This document shows positions 1-49,379 of a DNA stretch of 49,379 nt, one piece after another; the first letter of the stretch is position 1; each line of letters begins with the position of its first letter. The stretch lies in NCBI GenBank assembly GCA_013388755.1, contig JACAEQ010000111.1:1-49379 (forward strand), read 5' to 3'. The notes under the pieces were generated by a model, which saw nothing but the letters and a program-made list of their open reading frames with translations, was not told the origin of the DNA and searched no databases. The position numbers were made by a program, and so were the translations under genes. The DNA is from Chloroflexota bacterium. Lineage in GTDB: Bacteria > Chloroflexota > Chloroflexia > Chloroflexales > Roseiflexaceae.

Positions 1-422
1 CCCTGTCATGCAATTGGTTCCAGAACCCTGGCCGAAAAGTCTTGACACGCCCACGGAATGTCAAACCGAATCGCGACCGCATCAGGACGCGGTCGTATAA
101 AAACTCTACCCTTGAGAGACCCCAGCCCGCCCCTGCTGGGGGCGGGAGACCGGCTTCTCTCTCAGCGGGGGGAGTTGGGGGTGTATCGCGCCTTATTTGC
201 AAGGTACTGGATCTAGACGCGATTATAGCATGTAGCCGGCCAATCCGGTGGTGGGCCAGACGACACGCGCCACCGCGCACGATATCGCGCCCACTCGCTG
301 CGCGCTTCGCTCAGGGCTGGTACACTGCGCCGTGGCAACAGGAAACCTCGCGGGTCGCCGGGAGCCGCGAGGTCCGGTCCGTCGTGTGCGCCGGTGGGCC
401 AGGAGTGGAGAACAGGAGGGGC
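1..422. other. Gene-free left edge with hairpins
   Basis: I see no convincing gene here; apparent frames are GC-rich noise. It holds a short inverted pair TTGACA (42-47) and TGTCAA (59-64), and a 7-bp hairpin CGACCGC (74-80) / GCGGTCG (89-95) followed by TATAAAAA, possibly the end of a transcript entering from the left. A family B repeat occupies about 118-217. The rest (about 220-422) shows nothing recognisable. Confidence 0.5.
118..217 (+). repeat. Dispersed repeat family B, degenerate copy 1
   Basis: A G/C-rich element whose right end (CGCCTTATTTG, AAGGTACTGG, TCTAGA at about 188-217) matches the right end of the copy at 4675-4811. Its left half has a different G-run arrangement, so it is an old or rearranged copy. 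No coding capacity. Confidence 0.55.
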
Positions 423-680
423 CTAAATCAACAACCCCAGCGCCAGGAGAAAGACCAGTATCGTGATCTGTGTGCAGCGTAGACCGTCGAGTTGTACCGC
501 GCGCCAGAATTCCTCGCGCCCAAGCCACCACCAGACGCGTGACAGGTTCTGCTTCAGATGCGGGCCGCGTAGCGCCGCCGGAGCTTCGATACGCGCCAGA
601 CGCAACAACCGGCGTGTGTGAATGCCGATCATGGCGCCCCATAGGCTGACGACGACAATCTGCACAATCAGCTCAACCAT
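423..680 (-). CDS. Small two-helix membrane protein, unknown function
   Basis: An 85-residue protein that I do not recognise. The ATG at 680 was chosen because GGAGGAGCG sits just upstream; a longer frame reaching 911 has no ribosome site and would start inside the promoter. The N-terminus (MVELIVQIVVVSLWGAMIG) and the C-terminus (ITILVFLLALGLLI) are hydrophobic helices. They flank a basic, Trp-rich stretch with Arg-Arg-Leu-Leu-Arg-Leu and Trp-Trp-Trp-Leu. This suggests a small inner-membrane protein with a cytoplasmic basic loop. A good promoter lies about 210 bases upstream. Nothing nearby indicates a role. Confidence 0.55.
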   Translation of the reverse strand: MVELIVQIVVVSLWGAMIGIHTRRLLRLARIEAPAALRGPHLKQNLSRVWWWLGREEFWRAVQLDGLRCTQITILVFLLALGLLI

Positions 681-887
681 CGCGCTCCTCCAGATACATA
701 GTAGATTTGCTGACTGAACGGAATGACCAGCGTCATTGCGTGTGGCGAGTTCTACGCTGCGCACTGCATTGATTGCATGAAATCGCGCGTCCAACTGCGG
801 GATGCCGGGCACCTCATAAGGCGGCATGTGGCGGCGGGTGGCTGGTGTTATTTGTGAAACCTGGATCGCCTTTCCCCGGCGGATTGT

Positions 888-916
888 ATTATACAGACTC
901 GTTCGCCACATGTGAA
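888..916 (-). promoter_or_regulatory. Sigma70-type promoter for the small membrane protein
   Basis: Read on the minus strand: TTCACA (916-911), a 17-bp spacer, TATAAT (893-888). The -10 is perfect and the -35 matches 5 of 6. It leaves a leader of roughly 200 bases before the ATG at 680. Confidence 0.6.
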
Positions 917-934
917 GCCCTCATGTGACATGAC

Positions 935-1100
935 TTAGAGCCTCTCCGAAGAACGGATGGTTGGATGGCATTGTGAGCGCTAGCGAAGCAATCTACCGGC
1001 GCGATAAGAGATTGCTTCAGCCACGCTGCGCTCGCTGCACGCGGTCGCTGACGCTCCGCGCAATGACAAGAGGCAGATGGTTTTTCGGATAGGCACTTAG
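935..1100 (+). mobile_element. Family A MITE-like element, copy A1
   Basis: A 166-bp element running from TTAG-AGCCTCTCCGAA to TTTTTCGGATAGGCAC-TTAG. The ends are inverted repeats (AGCCTMTCCGAA against TTCGGATAGGC) and both are bordered by TTAG, as expected of a 4-bp target duplication of YTAR type. An inner inverted pair (GCGAAGCAATCT against AGATTGCTTC) makes it strongly foldable. It has no reading frame and is presumably moved in trans. Confidence 0.75.
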
Positions 1101-1260
1101 AGCCTATCCGAACACCAGATGGTCACTGTTATTGCGAGCGCGAGCGAAGCAATCTCCTCGCACACTGCTCGATTGTTTCAGCCACGCGTCGCTCGCTGCA
1201 GGCTGGCGCTGGCACTCCGTGCAATGACAGCATGCCCATGGGTGTTCGGATAGGTACTGA
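1097..1260 (+). mobile_element. Family A MITE-like element, copy A2
   Basis: It starts at the TTAG that also ends copy A1, so the two are head-to-tail and share one target site. The left end AGCCTATCCGAACACC matches copies A3 and A4. The right end TTCGGATAGGTA-CTGA is slightly decayed. Length is about 164 bp. Confidence 0.75.
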
Positions 1261-1360
1261 GCACCGCACGGTCCCCCTTCCAACCTCGCCCCCGCTGCGG
1301 AAGGAACCGGACCCCCTCACCCAGCGGGTTGCGATGGGGGTGACGGGCTTCTTTGAAACG
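1261..1360 (-). repeat. Dispersed repeat family B, copy 2 (inverted)
   Basis: Read on the minus strand it begins TTTCAAAGAAGCCCGTCACC and runs through CAGCGGGGGCGAGGT to GTGCGGTGC. The same landmarks occur in order at 4675-4811, and the same left end occurs at 39836. It directly abuts family A copy A2. Confidence 0.55.
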
Positions 1361-1517
1361 TATCGCCGCCAAAACGCTCATCCGGCAACTACGCATGCGC
1401 CTTGCCCGGATCGCCCTGATGCGCGTTGTGTGTCGCCAGCGCGCATCACGCAACCAGTATACCGGCGATGCATTGCGGGAAGTGTTTCAATTTGGAGGCG
1501 ATCAGTTCGCAGTTTGG

Positions 1518-1547
1518 TTGTGGTCGGCTGGCATAAGGCGGTATACT
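1518..1547 (+). promoter_or_regulatory. Probable promoter of the lipoprotein peptidase gene
   Basis: TTGTGG (1518-1523), 18-bp spacer, TATACT (1542-1547), about 37 bases ahead of the ATG at 1585. GAGGCGAT precedes that ATG as ribosome-binding site. Confidence 0.45.
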
Positions 1548-1584
1548 ATCGGTTCAAGACCTGTGCGTCGCACAATGAGGCGAT

Positions 1585-3615
1585 ATGGCTGATCTGCTCT
1601 CCCGATGGCTCCACTGGCATCCTTGCCGCTCACTGCGATTCATCGCGGCGCTGGCGGTATTGACGCTGACATCCTGTACCCTGCCGCTGGCGACCTCGGC
1701 GCCGCCGGCGCCGACTCAGCCGCCTGTCACCATCCCGGCTACACCCACTGTCGCGCCTTCCGCCGTGTCGGCTGTGACCCCGACAGCGGTTGCAGCGCCA
1801 GTTGCGGAAACCTTTTCTCGTGACGACGTGGCCCGGATTGCGGCAGCAACACCCGCCGCACGCGACCAGCGCGCGCTTGTGGCTGCCTTCAACGGCGGTG
1901 ATGTTCCGGCAGTCGCTCGAACAACGCCGCTCGAAGCGCAGGTTGGCACTGTTGAGACCTTCTGGGTAGCCGACGTTTCTAGCAATACGAACTATACGCT
2001 GACTGCCCGGTTGCGCTATGCCGGGCCGATCGTGCTGATGTATGTTGATACGGCCCTCGATATTTCGCAGGACGCACTTGAGCAATCGGCGCGTGTGTTC
2101 GAAGAACGGATTTACCCGCGGAACCGCCTGCTCTTTGGTTTCGAAAACATCCCCGGGATCGACGGCGATTCGCGATTGACCGTACTGAATACCCGCATTC
2201 GCGGTGCCGGTGGCTACTTCTCTTCGGCCGACGGCGTTACTCGCGCCGTCAATCGTTTCAGCAACGAACGCGAGATGTTCGTCATTGACGCGGTCGCCTT
2301 TCCTCCCGGCAGCGATGCCTACCACGCGACCCTGGCGCACGAGTTCCAGCACATGATCCACTGGCATCGCCAGATCCGCAGCCCCACCTGGTTCAACGAA
2401 GGGCTGGCTACCCTCGCCGAAGACCTGAATGGTTTTGGCGACAATGGCGCTGCCTTGGCCTACCTGCGCGATCCGGATGTGCAACTGACGACCTGGGCGT
2501 CCGGTCGCGCGGCGCTGCGTCATTACGGTGCTTCACAACTCTTCATGCGCTATTTCTACGAGCAGTATGGCGACACAGGCATGCCGGCGGACTGGATCGC
2601 GGCTGATGCCGGCAACGACCCGCAGTGGCTGGCGCGGGTCGCCGCCCGTCAGCGCCCCGGTATCGCCGGATTCGAAGGGCTGTTTGCCGACTGGGCAGTT
2701 GCCAATGCGCTCAATGATCCATCCGTTGGTGACGGGCGTTATGCATATCGTGGCCTGCCGCGACGCACTGAGATGACGTCGCTTGACAGAGGCACAACTT
2801 CGGCAGAGGTTCGCCAGTACGGCGCCGATTATCTTGGCCCGCTCGACGGCCCGCTGACACTGCGATTTGACGGTGCCGATACCGTGCCGCTCGTTGGCGT
2901 TCTTCCCGCCCGGGGGCGGTTCGCCTGGTGGAGCAATCGTGGCGACGAGAGCGTCGCAACATTGACGCGTAGCGTCGATCTGCGCGGTGTGGCGCGCGCC
3001 ACGCTCACGTTCCGCGTCTGGCATGAACTCGAGCGCCACTACGACTACGCCTTTGTCGCCGTTTCGACCGATGGTGGCGGCGCGTGGCGCACACTTCCCG
3101 GCCTCACCACCAGCGACGACGATCCGCAAGGGCACAACCTGGGTAACGGTCTGACCGGTGTGAGCGGCGTGCCCGAGGCTGATATTGCCGATGCGCGTGG
3201 CCGCTGGATCACAGAACGTATGGATCTGACACCATTTGCCGGGCAGCAGGTGTTGCTGCGCTTCTGGATGGTCTCCGATGCTGCACTGAATGGCCCCGGT
3301 CTGCTGCTTGACGACATCCGCATCCCGGAGACCGGGTTCGCCGATGATGCCGAAGCTGGTGATGCCGGCTGGCAATCGCAGGGGTTCGTGCGTACAACCG
3401 GTATTGTGCCGCAACGCTGGATTTTGCGCCTGATACGCTTCACCGATGGCGATACGGATGTTACCGCACCTGACATTGATGCACAGGGGCGCGCCGAGGT
3501 GCGCCTCGCTGAGGGAGAACGCGCCATGCTGCTGGTCAGCGCCGTAACGCCGTTTACCACTGAACCGGCACAGTATCGGATCGAACTGGCGCAAGCAGAG
3601 GTCCTGCCGCCGTGA
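1585..3615 (+). CDS. Secreted lipoprotein zinc metallopeptidase, immune-inhibitor-A/M6-like
   Basis: 676 residues. The N-terminus is a lipoprotein signal with lipobox Leu-Thr-Ser-Cys (Cys31), then a Pro/Thr-rich linker to about residue 75. The catalytic domain carries HEFQH at 252-256 and, 16 residues on, NEGLATLAE (Glu272, Glu279), the HExxH...E arrangement of gluzincin zinc peptidases. The C-terminal half (about 430-600) is a beta-rich module with a paired 'GHNLGNGLTGVSG' / 'GPGLLLDDIRI' signature, typical of the jelly-roll domains of M6 peptidases. It is likely a surface-anchored protease acting outside the cytoplasmic membrane. The family is well supported; substrate and exact subfamily (M6 or a relative) are not. 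Confidence 0.8.
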   Translation: MADLLSRWLHWHPCRSLRFIAALAVLTLTSCTLPLATSAPPAPTQPPVTIPATPTVAPSAVSAVTPTAVAAPVAETFSRDDVARIAAATPAARDQRALVAAFNGGDVPAVARTTPLEAQVGTVETFWVADVSSNTNYTLTARLRYAGPIVLMYVDTALDISQDALEQSARVFEERIYPRNRLLFGFENIPGIDGDSRLTVLNTRIRGAGGYFSSADGVTRAVNRFSNEREMFVIDAVAFPPGSDAYHATLAHEFQHMIHWHRQIRSPTWFNEGLATLAEDLNGFGDNGAALAYLRDPDVQLTTWASGRAALRHYGASQLFMRYFYEQYGDTGMPADWIAADAGNDPQWLARVAARQRPGIAGFEGLFADWAVANALNDPSVGDGRYAYRGLPRRTEMTSLDRGTTSAEVRQYGADYLGPLDGPLTLRFDGADTVPLVGVLPARGRFAWWSNRGDESVATLTRSVDLRGVARATLTFRVWHELERHYDYAFVAVSTDGGGAWRTLPGLTTSDDDPQGHNLGNGLTGVSGVPEADIADARGRWITERMDLTPFAGQQVLLRFWMVSDAALNGPGLLLDDIRIPETGFADDAEAGDAGWQSQGFVRTTGIVPQRWILRLIRFTDGDTDVTAPDIDAQGRAEVRLAEGERAMLLVSAVTPFTTEPAQYRIELAQAEVLPP

Positions 3616-3684
3616 GCGGCCGGATGCTTCCACAGCGGCGCGACCCGTCGCCGGCCAGTTTCTGCTGCGTCACAATCGCCTGTG

Positions 3685-3703
3685 ATCGCGCATGACGCGC
3701 GAT
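3685..3703 (+). other. Short hairpin ahead of the deacetylase gene
   Basis: ATCGCGC / GCGCGAT arms (3685-3691, 3697-3703) with a 5-base loop. It lies about 10 bases before the ribosome site of the next gene and could mask it. It is short enough to be chance in GC-rich DNA. Confidence 0.3.
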
Positions 3704-3726
3704 TCAGCATAGTTGAAGAGGTTGCC

Positions 3727-4557
3727 ATGCCAGAGGAACAATTGCGGGTGCTGATCTTTGGTGCCCACCCGGACGACGCCGACTTCACCGCCGGTGGGAC
3801 CGCCGCGCTGTACGCGCGCCTGGGGCACGACGTGTTGTGTGTATCAGTAACGAATGGCGATGCCGGCCACCAGACCGAAGCGGGAGCGTACCTGGCGCGC
3901 CGCCGCCGCGCCGAGGCCGAGTCGGCTGGTCAGGTCATTGGCGTGCGCTACATCACGCTCGATAACCACGATGGCGAGTTGCTCCCGACGCTCGAGAACC
4001 GCCGCCAGCTGATTCGCCTGATCCGCCAGTTCCGTCCCGACCTGATCATGTCACCCAGGCCCAATGACTACCACCCCGATCACCGCTATACGTCGCAGTT
4101 GATCCAGGATGCCGCGTACATGGTGACGGTGCCGAATGTCTGTGCCGACACGCCGCACCTGGACGTGAACCCGGTGATCGTCTATGTTGCCGACACGTTC
4201 CAGAAACCGTACCCCTTCACACCCGATGTCGTTGTCGCCATTGATGATGTGATCGAACTCAAGTTCGATATGCTGCATGCACACACGTCGCAAATGTATG
4301 AGTGGCTCCCATACAACCAGGGTAACCTGCACGAGGTGCCGGAAGGCGATACGGAACGGCGTGACTGGCTGCGTCGCCGGCTCGATGGCCGCATGCGCCT
4401 GGATGCCGAGCGCTTCCGCAACAAACTGATCGAGCTGTACGGCGCCGATCCTGGGCGCAAGGTCGTGTATGCCGAGGCGTTCGAAGGGTGCGAGTATGGC
4501 GGGCGGCTGACGCCGGAGAATATGTACCGCCTGTTCCCGTTCTTCCCGAATCCTTAG
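3727..4557 (+). CDS. PIG-L/LmbE-family zinc deacetylase
   Basis: 276 residues from the ATG at 3727, preceded by GAAGAGG; a start 45 bases upstream lacks a ribosome site. The N-terminus has the signature AHPDD (residues 13-17) and mid-protein HPDH, which together provide the zinc ligands and catalytic base of N-acetylglucosaminyl deacetylases (PIG-L, MshB, BshB, LmbE). Members remove acetyl groups from GlcNAc-type sugars in thiol-cofactor, glycolipid or natural-product synthesis. No partner pathway gene is adjacent, so the substrate is unknown. The TAG stop lies inside the TTAG that begins repeat copy A3. Confidence 0.85.
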   Translation: MPEEQLRVLIFGAHPDDADFTAGGTAALYARLGHDVLCVSVTNGDAGHQTEAGAYLARRRRAEAESAGQVIGVRYITLDNHDGELLPTLENRRQLIRLIRQFRPDLIMSPRPNDYHPDHRYTSQLIQDAAYMVTVPNVCADTPHLDVNPVIVYVADTFQKPYPFTPDVVVAIDDVIELKFDMLHAHTSQMYEWLPYNQGNLHEVPEGDTERRDWLRRRLDGRMRLDAERFRNKLIELYGADPGRKVVYAEAFEGCEYGGRLTPENMYRLFPFFPNP

Positions 4558-4679
4558 AGCCTATCCGAACACCAGATGGTCACTGTCATTGCGAGCGCGA
4601 GCGAAGCAAGCTCCTCTCGCGCCGGCCGATTGCTTCAGCCACGCTTCGCTCGCTGCACGCTGTCGCCGGCGCTCCTCTC
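4554..4679 (+). mobile_element. Family A MITE-like element, copy A3 (right end missing)
   Basis: It begins TTAG-AGCCTATCCGAACACC with the TAG stop of the preceding gene. It runs through the inner inverted segments (GCGAGCGAAGCAAGC, GATTGCTTCAGCCACGC) but breaks off at about 4679, where family B sequence takes over. The inverted right terminus TTCGGATAGGC is absent. Confidence 0.7.
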
Positions 4680-4811
4680 AAATACGCCCGTCACCCCCAC
4701 CCCGGCCCTCCCCCCCCGGGGGAGGGTGTCCGACACCACCCCCCAGCGGGGGGAGGTCGGGTGGGGCGCTGTGCGGTGCAGAACGCCTTATTTGAAAGGT
4801 AGTGACTCTAG
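4675..4811 (+). repeat. Dispersed repeat family B, best-preserved copy
   Basis: About 135 bp with inverted ends: CTCAAATACGCCCGTC at the left, and CCTTATTTGAAAGG followed by TAGTGACTCTAGA at the right. The middle is C-run then G-run, giving a strong C8/G-rich fold. It replaces the right end of family A copy A3. The remaining stretch to 4891 shows nothing recognisable. Confidence 0.6.
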
Positions 4812-4891
4812 AGAGCAAGACATGTCCTGTCAAGGGATGGCTGACCGCCGGTTGTTGCCGGGCTGCCATTGATGCTCGACGATGTCCAGGC

Positions 4892-6400
4892 TCAACGGCC
4901 GATACTCGTGGCTGCTGATTCAGGCGGCAGCGTCACGTTCCACAACCATGCGCCCACCACGATGGCGTAATACGTCAGCAGCACCCAGAGGGGGAAGGGT
5001 GGCAGTTGTATGGCGGCCCAGGGGAGTTGGGCAAACAGGCGTGCGCCTTCGGTGAGCCAGGCCAGGAACAGGTAGGCGAGCGGCGCCAGCCATTGTCCGA
5101 GCGGTAACCAGATCATTCCGCCAAGCAGCGCCAGCGCGCCGAACAGCATCGCCGACGGCACCATCGGCAGCATCGCGACATTGGCCAGCGGGGCGATGAT
5201 CGAGAGATTCCCAAAGGCATACAGGATCAACGGCAATGCCAGGATCTGCGCGGCGAGGGTCGCGGTGAGCGCCTCGCGTGCCCAGTCGAGCCAGCCAGCG
5301 CGGAGCGGCGTGCGCACGAGCAGGGCTTCCGTTCCCTTGCCATAGGCGAAAAGCGAGGCTGTCGCCAGCGCGCTCAACTGAAAGCCCATGTCCCACAGGG
5401 TTTGCGGGTTCCAGAGTGTCATCGCCCAGCATGCTGCGAACAGTGTCGTCCAGGCATGCGCCGGGCGTTCAAGGCGTTGCCCGAGAACCACGATGCTTCC
5501 CATCACGGCTGCCCGGATGACGGTCGGCGTGGCGCCAACGAACATGGTATAGAGCCAGATCGTGACCAGAATGGCCCAGAATGCTTTGCGTCGCGCGAGT
5601 TTCATGCCGTCGGCGACACTGTACAGCGCGGCAGAAATGATGGTGATGTTCCAGCCGGAGATCACCAGGATGTGCGAGGTTCCGGTAATGCTGAAATGCT
5701 CCAGAACATCGTCAGGTATGGATGATTGCAGCCCCAGCAGAATGCCGACGGCCAGTGCCGCCTGCGGTTCAGGCAGTTCATGCAGGAGCACGCGGCGTGC
5801 CTGATCGCGCACGCCGAGCAGCGCTGCCAGTACCGGGTTGCCCTGGCCGGCCGCGATCCGCCGGGAACGTTCAGGTTTCATCAGCGTGAATATGCCGCGC
5901 CGTGCCAGATAGACCTGGTAATCGAATGCTTCCGGCCGTGCCGCAGCGCGGGGTGTGGTGAGCTTGCCGGTCAGTTCCAGCCGGTCGCCATAGGAGCGCT
6001 CCGGATAGCGCGGCAATGTGACCAGTACGAGACCTTCGGCAGGGCGCCAGATCGAGCCGCCAGCGCGTACACTGTCGGTCGCCAGCACGAGCCGCTGCCC
6101 GTCCGCGAGTCGTCGCGGGTCCTCGGTGACGATACCGCGTATGCTGACCTCGCCGCGGTCATTGAACAGGCGGATGCTCTGCGGCAGGATCGGTACGTCG
6201 GCTGCAACCAGCCGCGCTCCACCGAGGGCGGCGGCACAGCACATCAGGAGTACCAGTCGTAGCCGGGGCGAGTCGCGCAGTGCCCACGCGCCAACGCCAC
6301 AGCACGCGCCACCTCCCATGAGCCACCAGAAGGGGAGATGCAGCATGTCGGCGAGGATGATTCCTGCCATCCAGGCAATCGCCAGAACGATGAGCTTCAT
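4892..6400 (-). CDS. comEC: ComEC/Rec2-family DNA-uptake channel protein (short form)
   Basis: 502 residues, hydrophobic throughout. There are N-terminal membrane helices (about 1-60), a soluble OB-like DUF4131 region (about 75-190), then the Competence domain. That domain has the hallmark SHILVISGWNITII at about 228-245, corresponding to the 'H-L-x-x-S-G' helix of ComEC, and eight or so further helices. ComEC forms the inner-membrane channel for single-stranded DNA during natural transformation. The C-terminal metallo-beta-lactamase nuclease domain found in long ComECs is absent and is not encoded next door. A prepilin peptidase elsewhere in the window is compatible with a type IV pilus uptake system. 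The start has only a weak ribosome site. Confidence 0.82.
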   Translation of the reverse strand: MKLIVLAIAWMAGIILADMLHLPFWWLMGGGACCGVGAWALRDSPRLRLVLLMCCAAALGGARLVAADVPILPQSIRLFNDRGEVSIRGIVTEDPRRLADGQRLVLATDSVRAGGSIWRPAEGLVLVTLPRYPERSYGDRLELTGKLTTPRAAARPEAFDYQVYLARRGIFTLMKPERSRRIAAGQGNPVLAALLGVRDQARRVLLHELPEPQAALAVGILLGLQSSIPDDVLEHFSITGTSHILVISGWNITIISAALYSVADGMKLARRKAFWAILVTIWLYTMFVGATPTVIRAAVMGSIVVLGQRLERPAHAWTTLFAACWAMTLWNPQTLWDMGFQLSALATASLFAYGKGTEALLVRTPLRAGWLDWAREALTATLAAQILALPLILYAFGNLSIIAPLANVAMLPMVPSAMLFGALALLGGMIWLPLGQWLAPLAYLFLAWLTEGARLFAQLPWAAIQLPPFPLWVLLTYYAIVVGAWLWNVTLPPESAATSIGR

Positions 6401-6582
6401 GACGTGACGACTGGCACAAGGTGCACGTTCGCCATACCGGGCGCCGCGTGCAATGGTTGTTTCTACCCTCCGTACCCGATCGGTCCTACTACCCTACCGC
6501 ATAGGTAAAGAAAACGTTACGATGACGCCAGTTGATCCCTGTTCCGCTCGCTGTTGCGCTGTTTCGCGCTTCACCGGCATTC

Positions 6583-6611
6583 CCGTCAGCCGGTTTACAG
6601 TTCCATTACAG
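6583..6611 (-). promoter_or_regulatory. Possible Pho-box-like repeat between comEC and the amidase gene
   Basis: On the minus strand: CTGTAAT (6611-6605), GGAA, CTGTAAA (6600-6594), CCGG, CTGACGG (6589-6583), i.e. 7-mers with an 11-bp period. The first two match CTGTNAN well; the third is weak. The rest of the 6401-6773 gap shows only the palindrome listed separately and no clear -35/-10 pair. Confidence 0.3.
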
Positions 6612-6637
6612 CCAGCCATGTTCGTTCAGGGCATACT

Positions 6638-6655
6638 GACGCCATAATTGGCGTC
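6638..6655. promoter_or_regulatory. Perfect palindrome, possible operator of the amidase gene
   Basis: GACGCC-ATAATT-GGCGTC is an 18-bp palindrome with a -10-like CATAAT (6643-6648) at its centre, about 120 bases before the amidase start. A repressor bound here would cover the promoter. No regulator is identified. Confidence 0.35.
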
Positions 6656-6773
6656 TTGCAGGGTGGATTGTCAGGCGCTTTTCAGCCCATTATCAGCCAT
6701 CCATCAGGGGTTCCATTGCATGCCGTTCTACTATGAAGATACACAGGATACCGCTGTAGTGGGAGCGGATCAT

Positions 6774-9674
6774 ATGCGAGCCTCTCGTCGATTACCGGTT
6801 CGTCTTGGCGCCATTTCCGCGACATTGCTGGTCGCGCTTGCCTTGATTCTTCCGTCAATCTCATCGGTTGCCCGGGAGTCCGCTGGAGATCTCCAGCCGG
6901 AACGTACCGTTGTTACAGCCGGCGATGGACCGGCCTTTGCCGTGACCGGGGTGCCTGGTGATTATCTTGCGCCGGTGGTCGAAACCATGCGATCGTTCAG
7001 CCATATGATCGTGCGCTACGAGGCGCAGGTGCCGCCAGGTGCCGGGCTCACCCTGTTCGTGCGCGCCTCTGCCGACGGTAGTTCGTGGACGGAGTGGGTG
7101 GAGCTGATAGCAAGCGATGATCTGCGCCGACCGGAAGATGGGCCGAATGTCGTATGGAGCGAGATCATTGATGTGGGCAGGCTGGTGCGTTTCTGGCAGG
7201 TTCGCGCGGTAATGATGCCGGCGCCTGATGGTTCCTTTGCCGTTCCTGGTCCGATTGAGGCACACACGGTTGATGCGCTCAGCGGTCCCGAGAGTCCGCA
7301 GGCGTTACCGGCAGTGGTTCCGGCAGGGGGCGGCGCACCGCAGCCACCGATTGTCTCGCGTACCGCCTGGGGCTCGCCCGATGGTCAGAACAGCCGCGCC
7401 CGGCCTGCCTACTACCCCGTCAACCATATTATCGTCCATCACACCGCTGACAGTAATTCGCTCTCGCCAGGCCAGCCGAACTGGGCGGCGCGGGTGCGGG
7501 CAATCTGGTCATACCACGCGATTACCCGCCAGTGGGGCGATATTGGCTACAACTACCTGATCGATCCCAACGGCGTGATCTACGAAGGGCGTGCCGGTGG
7601 CGATGATGCGGTCGGCTTTCACGATACGGCCAACTACGGCTCAATGGGCATTGCACTGATTGGAACATATTCGAGCGGTGCGCCGACAGCAGCAGCGCAG
7701 GATGCGCTGGTGCGCCTGATGGCATGGAAGGCGGCACAGAAAGATATCGATCCACTCGGCAGGTCGTACTACTATGGCTGCACCGTCTCCAGCCTGTGCA
7801 AGCCATTCAACGCCGGCGCCATCGTGCCGAATATCGCCGGCCACCGTCAGGTGACCCCCGGGCATACGACCTGCCCGGGTGATGCCACCATGGCGCTCCT
7901 GCCCGATCTACGCAACCGCGTCCTGGAGATGATGCACGACGGGTCAGGCGGCGGGACGTACGACAATGGCGATCTGCAGGTAGACGAACGCGAAAGCGGT
8001 TTCACGCGCAGCAACGCGAACTGGTACAGTGCTGCGTGTGGTGCAGGTGGTCATGCCTACTACACCTTCGCGACCGATACCCCGGCCCAGAGTGCAAATC
8101 GCGGTACCTGGCGGGCAAATCTGCCACAACGTGGAACATACCGCGTCCTGGCGTACGTCCCACGCGATTGCGGCATCGGTACGCTCACCGGCAGGGCTGC
8201 GTATGTTGTCCGTAGCGCCAGTGGCACGGTTGTAGTGCCGGTGAACCAGGATGGAGTGGACGGCTGGGTCGATCTTGGCGCTTACTCGTTCGATGCCGGC
8301 GCAAGCGGCTCGGTTGAGCTTGATGATCTGACCGGCGAGTCACTGGTGTCACGCCGGGCGATCGTCTTTGATGCCGTCAAGTGGGTGCCTGAGAGCGACC
8401 AGACCTCTGCCGCGATTGTCGCAATGAGTTTCGACCAGACGACGATTGCTGCAGGAGAGTTGCTGCGTGTCAATGTCACCGTGCGTAACACTGGCACGAC
8501 AACCATCGCCGGGCAGGAACCGCGTGTCGATCTGACCGCCGGTGGTGGCCTGAGCGATCCAGCGAACGCGTATGTCTATGAACACCATGAATGTTTTGCG
8601 GGAAGCCCGATCGGCGCTTTTCCCGCTTTCCCAAAGCAAGCCGGCCGGTTTCGCGTCGCTCTCGGCATGCCGGGCTGGGATGCAACGTATGGCGCCGGAT
8701 GTTCCGGCCCGACCTCCGACTATCCGTGGCGCTGGGGGTTGAACGGCGACCTTGCTCCGGGAAGTGAGCAGACGATTGTTGGCTATGTACGCCTGCGAAC
8801 CCCCGGCACCTACACCTTCCGCGCCGGGCTGGTGCATGAGTATGTGCGATACCTGGCGCAGGATGTCGGCGCGACGACAGTGACGGTAACGCAGGAGCGT
8901 ATGTCGCCGGACGTCACCGCCTATGATGCTGTGGCACAACCACTGGCGCGCGTCTACCAGCTGGGTGCCACGCCTGATACTTTTCTGGCGCGCGCCGCCG
9001 ATCCACAGGCGGTGCCGCTGGGCGTGGAGGTCGGCAGTTTTGTATGGAACGGTGAGTTGCTGGATTGGGGTGCAGGCGGGCCGCTTGGACTGAGTGACTA
9101 TTTCGTGGTCGTCCAGACACGCACCTTTGACGCACCCGTCAGTGGTGAGTATACCTTCTATACCGCCAGTGATGATGGCTCGTGGCTCCTGGTGGACGGT
9201 CGTACCGTGGTCTCGAATTATGGTCTGCATGACCGGGCCGAAGCGACCGGGACGATTGCCCTGGATGCCGGGGTGCATACGCTGTCGGTCGTTTTCTTCG
9301 AGTTGCGCGGCATGGCCATAGCAGGGTATGGCATCCGTGCGCCTGGTGCCGCTGCCTTCCAGCCGCTATCGGATGGCCTGAGTGATGCCGTACGGTTCGG
9401 TGGCACATTCATTACCCCGGCAACCATTGCCGTAGGTGGGGATGATCGCGGCGGCAGCGGCGTCGCAGCGATCCGCTGGAGTCTGAATGGCGCCTCCTGG
9501 CAGGCGACGCCAGGCAGCATTGCACGTCTCAGCCTGCCGGGAGATGGCGCCTACCAGGTACGTTACTATGCGGTCGACGTTGCCGGCAATGAAGGGCCGG
9601 TTCGCGAACTCAATGTGCGTGTTGACACGCAGATGACGATCTACCGGGTTGCGTTGCCGGCGATCAGGCGTTAG
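6774..9674 (+). CDS. Secreted PGRP-type N-acetylmuramoyl-L-alanine amidase with golvesin-like and PA14 modules
   Basis: 966 residues from the ATG at 6774, chosen for the GGGAGCG ribosome site and the signal peptide (Arg-rich, then a hydrophobic run) that follows. Domains in order: an unassigned beta module (about 40-180); a peptidoglycan-recognition/amidase domain (about 190-400) with zinc ligands in VHHTAD (His222), GHRQ and TTCPGD; a golvesin/Xly-like beta domain (about 410-545); a CARDB-like Ig domain (about 550-700); a PA14 carbohydrate-binding domain (about 720-870); and a C-terminal Ig-like repeat with YAVDVAGNEG. It should cleave the muramoyl-alanine bond of cell wall, its own or that of other bacteria. 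The TAG stop is the first base set of repeat copy A4. Confidence 0.85.
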   Translation: MRASRRLPVRLGAISATLLVALALILPSISSVARESAGDLQPERTVVTAGDGPAFAVTGVPGDYLAPVVETMRSFSHMIVRYEAQVPPGAGLTLFVRASADGSSWTEWVELIASDDLRRPEDGPNVVWSEIIDVGRLVRFWQVRAVMMPAPDGSFAVPGPIEAHTVDALSGPESPQALPAVVPAGGGAPQPPIVSRTAWGSPDGQNSRARPAYYPVNHIIVHHTADSNSLSPGQPNWAARVRAIWSYHAITRQWGDIGYNYLIDPNGVIYEGRAGGDDAVGFHDTANYGSMGIALIGTYSSGAPTAAAQDALVRLMAWKAAQKDIDPLGRSYYYGCTVSSLCKPFNAGAIVPNIAGHRQVTPGHTTCPGDATMALLPDLRNRVLEMMHDGSGGGTYDNGDLQVDERESGFTRSNANWYSAACGAGGHAYYTFATDTPAQSANRGTWRANLPQRGTYRVLAYVPRDCGIGTLTGRAAYVVRSASGTVVVPVNQDGVDGWVDLGAYSFDAGASGSVELDDLTGESLVSRRAIVFDAVKWVPESDQTSAAIVAMSFDQTTIAAGELLRVNVTVRNTGTTTIAGQEPRVDLTAGGGLSDPANAYVYEHHECFAGSPIGAFPAFPKQAGRFRVALGMPGWDATYGAGCSGPTSDYPWRWGLNGDLAPGSEQTIVGYVRLRTPGTYTFRAGLVHEYVRYLAQDVGATTVTVTQERMSPDVTAYDAVAQPLARVYQLGATPDTFLARAADPQAVPLGVEVGSFVWNGELLDWGAGGPLGLSDYFVVVQTRTFDAPVSGEYTFYTASDDGSWLLVDGRTVVSNYGLHDRAEATGTIALDAGVHTLSVVFFELRGMAIAGYGIRAPGAAAFQPLSDGLSDAVRFGGTFITPATIAVGGDDRGGSGVAAIRWSLNGASWQATPGSIARLSLPGDGAYQVRYYAVDVAGNEGPVRELNVRVDTQMTIYRVALPAIRR

Positions 9675-9835
9675 AGCCTATCCGAACACCAGATGGTCAC
9701 TGTCATGGCGAGCGCGAGCGAAGCACTCTCCGCTCGCGCCGCTCGATTGCTTCAGCCACGCTGCGCTCGCTGCAGGCGGTCGCTGGCGCTCCTCGCAATG
9801 ACCGCATGCCCGTGGGTTTTCGGATAGGCACTTAG
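9671..9835 (+). mobile_element. Family A MITE-like element, copy A4 (complete)
   Basis: 165 bp including TTAG at both ends (9671-9674 and 9832-9835). Left end AGCCTATCCGAACACC, right end TTTTCGGATAGGCAC. This is the cleanest copy for defining the element. Its first TAG is the stop codon of the amidase gene. Confidence 0.8.
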
Positions 9836-9865
9836 CAGAATGTGCGGCAATTCTTCGTGATGGGC

Positions 9866-9900
9866 GGCATGAGTGGCGCGTCACAGCGCCGTCTCATGCC
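9866..9900. other. Inverted repeat upstream of the rfbB promoter
   Basis: GGCATGAG (9866-9873) pairs with CTCATGCC (9893-9900), and the inner GGCGC pairs with GCGCC, around a 6-base loop. It ends 9 bases before the -35 box, so it could be an operator or the terminator of read-through from the left. There is no T-run. Confidence 0.4.
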
Positions 9901-9909
9901 GTCATCATT

Positions 9910-9937
9910 TTGACACCGTGCCAGGCTATGCTAGACT
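9910..9937 (+). promoter_or_regulatory. Sigma70-type promoter of rfbB
   Basis: TTGACA (9910-9915, perfect), 16-bp spacer, TAGACT (9932-9937), about 85 bases ahead of the ATG. Confidence 0.6.
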
Positions 9938-10021
9938 GACGGCGGGTTTCGGGTGCGATCCACGGCATCGCACACCGCTGGGCCTGTCGCTCTGTGCCAT
10001 TGTTCGTTGCAGGAGCAAACC

Positions 10022-11032
10022 ATGCGCAACATCCTGGTCGCCGGCGGCGCCGGCTTCATTGGCAGCAATTTCGTTGAACTGATGCTGACGAAGTACCCGG
10101 ATTATCGGATCGTCGTCTATGACAAGCTGACCTATGCCGGGCGGCTAGAAAACCTCGAGCGCTTCAAGAACGAGCCACGGTTCAGTTTTGTGCGTGGCGA
10201 CATCTGCGATCCGGCTGGCGTACGTGCGGCCATGCACACGCACGAGATCGATACGCTGGTGAACTTTGCCGCCGAGACGCATGTTGACCGCTCGATCATG
10301 GACCCCGACGCATTCATTCGTACCGATGTCTACGGTACCTATGTTCTGCTCGAAGCAGTGAAAGACCTCAAACTCGAGCGTGCCCTGTTTGTCAGCACCG
10401 ACGAAGTGTACGGCCATATCGAGCACGGCCACTCATCCTCCGAAGACGACCCGCTCAAGCCACGCTCGCCATACGCGGCGTCGAAGGCCGGTGGTGAGCA
10501 CCTGGTGTATGCCTATCACATAACCTATGGCTTGCCGGTGCTGACGACGCGTGGGACGAACAATATCGGCCCCTACCAGTATCCTGAAAAGGCCGTGCCG
10601 CTCTTCGTCACGAATGCGATCGATGATCTCCCGCTGCCACTCTACGGCGATGGGCGTCAGATGCGCGACTATCAGTATGTGATGGACCACTGCGAGGGGA
10701 TTGATGTTGCCCTGCATCATGGCCAGGCCGGCGAGGCGTACAATATCGGTTCGGGTGTCGAGACTGAGAATATCGTGATGGCCCATGCCATACTCGACCT
10801 GCTTGGCAAACCGTACAGTCTCATCCAGCCGGTCGCAGATCGCCCCGGTCACGACCGGCGCTATTCGGTACGTACCGACAAGATTCAGGCGCTTGGCTGG
10901 ACGTCGCGCCATACGTTTGCCGAAGCGATCGAGAAGACGGTGCGCTGGTATGTTGACAATCAGGCGTGGTGGCGCCCGATCAAATCGGGCGAGTTCAAAG
11001 AGTATTATCGGAAACAATACGTTGAACGCTGA
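10022..11032 (+). CDS. rfbB: dTDP-glucose 4,6-dehydratase
   Basis: 336 residues from the ATG at 10022, preceded by GCAGGAGCAAACC; the family length fits. It is an extended short-chain dehydrogenase with the NAD-binding GGAGFIG at residues 8-14, catalytic Asp127-Glu128 in STDEVYG, and Tyr151-xxx-Lys155. The specific run NNIGPYQYPEK is characteristic of RmlB. It converts dTDP-glucose to dTDP-4-keto-6-deoxyglucose, the branch point to dTDP-rhamnose and other deoxysugars of surface polysaccharides. The other rml genes are not adjacent, so the gene stands alone here with its own promoter and a terminator shared with the converging glcD-glcE gene. Confidence 0.93.
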   Translation: MRNILVAGGAGFIGSNFVELMLTKYPDYRIVVYDKLTYAGRLENLERFKNEPRFSFVRGDICDPAGVRAAMHTHEIDTLVNFAAETHVDRSIMDPDAFIRTDVYGTYVLLEAVKDLKLERALFVSTDEVYGHIEHGHSSSEDDPLKPRSPYAASKAGGEHLVYAYHITYGLPVLTTRGTNNIGPYQYPEKAVPLFVTNAIDDLPLPLYGDGRQMRDYQYVMDHCEGIDVALHHGQAGEAYNIGSGVETENIVMAHAILDLLGKPYSLIQPVADRPGHDRRYSVRTDKIQALGWTSRHTFAEAIEKTVRWYVDNQAWWRPIKSGEFKEYYRKQYVER

Positions 11033-11059
11033 ATGCGGGCAGGCGGAACATCGAATGCG

Positions 11060-11094
11060 GGAAGGTAGAAGAAGGTTCCCACCTTCTACCTTCC
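11060..11094. terminator. Shared terminator between converging rfbB and glcDE
   Basis: GGAAGGTAGAAG (11060-11071) pairs perfectly with CTTCTACCTTCC (11083-11094) around an 11-base loop. It lies 28 bases after rfbB and 4 bases after the glcDE stop, so it can serve both strands. It lacks a long T-run. Confidence 0.6.
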
Positions 11095-11097
11095 TGG

Positions 11098-13722
11098 CTA
11101 TACAACAAACGCCCCTGGATTGAGCAACCCATCCGCTCCCCAGCGCCGCCGCAACGCGCGCATGAGATCCATGGCGTCGGGAGCGTGGCCCCAGAGATCG
11201 AGGCGTGGGCGCGCCGGCGCCGCCAGTACGACGGTATAACCACCCAGTTCCTGTGCTGCCGCGCGCAACCGCGTCACGATGGCGGCATGCCCGGTGCCTG
11301 GCGGCGCCGGCTCGCGCAGGTATATCTGGCCCGCTGCCAGGTCAATCAGGTACGACTCGGTGCTCCCGGGGCCTGTGCGCTGCAACAGCGCGCCAACATC
11401 CTTCGGCGCGACGCCGGCTCGCACCAGCATATCGTGAGCACCGGACGCGCGAATGAATGCCGCCCATACATCACTGCCGGCGGGAGCATCGATCTGTACA
11501 GCGGGTACACCGGTGGCGCGCAGCATACCCCGTGCCAGGTCCAGTTCAGCGGCGACATCTTCCGCCATGCCTTCCACTGTATAGATGACCAGTGTTGCGG
11601 GCCGGCGGGCGAGTGCTACCGGTATGTCAGGCATCCATGCGCCGTCATCTGCAATCTCGAGTACCAGCACCGCCGATGCAACCAGACTGTTTTGCAGGAG
11701 CGATGCGCCAATCTCCAGCGCCTGCGCCATGCGGCGCGGCAATGCCACCAGTGTGGCGCGAGCGCGCGGCAACGGCGCCAGTTTCAACGTGACATCGCAT
11801 AACAGGCCAAGTGTGCCATGCGCGCCAACGTGTAACTTGACCAGGTCGTACCCGGCGACATTTTTCACCACCGGCCGGCCAACCTGCACCACACGACCGT
11901 CGGGCAGCGCCACTGTTGCGGCCAGCACCAGGTCACGCACGTTCCCGTAACGCATCCGTAGTGGCGCATTGGCGTTCGCAGCAATGATGCCGCCAATCGT
12001 ACCCGCGGGCCATGGCGACACAAGCGGCGCCCACATGCGCTGCTGTTCCAGGATAGCTTGCAGGTCGTTCAGACGCGTGCCGGCCCCGGCTGTAACATAC
12101 AGATCATCGGGCGCAAGGGTGCGAATGCCGGCCAGACGCTCAGTAGATACCACAACATCGGCGGCTGGAAGCATCGCAGATTTCGTTCCACCGCCACGAA
12201 TACGCACCGATGCCCCGGCCCCCGTCAGGTCCTTGAGCAGTGTTGCCGCTTCGTGTGCGCTTTCCGGTGAAACAAGGGACGCCGGGAGCGGGGAAGTCGT
12301 CGAACCGGGGAAGCCCGGGAGATCGGGAGGTGCGACAGGCGGTGGCAATACTTTACCCGGGTTCATGATGCCTGCCGGGTCGAAGACCGTTTTGATGTCC
12401 CACATCAGCGCCAGTTCTTCGGGGCGATACATCAGTGGCATAAATGCACGCTTCTCGATGCCGACGCCATGTTCGCCGGTAATACTGCCGCCCGCAGCGA
12501 CACACACTTCCAGAATGCGCCGCCCCGTGTCGAGCACGCGCGCGATCAGCGCTCTGTCCGACGGATCATCAATCAGGATGAGTGGATGCAGATTGCCGTC
12601 GCCGGCATGAAACACGTGGCCCGCGCGCAACTCCGCCTCCTCAAGAATATGGTTGATGGCTGCAAGGGTCTGCGCCAGTTTGCTGCGTGGCACGGTGCCG
12701 TCCACCAGGTAATACGCCGGCGCCAGCCGCGCCATCGCGCCGGCGGCGCTCTTACGCGCATACCAGATACGGTCGCGCTCGGCGGCGCTTTGCGCAAGGC
12801 GCAGTTCCTGTGCGCCGTGGTCGCGCAGGATCGCCTCGATCTCGGCGATCTGGGGATCGACGCTTTCAGCATAGCCGTCAACTTCAACGATCAAGACGGC
12901 GCCCGCCTCGAGCGGCAATCCCGGATGGGCATACTCCTCAATGATCCGCGTGATGCGGTCATCCATCATTTCCATCGTTGCCGGCACCAGGCCGCGCGCA
13001 ATCACTGCGGAGACGGCAGCGCCGGCCCGCTCGATCGTGTCGAATGCCGCCAGGAGCGTGCGAACCGCAGGCGGGTTGCGCAGCAGGCGCAGATTGGCAC
13101 GGGTGACAATGCCGAGGGTGCCTTCACTCCCGACGAACAGCGCGGTCAGGTCGTATTCGGGGTAGTCGAGCGCCCGCCCGCCAGGGCGCACAATGCGCCC
13201 ATCCGCAAGGACCGCCTCGACGCCGGTGGCGTAGTTGCTGGTGACCCCATATTTGAAGCAGTGCGGCCCGCCGGCGTTGGTGCCGATATTGCCACCGATG
13301 GTCGCTGCACGCTGGCTGGAAGGATCGGGTGGAAAGAAGAGCCCTCGGTCGCGCGCCTGTGTGTCGAACGCCAGGTTTACCACGCCCGCCTCCACGACGG
13401 CGCTTCGCCCGGTGACGTCCAGTTCCAGCACACGGTTCATCAACCCGAGCTGTACCACCAGGCCGCCATGCTCCGCTACCGCTCCACCGGCGAGACCGGT
13501 GCCTGCGCCGCGCGCCACCAGCGGCACACCATGTTCTGCAGCCCGGCGCACCAGCCGCACAACCTCGTCAACCGATCGCGGAAACACGACGCCATCAGGA
13601 TGGCCCTGATCGAGACCGGCGTCGATTGCGTAGGTGATGAGCCGGGCCGGGTCGGTAATGACGCGATCGGCGCCCAGGTGCGCGGCAAGATCGGCGAGCG
13701 CCTGTGCGATTGCAGTGGTCAT
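11098..13722 (-). CDS. GlcD-GlcE fusion: FAD-linked glycolate/lactate oxidase
   Basis: 874 residues from the ATG at 13722, preceded by GTGAGGG. The first half (about 1-460) is a full GlcD: an FAD-binding PCMH domain with GAGTGLAGGA and the flavin loop IGGNIGTNAGG, then a C-terminal FAD-oxidase domain with HVFHAGDGNLHP and ITGEHGVG. After a Pro-rich linker (about 460-485), a second PCMH domain (IRGGGTK, GGIIAANA, NVAGYDLVKL) matches GlcE. GlcD and GlcE, with the iron-sulfur subunit GlcF, oxidise glycolate to glyoxylate and feed electrons to the quinone pool. Here the two flavin subunits are one chain and no glcF is visible in the window. D-lactate or another 2-hydroxy acid is also possible. 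Confidence 0.85.
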   Translation of the reverse strand: MTTAIAQALADLAAHLGADRVITDPARLITYAIDAGLDQGHPDGVVFPRSVDEVVRLVRRAAEHGVPLVARGAGTGLAGGAVAEHGGLVVQLGLMNRVLELDVTGRSAVVEAGVVNLAFDTQARDRGLFFPPDPSSQRAATIGGNIGTNAGGPHCFKYGVTSNYATGVEAVLADGRIVRPGGRALDYPEYDLTALFVGSEGTLGIVTRANLRLLRNPPAVRTLLAAFDTIERAGAAVSAVIARGLVPATMEMMDDRITRIIEEYAHPGLPLEAGAVLIVEVDGYAESVDPQIAEIEAILRDHGAQELRLAQSAAERDRIWYARKSAAGAMARLAPAYYLVDGTVPRSKLAQTLAAINHILEEAELRAGHVFHAGDGNLHPLILIDDPSDRALIARVLDTGRRILEVCVAAGGSITGEHGVGIEKRAFMPLMYRPEELALMWDIKTVFDPAGIMNPGKVLPPPVAPPDLPGFPGSTTSPLPASLVSPESAHEAATLLKDLTGAGASVRIRGGGTKSAMLPAADVVVSTERLAGIRTLAPDDLYVTAGAGTRLNDLQAILEQQRMWAPLVSPWPAGTIGGIIAANANAPLRMRYGNVRDLVLAATVALPDGRVVQVGRPVVKNVAGYDLVKLHVGAHGTLGLLCDVTLKLAPLPRARATLVALPRRMAQALEIGASLLQNSLVASAVLVLEIADDGAWMPDIPVALARRPATLVIYTVEGMAEDVAAELDLARGMLRATGVPAVQIDAPAGSDVWAAFIRASGAHDMLVRAGVAPKDVGALLQRTGPGSTESYLIDLAAGQIYLREPAPPGTGHAAIVTRLRAAAQELGGYTVVLAAPARPRLDLWGHAPDAMDLMRALRRRWGADGLLNPGAFVV

Positions 13723-13821
13723 GGTGCCCTCACACGGTCGTTGACGGATGCGCGTATTGTAACGCGAAATGTGGGCGGGCGCGGCGCGGTTCCGGCGATC
13801 GACATGCATCCCGGTGGTAGG

Positions 13822-13849
13822 GTAGGGATGCAGCGTGCTGCATCCCTAC
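13822..13849. terminator. Perfect hairpin downstream of the FKBP gene
   Basis: GTAGGGATGCAGC (13822-13834) and GCTGCATCCCTAC (13837-13849) form a 13-bp perfect stem with a 2-base loop, about 85 bases past the FKBP stop. There is no T-run; it may be a dispersed palindromic repeat used as a terminator. Confidence 0.45.
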
Positions 13850-13933
13850 GTGTGTTCGCCAATCATCCCGGTGGGCCGGGGACTGCACCCGTGCGCGGGA
13901 TCGGGGATGTATTCGGTGGATGGGGTGGCACCG

Positions 13934-14362
13934 TTACCCGATGGACACCAGTTCGATATCGAACGTCAAGGCTGCGCCGGCCAGCGGATGGTTGGCGTCA
14001 AATGTGATATCGGACGGCGACACATCGCGGACGGTCACGACAAATGTCTGGCCATCGGGGCGACGCATCTGATATTGTTCTCCGATCGCCGGCTCGATCT
14101 GCGGCGGCAGTTCATCGCGACTCAGAGAAAAGACCAGTTCGTCATGGTACGCGCCGTAGGCGTTTTCTGCCGTAATCGTCGTGCGGCGCGTTTCACCGGT
14201 TCGCATCCCGATGACCGCCTCCTCGAACCCCTGGATGACCTGGCCGCCGCCAAGCGTGAAGACCAGTGGTTCGCGGCCATGTGAGCTGTCAAAGACCGTG
14301 CCGTCGTCGAGCGTCCCGGTATAGTGCACTGTCACCGTGTCGCCTGATTGCGCTGTTGTCAT
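13934..14362 (-). CDS. FKBP/SlyD-type peptidyl-prolyl isomerase
   Basis: 142 residues. Two adjacent ATGs (14365, 14362) follow AGGAG; the second has the better 6-base spacing. The FKBP half shows VHYTGTLDDGTVFDSS and the GGGQVIQGFEEAVIGM strand-helix. An insert-in-flap chaperone domain (about 65-125) follows, with ENAYG and ending at the diagnostic DANHPLAG. This SlyD architecture speeds proline isomerisation and binds unfolded chains in the cytoplasm. The His-rich metal tail of E. coli SlyD is missing, so a nickel role is not indicated. Confidence 0.88.
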   Translation of the reverse strand: MTTAQSGDTVTVHYTGTLDDGTVFDSSHGREPLVFTLGGGQVIQGFEEAVIGMRTGETRRTTITAENAYGAYHDELVFSLSRDELPPQIEPAIGEQYQMRRPDGQTFVVTVRDVSPSDITFDANHPLAGAALTFDIELVSIG

Positions 14363-14562
14363 CATACTCTCCTGTCTGCGGGTGACCACACGATATCGCC
14401 AGGCGCTCGACGTACGCGCGCACACGGGCCGGGAGACGGCGCACAGTCACACGGGTTTGCGGTATGCTTCAGGATACCATGCCGGTGGTATGAGCGCAAA
14501 GGGTGGCCATGCATGCAGACGTTGACATGCGCCTCGTCGCCACCTGACGCCTGTGCGCGTTC

Positions 14563-15414
14563 TCAGAACGCATAGCCAGCCACAACCAGCACCACAGTAA
14601 GCATACCGAAAGCCATTTCCTGGAAACCGATCCTTGCGGCGCGCACGGTCGGGCGATGTGGCGATAGACCATGGAGGGCGCGCACAAGCAACAGCACGAA
14701 TGCAACTATCGTCGTCCATGGTGTGAGCCGGGTAATTGCCAGTCCGGCGACGGCAGCAAGTGCGACGATATGCGCCACAAGCGCAGGTGCCCCGGCGACG
14801 GTCATGCCGCGCATGCGGCGCAGGCGGATGCGTACATACAGGATGGCCGGAATTGCGCGCGCGATCAGAATGGCCCAGAGTGCGAATGCATGCCACGGCT
14901 CCCAACCTGCCGCCAGGGTTATTGCCGGCGCGAGCGCAGCAAGTGCGGCGGCACCTGCCAGTTCGGGAACGATCGCCCGGCTCTGCTTACGGAAGTCGTA
15001 CACTTGCTGAAGAATCGCCAGCGGCGCCGCCAGCAGTAGTGCCTGCCAGAATGGAAATGCCGTCGTCACGAATGCCCCCAACAACGCCAGGCCGGCCAGC
15101 AGGCTATAGCCAAGCACGAACCGTTCAGCCAGAGCAGTGCGAGGGTACCGTTTGCCCCGTTTTCGGTCGCCAAGCGCAAGTTGTAGCGGGTGGCGTATGA
15201 GGAATGCCCCAGGCGCCGCAAGTCCGAGAAGAATGCCGGACGCCGTCGGTGCAAGCGCAAGGCCAAGAATGATCGGCTCCAGCAGAAAGCCCCAGCCGCC
15301 ATGCTCGGTCGGCAACGCCACGAGCCTGATGCGTGCGCCACCCGGGGCGTTCTGTTCAATAATGGGTTGCGGGTTCATATATTGGCCATCTGAGGATCTC
15401 ATGGGCATGCACAC
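14563..15414 (-). CDS. YwiC-like polytopic membrane protein
   Basis: 283 residues with roughly eight to nine membrane helices. The N-terminal motif PTEHGGWGFLLEP (about residues 35-47) and the later HP-x-x-LALGDRKRGKRYPRT mark the YwiC-like family. In Bacillus ywiC lies beside fnr and narK, and homologues often sit in nitrate-respiration loci, but the biochemical function is unknown. Here it is divergent from a Crp/Fnr-type regulator across 57-70 bases, which repeats that neighbourhood. The start is uncertain: in-frame ATGs at 15414, 15408, 15402 and 15378 all lack a clear ribosome site. Confidence 0.7.
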   Translation of the reverse strand: MCMPMRSSDGQYMNPQPIIEQNAPGGARIRLVALPTEHGGWGFLLEPIILGLALAPTASGILLGLAAPGAFLIRHPLQLALGDRKRGKRYPRTALAERFVLGYSLLAGLALLGAFVTTAFPFWQALLLAAPLAILQQVYDFRKQSRAIVPELAGAAALAALAPAITLAAGWEPWHAFALWAILIARAIPAILYVRIRLRRMRGMTVAGAPALVAHIVALAAVAGLAITRLTPWTTIVAFVLLLVRALHGLSPHRPTVRAARIGFQEMAFGMLTVVLVVAGYAF

Positions 15415-15446
15415 GCTGCATTCCCAATTCCCTATCCCACATGCGC

Positions 15447-15452
15447 TACAAT
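15447..15452 (+). promoter_or_regulatory. Probable -10 element of the Crp/Fnr-type regulator gene
   Basis: TACAAT about 30 bases before the start codon, in the intergenic region shared with the divergent YwiC-like gene. No clear -35 is visible, which would suit an activator-dependent promoter. Confidence 0.4.
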
Positions 15453-15483
15453 ACTTGCTGACCAGACGAAAGTGGGGCAGGTC

Positions 15484-16149
15484 ATGCCAGTAGACAGTGC
15501 AGACATGCGGCAGCTTGTTCTGTTTGCCGATCTTCCAGATCCGGCATGCGCCGCGCTGGCCTCCATTGCCGTGCGAGAACAGTATACAGCCGGCAAAGCG
15601 CTATTTTTTGAGGGCGATCCGGCTCGTGGCATCTATATTCTACTCAACGGCCATGTACGGTTGTCGCGCACGTCGCTCAGCGGGCGCGAGCAGGTGCTGC
15701 AGATCGTCACGCCGGGGCATCACTTCAATCTGGTGCCGGTGTTTGATGGTGGCGGATGCCCGGTCAATGCATTCGCACTGACCGATATAACGGTACTGCT
15801 CCTTCCCGGCGCGTCGCTACGCACGTTGTTGCTCGAATATCCTGTCATTGCTGTGAAGCTTCTGTCGGATTGCTGTGGCTATCTCCGGCACCTGGTGAAC
15901 CTGGTGGATGACCTGGCGCTGACAACCGTACAAGGGCGGCTGGCGCGGCTTCTGCTGGCGCAGGCTGAGGCCGATCAGAACAGTGCACCGCCGCTCACCC
16001 AGGCCGAGATCGCCGCACGCCTCGGTACTGTGCGCGAGATGGTCGGGCGCTCACTCAAGACTCTGGAAGGTCTGGGCCTGATCCGCATTGAGCGCGGTGT
16101 GATCATTATTCTCGACCGTGCCGGGTTGGAGCGCGAGTGTGGCGATTGA
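15484..16149 (+). CDS. Crp/Fnr-family transcriptional regulator
   Basis: 221 residues from the ATG at 15484, with GGGGCAGG upstream; a GTG 12 bases earlier is an alternative. The N-terminal cyclic-nucleotide-binding-type beta barrel (about 20-125) has FFEGDPARGIYILLNGHVRL. A long dimer helix follows, then a winged helix (about 145-215) with recognition helix region TQAEIAARLGTVREMVGRSL. The Cys residues needed for an Fnr-type 4Fe-4S sensor (a cluster of N-terminal cysteines) are absent, so it is not a classical oxygen-sensing FNR. Ligand unknown. It is divergent from the YwiC-like gene and faces the ferredoxin-CcmE-cupin operon, its likeliest targets. Confidence 0.85.
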   Translation: MPVDSADMRQLVLFADLPDPACAALASIAVREQYTAGKALFFEGDPARGIYILLNGHVRLSRTSLSGREQVLQIVTPGHHFNLVPVFDGGGCPVNAFALTDITVLLLPGASLRTLLLEYPVIAVKLLSDCCGYLRHLVNLVDDLALTTVQGRLARLLLAQAEADQNSAPPLTQAEIAARLGTVREMVGRSLKTLEGLGLIRIERGVIIILDRAGLERECGD

Positions 16150-16166
16150 CGGCGAATCTCGCTAAC

Positions 16167-16514
16167 CTATGATATGCTGCCTGGCGATGCTCCGCGCAAT
16201 AATGTCAACAGCAGTAGCATTGGCGTACGTGCCAGGATGGCATGTGGCAAACGCGCGGGCATATGGACCCAGATACCCGGCGTGGCTTCAATCACCTCAC
16301 GTCCCAGTGTTAGCTGTGCCGTGCCGGCGATCATCTCGATAATAGCCGGCACGGCAGCGGTATGCTCTGAAAGCTCCTGACCGGCATCCATCGCAAACAG
16401 AACAACTTTGATCTGATCGTCGGCATAGATTGTTCGGCTGAGCGTACCCTCGCGCGGGATGTCGGCCTGCTGCGCAAGATAGACGATGTTCGCGCGCGGT
16501 AGCATCGCGGTCAT
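16167..16514 (-). CDS. Small cupin-domain protein
   Basis: 115 residues. The ATG at 16514 follows CAGGAGAGCGCCCG and forms an ATGA overlap with the stop of the preceding ccmE-like gene, implying coupled translation. It is a single cupin barrel: motif 1 region LFAMDAGQELSEHTAAVPA has one His, and motif 2 region TPGIWVHMPARLPHAI has two. This suggests a metal site with fewer ligands than usual. Such proteins range from oxygen/redox sensors to dioxygenases. Being third in a ferredoxin-CcmE operon, it may sense or bind a redox-active ligand, but no function is assigned. Confidence 0.7.
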   Translation of the reverse strand: MTAMLPRANIVYLAQQADIPREGTLSRTIYADDQIKVVLFAMDAGQELSEHTAAVPAIIEMIAGTAQLTLGREVIEATPGIWVHMPARLPHAILARTPMLLLLTLLRGASPGSIS

Positions 16515-16930
16515 CGGGCGCTCTCCTGTTCGTGGTATTTCGAAGGGCATTTGATCAGCAATTCGTCGGCTACAAATAGACCGCTGGACTGATCATAGTG
16601 ACCGATTGCCACGACGCTGGTTGCGAGTTCAAACTGTGACGGCCTCGGCTTGTCGGAGACCACCGTCACCCGGTGGCCCGTCTCATCCTCCAGCACAAAC
16701 GTGAACCGTCCATGCTCATCGTATGCTCCCGGGCTGCCGAGGAACCCGACGAGTTGCACACTGCGCCCGCTGCCGGCGGCCTCGCCAATCCGGGTCGTGT
16801 ATGGGCGCACAGATTGCTGCAGGCCATTGAAGCCAAGAATGGCGGCCAGTGCGATCATCAGGAGACCGGCAAGGTGCAATGGTTTGAGTGGTATCCGCGT
16901 CGTCTGGTGCATCGGAGATCGTTTGATCAT
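16511..16930 (-). CDS. ccmE: CcmE-like cytochrome c haem chaperone, CxxxY variant
   Basis: 139 residues. One N-terminal membrane anchor (about 19-36) is followed by an OB-fold periplasmic domain (about 50-125) with VQLVGFLGSPG and FTFVLEDETGHRVTVV. The C-terminus reads KCPSKY, i.e. Cys128-xxx-Tyr132. Classical CcmE binds haem covalently through His in HxxxY; a Cys in that place defines the rarer CxxxY class known from archaea and some sulfate reducers. The start overlaps the ferredoxin stop by ATGA and the stop overlaps the cupin start by ATGA. Other ccm genes are not in the window. Start at Met7 is an alternative. Confidence 0.75.
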   Translation of the reverse strand: MIKRSPMHQTTRIPLKPLHLAGLLMIALAAILGFNGLQQSVRPYTTRIGEAAGSGRSVQLVGFLGSPGAYDEHGRFTFVLEDETGHRVTVVSDKPRPSQFELATSVVAIGHYDQSSGLFVADELLIKCPSKYHEQESAR

Positions 16931-17175
16931 GGTTGCTGCTCGCCGCTGGAGAGACGTTGATCGGGCGCGAAAACGACGATAAACGGTCGCCCGATGGCGC
17001 CGGCAGGGCAGTACGTCTCGCAGATGTCGCAGTACGTGCAATCTGTCGGACGAACGATCACGGCCTTGTGTGCAACAAGCTCGACAGCATGCGTCGGGCA
17101 GCGTTCTACGCACCAGCCGCAGCCGGTGCAGCGCTTCAAGTCAATCGCCGGTAACGACCAGGTCTGACGTTCCAC
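16927..17175 (-). CDS. Small 2[4Fe-4S] ferredoxin-type protein
   Basis: 82 residues from a GTG at 17175, preceded by GGGAGGCGCATC. Two complete cluster motifs, CTGCGWCVERCP (about 16-27) and CTYCDICETYCP (about 46-57), each CxxCxxCxxxCP. It has no membrane segment or redox-partner domain, so it is a soluble electron carrier or a subunit of a larger enzyme. It leads the coupled operon with the ccmE-like and cupin genes. Confidence 0.85.
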   Translation of the reverse strand: MERQTWSLPAIDLKRCTGCGWCVERCPTHAVELVAHKAVIVRPTDCTYCDICETYCPAGAIGRPFIVVFAPDQRLSSGEQQP

Positions 17176-17370
17176 GATGCGCCTCCCTGGCTGTGTGACG
17201 CCTGTTGCAACCCGGCCAACATATGGGTGCGTGACCGTAGCCGTGGCGCCATATCAACGGTGCTGCCTGGAGTGTAACCTCCTTGTTGAAAGATGTCTGT
17301 GACTTTTTTCGCACAACGCGGCTGTGGTACGATGGCACTGTTCCGTTTCGCACTGCAAAGGAGCGCCGCA

Positions 17371-19512
17371 ATGAGTACGTCAGACCCGATCGGCATCCCT
17401 GTCTTTCGCGATCCGTCGCGCCCTATTGCCGAACGGGTGCAGGATCTCATCGGGCAATTGACGCTTGATGAGAAGATTGGCCAGTTGACCCACAACGCCC
17501 GGCCCATTCCGCGCCTGGGCATCCCGGCCTATAACTGGTGGAGCGAAGCGCTTCACGGTGTGGCGCGGAATGGTCGTGCCACGGTCTTTCCACAGGCGAT
17601 CGGCCTTGGCGCGACCTGGGATCCGGCGCTGGTGCAGCGCATCGCCAGCGCCATCGGCGACGAGGCGCGCGCCAAACATCACGCAGCGTTGCGCCGCAAG
17701 GGTGGCACGGATATCTACCAGGGCCTCACCTTCTGGTCGCCGAATGTCAATATCTTCCGCGATCCGCGCTGGGGCCGCGGCCAGGAAACCTATGGCGAGG
17801 ATCCGTTCCTGACCGGCGAGATGGGTGCAGCATTCGTGCGCGGTCTTCAGGGCGATCATCCGCACTATCTGAAAGTCGCTGCCTGCGCCAAGCACTACGC
17901 TGTCCATAGTGGCCCCGAAAAGGATCGCCATACCTTTGATGCCCGTGTCTCGTTGCGCGATCTCCATACAACGTACCTGCCAGCGTTCCGTAAACTGGTG
18001 GTAGAGGCCAGGGTCGAAGCGGTCATGGGCGCGTACAACCGCACCAATGGCGAACCCTGTTGCGCCCACCCGCTCTTGTTGGAGCAGATTCTACGCAGCG
18101 AGTGGGGTTTCGAGGGTCACGTGGTCTCCGATTGCTGGGCGCTCAACGACTTTCATACTGGTCACAAGATTACCGCCGATGTTGTTGAGAGCGCGGCGCT
18201 GGCAATACGCCACGGATGCGATCTCAGCTGTGGTGAAACCTATGAGTTTCTTGGGGAAGCGATCCGCCGTGGCCTGATAACCGAAGCCGATATCGATCGC
18301 GCGCTTGGCCGCCTCTTTACGACCCGGATGAAACTTGGCACGTTCGATCCGCCGGAACTGGTACCCTATACCGCAACACCAATGGACGTCGTCGGATGCG
18401 CGGAACATCGCGCGCTGGCGTATGAGGCGGCGCTCAAATCCCTTGTGCTGCTGAAGAACGATGGCATGCTACCGATCGCGCCCGATACACGCAGTGTGCT
18501 GGTGGTCGGCCCGACCGCTGCAGATGCCGGGATGTTGCTGGGCAACTATTTTGGCATGAGCGACTCGCTCTGTACGCTGCTTGAGGGTATCGCCGGGCGT
18601 GCGCCTGAAGGAATGCGTGTCGAATACCTGCCAGGATGCTTGCTGACCCACCCGAGCGCCAACCCGAACAACTGGTCGGTCTTTACGGCGCCGACCGTTG
18701 ATGTCGTCCTGGCGTGCGTCGGGCTTTCGCCGCTGCTGGAAGGCGAAGAGGGCGAGGCGATCGAGTCGCTGGAGCGCGGTGATCGGAGCGACATCGCCCT
18801 GCCGGCGGCGCAGGTTGAGTACCTGAAGGATCTGGCGATACGCGGTGCGAAGCTGGTGCTGGTGGTGTCCGGTGGGAGTCCGGTGGCGCTCGGTGAACTT
18901 GCGGATCTGGCGAAAGCAGTGCTGTTTATCTGGTATCCGGGCCAGGAAGGCGGGCGTGCCGTAGCTGACGTTCTCTTTGGTAACGAGTCGCCTTCCGGTA
19001 AGTTGCCGCTCACCTTCCCGCGCTCACTCGCCGACCTGCCGCCGTTCGAAGCGTATGCGATGGCCGGGCGGACTTATCGCTATGCGACCGCCGAACCGCT
19101 CTATCCGTTTGGTTTTGGTCTGAGCTATTCCTGCTTCACCTATAGCGACCTCCGGCTCGACCGTACTCTGGTCGCCGCCGGCGAACTGGTGACGGCAACC
19201 TTTACGGTGACAAATACCGGCGCTGTCGAGGCTGAAGAAGTGGCCCAGCTCTATCTGAGCGACCTTGAGGCCGGCGTTGCCGTGCCGCTCCAGAGCCTGG
19301 TCGGCTTCCAGCGGGTGCGCCTGGCCCCTGGCGCACGTGCAGATGTCAGGATGACGATTACGCCGGCAATGATGGAGGTGATTGACGATGATGGGGCGCG
19401 CCGTATCGAGCCGGGACGCTTCCGCCTGACGGCAGGCGGTTGCTCGCCGGGCGCGCGTGGGCTGGCGCTCGGCGCGCCACAACCGGTGTGCGCGGAGTTT
19501 GTCGTCGGTTGA
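17371..19512 (+). CDS. GH3 glycoside hydrolase, beta-xylosidase/beta-glucosidase type
   Basis: 713 residues from the ATG at 17371 with AAAGGAGCGCCGCA upstream. The N-terminal GH3 barrel contains WWSEALHGVARNG, ATVFPQAIGLGATWD and KHYAVHSGPE; the nucleophile is Asp254 in VVSDCW. The alpha/beta sandwich follows (about 345-590, with the PGQEGGRAVADVLFG run), then a fibronectin-III-like domain with YPFGFGLSY and LVGFQRVRLAPG. The ALHGVA and SDC wording resembles bacterial and fungal beta-xylosidases more than BglX. No signal peptide, so it probably acts on imported xylo- or gluco-oligosaccharides in the cytoplasm. No transporter is adjacent. Confidence 0.88.
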   Translation: MSTSDPIGIPVFRDPSRPIAERVQDLIGQLTLDEKIGQLTHNARPIPRLGIPAYNWWSEALHGVARNGRATVFPQAIGLGATWDPALVQRIASAIGDEARAKHHAALRRKGGTDIYQGLTFWSPNVNIFRDPRWGRGQETYGEDPFLTGEMGAAFVRGLQGDHPHYLKVAACAKHYAVHSGPEKDRHTFDARVSLRDLHTTYLPAFRKLVVEARVEAVMGAYNRTNGEPCCAHPLLLEQILRSEWGFEGHVVSDCWALNDFHTGHKITADVVESAALAIRHGCDLSCGETYEFLGEAIRRGLITEADIDRALGRLFTTRMKLGTFDPPELVPYTATPMDVVGCAEHRALAYEAALKSLVLLKNDGMLPIAPDTRSVLVVGPTAADAGMLLGNYFGMSDSLCTLLEGIAGRAPEGMRVEYLPGCLLTHPSANPNNWSVFTAPTVDVVLACVGLSPLLEGEEGEAIESLERGDRSDIALPAAQVEYLKDLAIRGAKLVLVVSGGSPVALGELADLAKAVLFIWYPGQEGGRAVADVLFGNESPSGKLPLTFPRSLADLPPFEAYAMAGRTYRYATAEPLYPFGFGLSYSCFTYSDLRLDRTLVAAGELVTATFTVTNTGAVEAEEVAQLYLSDLEAGVAVPLQSLVGFQRVRLAPGARADVRMTITPAMMEVIDDDGARRIEPGRFRLTAGGCSPGARGLALGAPQPVCAEFVVG

Positions 19513-19635
19513 CATATAGCAACGTGCCACAACCTTGCGCCCCGGTGTGGCGCGCGGCGCGCAGGAACGGCGGCGCGTTCACGAATCACGGTTGCTGCTC
19601 GCCGCTGCAGGACCCGGTGGCCGGCGGACCTCCCG

Positions 19636-20193
19636 TCAGATCGGCCACACGGCGTGGCATGTCCACGACCAGTCGTCATGGCGTTCATACAGCCGCACTT
19701 CCCAGGTCGCGCTTGCGTGCGGATCAACCAGTTCGCGCGCCAGCGCGGCCAGTGAGTCATGCTGCTCGGGGGGGAAGTCATACGCCAGGCTCAGGTGCAG
19801 GTTGTCCTTCAGCCGCAACGGCCCGGCATACGCCGGTGAACCGGCGCGCTCGGCAAAGCTGGCGATCACTGATTGCAGCCAGGGCGCATCGATCAACAGC
19901 CCGTGAAACCCATGGTTCAGTTGCATGCCATACACACTGACGGGATGAACCGGTCGTTCAAGCTCGGCGTTCAGCGCGGCATGCATAGCGGCGACATATA
20001 CCGGTATGCGCTCACTCCTGTCGCGAAAGAAGCCGGTCAGCGTACAATGTGGCATGTACCGATGAGCGGTGTTGGGGCCGCACCGGGCGCGCGCGGCGGC
20101 GAAGTAGGCTTCAAGCTGTGCTGCGAGCGGGCCAAGCGGGCACGCATACATAATGTATGTTGACGGTAGCACAGCTAGCTCACGCTGTTCCAT
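19636..20193 (-). CDS. 2H phosphoesterase (LigT/cyclic phosphodiesterase-like), last gene of the phn operon
   Basis: 185 residues. The ATG at 20193 overlaps the end of the upstream acetyltransferase gene by 14 bases, so translation is coupled. Two signature motifs, HCTLTG (His49) and HLSLAY (His133), are the paired H-x-T/S-x of the 2H superfamily. That superfamily includes 2'-5' RNA ligases and enzymes opening 2',3'- or 1'',2''-cyclic phosphates. Canonical phn operons carry phnP for cleaving the cyclic ribose phosphate made by C-P lyase; no phnP is seen here, so this protein is a candidate replacement (inference). It could instead be an unrelated RNA-processing enzyme. Confidence 0.75.
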   Translation of the reverse strand: MEQRELAVLPSTYIMYACPLGPLAAQLEAYFAAARARCGPNTAHRYMPHCTLTGFFRDRSERIPVYVAAMHAALNAELERPVHPVSVYGMQLNHGFHGLLIDAPWLQSVIASFAERAGSPAYAGPLRLKDNLHLSLAYDFPPEQHDSLAALARELVDPHASATWEVRLYERHDDWSWTCHAVWPI

Positions 20194-20842
20194 ATTTCGC
20201 AATGAATGTGCGTACATCATTAAGTTCGTCGAAACGTGCTTCCAGGGTTGCGCGATCCCAGTTCCACCATGCAATCGCCAGCAACTGCTCAGCGACAGAC
20301 GGTGCAAAACGGGGGCGAATGAGGCGCGCCGGTGCGCCACCGACAATTGTGTACGGCGCGACGTTCCTGGTGACCACCGATCCGGCGCCTACCACCGCGC
20401 CCGTCCCGACGCAGACGCCCGGAAGAATGATCGCGCCATGCCCGATCCAGACGTCGTTCCCGATCACGCAGCGGTGCGCTCGCCGCCAGGCGAAGAAGGC
20501 CGTGTCGTCCGCGCCGAAGCCATACTGCGCGCGGCGGTACGTCATGTGGTGCTGTGTAACCCGATCCATCGGGTGATTACCGGGGTTGATGCGCACATGC
20601 GAGGCGATCGATGTGAATTTGCCGATATCGCTATAGATGATCTGCGTGTCACCGGCCGTATAGCTGTAATCGTCAAAGGTTGACTCGGCCATCTGGGTGT
20701 AGGGGCCGAGCTCGGTCCACGCGCCAACACGGCAATCGCGTAGCTGGCATGTGGGATGAATGCTCGGGTAATCCCCAAGCCGGCGCTCGTCGAATGGGTA
20801 TGGCCAGTTATCGCCAGGAAATGCCGGAACATCAATCAACAT
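20180..20842 (-). CDS. Phosphonate-operon hexapeptide acetyltransferase
   Basis: 220 residues starting 6 bases after the phnM stop. Left-handed beta-helix hexapeptide repeats run from about 50 to 175, with GNDVWIGHGAIILPG and VVGAGSVVTRNVAPYTIVGG, as in the VatD/xenobiotic acetyltransferase group. The opening LGDYPSIHPTCQLRDC and the linkage to phnM match the phosphonate-metabolism transferase family found in many C-P lyase operons. The acceptor is not established; by analogy it may acetylate an aminophosphonate or a ribosylated intermediate. It overlaps the downstream 2H phosphoesterase gene. Confidence 0.82.
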   Translation of the reverse strand: MLIDVPAFPGDNWPYPFDERRLGDYPSIHPTCQLRDCRVGAWTELGPYTQMAESTFDDYSYTAGDTQIIYSDIGKFTSIASHVRINPGNHPMDRVTQHHMTYRRAQYGFGADDTAFFAWRRAHRCVIGNDVWIGHGAIILPGVCVGTGAVVGAGSVVTRNVAPYTIVGGAPARLIRPRFAPSVAEQLLAIAWWNWDRATLEARFDELNDVRTFIAKYGTA

Positions 20843-20848
20843 GGGGCA

Positions 20849-22057
20849 TCATCTCATCTGCAATCCACAATGACACTGGAGTTGCCCGCGCCCGGCCATA
20901 TTGCGATCCCAGTAGATCGGGGCGCCGTGACGCAACACGCCGCGCACGCGGGGTAACGCACCATTCTCGATGAGCGTGAGATCGGCATAGCAGCCGGCCT
21001 GAATGCGCCCCCGATCAGGCATGCCGAGCGCGTCGGCGGGATTCAGCGTCACCAGGCGCACCGCTGCAGGAAGATCCAGGATGCCACGCTGGACCAGCGC
21101 GAACACCGCCTGGATCAATGCCGCCGGGGAATAGTCGGATGCCAGCGTATCCACCAGACCGGCAGCGATTGCTTCCTGCGCGCTCAGGTTGCCCGAGTGC
21201 GAACCGCCCCGCATGACGTTCGGCGCGCCCATCACGACATGCATGCCGCGCTGCCGCGCCTCACCGGCAGCTTCGATCGTCACCGGGAACTCGGCGATCG
21301 TGGCGCCCAGCCGGGCGACCAGGTCCACTTTTTCGATGGTATCATCGTCGTGCGATGCAAGCGGAACACCCTTCTCGCTGGCAGCCTCGGCAAGTTCACG
21401 CGCCACCTCCCAGTTCCTGGCGGCAGCGGCAAGGCCGCGCTGCATTCGTTCGCGCATCTCGCGTTCGACGGCGGCGCGATCGGCCTGGCGATGGTTTGCG
21501 ACCCAGTCAATGAACCGCTCAATGTCACGATACTGCCCCTGACCCGGCGTGTGATCCATCAGCGAGACCAGTTGAATCTTGCCTTCGTTGAGTAACTGGT
21601 GCACGAGATCGGCGCTCGTAGGCGTTGACACCTCGTAGCGTGCATGTACGGCATGATCGACCAGCAGTTCTGGTCGCAGGCGGTGCAGTGCCGTCACCGT
21701 TTCATACACTTTTTCGCGACTGCGCGCATGCGCCGGTCTGTCCACATCGTAGAATGAGAGTGCGGCATATGCCGTCGTGACCCCCGACGCCGCCAGGCGT
21801 TTGTCGAGTTCGTGGACGGCCACATCAACCGGGAAGAGCGTGTCGGGGCGCGGTTCGATCTCTTTCTCGACCATGTCGCCATGAATGTCAATCAACCCCG
21901 GCAACACGGTCAACCCATGTGCATCTATGACGCGCACGCCACGCTCCGGCGGCGCGTCGCCCTCAATCACCGCCACGATCCGGCCGTCTTCAATGCGTAG
22001 TGCGCCGCGCTCAATCACATCAGCGGGCAGAATGATGCACGTATCCGTCAGCCACAT
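20849..22057 (-). CDS. phnM: PhnM, alpha-D-ribose 1-methylphosphonate 5-triphosphate diphosphatase
   Basis: 402 residues, the family's usual size. It is an amidohydrolase barrel with PGLIDIHGDMVEKEIEPRP (metal ligands and the PhnM-specific EKE), DHTPGQGQY, SHDDDT, the run NVMRGGSHSGN and LASDYSP, all intact. In E. coli PhnM removes pyrophosphate from ribose-1-methylphosphonate 5-triphosphate to make the PhnJ substrate. It lies 27 bases downstream of phnL in the same operon. Confidence 0.93.
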   Translation of the reverse strand: MWLTDTCIILPADVIERGALRIEDGRIVAVIEGDAPPERGVRVIDAHGLTVLPGLIDIHGDMVEKEIEPRPDTLFPVDVAVHELDKRLAASGVTTAYAALSFYDVDRPAHARSREKVYETVTALHRLRPELLVDHAVHARYEVSTPTSADLVHQLLNEGKIQLVSLMDHTPGQGQYRDIERFIDWVANHRQADRAAVEREMRERMQRGLAAAARNWEVARELAEAASEKGVPLASHDDDTIEKVDLVARLGATIAEFPVTIEAAGEARQRGMHVVMGAPNVMRGGSHSGNLSAQEAIAAGLVDTLASDYSPAALIQAVFALVQRGILDLPAAVRLVTLNPADALGMPDRGRIQAGCYADLTLIENGALPRVRGVLRHGAPIYWDRNMAGRGQLQCHCGLQMR

Positions 22058-22084
22058 GAAGGTTGCTTGCCCCCTTGCCGGTTA

Positions 22085-22771
22085 TCACGCCAGGCGCAAC
22101 TCGCGATCCACCAGGCCGACCACATCGCTGTCGTGATGGAAGACGCCAATCAGCGCGACACCACGCGCCTTCAGTTCGCGCAGACGTTCGATCAACGCCG
22201 CTCGCGTCGTCACGTCGAGCGATGCGGTTGGTTCGTCGAGCAGCAGCAACCGCTGGGGGCGAATGAGCGCCCGCACCAGATTGACCTTCTGCTGCTCGCC
22301 ACCCGAAAATGTTGCCGGATAGGCGTGCCAGATGTCGCGTTTCAGCCTGAATGCTTCCAGCCACTCTGCCGCCTCGCTGCGCGCATCTTCCCACATTCGC
22401 CCGGCCAGCGCCAGCGGCTCGGCGGCCAGGTCGAGTGCGCTGACCCGAGGCCGTGGGTGCAGAAACTGCGTCACATGGCCGATTTCGGAGCGCCGCAACA
22501 GTGCGATATCCACGTCGGCGGCGCGCGCGAGATCACCCGGCCCGTGCAACGAGTCGTACAGAGCCTGGCCGCCGGTCGGTATGCAGGTGCGATACAGGCA
22601 GCGTAGCAACGTCGACTTGCCAACGCCATTCGGACCGCGCACCAGCATGAACTCGCCCGGGTTCAGCCAGAATTCCAGGCCCTCGAAGGCCAGGATCTCG
22701 CGCTCCAGATGGTGGACATGGAAACGCTTGGTATAGTTGTGAACCTCAAGCAATGGCATGGTTCTCGGCAT
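22085..22771 (-). CDS. phnL: PhnL, C-P lyase ABC-type ATPase
   Basis: 228 residues; a second ATG at 22759 is possible. It has Walker A GPNGVGKS, ABC signature FSGGEQQKVN, Walker B LLLLDEP and the H-loop HH near the C-terminus, all complete. The lack of membrane partner and the position between phnK and phnM identify PhnL rather than a transporter ATPase. With PhnK it is thought to bind and drive the PhnGHIJ core. Confidence 0.9.
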   Translation of the reverse strand: MPRTMPLLEVHNYTKRFHVHHLEREILAFEGLEFWLNPGEFMLVRGPNGVGKSTLLRCLYRTCIPTGGQALYDSLHGPGDLARAADVDIALLRRSEIGHVTQFLHPRPRVSALDLAAEPLALAGRMWEDARSEAAEWLEAFRLKRDIWHAYPATFSGGEQQKVNLVRALIRPQRLLLLDEPTASLDVTTRAALIERLRELKARGVALIGVFHHDSDVVGLVDRELRLA

Positions 22772-22815
22772 ACCGCCAGCGACTGGCGCTCAGATCCTCA
22801 ATGCTCAATCTCGTC

Positions 22816-23646
22816 TCACAACTTCGCCGCCACCAGTTGCTGAGTGTAGGCGTCCTGGGGATCATCGAGCACCTGGTCGGTCAGACCATGCTCCACGACG
22901 CGCCCGTGACGCATCACCAGGACACGGTCGGCCAGGGTGCGAATGACGCCCAGATCGTGCGACACAATGATGGTTGCGACATGTAGCTCGCGCTGGATAC
23001 GTTTGAGCGTGTCCAGGACCAGCGCCTGCACCGACACGTCAAGGCCGGTCGTCGGTTCATCAAGCAGCAGCACCATTGGCTGCAACGCGATTGCTTTCGC
23101 CAGTTGCACGCGCTGCTGCATACCGCCCGAAAGCCTGCGCGGGATATCGTCCATGCGCGCCAGGGGGAACTCCGAGGCGTCGAGCGCATCGCGCGCCGCA
23201 TTGCGCAACGTGGCGAACCTGCGTTCACCGGCCATGATGAGCCGCTCGGCGACATTGCCGCTGCTGGTGATATGCATGCGGAGGCCATGCAATGGGTTCT
23301 GGTACACGATACCGATGTGGCGTACCCGTAACGCGCGTCGATCGTACCGATCGAGTGTGAACAGGTTGCGTCCCCGGTAGCCATCTATGGTGAGCGTGTA
23401 GTCGCCCGTATCTGGCGCCTCCTCCAGGTTCAACAACCGGAGAATGGTTGATTTACCCGATCCGGACTCACCCACAATGCCCAGCACCTCGCCAGGGTAC
23501 ACGTCCAGATCGACGCCAGCGACGGCGGGGATTGCGCCATAGTGTTTTGTCAGCCGGCGCGCCCGCAACAGTGGTGCGGTCGTCAGCAGACGTGGCAGAT
23601 CAAATGCCAGCGAGGTCATATCAGGTAAATCCTCAAGCCGTACCAC
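22816..23646 (-). CDS. phnK: PhnK, C-P lyase ABC-type ATPase
   Basis: 276 residues from a GTG 7 bases after the phnJ stop; an ATG at 23619 is an alternative. Walker A GESGSGKS, signature LSGGMQQRVQ and Walker B VLLLDEPTTGLD are intact, and it carries the NPLHGLRMHITSSGN stretch, which I take as PhnK-like. In E. coli PhnK docks on PhnJ in the core complex. Its preservation argues that the altered PhnJ is still assembled into a complex. Confidence 0.9.
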   Translation of the reverse strand: MVRLEDLPDMTSLAFDLPRLLTTAPLLRARRLTKHYGAIPAVAGVDLDVYPGEVLGIVGESGSGKSTILRLLNLEEAPDTGDYTLTIDGYRGRNLFTLDRYDRRALRVRHIGIVYQNPLHGLRMHITSSGNVAERLIMAGERRFATLRNAARDALDASEFPLARMDDIPRRLSGGMQQRVQLAKAIALQPMVLLLDEPTTGLDVSVQALVLDTLKRIQRELHVATIIVSHDLGVIRTLADRVLVMRHGRVVEHGLTDQVLDDPQDAYTQQLVAAKL

Positions 23647-23653
23647 GTTGCCA

Positions 23654-24607
23654 TCACCGGTGATCCGGCTCCTGCTCCTTCAGATAGCCCGGGTGGTAAA
23701 AGGTTCCATCATCATCGTAGTATGTTGCGCCGATCGCAACCGGTTCGCCGCGTGCGCGGCGCACCAGCTTCTCGACGTATCCCGTGTCACTTGCCTGGTA
23801 GCACATACTGCCGTCAGGTTGCGGGATTTCGTTCATGAACTTGTTGACGGCGCCACTCTGCTCACAGATCCGCCCTTGCTGGTTTTCCACCTGAAAGAAC
23901 ACATCTTCAAACTCGATGGGCCGCACGTCGGTATAGGGTGGTACGGCATAGAGCCGTTTCTCGCGCCCCGCCGAGAGCAACGTCAGATGTGCGGCCTGGT
24001 GGAGCATCGGCGTGTCCCAGCGCGGGATCGGGCTTGGACTCATCAGATAGCGCTGGTGAACGACAACCGGGTAACTCGCGCCGGTCATGAACGTTCCGAA
24101 GCGTACAACTTGTTCGTACAGGCCAAGCCACATCAGCGCGTAGTCGGCGTCGGCATGCATTTCGCGCGCCAGCGAGATATTGGGTTCGACAGCGCGTAGC
24201 GGCTCGGGATCCGGCACCTGCAACACCAGCACCTGCCCTTCGCGCAGACGTTCTTCGGTGATGCGATGACGGCTCTGGATGATGGTCGCCAGTTGCGCAT
24301 CGCTGGTTGTCGCCACACCGGTCATGCGGGCAATAAAGCGGCGCAGGTTGACGGCATTGACCGAGTCATCGGCGCCCTGGTCAATCACTTTGACAATATC
24401 GTGTGGCCCGGCAATGCTCAGTGTCACCTGCAGGCCACCGGTACCCCACCCGCGCGCGATCGGTAGTTCACGGCTGGCATACGGCACCTGGTGGCCAGGG
24501 ATGGCGATGGCTTTCAGAATACGCCGGCGCACTTCGCGCTTTGCGAATTCATCCAGGAAGGCGTAACTGTAATCCTGCGCAGGACGCGCCAGTTCGGCGA
24601 GGGTCAT
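23654..24607 (-). CDS. phnJ: PhnJ homologue lacking three of four catalytic/cluster cysteines
   Basis: 317 residues; the ATG overlaps the phnI stop (ATGA). The PhnJ backbone is well conserved: IPGHQVP with the glycyl-radical Gly38, GWGTGG, VIDQGADDSVNAV, RHRI (His114), SPSPIP, AGREKRLYAVPP. In E. coli, Cys241, Cys244 and Cys266 bind the 4Fe-4S cluster and Cys272 forms the thiyl radical. Here CxxC reads Cys248-Glu-Gln-Ser251 and CSDTDYC reads Ala272-SDTGY-Val278. The only cysteines are Cys248 and Cys269, the latter three residues before Ala272. A C-terminal tail of about 35 residues (ATYYDDDGTFYHPGY) extends past E. coli PhnJ. Standard radical-SAM C-P cleavage seems impossible with this set; a different chemistry, cluster or inactive state must be considered. 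Confidence 0.88.
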   Translation of the reverse strand: MTLAELARPAQDYSYAFLDEFAKREVRRRILKAIAIPGHQVPYASRELPIARGWGTGGLQVTLSIAGPHDIVKVIDQGADDSVNAVNLRRFIARMTGVATTSDAQLATIIQSRHRITEERLREGQVLVLQVPDPEPLRAVEPNISLAREMHADADYALMWLGLYEQVVRFGTFMTGASYPVVVHQRYLMSPSPIPRWDTPMLHQAAHLTLLSAGREKRLYAVPPYTDVRPIEFEDVFFQVENQQGRICEQSGAVNKFMNEIPQPDGSMCYQASDTGYVEKLVRRARGEPVAIGATYYDDDGTFYHPGYLKEQEPDHR

Positions 24608-25734
24608 TGTGGTTCTGCTTGCTGCACTGCTGCATATGCCCGGCGGATGGCATCAAGTGAGCTGTTGAAGGTGACATAATGTGGAAGTTTGAAGTGAATA
24701 CAGAAACCGGATGCCTCAACCGCTTCGGTGTGGTAGAGCACAAACTCTTCACGATGGGCGGGATGCGCATTCGCAGCTTCCATTTCGAGGTCCAGCATGG
24801 CACCGGCAATGACCTTGACCTCGTTCCAGCCAATTGTGGCGGTGAAGCCAGGGTTCAGCGCTGCGGGCGGAGCGGCGCCGTTTGTGGATGGATGTGCGTC
24901 GCTGCCGGAGCCGGCCGGCGTAACGACCTCACCCTGGCAGACACGCACGCGCCCCGCGCTGAAGAGTGCCCCGCTGACAGGGTGGCGCAGACGCACGTCG
25001 GCATAGCCGAGACGAACTTCATTGACGGTCGGATGGATCATGCCGTAACCGCGCATGCTGGCATAGCCAAGCGCCAGCACTCCACCGGTGTCGGCACGCG
25101 CCAGCGACTGCAGCCGGTGCGCGCGTGGTGCCGGAAAATGGATCGGATCGCGAGTCACGTCCGGAACGCTGGCTGGATCGTGTGGCGGCAGGTCCGGCAA
25201 GGGCGCAAGCAGTCCGTAACGCCGGTGCCAGTCTGTGAGTGCCGGCGGATGGGGATCAAAGGGAAGATCAGCGGCACCGGTTTTGTCGATCGGATCGCCG
25301 GTTGCGCCATCCGGTGACGCCGGCGCGCTGTCACGCCCGTCGAGTACATCGAGGTGCAACAGCCGGTGGCTGTAATCGAGGGTTGGCCCGAGATACTGGC
25401 CGCCGGGAATATCCTTGAACGCTGCAGAAATGCGCCGCACCGTGAACGTATGCGCTTCGTCGAGCGGCTCGGCGTACGCCAGTCGCGGCTGTGTCGAACG
25501 GTAGGCGCGTAACAGGAGCACTGCCTCATAGAGATCGCCGCCCGTCTGCGCCAGCGCCAGGGCGGCCAGTTCCGGCGCATACAGCGATCCCTCACCCATT
25601 ACCCGGTCGATCAGGTACGGCATATGGCGCTCGATGAGCCGCACGAACGTGGCATCGAATGTCCCATTCAGCTCGCGAAACAGTTGCTCTGCCTGCTGGA
25701 TGGCCCGTTCGCCACCCTTTGCCGCTACATACAT
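24604..25734 (-). CDS. phnI: PhnI, C-P lyase core subunit
   Basis: 376 residues. It opens MYVAAKGGE and has AYRSTQPRLAY, RRISAAFKDIPGGQYLGPT and YSHRLL, all collinear with E. coli PhnI. The C-terminal HFKLPHYV retains the two His that bind zinc in the E. coli core structure. PhnI, with PhnG/H/L, replaces adenine of ATP by the phosphonate. It lies 15 bases after phnH. A Gly/Ser/Ala-rich insertion near residues 270-290 is extra relative to E. coli. Confidence 0.93.
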   Translation of the reverse strand: MYVAAKGGERAIQQAEQLFRELNGTFDATFVRLIERHMPYLIDRVMGEGSLYAPELAALALAQTGGDLYEAVLLLRAYRSTQPRLAYAEPLDEAHTFTVRRISAAFKDIPGGQYLGPTLDYSHRLLHLDVLDGRDSAPASPDGATGDPIDKTGAADLPFDPHPPALTDWHRRYGLLAPLPDLPPHDPASVPDVTRDPIHFPAPRAHRLQSLARADTGGVLALGYASMRGYGMIHPTVNEVRLGYADVRLRHPVSGALFSAGRVRVCQGEVVTPAGSGSDAHPSTNGAAPPAALNPGFTATIGWNEVKVIAGAMLDLEMEAANAHPAHREEFVLYHTEAVEASGFCIHFKLPHYVTFNSSLDAIRRAYAAVQQAEPQ

Positions 25735-25749
25735 TGGTGTATCCGCTCG

Positions 25750-26301
25750 CTACTCGATCATCTCGACCCTGGTTGTACGCGGAAGCCCTATGACCCGGTC
25801 GCCGGCGACGAGAAAGACGTCCCAGCCAAGCGGATAGCGCAGGGTACCGGCGCGGAGCGACCAGAATGCTGCGGGAAGGCCGTCAATCCGTACCTCAATG
25901 GCGCTACGGATACCGGGGCCACGCAGTTCTACTGCAGGCCCACTCCCGATCACACATCCGACCACCAGGGTCGCCGAGTCTTCCGGTGCGACATAATCAC
26001 CGGTGGGCGCGACACGGAGGTGATCGAGATGCTGATCGTGGAGCTGCGGGTAGAACTGGTAGCGCGCCTGCAGTGGCGAGAGGAAGCGCGCCCCTGTGCG
26101 CACCAGCGCAGCGGCGAGGGCGTCGTGTGGTGTGTAGTAGCTGGTTTCCAGGTCAACCAGTGCGTCACCGATTGCGACAAAGGCCGCCAGGCCAGTGTCA
26201 GGAAGCCTCTGTTCTCGCCCGGGATGGCTGAGCGCCCGCATCAACGCAGTAAACGTTACATGATTGCGCTCTTCCTGCGGACTCATCAATGGAACCGCCA
26301 T
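25750..26301 (-). CDS. phnH: PhnH, C-P lyase core subunit
   Basis: 183 residues from the ATG at 26301, close to E. coli PhnH length; an in-frame ATG at 26334 is possible. The family hallmark FTALMRALSHPGR is near residue 17-29, and the C-terminal GWDVFLVAGDRVIGLPRTTRV is also typical. PhnH forms part of the (PhnG-H-I-J)2 core and has no known catalytic residue of its own. Confidence 0.9.
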   Translation of the reverse strand: MAVPLMSPQEERNHVTFTALMRALSHPGREQRLPDTGLAAFVAIGDALVDLETSYYTPHDALAAALVRTGARFLSPLQARYQFYPQLHDQHLDHLRVAPTGDYVAPEDSATLVVGCVIGSGPAVELRGPGIRSAIEVRIDGLPAAFWSLRAGTLRYPLGWDVFLVAGDRVIGLPRTTRVEMIE

Positions 26302-26363
26302 GGTGTTTGTATCCTGGCATACCACTACTGGCATCAACCGGAATCGCACGCCGCCGCTGGCGA

Positions 26364-26780
26364 TCAGAACGTTTCCATCTGCACCCGGGTACGTGCGACC
26401 GCAAGGCACAGCGCGGCATCCGCCTCGGCCTGCGCAGCAGCCTGTGCCGCCACAAATGCTTCGATGTCTGACCGTGCCGTGCTGGCGGTGTATGCCGCAT
26501 CGATCAACGCAATCGCCAGTGCCTGTTGCAGATCGCGCCCCAGGCAGGCCGCATACCCTTCGGCGCCCCTGATGCGCACATGCGCTTCGGCCAGCAGCGC
26601 CTCGCCGGCATAGAATAGCTCACCGCGCACCGTGTCGCGCATCGGCAGCATCACCAGGCCGGTGCGATTCTGCAGAACCTCAATGTCGTCCAGCATCGGG
26701 ATCAGCGCCTCGGCGAATGATTTCACGTCAACCGCCGGAGCGCGTGCCAGAATGCTCAGGTAGGAACTCTGTTCGATCAA
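26364..26780 (-). CDS. phnG: PhnG, C-P lyase core subunit, first gene of the operon
   Basis: 138 residues from a TTG at 26780 with GGGGCGAG upstream, chosen because homology begins at YLSILARAP; a TTG at 26834 would add 18 residues. Diagnostic run GLVMLPMRDTVRGELFYAGE, then EGYAACLGRD and DAAYTAS. PhnG is part of the core complex needed for the nucleosidase step. It leads phnGHIJKLM, with a putative Pho box about 170 bases upstream. Confidence 0.88.
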   Translation of the reverse strand: MIEQSSYLSILARAPAVDVKSFAEALIPMLDDIEVLQNRTGLVMLPMRDTVRGELFYAGEALLAEAHVRIRGAEGYAACLGRDLQQALAIALIDAAYTASTARSDIEAFVAAQAAAQAEADAALCLAVARTRVQMETF

Positions 26781-26934
26781 TCTCGCCCCGCTCTGCGTGC
26801 TCCTACCTGCCTTCCATCCGTCCGCTCCGTACAATGCCGGGCCGGGATAGAGCCTGATATGGCTGATTCTGGCGCCATGCTGCGTCTACCGTGTGAAAGA
26901 GATGCCCAACGTTACATGGCACACTACGACCGGT

Positions 26935-26977
26935 AATATACTGGAGAGGAGTTAGCGATCTGTTAGGGGTAGCTTAA
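26935..26977 (-). promoter_or_regulatory. Putative phn operon promoter with 11-bp-spaced Pho-like boxes
   Basis: Minus strand: TTAAGC (26977-26972), CTAACA (26966-26961) and CTAACT (26955-26950) repeat every 11 bp, then 9 bases on comes a -10-like TATATT (26940-26935). 11-bp direct repeats just ahead of a -10, in place of a -35, is the layout of PhoB/PhoP-activated promoters. The third box is weak. Transcription would start near 26928. Confidence 0.4.
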
Positions 26978-27019
26978 GCTGGCACCAACCAATTGTGAAG
27001 TCCTGTTAATGACACGACG

Positions 27020-27130
27020 TATGCGGTGGCGTACCGGCAGGGTGGCCTGGCGGCACGCCCTCCAGAGTCAAGCATACGGCGGCGGGAAGGCGGTCGCAAT
27101 GCGGAAAAGAACGCCGTCCCGCCGGCGGGT
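27020..27130. repeat. Dispersed palindromic repeat family C, copy 1
   Basis: It opens TATGCGGTGGCGTACCGGCA, nearly identical to the right edge of the window at 49280. GGCGGCGGGA and TCCCGCCGGCGG act as arms around an inner segment GGCGGTCGCAATGCGGAAAA. That inner segment is in the opposite orientation to its counterpart in copy 2. The flanking DNA from 27131 to 27200 shows nothing. Confidence 0.55.
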
Positions 27131-27200
27131 GGGCCCTGGCATGCGCCCGGCTGGCCGATTGCGCGCGTGACCGCGTCACTCCAGTTACTGACAGGACCCG

Positions 27201-27352
27201 CTGCCTATCCGAATAACGCCTCGATGGGATGTCATTGCGTGCGCAGCGACGCAATCTCCCGGCACAGGCGGAGCGTGCTTCAGCCACGCGTCACTTGCTG
27301 CACGCTGTCGCTGACGCGCCTTGCAATGACGCGCGGTGTAGCGTTTTGTAGA
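27201..27352 (+). mobile_element. Family A element, decayed copy A5
   Basis: It begins GCCTATCCGAATAACGCC and retains GTCATTGCGTGCGCAGCGA, CTTCAGCCACGCGTC and CTTGCAATGAC in the family order. The right terminus is eroded to GTTTTGTAGACC and no TTAG duplication remains. Confidence 0.55.
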
Positions 27353-27362
27353 CCACTGGTTG

Positions 27363-27392
27363 TTCACACCTCTGTTTGCCCTGTGCTACAAT
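27363..27392 (+). promoter_or_regulatory. Promoter of the first sensor-kinase gene
   Basis: TTCACA (27363-27368), 18-bp spacer, TACAAT (27387-27392). Transcription from here gives a leader of about 285 bases. Confidence 0.5.
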
Positions 27393-27399
27393 GCAGCAT

Positions 27400-27683
27400 T
27401 ATACATGCAGCAGGGCGCGTCTTTCCGGGTGCGCGCGAGGTTCTGTTGTACGACTCCGTCAACACGCCGGTTTCTGACCGGCGCAGGCCATTGTGGTGAG
27501 CCGCGTCTGGAGGGTCTGCGGGAGTGTGGACCTGCCGTGGAAGGGTGGCTCGCGAGGAGTATGGGCGACTCGTGCGCTGCTCGTACTGCTCTGCCGAAGC
27601 CAGGATGATGTGGTTGTGCGAGTCGCCGGCCAGGTGATCGCATAACTCGTATCGTATCGCATATGCAGCGTCAGGGTCACCAG
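27400..27683 (+). other. Long, foldable 5' leader of the first sensor-kinase gene
   Basis: No gene. It contains a hairpin CGCCGGT / ACCGGCG (about 27467-27485) and a long-range pair GGCGACTCG (about 27563) / CGAGTCGCC (about 27618). The pattern matches no RNA family that I recognise (not SRP, 6S, tmRNA or a common riboswitch). Confidence 0.35.
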
Positions 27684-29972
27684 ATGACCATGCGACAGCA
27701 ACAGCTTGTCGGCGACGTCTATGAACCGTCCGCCGACGAGGCCGAGCAGCGGAGTGAAGTGCTCACCAACCTGCTCAATGTCTCGACCTATCTTGTCTCA
27801 GTACTCGATCCGGCAGAATTGCTTGCCGGGCTCGTCCGTCGTGTGGTTGAGGTCGTTCCCGCCGTTCAGGCCGGCTTGCTCTGGATCTATGATCGCCAGC
27901 AGACAACGCTCCATATCGAGTCATACCACGGCCTGGATCTTGGCCCGGTGGCCGGAATTGTGCAGCGCCTGCGTCTCCGCCCCGGCGAAGGCCTGGCCGG
28001 CGAAGCGCTGCGTCGTGGTGAGCCGCTGTTGATAGAAACGCGTGGTGGTTACCGCGATCTCGCCGGGCGCGTCAGCCCGCGCAGCCAGCAGGATGTACAG
28101 GCGTATCTCGATCGCCTGCCGCGCGAATTGACGGCGGTTGTATTGCCGTTACGCATTGGCCTGGAGGTCATCGGCGTTCTTGAGTTGATGAATGTTGGTG
28201 GCCGGCCGCAACTCCGGCGCCCGGATCTGCAGGTGCTCCAGACGTTCAGCAACCTTGCCGCCGGCGCGATCAAGAACGCACAGCTTCATGCGCAAATGCA
28301 GGCCCATCAGCGCCGCCTCGAAGCTTTCGGCGCGATCGGTACGGTCGTCAGTACGGCCGCCGACCTCGATGAATTGATCAGCAATGTACTCGATGTGGTG
28401 CTCGGTGTCGTCGGCGCGTCCGTCGGTGCCCTGTTGCTGCTCGACCCCGGGCGGGCAACGCTCGTGCTCGGCGCATGGCGCAATCTGCCGCAACAGTTTA
28501 TCGAACGGCACCGCGAAACGCATATCGCCGGTGCAGCGTTTGAAGAAGCAGTGCGCTACGGCCAGCCGATCCGCCGCCCGCTGATTGCTGAAGCCGGCGA
28601 GGAAGTGCTGATGGCCGAACACCTGGCCAGTTGCGTCTACGTACCGTTGCTTGCCGGCGGCACCGTGGTCGGTGCCATCAGTATCTATGGCGACTCGTCC
28701 ATGCACGAGCGCGTTGATGTTCAGGCGCTCATGATGATGAGTAACCTGATCGGCTTTGCGATCGCCAACGTTCGCCTCTACCAGGAAAGCCAGATCGAGC
28801 GGCGTAAGCTCGCAGCGGTGATTAACAGTATCGCCGAGGGCGTTGTACTCTGCGATCGGCATGGTCGCCTGATGCTGGCGAACCGGACGGCGATGGAGTT
28901 GTTGTCGGTCGATTCGTTCCCGTATCAGCAGCCGATCAGTACCATGGCGGATTTCTACGCCATTCGGGATCTGGATGGCCGCGCATTGCCGCCCGATCGC
29001 TTGCCGCTGGCGCGCGCCCTGGCTGGCGAGGTGTTCCACGATTATCGTGTACTGCTGCATGGCGTCAGCGGCGAGGATTCGGTCATGAGTTTCAGTGGCG
29101 CGCCCGTCCACGGCGACATGGATACCGTCGAAGGCGCCGTGGTCATTTTCCGTGATATTACGACCAGTCAGAAACTTGAACGCGCCAAAGACGATTTCCT
29201 CGCGGTTGCCGCTCACGAATTGCGTAGCCCGCTGGCCGCCGTTCGCAGCTATGCCGATCTCCTCGTTCGCCGCGAACAGCGGCGTGAGAAAGAAGATTCA
29301 ACCGAGTTGCGCGGTCTGACGATTCTCTCGCAACAGGTCGGCCATATGCTGCGCCTGGTTGACAATCTACTCGATGTTTCACGCCTCGACTCCGGGCAGT
29401 TTAGCTTGCAGTTGCAGCCCGTCAATCTGGTGGCGCTGACCCAGCAGATGCTCGAACAATTGCGGCCCAGCATCGGCGATCGTGAGGTGACGCTTACCAG
29501 CGACGCCCCGGATCTCCTCGTGACCTGCGATCCGCTCCGTATCCGTCAGGTGCTGACCAACCTGGTCGTGAACGCCGCCCGCTATAGTGGCGCCAGTGCT
29601 CCAATTGACATGTCGATCGTGGTTATCAGGTCAGATGTGCTGGCCGCGCGTCATCCGGCGCAGGCCGCAACGGCGTTGCGCCCGCTGATCGTTGACGATC
29701 AGCGCCATCCACAACCCCTCGCGCTGATCGTCGTGCGTGATCAGGGGATTGGCATGTCTGAGGAGACGCTGCAGCGCCTCTTCCGGCGCTATGCCCGCGG
29801 AAAGCAACGTGGCGAAGGGCTCGGACTCGGCCTGTACCTCAGCCGTGAACTGGTTGCGCACCACGGTGGCGCGATCTGGGCCGAGAGTACCGAGGGCCGC
29901 GGCAGTACCTTCTATGTTGCTCTGCCACTGGCCGGGCCACCGCAGCCTGACCATGCCGTGCGCGACGAATAG
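27684..29972 (+). CDS. Soluble GAF-GAF-PAS sensor histidine kinase
   Basis: 762 residues; the ATG at 27684 (after CAGGGT) is chosen over one 21 bases earlier. Domains: GAF (about 30-205), GAF (about 215-380), PAS (about 385-495), HisKA with the phospho-acceptor His511 in AAHELRSPL, and HATPase with N-box NLVVNAARYS, G1 RDQGIGMS and G2 GEGLGLGLYLS. No membrane segment, so it senses a cytoplasmic signal. An insertion between the N and G1 boxes (about 655-690) is longer than usual. No response regulator lies nearby. Confidence 0.85.
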   Translation: MTMRQQQLVGDVYEPSADEAEQRSEVLTNLLNVSTYLVSVLDPAELLAGLVRRVVEVVPAVQAGLLWIYDRQQTTLHIESYHGLDLGPVAGIVQRLRLRPGEGLAGEALRRGEPLLIETRGGYRDLAGRVSPRSQQDVQAYLDRLPRELTAVVLPLRIGLEVIGVLELMNVGGRPQLRRPDLQVLQTFSNLAAGAIKNAQLHAQMQAHQRRLEAFGAIGTVVSTAADLDELISNVLDVVLGVVGASVGALLLLDPGRATLVLGAWRNLPQQFIERHRETHIAGAAFEEAVRYGQPIRRPLIAEAGEEVLMAEHLASCVYVPLLAGGTVVGAISIYGDSSMHERVDVQALMMMSNLIGFAIANVRLYQESQIERRKLAAVINSIAEGVVLCDRHGRLMLANRTAMELLSVDSFPYQQPISTMADFYAIRDLDGRALPPDRLPLARALAGEVFHDYRVLLHGVSGEDSVMSFSGAPVHGDMDTVEGAVVIFRDITTSQKLERAKDDFLAVAAHELRSPLAAVRSYADLLVRREQRREKEDSTELRGLTILSQQVGHMLRLVDNLLDVSRLDSGQFSLQLQPVNLVALTQQMLEQLRPSIGDREVTLTSDAPDLLVTCDPLRIRQVLTNLVVNAARYSGASAPIDMSIVVIRSDVLAARHPAQAATALRPLIVDDQRHPQPLALIVVRDQGIGMSEETLQRLFRRYARGKQRGEGLGLGLYLSRELVAHHGGAIWAESTEGRGSTFYVALPLAGPPQPDHAVRDE

Positions 29973-30070
29973 GTGCGCCACGTGTGTGATCAGGCATCCA
30001 TCTGTCGTTTGCAACTCCTGCGTTTTCGCTACGTTCAATAAAGCGGGTGTCCGTTCATCAGGAGGGTTCA

Positions 30071-31297
30071 ATGATCCGCTGTCCACAATGCCAGGCCGAA
30101 GTTGCCGAAGGAAAACGCTTCTGTCCCCAGTGCGGCACGCGCATGCCCGAATCGCCTGCAGTTCCGCTGGAGACGCCACCACCCGCGTCGCCTGCCGAGG
30201 CTGGCCGTACCATCCTCTTGCCTCCGGAACCTGATACCGCGAAAACGATGCTTGTGCCGCCTGAGCCAGCGCCCGGCGCTGATGCTGCAAGAACCGTGCT
30301 GTTGCCGCCTGATACATCCGGGTCGGCAGCGTCGCCTGTCTCAACTGAAGAGTCGCTGCCTGCGTCTGGTTCCTTGCCTTCAAGCTCCGGCCAGCCCACC
30401 ATCCTCGCCGGGCCACCGCCCGAACAGGGATCGCCAACTATTTTCACACCCCCTGCGCCGCCGTCGGGTGGTGGGTTCGGTCTGCCGGCATCACCGCCGC
30501 CTGCTGCGCCGCCGTCGGGTGGTGGGTTCAGCGTCCCCACATCCGCTGCCGGCGTCGAACCCGTTCCCCCGCAGAAGAAGGGTCGCAACATCTGGATGAT
30601 CGTCGGAATCATTGTCGGCGTGCTCGTCCTTGGCTGCGTGCTGGTCCTCGGCGGCCTGTATTTCGCCGGTCAGCGTGCCGTGCAGTCACTCGGTACCGCC
30701 GTGTCCGAGACGGCGGTCAGTATCAGCGAGCCGGCCGTATCGATCGAGTTTCCCAACATCCTGGAACAGGACACGCTTGACAATGAGGCCGACAGCCTGT
30801 TCACCGCCGAGAAGACCGATGCCGCTGACTATCGTTACGAAAACGGCGCCTTCGTCATCGAGGTTGCAGAGCCGGATTATGTCGCCTGGCAACTCATTCC
30901 TGGCGTGCGCGGCGATGTGTCGTTCGAGATGGATGCAACCATCAGCGGGCCGCGCAGCAATGCTGCAGCGCTCCTCTTCCGCTACCAGGATCAGGATAAC
31001 TTCTACCTGTTCAACGTGAATGGCAACGGCCAGTATAGCGTTGAGGTGTACAAAGATAATTCGCCAACCACGCTGGTTGACTGGACGTCATCGCCAGCGA
31101 TCAGTGCGGCTGGCGTCACCAATCGGCTGAAGATCGAGATCGTTGGCGACGATCTGACGTTCTACTGTAATGGCAGAAAACTGACGTCCTTGAACGACAG
31201 CACCTTCGGTTCGGGCGAACTGGGATTTGCAACCAACACGTTTAGTGACGGCAACGGCACCGTCAGTTTCGATAACCTGCTCGTGCGCGGGAAGTAG
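30071..31297 (+). CDS. Zinc-ribbon membrane protein with extracytoplasmic LamG/DUF1080-like domain
   Basis: 408 residues from the ATG at 30071 behind AGGAGGGTTCA. The N-terminal zinc ribbon has CPQC (residues 4-7) and CPQC (18-21). A long Pro/Ser/Gly-rich linker (about 30-170) includes repeated TILLPPEP-like and PSGGGF units. One membrane helix (about 178-200) follows, then a beta-sandwich (about 240-408) with DVSFEMDATISGP, FRYQDQDNFYLF and LGFATNTFSDGNGTVSFDNL, typical of concanavalin-like/3-keto-glycoside domains. Likely a type II membrane protein with a cytoplasmic ribbon. Function unknown; it lies between two sensor kinases. Confidence 0.65.
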   Translation: MIRCPQCQAEVAEGKRFCPQCGTRMPESPAVPLETPPPASPAEAGRTILLPPEPDTAKTMLVPPEPAPGADAARTVLLPPDTSGSAASPVSTEESLPASGSLPSSSGQPTILAGPPPEQGSPTIFTPPAPPSGGGFGLPASPPPAAPPSGGGFSVPTSAAGVEPVPPQKKGRNIWMIVGIIVGVLVLGCVLVLGGLYFAGQRAVQSLGTAVSETAVSISEPAVSIEFPNILEQDTLDNEADSLFTAEKTDAADYRYENGAFVIEVAEPDYVAWQLIPGVRGDVSFEMDATISGPRSNAAALLFRYQDQDNFYLFNVNGNGQYSVEVYKDNSPTTLVDWTSSPAISAAGVTNRLKIEIVGDDLTFYCNGRKLTSLNDSTFGSGELGFATNTFSDGNGTVSFDNLLVRGK

Positions 31298-31324
31298 ACG
31301 CGAGCACCCAAGGAGTTCGTCGTT

Positions 31325-32734
31325 ATGAAAATCATCGTTGTTGGCACCGGGTTTGTCGGCCTGACCCATGCCGCCGTCTGCTCGGAATATGGCCATGAAG
31401 TCTATGCCTATGATATTGATCACGCGCGGATCGAGGCCTACAGTTCGTGTAAGCCGGAAGCGATCGAACACTATGTCAATGAACCGGGCCTGACCAGCAT
31501 TATTGCTGAGAACCATGGCCGCTATCTCTTTTTCACCACCGAACTCGAGCCCGTCATCGAAGGGACGGATGCGCTGTTCCTGTGCCTGCCGACCCCTCCC
31601 AACCCCGATGGTTCTTCCGACCTAAGCTATTATTTCGCTGCGGTGCGCCATCTTGCCGAGTTGCTGGCGCAACGCCAGGATAGGCGACGCGTCGTGGTGA
31701 TCAATAAGAGCACGGTGCCGATCGGTACGGCGCGGCAACTGGAGCGGGTGTTACGCGAGTACAACGTGCCGAATGCCGGCGTCGCCTCGAACCCTGAGTT
31801 TCTTCCCGAAGGCGATGCCGTGGAAAAGTCGCGTCGCCCGGATCGTGTGGTGGTCGGCGCCGACTGTGCCGAGGATTTTCGCATCATCCGCCGTATTTAC
31901 TCGCAGTTTGTCAACCATGTGCGCATCCGGTACATCGAGACGTCGCCGGAGACCGCGGAGGCGATCAAGTATGTGGCCAACACCCTGCTGTTGACGTACG
32001 TCTCGTTCTGGAACGGTGTCGGCGCTCGCCTCGGCGAGACATTCCCCAATGTGAGCATGGAGGATCTCAAACGCGGCGTGACTGCCGATGCCCGGATCAG
32101 CACCTGGGGGTCGTATGTCTCCAACGGCGCGGGCGGCTCCTGTTTCGGCAAGGATATTCAGTCGCTGATCTATCAACTCCGCAGCGCTGGCCAGACGACC
32201 GATATACTGCAATCGGTGCACGACATCAACGAGTATCAGAAAACCTACCTGATCGACCGGGCCACGCGCGAGGCGGGTGTCAAGTTTAACCACAAAACGG
32301 TGGCTTTGCTCGGTCTGTCGTTCAAGCAGCGAACCAATGACATGCGTGACGCGTCATCGCTCAAAGTGGTGGAAGCGTTGCTGGGTCGTGGTGTACGCGC
32401 GATTCGTGCCTATGATCCAATGGCGTTGCGCGAGGCGCGCAAGTTCTTCGATCCGGAAAAGAACCACCTCTATGAAAAGATCTCGTATCACACCTCGGTT
32501 CGCGAGGCGCTTTCCGGCAGTGACATGCTCTTCATCTCCACCGACTGGGAGGAGTTTCGCGGCCTGTCGCGCACCATCGAGCAGACGGTTCCGCCGCCCT
32601 ACCTTGTGATCGATGGCCGTCGCATGATCCCCGACTATGCAGAACTGGTCGCTGCCGGCTACGGCTACCTTGCTGTCGGATCGCGATATATGTCGCCTGG
32701 TGAGGCGTCAACATCCGACAGAGAACGTTCCTGA
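31325..32734 (+). CDS. UDP-glucose/GDP-mannose dehydrogenase family protein
   Basis: 469 residues; AAGGAG lies 9 bases before the ATG. NAD-binding VGTGFVGL at residues 6-13, STVPIGTA, ASNPEFLPEG, the lysine in EAIKYVANTLL and catalytic Cys273 in GGSCFGKD are all present, followed by the C-terminal LGLSFKQRTNDMRDA. The reaction is two-step oxidation of a UDP-sugar (most likely UDP-glucose to UDP-glucuronate) for surface polysaccharide. It is 27 bases after the zinc-ribbon gene and probably co-transcribed with it. Distinguishing UDP-glucose from UDP-GlcNAc or GDP-mannose specificity is not possible by eye. Confidence 0.87.
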   Translation: MKIIVVGTGFVGLTHAAVCSEYGHEVYAYDIDHARIEAYSSCKPEAIEHYVNEPGLTSIIAENHGRYLFFTTELEPVIEGTDALFLCLPTPPNPDGSSDLSYYFAAVRHLAELLAQRQDRRRVVVINKSTVPIGTARQLERVLREYNVPNAGVASNPEFLPEGDAVEKSRRPDRVVVGADCAEDFRIIRRIYSQFVNHVRIRYIETSPETAEAIKYVANTLLLTYVSFWNGVGARLGETFPNVSMEDLKRGVTADARISTWGSYVSNGAGGSCFGKDIQSLIYQLRSAGQTTDILQSVHDINEYQKTYLIDRATREAGVKFNHKTVALLGLSFKQRTNDMRDASSLKVVEALLGRGVRAIRAYDPMALREARKFFDPEKNHLYEKISYHTSVREALSGSDMLFISTDWEEFRGLSRTIEQTVPPPYLVIDGRRMIPDYAELVAAGYGYLAVGSRYMSPGEASTSDRERS

Positions 32735-32811
32735 GGCATCGTGTGCGCCGTGGTGCGCGTTCCGAGGCAGCAGGGTGTAGCGGTGCGCATGCTGATCGGC
32801 GCGATACGATT

Positions 32812-32868
32812 CTGTCATCGTTCTGTAGTCATTCTGCACTGGCGCACGTCGATCCGGTCGACTATAAT
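32812..32868 (+). promoter_or_regulatory. Putative Pho-box array and -10 upstream of the second kinase gene
   Basis: CTGTCAT (32812-32818), CGTT, CTGTAGT (32823-32829), CATT, CTGCACT (32834-32840): three 7-mers with exact 11-bp period, the first identical to the E. coli Pho-box half-site. A perfect TATAAT follows at 32863-32868, with no good -35. The gap to the -10 (22 bases) is one helical turn longer than in E. coli. The rest of 32735-33015 shows nothing else. Confidence 0.42.
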
Positions 32869-33015
32869 CACACTGGATCGGTGTATCATCGTGCCCGGGG
32901 AATGGGTGTGCATTGTGCACAAAGCGCAGTGGAACATCTCTGGCTGATCCGACATGATGCAGGGCCCATACATCGACGTCGCCCGGATTTGCTCTTGACC
33001 AGGAGAGTGAGCGCG

Positions 33016-33063
33016 ATGTCCCGAACACGCGTATCAGCGCGCCAGAGTTTCCAGCATGGATGA
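33016..33063 (+). CDS. 15-codon leader ORF overlapping the second kinase start
   Basis: The ATG at 33016 has a strong AGGAGAGTGAGCGCG ribosome site, better than the kinase gene's own. It encodes MSRTRVSARQSFQHG and stops at 33061-33063, 8 bases past the kinase ATG at 33056, so reinitiation would couple the two. It may be a leader peptide or simply a ribosome-loading device. Confidence 0.4.
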   Translation: MSRTRVSARQSFQHG

Positions 33064-35230
33064 GAAGCGCCAGAACAGCAATGTGCACACCGCAGAATTT
33101 GCTGAGTGGATCGCAGGAATCGATCCGCGACTGGATGCGCTGACCCGCATCGCGCAGGCGATCGAGACTGCGACGACCCTTGACGAATTGCTTCTGCTCT
33201 CTCTGGTGGAATTGACCCCTCTGGTACATGCCGACCACACGGGCGTCCTATTGATTGATGCGCAGCGGCGCGCCACTGTTGCCTGCGAATATCCGCGCCA
33301 TGCTGACGCACCATTGTTTGTGCTCGACGACCTGCCCGCCGTCGCCGAGTCGTTGCGCACTCGTCGCCCGGTCGTATTTCGCGCCGTGCCCGAAGATACT
33401 CATCCGGCGTGCGCCATGTTGCGCGCTCGTGGGCTCCAGAGCGTCCTGCTGGCGCCGCTCGTCGCGCAGGACGAGTCGCTTGGCGTGGTGGCAGTCTGCA
33501 GTAGCCAGGTCGAACGCGACTTTGATCCTGAAGAGGTGGCGCTGACACGCGCGCTCAGTGGCCAGATTGCCGCTGCCGTGGCATCCTTCCGCATCCGCGA
33601 ATCGGCTGAACGCCGCAATCAGGAACTTAATACCCTTAACGAAATTGCGGCGACCGTGACCTCAACCCTCGATACGCGTGAGGTATACCGGCTGGTCGTC
33701 CAGCAACTCAGTGATTACTTCCATGTCGAAGCGGGATCGCTGTTGCTCCTTGACGATGCAACCGGTGATCTCGAGTTTGTGATGACGATCGAGGGTGGCG
33801 AAGAAAAACTGGCCGGTGTACGCGTCCCGGTTGGCCAGGGGGTTGTCGGTCATGTCGTGCGTTCCTGCCAGTGGGAGATCGTTGACGACGTCAACGCCGA
33901 CCCGCGTTTCTACCGCAAGGTCAGTGATGATACCGGCTTTGTGACGCGGTCCATCCTGTGTGTGCCGATGATTGCCAAGGGACGGGTCATCGGTGCGATC
34001 GAGCTGCTGAATAAGATCGACGGTAATTTCGATCCGGATGAAGCGGCACGGTTGACGCGGATGGCCGCGTTTATTGCCGTGGCGATCGAGAATGCTCGCC
34101 TGTTCCAGCAGGTGACTGCCGGACGTGACCGTATGGCGGCCATTTTGCATTCTACCGCCGATGGCATTCTGATGGCAGATATGCATGGGGTCATTCAGAT
34201 CGCCAACCCACGAGCGGCGCAGGTGTGCGATTGTGCCGAAGCCATGCTGATCGGCCGGCGGATTGATGACGTTGTCGCCGAGTTGCAGGCGCGCGCGCAC
34301 GAGACGATTGTCCCCGCCTGGGGCGCCGATGGAGCGGTCCCGATCCAGATCAGCGACCTGGCATTGAGCGGCGGTATTCAGCGCTTTGTGCGTTTGCTGC
34401 GCCTGCCGGTCTACGACGCGCACGGCGAGCCGCATGGCGAGTTGCTGATCGTGCGCGATATTACCCAGGAGCGCGAGCTTGAACAATTGCGCGAAGACTA
34501 TACGCACATGCTGGTGCATGACCTGCGCGCGCCGCTGACGTCGATCATGAACGGCATCATGATGATCCAGCGTGGCCTTGGTGGCCCGGTGACGAACCAG
34601 CAGCAGGATCTGCTGAAGATTGCCTACCAGGGCAGCCAGACGATGCTGGAATTGATCAACAATCTTCTCGATATTTCGAAAATGGAACAGGGCCAGATGA
34701 CGCTGGATCTGAAGCCGCTGCCGATCTTCGGCGTCATTGACCAGGCGATCGATCGCCTGCGCACCCTGGCAGAAAGCCGGCATGTGAGAATTGAGCAACG
34801 CCTGGCGGCGTACCTGCCGCCGATCGAGGTTGACGGTGAGAAGATCGTGCGCGTATTGCAGAATCTGCTTGATAATGCGATCAAGTTTTCGCCTGCTGGC
34901 GCGGTCGTGACGGTCGGCGCCTATGTAACAGGTCCACACGCGCCTCCTGCCGATGTGCCGGTGCAGACGACGTTTGACGGTCAGGAGTATCTGGTTGTCT
35001 GGGTGGAGGATCATGGACCGGGAATCCCGGCAGCATATTTTGAACGGATCTTTGAGAAGTTCGGCCAGGTGCGCGGTCGTAAAGTGCGGGGCACTGGCCT
35101 GGGCCTGACGTTCTGTCGCCTCGCGGTTGAGGCTCATGCTGGCCGCATCTGGGTCGAGAGTACCGAAGGGGTTGGCAGTGTCTTTGCGTTCGCGTTGCCG
35201 TTGCGGCGCGACGTGCAGGGGTCGGCCTGA
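33056..35230 (+). CDS. Soluble GAF-GAF-PAS sensor histidine kinase
   Basis: 724 residues. Two GAF domains (about 25-185 and 195-355; the second has PVGQGVVGHV and ILCVPMIAKGRVIGAIELLNK), a PAS domain (about 360-475), HisKA with His488 in LVHDLRAPL, and HATPase with NLLDNAIKFS, EDHGPGIP and RGTGLGLTF. No membrane helix. The start has a poor ribosome site and overlaps a 15-codon leader ORF. The upstream Pho-like repeats hint at phosphate-linked control. No partner response regulator is nearby. Confidence 0.85.
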   Translation: MDEKRQNSNVHTAEFAEWIAGIDPRLDALTRIAQAIETATTLDELLLLSLVELTPLVHADHTGVLLIDAQRRATVACEYPRHADAPLFVLDDLPAVAESLRTRRPVVFRAVPEDTHPACAMLRARGLQSVLLAPLVAQDESLGVVAVCSSQVERDFDPEEVALTRALSGQIAAAVASFRIRESAERRNQELNTLNEIAATVTSTLDTREVYRLVVQQLSDYFHVEAGSLLLLDDATGDLEFVMTIEGGEEKLAGVRVPVGQGVVGHVVRSCQWEIVDDVNADPRFYRKVSDDTGFVTRSILCVPMIAKGRVIGAIELLNKIDGNFDPDEAARLTRMAAFIAVAIENARLFQQVTAGRDRMAAILHSTADGILMADMHGVIQIANPRAAQVCDCAEAMLIGRRIDDVVAELQARAHETIVPAWGADGAVPIQISDLALSGGIQRFVRLLRLPVYDAHGEPHGELLIVRDITQERELEQLREDYTHMLVHDLRAPLTSIMNGIMMIQRGLGGPVTNQQQDLLKIAYQGSQTMLELINNLLDISKMEQGQMTLDLKPLPIFGVIDQAIDRLRTLAESRHVRIEQRLAAYLPPIEVDGEKIVRVLQNLLDNAIKFSPAGAVVTVGAYVTGPHAPPADVPVQTTFDGQEYLVVWVEDHGPGIPAAYFERIFEKFGQVRGRKVRGTGLGLTFCRLAVEAHAGRIWVESTEGVGSVFAFALPLRRDVQGSA

Positions 35231-35324
35231 ACCGGGTGCCGGGTATGGGGAGATATGACGGGATAGTTATCTACACCATAATAATAATTTACAGTCTTTT
35301 CACGCCGATCGCGATTGGTCATGG

Positions 35325-35353
35325 TTGATTAAAGCATTCTGTTTGGCTATAAT
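35325..35353 (+). promoter_or_regulatory. Sigma70-type promoter of the third kinase gene
   Basis: TTGATT (35325-35330), 17-bp spacer, TATAAT (35348-35353), in an AT-rich stretch. Inverted copies of ATTTACAG / CTGTAAAT flank it at 35287-35294 and 35384-35391. Confidence 0.65.
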
Positions 35354-35421
35354 GAACGGGACCGGTGCAGAGTGGTTTTCAGTCTGTAAATGCTGATCCG
35401 CCACCGGAAGGCAGGTTCTCT

Positions 35422-38112
35422 ATGCACAGGATCGTGTCGGTTTTCCGCTCACAGATCCGCTACAAGATTATCTTCCCGTATCTGGCGCTGACGCTGGTGG
35501 TCATGATGGCGGGTGCGGCGATTGCTGTCGGTCTTGTGGCTGCATCGTGGGAGGAACGATTGCAGAACCAGCTGGCGCAGGTGGCGCGCAATACGACTGA
35601 TGCGCTCGTCCGGCGCGAGCGTAATCACCTGGAGTTCCTGCGCCAGGTTGCGTTTGCGCCGGCGAATGGCGATATCCCGGCAATGGCGGCGGCATTCGCC
35701 AGTGGTCAGTCTGATCAGGTGATACGCGCCCTCGATCCATACTATCGATTCGGCGTCGGTAGCGCTAACCTCGATTTTGACCGCATGATCGCCTTCGACC
35801 GCAATGGCAAGTTGCTGCTTGACTGGCAGCGAGTCTCGGAGGACCCGAGCGCTCCGCCGGCGCGCATTACGGGGACCGATGTATCGAATCTCGATTTCGT
35901 GCGCCTGATTATCTCGGGAAGTACCGTTGATGGCAACGATAAGTTCTCGAACCTGATCTACTTCGCCCCCGATGTGCAACCATACTTCTATACCGCCGTG
36001 CCGGTTCGCAACGGCGAACAGGTTGTCGGTGGCGTGCTGATTGCCATCAAGACGGATCGGTTGCTCGCGTCGCTCGAAAAGAGTAGTCAGGCGGCAGTCA
36101 CGACATTCTATGATCTGTCCGGTAAGGCGATCAGTACGACATTGCTGCCGCGCACCGATCTCAGCCTGCTCGACATGTCGCCGCAGGCGGTACAGTCGCT
36201 GTTGAATGGCCAGGCGCAATCGATATTCACGGTGGAACTGCGGCAGCGTGGTTATCAACTGGCATATAGCCCGCTGGTGATCGCAAATCTGCAGGTCGGC
36301 TACTTTTCGGTCGGCCTGTCGCGCGATTTTCAGGTCCAGCAACTCTCGCTCAGCAGGAATGTCGTGGTGGTCATTGCGATGGTCCTGGCTGCTGGCTCGG
36401 TTATTCTTGGCTACCAGATTGCGCGCCGGATCACGCGCCCGCTGAGCGACCTGGTGACGACTGCCGAGGCAGTGACCGGCGGCGATCTGGAAGCGCGGAC
36501 GACCGTGATGTCAGTGGACGAATTCGGTCGCCTGGCGGTGGCGTTCAATCAGATGACCGAACACCTGGCGCGCCTGTACCGCACAAGTCGCGATTTGAAC
36601 AAGGCTATCGAAATAGCGCCGGTGCTGAAGGTGACTGAGGGTGCGGTGCGCTCGTTGCTGCCCGATGCGGATGTGCTGGCATTGCTTGCCGAAGACGGGA
36701 CGCTGCGGTATCGCGTGGATGATGATTCGCCCGATACGATTCGTAGCTTGCGCCACGTTCGTATTCCGGCAAGCGATCCCTTGCTGCGCGAACTTGCTGC
36801 TGAACAGGGCGCGGTGATTCTCAATCCCGATGATGAACCCCGGCTGGCTCCGTTTGCCCTCGGCCAGGTGGCCGGCTACCAGAGTGTGCTGCTGACCTCT
36901 CTGGTTGTCCAGGATGAACCGGCAGGCCTGCTGATCTTCGGCCATCGCCAGCCGTCGGCTTTTACTGGCGGCGTGCTTCCATCATTGACGGCTATCGCGA
37001 ACATGGCGACCAGCGTGCTGTATAACGCCGTGCTATTCGATCGGGTCCAGGGTGAGGCTTCGCGTCGCCGTGCCATTCTTGAGTCGATTGCCGACGGCGT
37101 GATCGTGCTTGATAGCCAGCGGAATGTCATGCTGGTGAACCACGCAGCCGAACACATGCTCGATATGCATGACTGGCACCTCGTGCGCCGGTCGTTCGAC
37201 GAGATACCGCTGAAACGGGTTGATGTGGGCCGCGAGGTGTTTGGCGATGGGGAACGGCCCGAGCACTTTGAGCTTCGTGATCGCGTCCTGCGCCTGAGTA
37301 GCGCACCGGTTATTGCGGAAGAAGGTCAGCAGATCGGCGAGGTGGTCGTGTTGCACGACATCTCTGCCGAGGCGGCGGTTGACCAGGCAAAAACCGACTT
37401 TATTGCGACCATATCGCATGAGCTTCGCTCGCCACTGACCGTCATTTACGGTTACACCGATCTGCTGTTGCGTGGTATGGCCGGTGAATTGAGCGCCGAT
37501 CAACGTGAACTGCTCGAGTCGGTGCGTAATCGTGTTGAGTTGATGAACAGTATCGTCAAGAATGTTATTATGGTGGCCAGTATCGAAGCGAATACGCTCG
37601 ATACCGAATTTGCGGCGCAGGATGTCTGGACGGCTGTTGACACGGTGATCATGCCGATGCGTAAAGCCTTTGAGAAGAAGGGTCTTGCCGTTACGGTCTC
37701 GGTGCCGCGCGATTTGCCGCCGGTATATGCCGATCGTGAGCAGTTCCACATTATTCTCGGCCAGTTGATTGATAATGCGCGCCGCTATACCCAGAGCGGC
37801 GGCGTTACGGTCTCTGCATTCCGGCAGGGCGACATGGTGCGCATCGATGTCGCCGATACCGGTCCCGGCATTCCGGCCGACCAGTTCAATCGCCTGTTCA
37901 CACGCTTTTATCGTATCGAGGGCAATAGTTCGCCTGAACGTGGCAGTGGCCTTGGTCTGGTGATTACGCGCCAGCTTGTCGAGCGACAGGGTGGGCAGGT
38001 GTGGGCGCACAGCGAAGTTGGGCGTGGCAGCACATTCAGCATCTCACTCCCGATCGCCCATGAACAGACAAACGCAGTCGCAAGCCCGGACAAAGCAAAC
38101 GCAACGGCCTGA
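35422..38112 (+). CDS. Membrane sensor histidine kinase (Cache-HAMP-GAF-PAS)
   Basis: 896 residues from the ATG at 35422, after GGAAGGCAGG. TM1 at about 17-40, an extracytoplasmic Cache-like domain (about 45-305), TM2 (about 313-333), HAMP (RRITRPLSDLV, to about 385), GAF (about 390-540), PAS (about 545-650), HisKA with His666 in ISHELRSPL, and HATPase with QLIDNARRYT, DTGPGIP and RGSGLGLVI. It should sense an external ligand. Its 3' end overlaps the next gene by 53 bases in another frame, indicating co-expression with a surface protein. Confidence 0.87.
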   Translation: MHRIVSVFRSQIRYKIIFPYLALTLVVMMAGAAIAVGLVAASWEERLQNQLAQVARNTTDALVRRERNHLEFLRQVAFAPANGDIPAMAAAFASGQSDQVIRALDPYYRFGVGSANLDFDRMIAFDRNGKLLLDWQRVSEDPSAPPARITGTDVSNLDFVRLIISGSTVDGNDKFSNLIYFAPDVQPYFYTAVPVRNGEQVVGGVLIAIKTDRLLASLEKSSQAAVTTFYDLSGKAISTTLLPRTDLSLLDMSPQAVQSLLNGQAQSIFTVELRQRGYQLAYSPLVIANLQVGYFSVGLSRDFQVQQLSLSRNVVVVIAMVLAAGSVILGYQIARRITRPLSDLVTTAEAVTGGDLEARTTVMSVDEFGRLAVAFNQMTEHLARLYRTSRDLNKAIEIAPVLKVTEGAVRSLLPDADVLALLAEDGTLRYRVDDDSPDTIRSLRHVRIPASDPLLRELAAEQGAVILNPDDEPRLAPFALGQVAGYQSVLLTSLVVQDEPAGLLIFGHRQPSAFTGGVLPSLTAIANMATSVLYNAVLFDRVQGEASRRRAILESIADGVIVLDSQRNVMLVNHAAEHMLDMHDWHLVRRSFDEIPLKRVDVGREVFGDGERPEHFELRDRVLRLSSAPVIAEEGQQIGEVVVLHDISAEAAVDQAKTDFIATISHELRSPLTVIYGYTDLLLRGMAGELSADQRELLESVRNRVELMNSIVKNVIMVASIEANTLDTEFAAQDVWTAVDTVIMPMRKAFEKKGLAVTVSVPRDLPPVYADREQFHIILGQLIDNARRYTQSGGVTVSAFRQGDMVRIDVADTGPGIPADQFNRLFTRFYRIEGNSSPERGSGLGLVITRQLVERQGGQVWAHSEVGRGSTFSISLPIAHEQTNAVASPDKANATA

Positions 38113-39829
38113 GCCGCTGCGCTGGATTATCGCCGCAGCATTGCTGCTGGCGCTGCTATCGATTTGCTGCGTTGCAGAGATCGTCACGCGCGTGCTTGTT
38201 CCGCGCGATCTTGCGACGACACTCAATCTCCTCTCGAAGGAACGCGCCGATTACAGCCCCTGGTTGATCCCGCTCGGCATTGCTGCGATTCCTCCTGAAC
38301 TCGCTGCGGTTGAGGCGGCTGAGCGCGCGACGGCTACACGTATTGCTGCGCTCGGCACACCGACGCCGGTCATCGCCGGTAGTGTGCCGACGGTTGAGGT
38401 GCCGTTTGTTCCGCCTGCCATTGATGCTCCAACGCCGACACCGGGCGATGTTCCGATTATCGAACCGCCAACGGCCACACCGCGCGCCGTCGCCTCCGGT
38501 CCGACCAGTACGCCGGTGATTGCGACACTCGAGCCGCTGGTTCCTGTTCAGCCGCCGACGGCTGAACTGCCACCACCTGGACAACCGACGGCCACCAGTA
38601 CGGTGCCGCCTGACACTAACCAGCCGACTCAGACGCCGCGCCCCGATCAGCCGACGGCGACCGGTACGTCACAGCCAACGAGTACGAATCAGCCGACGAG
38701 TACGCCGGTACCGCCGACGGCGACGAGTACGCCGGTACCGCCGACGGCGACGAGTACGCCGGTACCGCCGACGGCGACGAGTACGCCGGTACCGCCGACG
38801 GCGACGAGTACGCCGGTACCGCCGACGGCGACGAATACACCGGTACCGCCGACGGCGACGAATACACCGCGGCCGCCGACGGCGGTGCCGCCAACGGCAA
38901 CGTTTACACCGGTTCCGGCGACGGCCACGGCGACGGCGACGGCCACGGCGACGGCGACGGCGACGGCCACGGCGACGGCGACGGCGACGGCCACGGCCAC
39001 GGCGACGGCCACAGCGACTGCAACGCCGACACCAACGCCGGTCGTGGCCGATGTCTCAATAGGCAAGAGTGGGCCGGCGTCGGTCGTCGTTGGTGCAGAT
39101 GTGACCTTTACGGTCACGGTGACCAACCTCGGCCCGGCAGTGGCCAGCAATGTGATTGTGACGGATACACTGGCCGGCGCGGCAGTAACGTTTGGTTCGG
39201 CCACACCCTCACAGGGTAGTTGTACCGGTAGCGCGCCGACGGTCTGTAACCTCGGCACAATCAATAGCGGCGCCAACGCGACGATCACGATTGTGGTGCG
39301 CGCTGACGCGGTCGGGATGATCAACAACACGGCAGTGGTGGCGGCGACGGAAACCGACCCGGTGCCTGGAAACAATACAGCGGCGGCCAGTACCAACGTG
39401 ATCGCGGCTGGCAATGTGACCGTTACGAAGAGTGCATCACCGGATCCCGTGCTGGTGGGGCAGTCGCTGACGTGGACGATTCGGGTGCGTAACGAGACTG
39501 CTGCCAATGTGACCGTCACCAGTATTACCGACAGTTTCAACTCGATTGATCCGGCGGCATTTGCGGTGAACTCCTGTACCGCTACCGTCGGCGGCGCCCC
39601 CACTGGCACCTGTTCAACACCGCCATTTGGTCCTGGCGGGAGTGTCACGTGGACAGGTAGTGCCGTACTGGCGCCGGCTGAAGAACTCGTGCTGACGATT
39701 CAAGGGGCGTTCGGGTCGGTGCCGCCGCCAGGGAGCGATGCGCGCTGCAATATCAGCTGGCAGGTCGTGACGAGTGTTGGGACCTTCAATAATCCGAGCA
39801 CGCCGGCATTGTGCGTTGTGGTGAACTAG
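38060..39829 (+). CDS. Membrane-anchored DUF11 protein with Thr/Pro-rich minisatellite stalk
   Basis: 589 residues from the ATG at 38060, inside the kinase gene. One N-terminal membrane helix (about 20-43), an Ala/Pro/Thr region, then a long low-complexity stalk: seven copies of S/N-TPVPPTAT (about 214-276) and an Ala-Thr dipeptide run (about 288-322). Two DUF11/Ig-like beta domains follow (about 330-450 with VTNLGPAVASNV, and about 452-589). Probably a surface protein held away from the membrane by the stalk, which may be glycosylated on its Thr residues. Function unknown; overlap with the sensor kinase suggests a shared role at the cell surface. Confidence 0.75.
   Translation: MNRQTQSQARTKQTQRPEPLRWIIAAALLLALLSICCVAEIVTRVLVPRDLATTLNLLSKERADYSPWLIPLGIAAIPPELAAVEAAERATATRIAALGTPTPVIAGSVPTVEVPFVPPAIDAPTPTPGDVPIIEPPTATPRAVASGPTSTPVIATLEPLVPVQPPTAELPPPGQPTATSTVPPDTNQPTQTPRPDQPTATGTSQPTSTNQPTSTPVPPTATSTPVPPTATSTPVPPTATSTPVPPTATSTPVPPTATNTPVPPTATNTPRPPTAVPPTATFTPVPATATATATATATATATATATATATATATATATATATPTPTPVVADVSIGKSGPASVVVGADVTFTVTVTNLGPAVASNVIVTDTLAGAAVTFGSATPSQGSCTGSAPTVCNLGTINSGANATITIVVRADAVGMINNTAVVAATETDPVPGNNTAAASTNVIAAGNVTVTKSASPDPVLVGQSLTWTIRVRNETAANVTVTSITDSFNSIDPAAFAVNSCTATVGGAPTGTCSTPPFGPGGSVTWTGSAVLAPAEELVLTIQGAFGSVPPPGSDARCNISWQVVTSVGTFNNPSTPALCVVVN
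38699..38887 (+). repeat. 27-bp coding minisatellite, seven units
   Basis: Unit AGTACGCCGGTACCGCCG + ACGGCGACG. Units 1-5 (38699-38833) are essentially identical at DNA level; units 6 and 7 differ (AATACACC...). The unit is a multiple of three, so copy-number change alters stalk length without frameshift. Confidence 0.9.
38921..39022 (+). repeat. Hexanucleotide run ACGGCG/ACGGCC coding Ala-Thr
   Basis: About 17 tandem hexamers with synonymous G/C alternation and two ACAGCG/ACTGCA units at the end. It encodes a pure Thr-Ala tract. Confidence 0.88.
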
Positions 39830-39835
39830 CTGTAT

Positions 39836-39890
39836 TTTTCAAAGAAGCCCTTCGCCCTCACCCCCGACCCTCCCTCGCCAGGACAAACCG
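39836..39890 (+). repeat. Family B fragment, left end only
   Basis: TTTTTCAAAGAAGCCCTTCG then CCCTCACCCCCGACCCTCCC match the left end of family B; the right end is absent. Confidence 0.5.
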
Positions 39891-39922
39891 GCGTCAATTC
39901 CCAGAACTTTGGTGGAGTGTTC

Positions 39923-39965
39923 GGTTTCTGATGCGGCGCGGTGAAGCCGTGCCGCATCAGAAACC
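39923..39965. terminator. Bidirectional hairpin between converging genes
   Basis: GGTTTCTGATGCGGC (39923-39937) and GCCGCATCAGAAACC (39951-39965) form a 15-bp perfect stem with a 13-base loop. It lies about 95 bases after the DUF11 gene and about 210 before the subtilase stop on the other strand. Otherwise 39966-40176 shows no gene; frames there are short and uncharacteristic. Confidence 0.5.
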
Positions 39966-40176
39966 AGAATCCCTATGGGCCGGCGGCCCGAAACACCTGA
40001 AAAAGGAATACCCTGCCGGCGCTCCAGGGGATGGAGCCCGGCTCCTTCACCGGCGGGGAAGCCTGGGGGGCCATGATGTTCAGGCGTTCAGCCCCTCACC
40101 GGCAGGTCGTGCAGGTCTTCACTCGCGCGGAGAGCAACGCCCTCCTGGAATGGGGGAAGATGGCCCGGGCAATAGC

Positions 40177-43100
40177 CTACTCAGATGCGACGATTGGCAT
40201 ATAGAAACGATAAGGCCTGGCCAATGGCGCCAGCGCCGGGCGAGCGCTCTGCAGCGTCACAACCTCTGCCTGTGTGCCGGGGGCGTTATGGTGATGGAGC
40301 AGCAGGACCTCCTGGGATCGTCGAACTGCCAGTTCGGTCTGATTCACCATGCCGGTGATCTGCGCGCCATCGACACCAAAAACGAAGGGCGTCGGGAAGA
40401 TTTGCCGTACAACGCCGGTAGTGGCTGACGTGTTCAGCGGTGCAACTGCCGGGAACCGCAGATCGTAGGCGATGGTACCAGTTGCCGGTACGCGGTCAAT
40501 CCGTTCGGTAAACCCGCCTGCATCACGCGCATAGGTTTCAACATAATAGTTGAACAGTGGGAGTGACGGCGACAGGCCAAGAAAACCTGCGGTTGTCACG
40601 AGCGCCATAACCGACGTGTTGAATGGCGCACTGTCAAGGAACGGCGTAACGGACGGTGGCGGGATGAAGTTCCAGTCGGCGAACCGATCTGCCGTAAGCG
40701 TCCCATCAGGCTGGATGCGATACAGTTGTGCTCGAAACACATCGTCCGGGCGGGTTGCGCCATCGGTGCCACTCAGTGGCGTAATTGCGCCCAGGCTGAC
40801 ATGCACCAGCATATACTCCGGAACATCGTCCGGCAACCCGGCACCGCCGGGGCCTGTCGTGCTGATATACACACGATACTGGACCTCATTCGGAGTGGAC
40901 CAGGCAGCGTGCCCGGCAAGGCCGAAAAAGATCGCGGCACCAGACAGATCGGCCCGCCAGCCGAGCGCCGGATAGCTGCTCGTAACACCCACATACTGAA
41001 TATCGGCGGAACGGAGGCTATCGGGAAGGCTGGCGATACGCGGACTGCGCCCGCCGGGAGAGAGTTCGAAGGCGCTGACAAGCGGCGTCTGTGAGCCGCG
41101 CGGCGAGGTCAGCTGGTTACGCGCGCCGCTGTTGCGCAGGTTAATGCTGAACATGGTGGCATCCGGCGCGACCGTCTGTTCCTGTAGCGTAGCCGCCCCG
41201 GCTGCAGCCGACCGGGGGATAATCTGGAACGGAACACGCGTTGTCAGCGTGTTCTCCGGGCGTGTGTAACCGATGAAGATGCGGTGTTTGCAGCCGGAAC
41301 ATCCTCTGCCAGATGCCAGGATGACCTCGCCGGCACTGGCGATAAACTCCTTCATCACAATCGTTCTACCACCATCGGGCGACTCACCCGGGAAGAGCGT
41401 ATCATCAGCTGTGGGTGACGCGCCGGCACGAACGAACCGCACCGTATGCCTTCCGGGGCTCAACGTGCCGAAGGCACTGGTAGCGCCAACCGGCAATCCG
41501 GCTGCAAACAGGACGCCGTCAACATAGACGTCAACGGCAGAACCATTGCATAACAGGTCGCCGTTGAAGACGTGGAACAGTGCCCGGTCGCGCGGGAACG
41601 GCTCATCAGCGGTTTCATCAACCAGCGCCAGTTGTGAATTACCGCAGCTACCATACACCACCAGCGTATAGTCGCGACCGTCGACCACATCAAACTCCCG
41701 CGCCACCAGTGGCTGTGCAGAAGGTGGCGCTTCCGCAGACGTAACGCGCACCAGCCGGCGCCCGGGCTGGAACGCGCGGTACTCACCGACATCTCCGGGC
41801 GCGATGGACGACTCCAGCAACTCGTCATCAACATACACGGCAACGTAGCCGAGATCGCCGGCATGTGCCGCCCGCAGGCGTGCGCCGAGGGTACTGACGA
41901 CTTCCACGACGCCGCTATGTTCGGCGAGATAGTAGCGATCGAACGCCGGTGGATCAACCGGCCCCTGGCGCTCAGGCGTGGCTGCATCGCGTGTGAAGTC
42001 GAGTGCTGCCGGCTGTACCGAGATGGTCACTGGAACGTCGAGTGTCTCCCCTGGCCGAAGCCTGTACGGTCCTGGTGGCGTCTCGATCAGCACACCATTC
42101 TCCTCAGCGGCCACGACCGGCGCAAGGCGCACGGTACGCGGATGGTCGCCGGTATTCGTGATGCGCAGCATACGCTGTAGCTGTTGCGGGCCACTTACCC
42201 ACGCTGCGCCATACGACAACCCGACAGCGGCAGGGTCAGCGGCATCGAACGCCAGGAGATCATACGCGGCCAGTTTTGACAGATCGAGCCTGCCGGCGCC
42301 GGCGAGTGATGGTGGATACGGAACCCCGTTGGCATCGCGTGCGGGCATTGTCGCATTCATCAGCGCACTCTTGATCTGTGCCGGGCTCCAGGAAGGACGC
42401 AACTGGCGCAGCAGTGCGGCCGCGCCCGCCACCTGTGGAGTGGCGACCGAGGTGCCGGTCAACGACAACGCACCGGCCCCCGAGCCGGCTGCTGCCGAAA
42501 GCAACCCGACCCCGGGCGCGACCAGATCTGGCTTGATGGACCCGTTGCGTTGCGGGCCGCGGGAGGTGAGCAGATCGAGTGTATCGGGCACCAGCAATGG
42601 ATCGCGACCGGCATCGACGGATGCACCGACAGCAATCGCCTGGCGTGCCGAGGCCGGCGAGTCGATGGCGTAGAATGTGTTGCCTGTATCGCCCGCCGCG
42701 ACAACGACGACCACCCCCTCAGCCACAGCGCGGCTGATCGCCGCTGCATCCGGGTCATCGTCGCCGCCGAAGGGCGAACCGAGCGAGATGTTCAGCACGT
42801 CAACCAGGCGATCGTTTGAGTCCCCATCGCCGTTCGGATCGAGCGCATAGTCAATCGCGCGCGTCAGGTACGTGCTTGTTCCCCGGCAGCCAAAGATCTT
42901 CAGCGCCACCAGCGACGCTTCGGGCGCGACGCCCGGCCCGACGATGAAACGCTCATAGGAGATACTGCCTGAGTATGGCCCATCATAGGTAGTGCCGGCA
43001 GCATCAACGCCAAAACCGGCTGCGATGCCGGCAACATGGGTGCCATGCCCGCCGCTGACGCGCCGGATCGCGTCGGTGCCCGGGCCGGCGCAATCGAGCG

Positions 43101-43806
43101 GATCAGCGTCTGGGGCGGCGATGGGTGTACCATAGCGCCCGGAAGCGTCATAGCCGTCGCCGACGAAATCGTAGCCGGCGACGACCTTACTGGTGGGGAA
43201 GGTGCCCGGTTCAACGATGGCGGGGTCGTTCGCAAGAAAGGCCTGGGGCGTCCCGGCGCCGCCGAACGTGGCGTGCGTATAGTCAATACCGCTATCGATA
43301 ATGCCGATCCGAACCCCCTCGCCGGTCAGGCCCCCGCTGGCGCTCCAGAAGTGGGTTGTGCCGATGAAGGTGGCCGTACGCGAAACGGATCGTTCCTTCG
43401 GAGGAATGACATGAAGACCGGCAACCCCTGCCAGCCTGCGCAGTGTGTCAAACTGCCGCGGCGTGGCCGTCACGGCAATACCGTTGTAGGCCAGCCGTGT
43501 GCGGAAAAGGACGGGGATCCCCAGTGCGGCAAGCTGTCGTTGTACCGTGTCTGGTGAGCCGGCGGATGCGATTCCCGGCGACGCGCCGTCGGCAGGAATC
43601 GCATCGTCCAGTTCGAGCATCACGGTGACCGGTTGATCAATGGCGCCATATCCAGGTGGGGGGAGGAAGGACCCTGCCTGATCGCGCCTGAACGGTGACC
43701 AGCCGGGCTCATTGGCGGAGGAGGCGATCGGGGCCAGCGTCGCAGACAGGGCGACGCTCAACAGGGCGAGCAACGTCGCGAACTGTCGTCGCATAGTGCT
43801 GTTCAT
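40177..43806 (-). CDS. Large secreted subtilisin-like serine protease (S8)
   Basis: 1209 residues; a start at 43794 is also possible. Signal peptide (about 1-30), then an inhibitor-like propeptide (about 55-145, with FRTRLAYNGIAVTA). The catalytic domain has Asp171 in IIDSGIDYTHATFGG, His254 in GGHGTHVAGIAAG and Ser453 in GTSVATPQVAG. The oxyanion-hole position, normally Asn in AAGN, is Asp373 (AAGDTG). Two DUF4397-like beta domains follow (about 660-745 and 760-840), and the C-terminal 350 residues are unassigned beta-rich sequence ending PYRFYMPIV. Predicted extracellular protease. The Asn-to-Asp change resembles that in the mammalian convertase PC2. Confidence 0.87.
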   Translation of the reverse strand: MNSTMRRQFATLLALLSVALSATLAPIASSANEPGWSPFRRDQAGSFLPPPGYGAIDQPVTVMLELDDAIPADGASPGIASAGSPDTVQRQLAALGIPVLFRTRLAYNGIAVTATPRQFDTLRRLAGVAGLHVIPPKERSVSRTATFIGTTHFWSASGGLTGEGVRIGIIDSGIDYTHATFGGAGTPQAFLANDPAIVEPGTFPTSKVVAGYDFVGDGYDASGRYGTPIAAPDADPLDCAGPGTDAIRRVSGGHGTHVAGIAAGFGVDAAGTTYDGPYSGSISYERFIVGPGVAPEASLVALKIFGCRGTSTYLTRAIDYALDPNGDGDSNDRLVDVLNISLGSPFGGDDDPDAAAISRAVAEGVVVVVAAGDTGNTFYAIDSPASARQAIAVGASVDAGRDPLLVPDTLDLLTSRGPQRNGSIKPDLVAPGVGLLSAAAGSGAGALSLTGTSVATPQVAGAAALLRQLRPSWSPAQIKSALMNATMPARDANGVPYPPSLAGAGRLDLSKLAAYDLLAFDAADPAAVGLSYGAAWVSGPQQLQRMLRITNTGDHPRTVRLAPVVAAEENGVLIETPPGPYRLRPGETLDVPVTISVQPAALDFTRDAATPERQGPVDPPAFDRYYLAEHSGVVEVVSTLGARLRAAHAGDLGYVAVYVDDELLESSIAPGDVGEYRAFQPGRRLVRVTSAEAPPSAQPLVAREFDVVDGRDYTLVVYGSCGNSQLALVDETADEPFPRDRALFHVFNGDLLCNGSAVDVYVDGVLFAAGLPVGATSAFGTLSPGRHTVRFVRAGASPTADDTLFPGESPDGGRTIVMKEFIASAGEVILASGRGCSGCKHRIFIGYTRPENTLTTRVPFQIIPRSAAAGAATLQEQTVAPDATMFSINLRNSGARNQLTSPRGSQTPLVSAFELSPGGRSPRIASLPDSLRSADIQYVGVTSSYPALGWRADLSGAAIFFGLAGHAAWSTPNEVQYRVYISTTGPGGAGLPDDVPEYMLVHVSLGAITPLSGTDGATRPDDVFRAQLYRIQPDGTLTADRFADWNFIPPPSVTPFLDSAPFNTSVMALVTTAGFLGLSPSLPLFNYYVETYARDAGGFTERIDRVPATGTIAYDLRFPAVAPLNTSATTGVVRQIFPTPFVFGVDGAQITGMVNQTELAVRRSQEVLLLHHHNAPGTQAEVVTLQSARPALAPLARPYRFYMPIVASE

Positions 43807-44075
43807 CCTTCAACACACAGGACATGGTGTGCGCTGCCCGGCCGGGCGCAAACAACAACTCCCAACGGCGCGGCGTCGGCTTTGCCATCCGCCTTGTGTC
43901 TCACTGCAATATGGTCGAACAGGCGCGGCGCCTGCCCTGGGCCGCCCATTGCGCAATGAGACCAAACCTTTTCTGCTGCATGATAGTCGCCACATCATAC
44001 CATACTACATGATGCCGTAGAATGACGGTTTATTCACAGAAGCTGGCGTGGTGTCGCCAGACCGTAACAGACTTT

Positions 44076-44840
44076 TCACCAGGTTGCACGCGGGCCGGCC
44101 AGCCCCCAGATCAGTACGTAGAGGAGGGCGCCCACGCACAGGAACGTGCCATATGAGATATACTGCGGCGTCGGGCGACGCCCGATTCGGCGCACCAGCA
44201 CGATCAACCCGGCAAACGCTCCCGCCAGGAGCATGCCGTAGAGTAGCGCGCCGAGCAGATTCGTCAGGCCGAGGGCCGCACCAATGAACATGCCAAGATA
44301 GACATCGCCCAGGCCGAATGGTGCCCGGTGCGCCGGAAACATGATGCGCGCCACCAGGTAGAACACGACGAACAGGATGCCGGCGACCAGCAACCCCAGA
44401 ACCGCGTTTAGCAGGCTGTGGTATGGAACGATGAATGCGACGGCCCCTGCCGCCAGCGTCGCGCCAAGCGTGGGTAATGTGTAGATCAACCGGTGCTGCC
44501 AGTCAATCGCACCGGTGACGATCAGCACTGCAGTTACCGCGGTGATGTAGCAGAAGGAAACACTCAGCCCATGGCGCATGTACAGCAGCATGACGCTCAG
44601 CGCGGTCAAAGCGTCGACCAGCGGATAGATGGCATCGAGCCGGCGACCGCAACAACGGGCCCGCCCGGCCTGGATCAGCCATCCGGCCAGCGGTAACGCC
44701 TGCCACCAGGCCAGGCGCTGGCCACAACGCGTGCAGCGTGGTGGCCCGCCGAACCCACGTTCACGCGGCAATCGGATGATAATGATATTCAGCCCGGCGC
44801 CAAGCACCAGGCCGAACAGACCCGCCAGAACGATGTCCAC
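44076..44840 (-). CDS. Prepilin peptidase (A24), PilD/ComC type
   Basis: 254 residues from a GTG at 44840 with AGGTGG upstream, 11 bases after the aroE stop. An N-terminal segment with paired cysteines (CTRC at 36-39 and CC at 63-64), then about seven membrane helices with catalytic Asp113 (GAIDWQHR) and Asp178 in the FGLGDVYL (GxGD) motif. It cleaves, and usually N-methylates, type IV prepilins. No pilin gene is in the window. Last gene of the coaBC-HEAT-mltG-aroE run. Confidence 0.88.
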   Translation of the reverse strand: MDIVLAGLFGLVLGAGLNIIIIRLPRERGFGGPPRCTRCGQRLAWWQALPLAGWLIQAGRARCCGRRLDAIYPLVDALTALSVMLLYMRHGLSVSFCYITAVTAVLIVTGAIDWQHRLIYTLPTLGATLAAGAVAFIVPYHSLLNAVLGLLVAGILFVVFYLVARIMFPAHRAPFGLGDVYLGMFIGAALGLTNLLGALLYGMLLAGAFAGLIVLVRRIGRRPTPQYISYGTFLCVGALLYVLIWGLAGPRATW

Positions 44841-44851
44841 GCTGCTACCAC

Positions 44852-45703
44852 CTATGGTGTGTGCTCAAGCGCCTGGTCAAATGCTGCAAACATGATGTCG
44901 ATCGGCGCCGCTGCGCCCGTCCAGCGCTCAAACGACAGCGCCGCCTGACGTACCAGCATACCGCGCCCGTCGAGAGTCGCGGCGCCAGCAAGCGCTGCTT
45001 CACGCAACAAACGGGTCGGGCGGTAAACCATGTCGAAGACCAGCGCCGCCGCCGGGATCAGGGTGGCTGGCAGTGGTGTCTCGTGTTCGCGCCAGCCCAG
45101 GGACGTTGCGTTCACAATCAATGCGGCGGCGGCGATGACCTCGGGTAATTCGGGATCGTCGGGCGCCAGCGCGCGCAGTCGTGGATCGTCGTCGCTGGCG
45201 GCGAGAACGTCGCCAAGGAGCTCCTCGGCGCGTGCAAGTGTGCGATTAACGACGGTCAATTCCGTTACGCCAGCGGCGACCAGTGCAAAGGCGGCGGCGC
45301 GAGCCGCTCCGCTGGCGCCGAGGATGACGACTCGTCTCCCGGCAGGGTCAAAACTGGCGTCCTGGCGCAGCGTCGCAATGGTCGCCGGAGCATCGGTATT
45401 CAGGCCTTCCAGCAGGCCATCAGGCAGGCGAGCAATCGTATTGACTGCGCCGATCTGTTCGGCCTGCGGGTCGAGCCTGTCGAGCAGCGGGATGACGGCC
45501 AGTTTGTGCGGCAATGTGACGTTGGCGCCAAGGATATGTGGTGCGCGTAAGGACCCGATGCGCGCCGGCAGTTCCGCGTGTGTGGTTGGCCAGCATTCGT
45601 AGCGCGCGTTGATGCCGAGATGGGCGAATGCAGCGTTATGCAGATACGGCGAACGGCTGTGGCTCACAGGGTCGCCAATGACGCCGGCTAACGCGTGGGA
45701 CAC
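44852..45703 (-). CDS. aroE: Shikimate dehydrogenase
   Basis: 283 residues from a GTG at 45703 that overlaps the mltG stop by 16 bases. Shikimate site GDPVSHSRSP, NVTLPHK and NTDAPA; NADP-binding GASGAARA with VNRT; and C-terminal GRGMLVRQAALSFE are all present. It reduces 3-dehydroshikimate in aromatic amino-acid synthesis. Standard single-domain length. Confidence 0.93.
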   Translation of the reverse strand: MSHALAGVIGDPVSHSRSPYLHNAAFAHLGINARYECWPTTHAELPARIGSLRAPHILGANVTLPHKLAVIPLLDRLDPQAEQIGAVNTIARLPDGLLEGLNTDAPATIATLRQDASFDPAGRRVVILGASGAARAAAFALVAAGVTELTVVNRTLARAEELLGDVLAASDDDPRLRALAPDDPELPEVIAAAALIVNATSLGWREHETPLPATLIPAAALVFDMVYRPTRLLREAALAGAATLDGRGMLVRQAALSFERWTGAAAPIDIMFAAFDQALEHTP

Positions 45704-46803
45704 GTCAGATACTCCTGCTCGAAGCGCTGAAACTCCTCAAAACTCACTGCAAAGTTATGCGCCCCCGGTATGGTGCAGGATGCCACAAAATACAGGTACG
45801 GCGCCGAGTCGTCGGGTCGTGCGGCGGCGCGCAACGCAGCGAGCCCGGGGTTGGCGATCGGCCCGGGTGGCAGGCCAGGGTTGACTCGCGTGTTGTATGG
45901 GCTGGCAATTCCATTGATTTCGTCAATACTGAGCGAGTCGAGCCGGGGCCACCAGTTGCCACGCTGCCCGAGCACATACTGCACCGTTGGATCGGCCCCC
46001 AGTTTGCCACCGCCGGTCTCGGCAAGATGTTCTGGTTTCAAGCGGTTCCAGAATACTGCAGCGATTTTGGCCATCTCGTCCTCGCGTGCGGCCTCGCGTT
46101 GCACAATGGATGCCATCGTCACCAGTTGATGGACATCGATCTGCGGCACGGTCACATCACGTTCGAAGGTCGCATACTGTTCGTCGAAGCGATCGAGCAT
46201 GATTTCAACCACTTCGGTAACCGTCGCCGTCACGGCGAAGCGATAGGTGTCGGGAAACAGGTATCCTTCCAGGCTGGCTCCCGGCGGCAGGTTGCCAAGA
46301 TAGAAATGCTGCGCCTGAAATGCCTCGCCATTCCGGGCAGTGCGCAGGAACGCCTGCTCACTCACGTTGACCAGACCGGCTGCTGCAACCTGTTGTGCAA
46401 TCTCCTCGAGGCGCGATCCTTCGATAATTGTGATCTGTACCTCTTCCACACGACTATTCTGTAGCGCCGAAATGATTTCGCTCATGGTCATATTCGCGCG
46501 TAGCAGGTAGCGACCAGCCTGCAATTCGCCCTCGAGCCCTTGCAGGCGAACCAGCACAGTAAACAGCAATGGCTGGCGCACCAGCTTTTCCGTGCCGAGG
46601 CGTGTGGCAATCACGCTGGTGCTGTCGCCCTGTTCGACGATGAACTCGACCGGTGTCGCATCGTTACTTGCCGGACGGCGAATCTCGCTCAACAGCAGAT
46701 ACCCGGCGCACGCCACGCTCAACGCCAGTAGCGCGACTCCGAGGAGGAGCGCGCGGAGCGTCTTCGAGAACGCCAATCCTTCATACTGAGAGTTGCGCAT
46801 CAT
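45688..46803 (-). CDS. mltG: Endolytic murein transglycosylase MltG (YceG-like)
   Basis: 371 residues. One N-terminal membrane helix (about 17-38), a LysM-like region (about 50-115), then the YceG fold with LEGYLFPDTYRF, ASIVQREA (231-238), FWNRL, LGADPTVQY, SPYNTR and GLPPGPIANPG. MltG cuts nascent glycan strands to end peptidoglycan polymerisation. The usual ASIVEKE wording has Gln235 for the first Glu; Glu237 is kept. It begins 19 bases after the HEAT-repeat gene. Confidence 0.9.
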   Translation of the reverse strand: MMRNSQYEGLAFSKTLRALLLGVALLALSVACAGYLLLSEIRRPASNDATPVEFIVEQGDSTSVIATRLGTEKLVRQPLLFTVLVRLQGLEGELQAGRYLLRANMTMSEIISALQNSRVEEVQITIIEGSRLEEIAQQVAAAGLVNVSEQAFLRTARNGEAFQAQHFYLGNLPPGASLEGYLFPDTYRFAVTATVTEVVEIMLDRFDEQYATFERDVTVPQIDVHQLVTMASIVQREAAREDEMAKIAAVFWNRLKPEHLAETGGGKLGADPTVQYVLGQRGNWWPRLDSLSIDEINGIASPYNTRVNPGLPPGPIANPGLAALRAAARPDDSAPYLYFVASCTIPGAHNFAVSFEEFQRFEQEYLTCPTR

Positions 46804-46822
46804 CTGAGATCCAGCGTGCTAT

Positions 46823-47938
46823 CTATGGCGCAGGTGCCGCGGGCGGCGTCTCCACCGGCACGTCACCGCCGGGCGCGCTCACCAGCGAACTGCTCACCCA
46901 CCCGCTGCCGTCAACGCTGCGAATCTGGGATGCCGTGGATGTCTGCGGGCCGAGCCGCACACGGTACCACTCGCCGTCGGGAGTAACCGCCAGGAACACC
47001 ACCTGATCGCCGGATGCAACGCTGCCGATCACATTCTCCGGCTGGCGTGCCGGTGTTGCGCGCACGTTCCCCGACGTCACAATCGTTCCGATCAGTGCGG
47101 CGGGTTGATCAGCGACAACCGGCGTGTCGCGCGGTGTCGCAATTGCCGGTGCTGGCACAATCGCCGGTGTCGGCACGGTTGCCGGCGCCTGGGGAACGGC
47201 GGTGCGCAGTGGTGGCGCGACAATGACCGGCGCCGGTTCGGCGCGCCCGACCCGGGATAACTCGTCGCGTAACTCCGTCAGGACGCTCCAGGCGAGAATC
47301 AGTGCCACGAGCATCAGTACGCACGCCGCCGCGGTTTTGACCAGTTCGGCGACCCTTACAAGCAGTGTGCGGCTCTGCATCTGATCAAGAACGCTACGCG
47401 CCGCGTCGCCGACTGACTCGCCCCAGCTCGTCTTGCTGCGATCATCGCGGGCGACGCGGCGCAGTTCAAACAAGGCACGCGCATCGCCAACCGTGGCCAG
47501 CGCACGAACTGCCCCCCAGCGGACATTACTGTTCGGATGGTTGAGCGCCTCGATCAGTGGGCCGGCAGCGCGCCCATCACCGATCTGGCCGAGCACCTCG
47601 GCGGCGCGATATGCGGTGAGCCATGGCCGGTGCGGGCGGAGCGCCTCGATGAGCGCAGGGACCGCCGCCTCACCGATGGCTGTCAGATCGTTGACGGCGC
47701 GGTGATGCAGCGGGTGACCCGGGTCGCCAAGCGCGCCAACCAGGACCGCCACCTGTTCACGCAGTGCAGCGGTTGCCGTGGGCTCAACCGTGCGACGGCT
47801 CGGCGCCGTAAGCGCGCGGGTAGAACGCACGAGGCTTTGCACTGCCGTATTCTTGCTTACGGGCGCGCCATCGTCGGCGCCATCCGGCGAAGAAGCGCTG
47901 CTGGTGCCATCATCGTGGCGATCGTCAATCGTTGTCAT
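46823..47938 (-). CDS. HEAT-repeat and SH3-like membrane protein
   Basis: 371 residues; the ATG overlaps the coaBC stop (ATGA). The N-terminal third has HEAT/PBS-lyase repeats (about 60-175; AVNDLTAIGEAAVPALIEAL, VRWGAVRALATVGDARAL). One membrane helix lies at about 205-225, then a Pro/Ala-rich linker and a bacterial SH3-like domain (about 285-350; GNVRATPARQPENVIGSVASGD, GWVSSSLV). The topology suggests a cytoplasmic HEAT scaffold joined to a wall-binding SH3 domain outside, which fits with the downstream mltG gene. Function not known. Confidence 0.7.
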   Translation of the reverse strand: MTTIDDRHDDGTSSASSPDGADDGAPVSKNTAVQSLVRSTRALTAPSRRTVEPTATAALREQVAVLVGALGDPGHPLHHRAVNDLTAIGEAAVPALIEALRPHRPWLTAYRAAEVLGQIGDGRAAGPLIEALNHPNSNVRWGAVRALATVGDARALFELRRVARDDRSKTSWGESVGDAARSVLDQMQSRTLLVRVAELVKTAAACVLMLVALILAWSVLTELRDELSRVGRAEPAPVIVAPPLRTAVPQAPATVPTPAIVPAPAIATPRDTPVVADQPAALIGTIVTSGNVRATPARQPENVIGSVASGDQVVFLAVTPDGEWYRVRLGPQTSTASQIRSVDGSGWVSSSLVSAPGGDVPVETPPAAPAP

Positions 47939-49191
47939 GGCACTGGTTCATCCGCGCCTGCACTGCCGGTGGGATCGACCTGTTCAGGCGGGCAGAGTCG
48001 GGCGGCGAAACGCTCGAGGATAGCGTCGAGCACCATCTCGGCGGCTGTCGTCTTGGGTTGCAGCGGCAGTCGCACTCCTCCCTGCGCATCAAGGAGCGTC
48101 ATCTGGATATCATCGGCGCCAATGCTGGCGACGGCCTCATTCGCGACGATCATATCGAGGCCCTTGCGCTCCAGTTTGGATCGTGCATACGCCAGCAGAT
48201 CGTGGGTTTCTGCTGCGAACCCCACCTTCACCAGATCACGGCGCTGCGCGAGGCCGCCAAGGATGTCGGGATTGCGCACCAGGTGAATCGTCAGTTCCTC
48301 GTCGTCGCCTTTTTTGATCTTCTTTTCTGCCGTTGTAGCCGGGCGAAAATCGGCAACCGCCGCGTTCATGATCAGCAAGTCGGCGCCATCGATCGCGCGC
48401 AGAACGGCCTGTTGCATCTCGCGGGCCGTTTCGACGCGCACCAGCGTGACGGCTGCCGGGGGATCGACCGTGGCAGGCCCACTGATCAGCACAACCGAGG
48501 CGCCGCGGTCGCGCGCGGCTGCGGCGAGCGCATAGCCCATTCGACCAGAAGCGCGGTTCCCGATGAAGCGCACCGGGTCGAGTGGTTCATGCGTGCCGCC
48601 GGCAGTGACCACAACGCGCCGTCCGCGAAGCGGGCCAGAGGTTCGGCCGAGCAGCGCGCGCAGTTCGCCCTCGATGACTGGCACGTCGGGCAGCCGGCCA
48701 CGCCCGACCACGGGCTCGGCCATACGCCCGTAGGCCGGCTCAAGGACGGTCGCGCCACGCTGGCGGAGTAGCGCGATATTGGCCTGAGTGGCGGGATGCG
48801 CGTACATCAGCGGGTTCATTGCCGGAGCGATCAGGAGCGGCGCGTTGCTGGCCAGCACCGTCGTCGTCAGAAGATCGTCACATATGCCGGCAGCCAGGCG
48901 GGCAATGGTATTGGCCGTTGCCGGTGCGATGATCACGGCGTCGGCGTGCTGGCCAAGAGAGACATGCCCGACGACGCCATCTTCGGGCAAGGCCCACATA
49001 TCATCCAGCACCGGGCGCCCGGTCAACGCTTGAAACGTTGCCGCGCCAACAAACCGTTGCGCCGAGATCGTCATGATCACATCGACGATCGCGCCATCGA
49101 GGGTAAGATTGCGAGCAAGTTCGACGATCTTGTAGGCTGCAATACTACCGGTAATACCAAGGATGATACGTTTCCCGGTGACAATGCTCAT
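47935..49191 (-). CDS. coaBC: Bifunctional phosphopantothenoylcysteine decarboxylase/synthetase
   Basis: 418 residues. The N-terminal flavoprotein CoaC domain (1-190) has GITGSIAAYK, catalytic-region APAMNPLMY and GRMAEP; the C-terminal CoaB domain has TAGGTHEPLDPVRFIGNRASG, NAAVADFRP and KKIKKG, then GFAAET and NEAV. It carries out two steps of coenzyme A synthesis. The C-terminal 20 residues are an extra acidic/Pro tail. First gene of a five-gene run ending with the prepilin peptidase. Confidence 0.94.
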   Translation of the reverse strand: MSIVTGKRIILGITGSIAAYKIVELARNLTLDGAIVDVIMTISAQRFVGAATFQALTGRPVLDDMWALPEDGVVGHVSLGQHADAVIIAPATANTIARLAAGICDDLLTTTVLASNAPLLIAPAMNPLMYAHPATQANIALLRQRGATVLEPAYGRMAEPVVGRGRLPDVPVIEGELRALLGRTSGPLRGRRVVVTAGGTHEPLDPVRFIGNRASGRMGYALAAAARDRGASVVLISGPATVDPPAAVTLVRVETAREMQQAVLRAIDGADLLIMNAAVADFRPATTAEKKIKKGDDEELTIHLVRNPDILGGLAQRRDLVKVGFAAETHDLLAYARSKLERKGLDMIVANEAVASIGADDIQMTLLDAQGGVRLPLQPKTTAAEMVLDAILERFAARLCPPEQVDPTGSAGADEPVP

Positions 49192-49240
49192 CAGCGATTC
49201 TCACAGGTCGTTGACGGTGGCAGGCGTCGGACGCGGGCGC

Positions 49241-49269
49241 ATTGTAGCATCGGCGACGGGCCGCGTCAA
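49241..49269 (-). promoter_or_regulatory. Sigma70-type promoter of the coaBC operon
   Basis: Minus strand: TTGACG (49269-49264), 17-bp spacer, TACAAT (49246-49241), about 50 bases before the coaBC start. Confidence 0.65.
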
Positions 49270-49280
49270 TGAGAGGACTT

Positions 49281-49379
49281 ACGCGGTGGCGTACCAGCAG
49301 GGTGGCCTGGCGGGCGGCACGCCCGCCAGGGTCAATCATCCGGCGGCGGGACGGCGTTCCTTTTCGCGTTGCGATCGCC
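49281..49379. repeat. Dispersed palindromic repeat family C, copy 2 (cut by window edge)
   Basis: ACGCGGTGGCGTACCAGCAG, CCTGGCGGGCGGCACGCC and CCGGCGGCGGGACGGCGTTC align with copy 1 at 27020. From 49346 onward (GGCGTTCCTTTTCGCGTTGC) it matches the reverse complement of copy 1's inner segment. Confidence 0.55.

Follow-up and report, generated by a model that had tools for sequence, protein, structure and literature searches.

A conserved clade of PhnJ proteins without the Fe-S and thiyl cysteines in otherwise complete C-P lyase operons

Comparison of PhnJ sequences shows that PhnJ proteins without the C-P lyase cysteine pattern (Cys-less PhnJ) make up a widespread and conserved family, which groups as a single clade and has kept its other active-site residues intact. 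One member is encoded in a 49,379-nucleotide contig of a Chloroflexota bacterium (GCA_013388755.1, JACAEQ010000111.1), referred to here in its full length as the window. In the textbook view, the cysteines of PhnJ carry out the phosphonate bond-breaking of C-P lyase. Complete gene sets with a Cys-less PhnJ therefore mean either that other chemistry operates there or that the accepted mechanism is incomplete. The cleavage mechanism of C-P lyase is an open conflict, and a branch that keeps all but the cysteines offers a ready-made natural test, one member being carried on a plasmid of Thermus thermophilus HB8, a laboratory strain. No description of a Cys-less PhnJ was found in a search that covered mainly the open literature and few subscription papers.

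PhnJ of the window

The phnJ gene of the window (23654..24607, minus strand) was identified as an open reading frame of 317 amino acids that matches the PF06007 profile with E=5e-124 and 413 bits, against a curated cut-off of 25, and aligns to Escherichia coli PhnJ across residues 12-279. The alignment agrees exactly with the motifs given in an earlier sequence-only reading of this DNA, namely CEQS, A-SDTGY-V and two cysteines, at residues 248 and 269, with no others in the translation. Cys248 (codon 23864..23866, minus strand) corresponds to E. coli C241 and is the sole cysteine shared within the family, being replaced by Asp in some members. At the position of C244 stands Ser251 (23855..23857, minus strand), which is Thr or Ser in 56/56 members of the clade, and at that of C266 stands Ala272 (23792..23794, minus strand), where the clade has Leu, Ile, Val, Ala or Met. 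The thiyl cysteine C272 is replaced by Val278 (23774..23776, minus strand), with Ala, Gly, Val and others across the clade. Cys269 occurs in the window PhnJ alone among the sampled clade and has no counterpart among the four E. coli cysteines. The equivalent of the glycyl-radical Gly32, Gly38 (24494..24496, minus strand), is invariant in Cys-less and canonical proteins, and the flanking backbone motifs are kept, as the same reading had noted; His114 (24266..24268, minus strand), the equivalent of E. coli His108, is likewise invariant in both types.

Among the defining features of a canonical radical-SAM PhnJ, the window protein thus retains Gly32 and is without the complete C241/C244/C266 triad and without Cys272. 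That it would be unable to run the described Fe-S/SAM/thiyl reaction as written, which the sequence-only reading had argued, is supported. All three of C244, C266 and C272 are present in each canonical PhnJ of the sample (44/44), whereas none of them occurs in the clade rows (0/56). An AlphaFold model of the window protein matches E. coli PhnJ with Z 25 at 2.8 A over model residues 11-285, C-terminal domain included, and has a pLDDT of about 90 at residues 241-300. As modelled, the domain that held the cluster has kept its fold, and the ligands are gone.

No second PhnJ was found in the window genome, a 5.08 Mb assembly with a listed completeness of 100%, and dN/dS among Cys-less PhnJ members is 0.03-0.10 over the whole gene. 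Both results bear on the caveat of the sequence-only reading, that a canonical copy might exist elsewhere with this one in decay, or that resequencing might restore cysteine codons; the dN/dS values and the clade-wide pattern contradict it. Evolution is faster in the C-terminal domain than in the core, which is compatible with loss of catalytic duty, but the domain is still constrained (dN/dS of about 0 to 0.2 where computable). A decaying pseudogene, a sequencing error or a mis-assembly can be dismissed with near certainty, being ruled out by the recurrence of the pattern in dozens of independent assemblies, by the dN/dS range and by the intact operon.

Operon of the window

Profile searches recover the full phnGHIJKLM set in the window, all on the minus strand: phnG (26364..26834), phnH (25750..26409), phnI (24604..25734), phnJ, the ABC ATPase genes phnK (22816..23646) and phnL (22085..22771), and phnM, which encodes the RPnTP diphosphatase (20849..22057; TIGR02318 above cut-off). 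The Zn and active-site residues His219, His328 and His333 of PhnI are conserved in the window and in every sampled Cys-less operon, as are the metal-binding residues of PhnM in Cys-less operons, the window included, in agreement with the earlier view of an otherwise intact operon. The operon is without phnN, phnO and phnP. Downstream of phnM lie a phn-associated hexapeptide acetyltransferase gene (20180..20842, minus strand; TIGR03308 above cut-off), of a family common across phn operons generally (PMC12413358), and an open reading frame for a 2H phosphoesterase-like protein (19636..20346, minus strand), which scores below the Pfam cut-off, probably has its true start internal to the reading frame, and is a candidate opener of cyclic phosphates. 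The latter family is also found near six other Chloroflexota loci.

The phosphonate importer is not adjacent to the phn operon in the window genome. A single PhnD/PhnC/PhnE/PhnE-type set, located on a separate contig (L185, G000:C119, 4682-8260) and adjoining molybdopterin moeA-like genes, is the sole clear phosphonate-type importer found in this genome and is unlinked to C-P lyase.

The Cys-less clade

Within a set of 60 genomes of relatives, seven others share the Cys-less pattern, with 76-78% identity to the window PhnJ, and most PhnJ-bearing relatives encode an ordinary four-cysteine PhnJ. A scan of named genomes yielded 80 loci, in which the cysteine pattern is missing from every PhnJ that was read, a count that does not include L104. 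What had been read as a single odd operon is in fact a widespread family, with hosts in the Chloroflexota, Deinococcota and Alphaproteobacteria (Rhodobacterales and relatives of Rhizobiales). Plasmid-borne examples are those of T. thermophilus HB8 (pVV8), Haematobacter (pOT1-5) and Sinorhizobium sp. B11 (p1). Three bins labelled Gracilibacteria, Bacteroidetes and Pleurocapsa (L034, L055 and L059) look mis-binned, as the tree places their Cys-less loci with Chloroflexota.

In a maximum-likelihood PhnJ tree from which the cysteine-bearing C-terminal domain was left out, the 56 Cys-less rows form a single group with an SH-aLRT support of 94, or 96 without Thermus, so that the Ser/Ala/Val-type pattern does define a clade, a point that the sequence-only reading had proposed to check. 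The motif pattern used for labelling wrongly marked one canonical row (L125) as Cys-less, which is the source of a second change counted on the tree. The first branch within the clade is that of T. thermophilus HB8 pVV8 (NC_017767, L140), which has phnCDE and phnGHIJKLM like other members but is plasmid-encoded and is without the long C-terminal tail. The nearest canonical groups come from close relatives within the Chloroflexota (L002-L019) and from haloarchaea, Methylibium and Thiothrix (L142, L146-L148), all of which differ from the clade in keeping all four cysteines. A divergent C-P lyase-like cluster that encodes PhnGHIJKL but no PhnM, along with an ABC transporter of the iron type and a LysR regulator, was observed in Proteus mirabilis pPM35-1 (L143) and Labrenzia pTHAF191b_d (L144); its PhnJ is 37-46% identical to that of the window and keeps four cysteines.

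In comparison to E. coli K-12 PhnJ (PDB 4XB6, 7Z15-7Z19; PF06007), the Cys-less branch shares the fold over residues 11-285, Gly32, His108 and the substrate loop, along with the partners PhnGHIKLM and the zinc histidines of PhnI. Residues invariant in both types include Gly32, Arg40, most of the Gly47-Gly52 (GWGTGG) stretch, Arg107-His108-Arg109, Gln124 and His145. The branch differs from the E. coli enzyme in being without C244, C266 and C272, in some members also C241, in consistently substituted positions, among them two that adjoin the active site (Tyr for F37 and Ser for T106), and in a conserved C-terminal tail that most members carry. The position of Cys241 is Cys in most members and Asp in L045, L053, L054 and L062. 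The PhnJ proteins of L045, L054 and L062 are entirely free of cysteine, which excludes both a cysteine-ligated cluster and a PhnJ thiyl radical in those three members. The 56-row alignment shows neither a new conserved Cys nor a Cys/His pattern common to the clade; His207 is frequent, but five members have Asn in its place, and it lies outside the ligand region.

Gene company and importers

Clusters with a Cys-less PhnJ contain phnGHIJKLM and, as a rule, phnCDE with phnE present once or twice, often the TIGR03308 acetyltransferase gene and, in Alphaproteobacteria, phnF; many of the related operons thus include a phosphonate importer. Genes of a sugar-isomerase/CbiR-like phosphodiesterase family accompany 26 Cys-less loci. 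The genome of the window and two further Cys-less genomes have an unlinked copy, and some Cys-less genomes have none, while five canonical-only Chloroflexales genomes checked gave no match or a marginal one. The copy in the window genome (L202, G000:C97:66816-67622) is a 57% homologue that follows an operon encoding an ABC transporter of the oligopeptide type. Taken together, the 2H phosphoesterase and sugar-isomerase/CbiR-like genes suggest that the product may still be a cyclic or diester phosphate. No gene for a radical SAM protein, an extra lyase or an oxygenase recurs in the Cys-less clusters. PhnP was tried as a discriminator and proved uninformative, as metallo-beta-lactamase matches are sub-threshold in Cys-less and canonical genomes alike.

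In all 13 PhnD proteins examined from Cys-less clusters, the two acidic residues with which E. coli PhnD holds the amine of 2-aminoethylphosphonate are missing. PhnD proteins linked to canonical operons may also miss these acids, both in Halomarina and one in Marivita (SBSPR2 keeps one), and PhnD residues are a weak guide to the ligand. A GpxB-type glycerol-phosphate importer was considered and rejected, since the linked PhnD is nearer to PtxB/PhnD than to the 9lf9 chain, which we take to be GpxB.

Distribution relative to canonical operons

PhnJ was found in 36 of 400 Chloroflexota species, with scores in the Cys-less range (590-684 bits) for 11 of them and in the canonical range (at most 402 bits) for the other 25, the types being assigned by this score gap and the cysteines read directly for a subset. 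None of these 36 genomes contains both types. The Cys-less type was found in 12 of 293 randomly sampled Rhodobacterales genomes, and every one of these 12 carries a canonical-scoring copy as well; given a canonical base rate of about 184/293, this co-occurrence has a p near 0.004 if the two are independent, a value uncorrected for phylogeny. Among the Alphaproteobacteria of the named-genome sets, which were selected for carrying the variant, a canonical PhnJ is missing in three genomes of Haematobacter and in two unclassified bins. The Cys-less operon is so an accessory in Alphaproteobacteria and stands alone in Chloroflexota. A precedent for such coexistence of two C-P lyase operons is Pseudomonas stutzeri, in whose genome White and Metcalf in 2004 reportedly described htx and phn operons with differing substrate ranges.

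Proposed mechanism and alternative explanations

In E. coli, His328 and His333 of PhnI hold Zn at the PhnI/PhnJ interface, with His219 joining in the open state, and PRcP has been modelled at this site with PhnJ His108 contacting the 1,2-cyclic phosphate (PMC9947105). About 30 A separate the cysteine site from Gly32 (PMC9947105), and the distance between the glycyl radical and the Zn site where the product was modelled is 31 A (PMC9947105; PMC7916636). The published cysteine mechanism is hard to reconcile with this structure, and the conflict has been discussed (PMC9947105; PMC7916636).

For the Cys-less operons, we propose an Fe-S-free complex with normal ribosylation and with P-R cleavage at the PhnI/PhnJ Zn site, probably acting on a different substrate, a reading that we regard as having an even chance of being right. 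PhnGHIL would attach ribose from ATP to a phosphonate-like phosphorus compound, and PhnM would trim the ribosylated compound to the 5-phosphate, both as in E. coli. The P-R bond would then be broken at the Zn site without an Fe-S cluster, SAM or a thiyl radical, most likely by metal- and His-assisted attack of the ribose 2'-OH on phosphorus, yielding a 1,2-cyclic phosphate that phosphodiesterases encoded nearby or elsewhere may open. The natural substrate would probably be other than the alkyl and aminoalkyl phosphonates of canonical operons, which is favoured by the co-occurrence with canonical operons (12/12), the altered pocket residues and the different importer, with its PhnD lacking both acids. 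A point against the reading is that a simple alkyl is a very poor leaving group, so that 2'-OH attack alone would not explain cleavage of methylphosphonate. A broader claim, that C-P lyase-type P-C/P-R cleavage may proceed at the PhnI/PhnJ Zn site without the Fe-S/SAM/thiyl machinery, such that the radical mechanism is not the sole one or was misassigned, is advanced tentatively and is rather doubtful.

The proposed change of substrate must be weighed against the mutual replacement of Cys-less and canonical operons in Chloroflexota, which favours the same substrate. There, the variant is the sole PhnJ of its host and no sampled genome has the two types together, as if both could serve the same substrates, such as methylphosphonate, by a different mechanism, with the four cysteines dispensable for C-P lyase chemistry generally. 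The conservation of the Zn site, Gly32 and His108 in both types and the poor fit of the cysteine mechanism to the structure (PMC9947105; PMC7916636) lend this some weight, but the invariance of the cysteines in canonical PhnJ implies that they matter there, the Rhodobacterales co-occurrence argues against redundancy and the residues lining the pocket differ, leaving it an unlikely explanation, if a serious one. Less likely still is a purely structural role, in which PhnGHI and PhnM ribosylate and another enzyme, or none, cleaves the P-R bond. E. coli PhnJ does anchor the PhnK/PhnL ABC dimers and line the PhnI site (PMC9947105), and the C-terminal domain of the variant is less constrained; however, an invariant Gly32, His108 and substrate loop exceed the needs of a scaffold, and the clusters offer no recurring gene for another cleaving enzyme.

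Explanations that preserve the radical chemistry fare worse. The invariance of Gly32/Gly38 would fit a glycyl radical delivered in trans, by a separate activase or, in Rhodobacterales, by the canonical complex, with which the Cys-less operons co-occur and in several genomes are closely linked. This is improbable, as a radical SAM gene does not recur beside the operons, a canonical PhnJ is missing from the Cys-less genomes of Chloroflexota and Haematobacter, and three members offer no cysteine for a thiyl radical. A rearranged cluster, with Cys248 and other ligands in a two-cysteine or mixed-ligand site, had been suggested in the sequence-only reading together with a search for alternative His or Cys269 ligands. 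Most members do retain Cys248, but with Asp at this position in several, Cys269 private to the window, three relatives devoid of Cys, and the old ligand positions hydrophobic or Ser/Thr with no conserved replacement, such a cluster is scarcely credible.

Relevance to phnJ surveys

Since public annotation gives Cys-less genes the name of the canonical enzyme, surveys of aerobic methane production that use phnJ as a marker could count them too. Marivita sp. SBSPR2 is among the metagenome-assembled genomes of a study in which phnJ was taken as evidence for methane production (PMC8774927); in this genome, a canonical and a Cys-less phn operon (L209/L210, G453:C32, ~4.6-29.7 kb) lie next to each other in divergent orientation, and each has a separate phnCDE set. 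Another Rhodobacterales-order PhnJ match (G767:C52:4119-4991) has an in-frame TGA and an intermediate score of 376 bits, with a canonical-scoring copy about 10 kb away.
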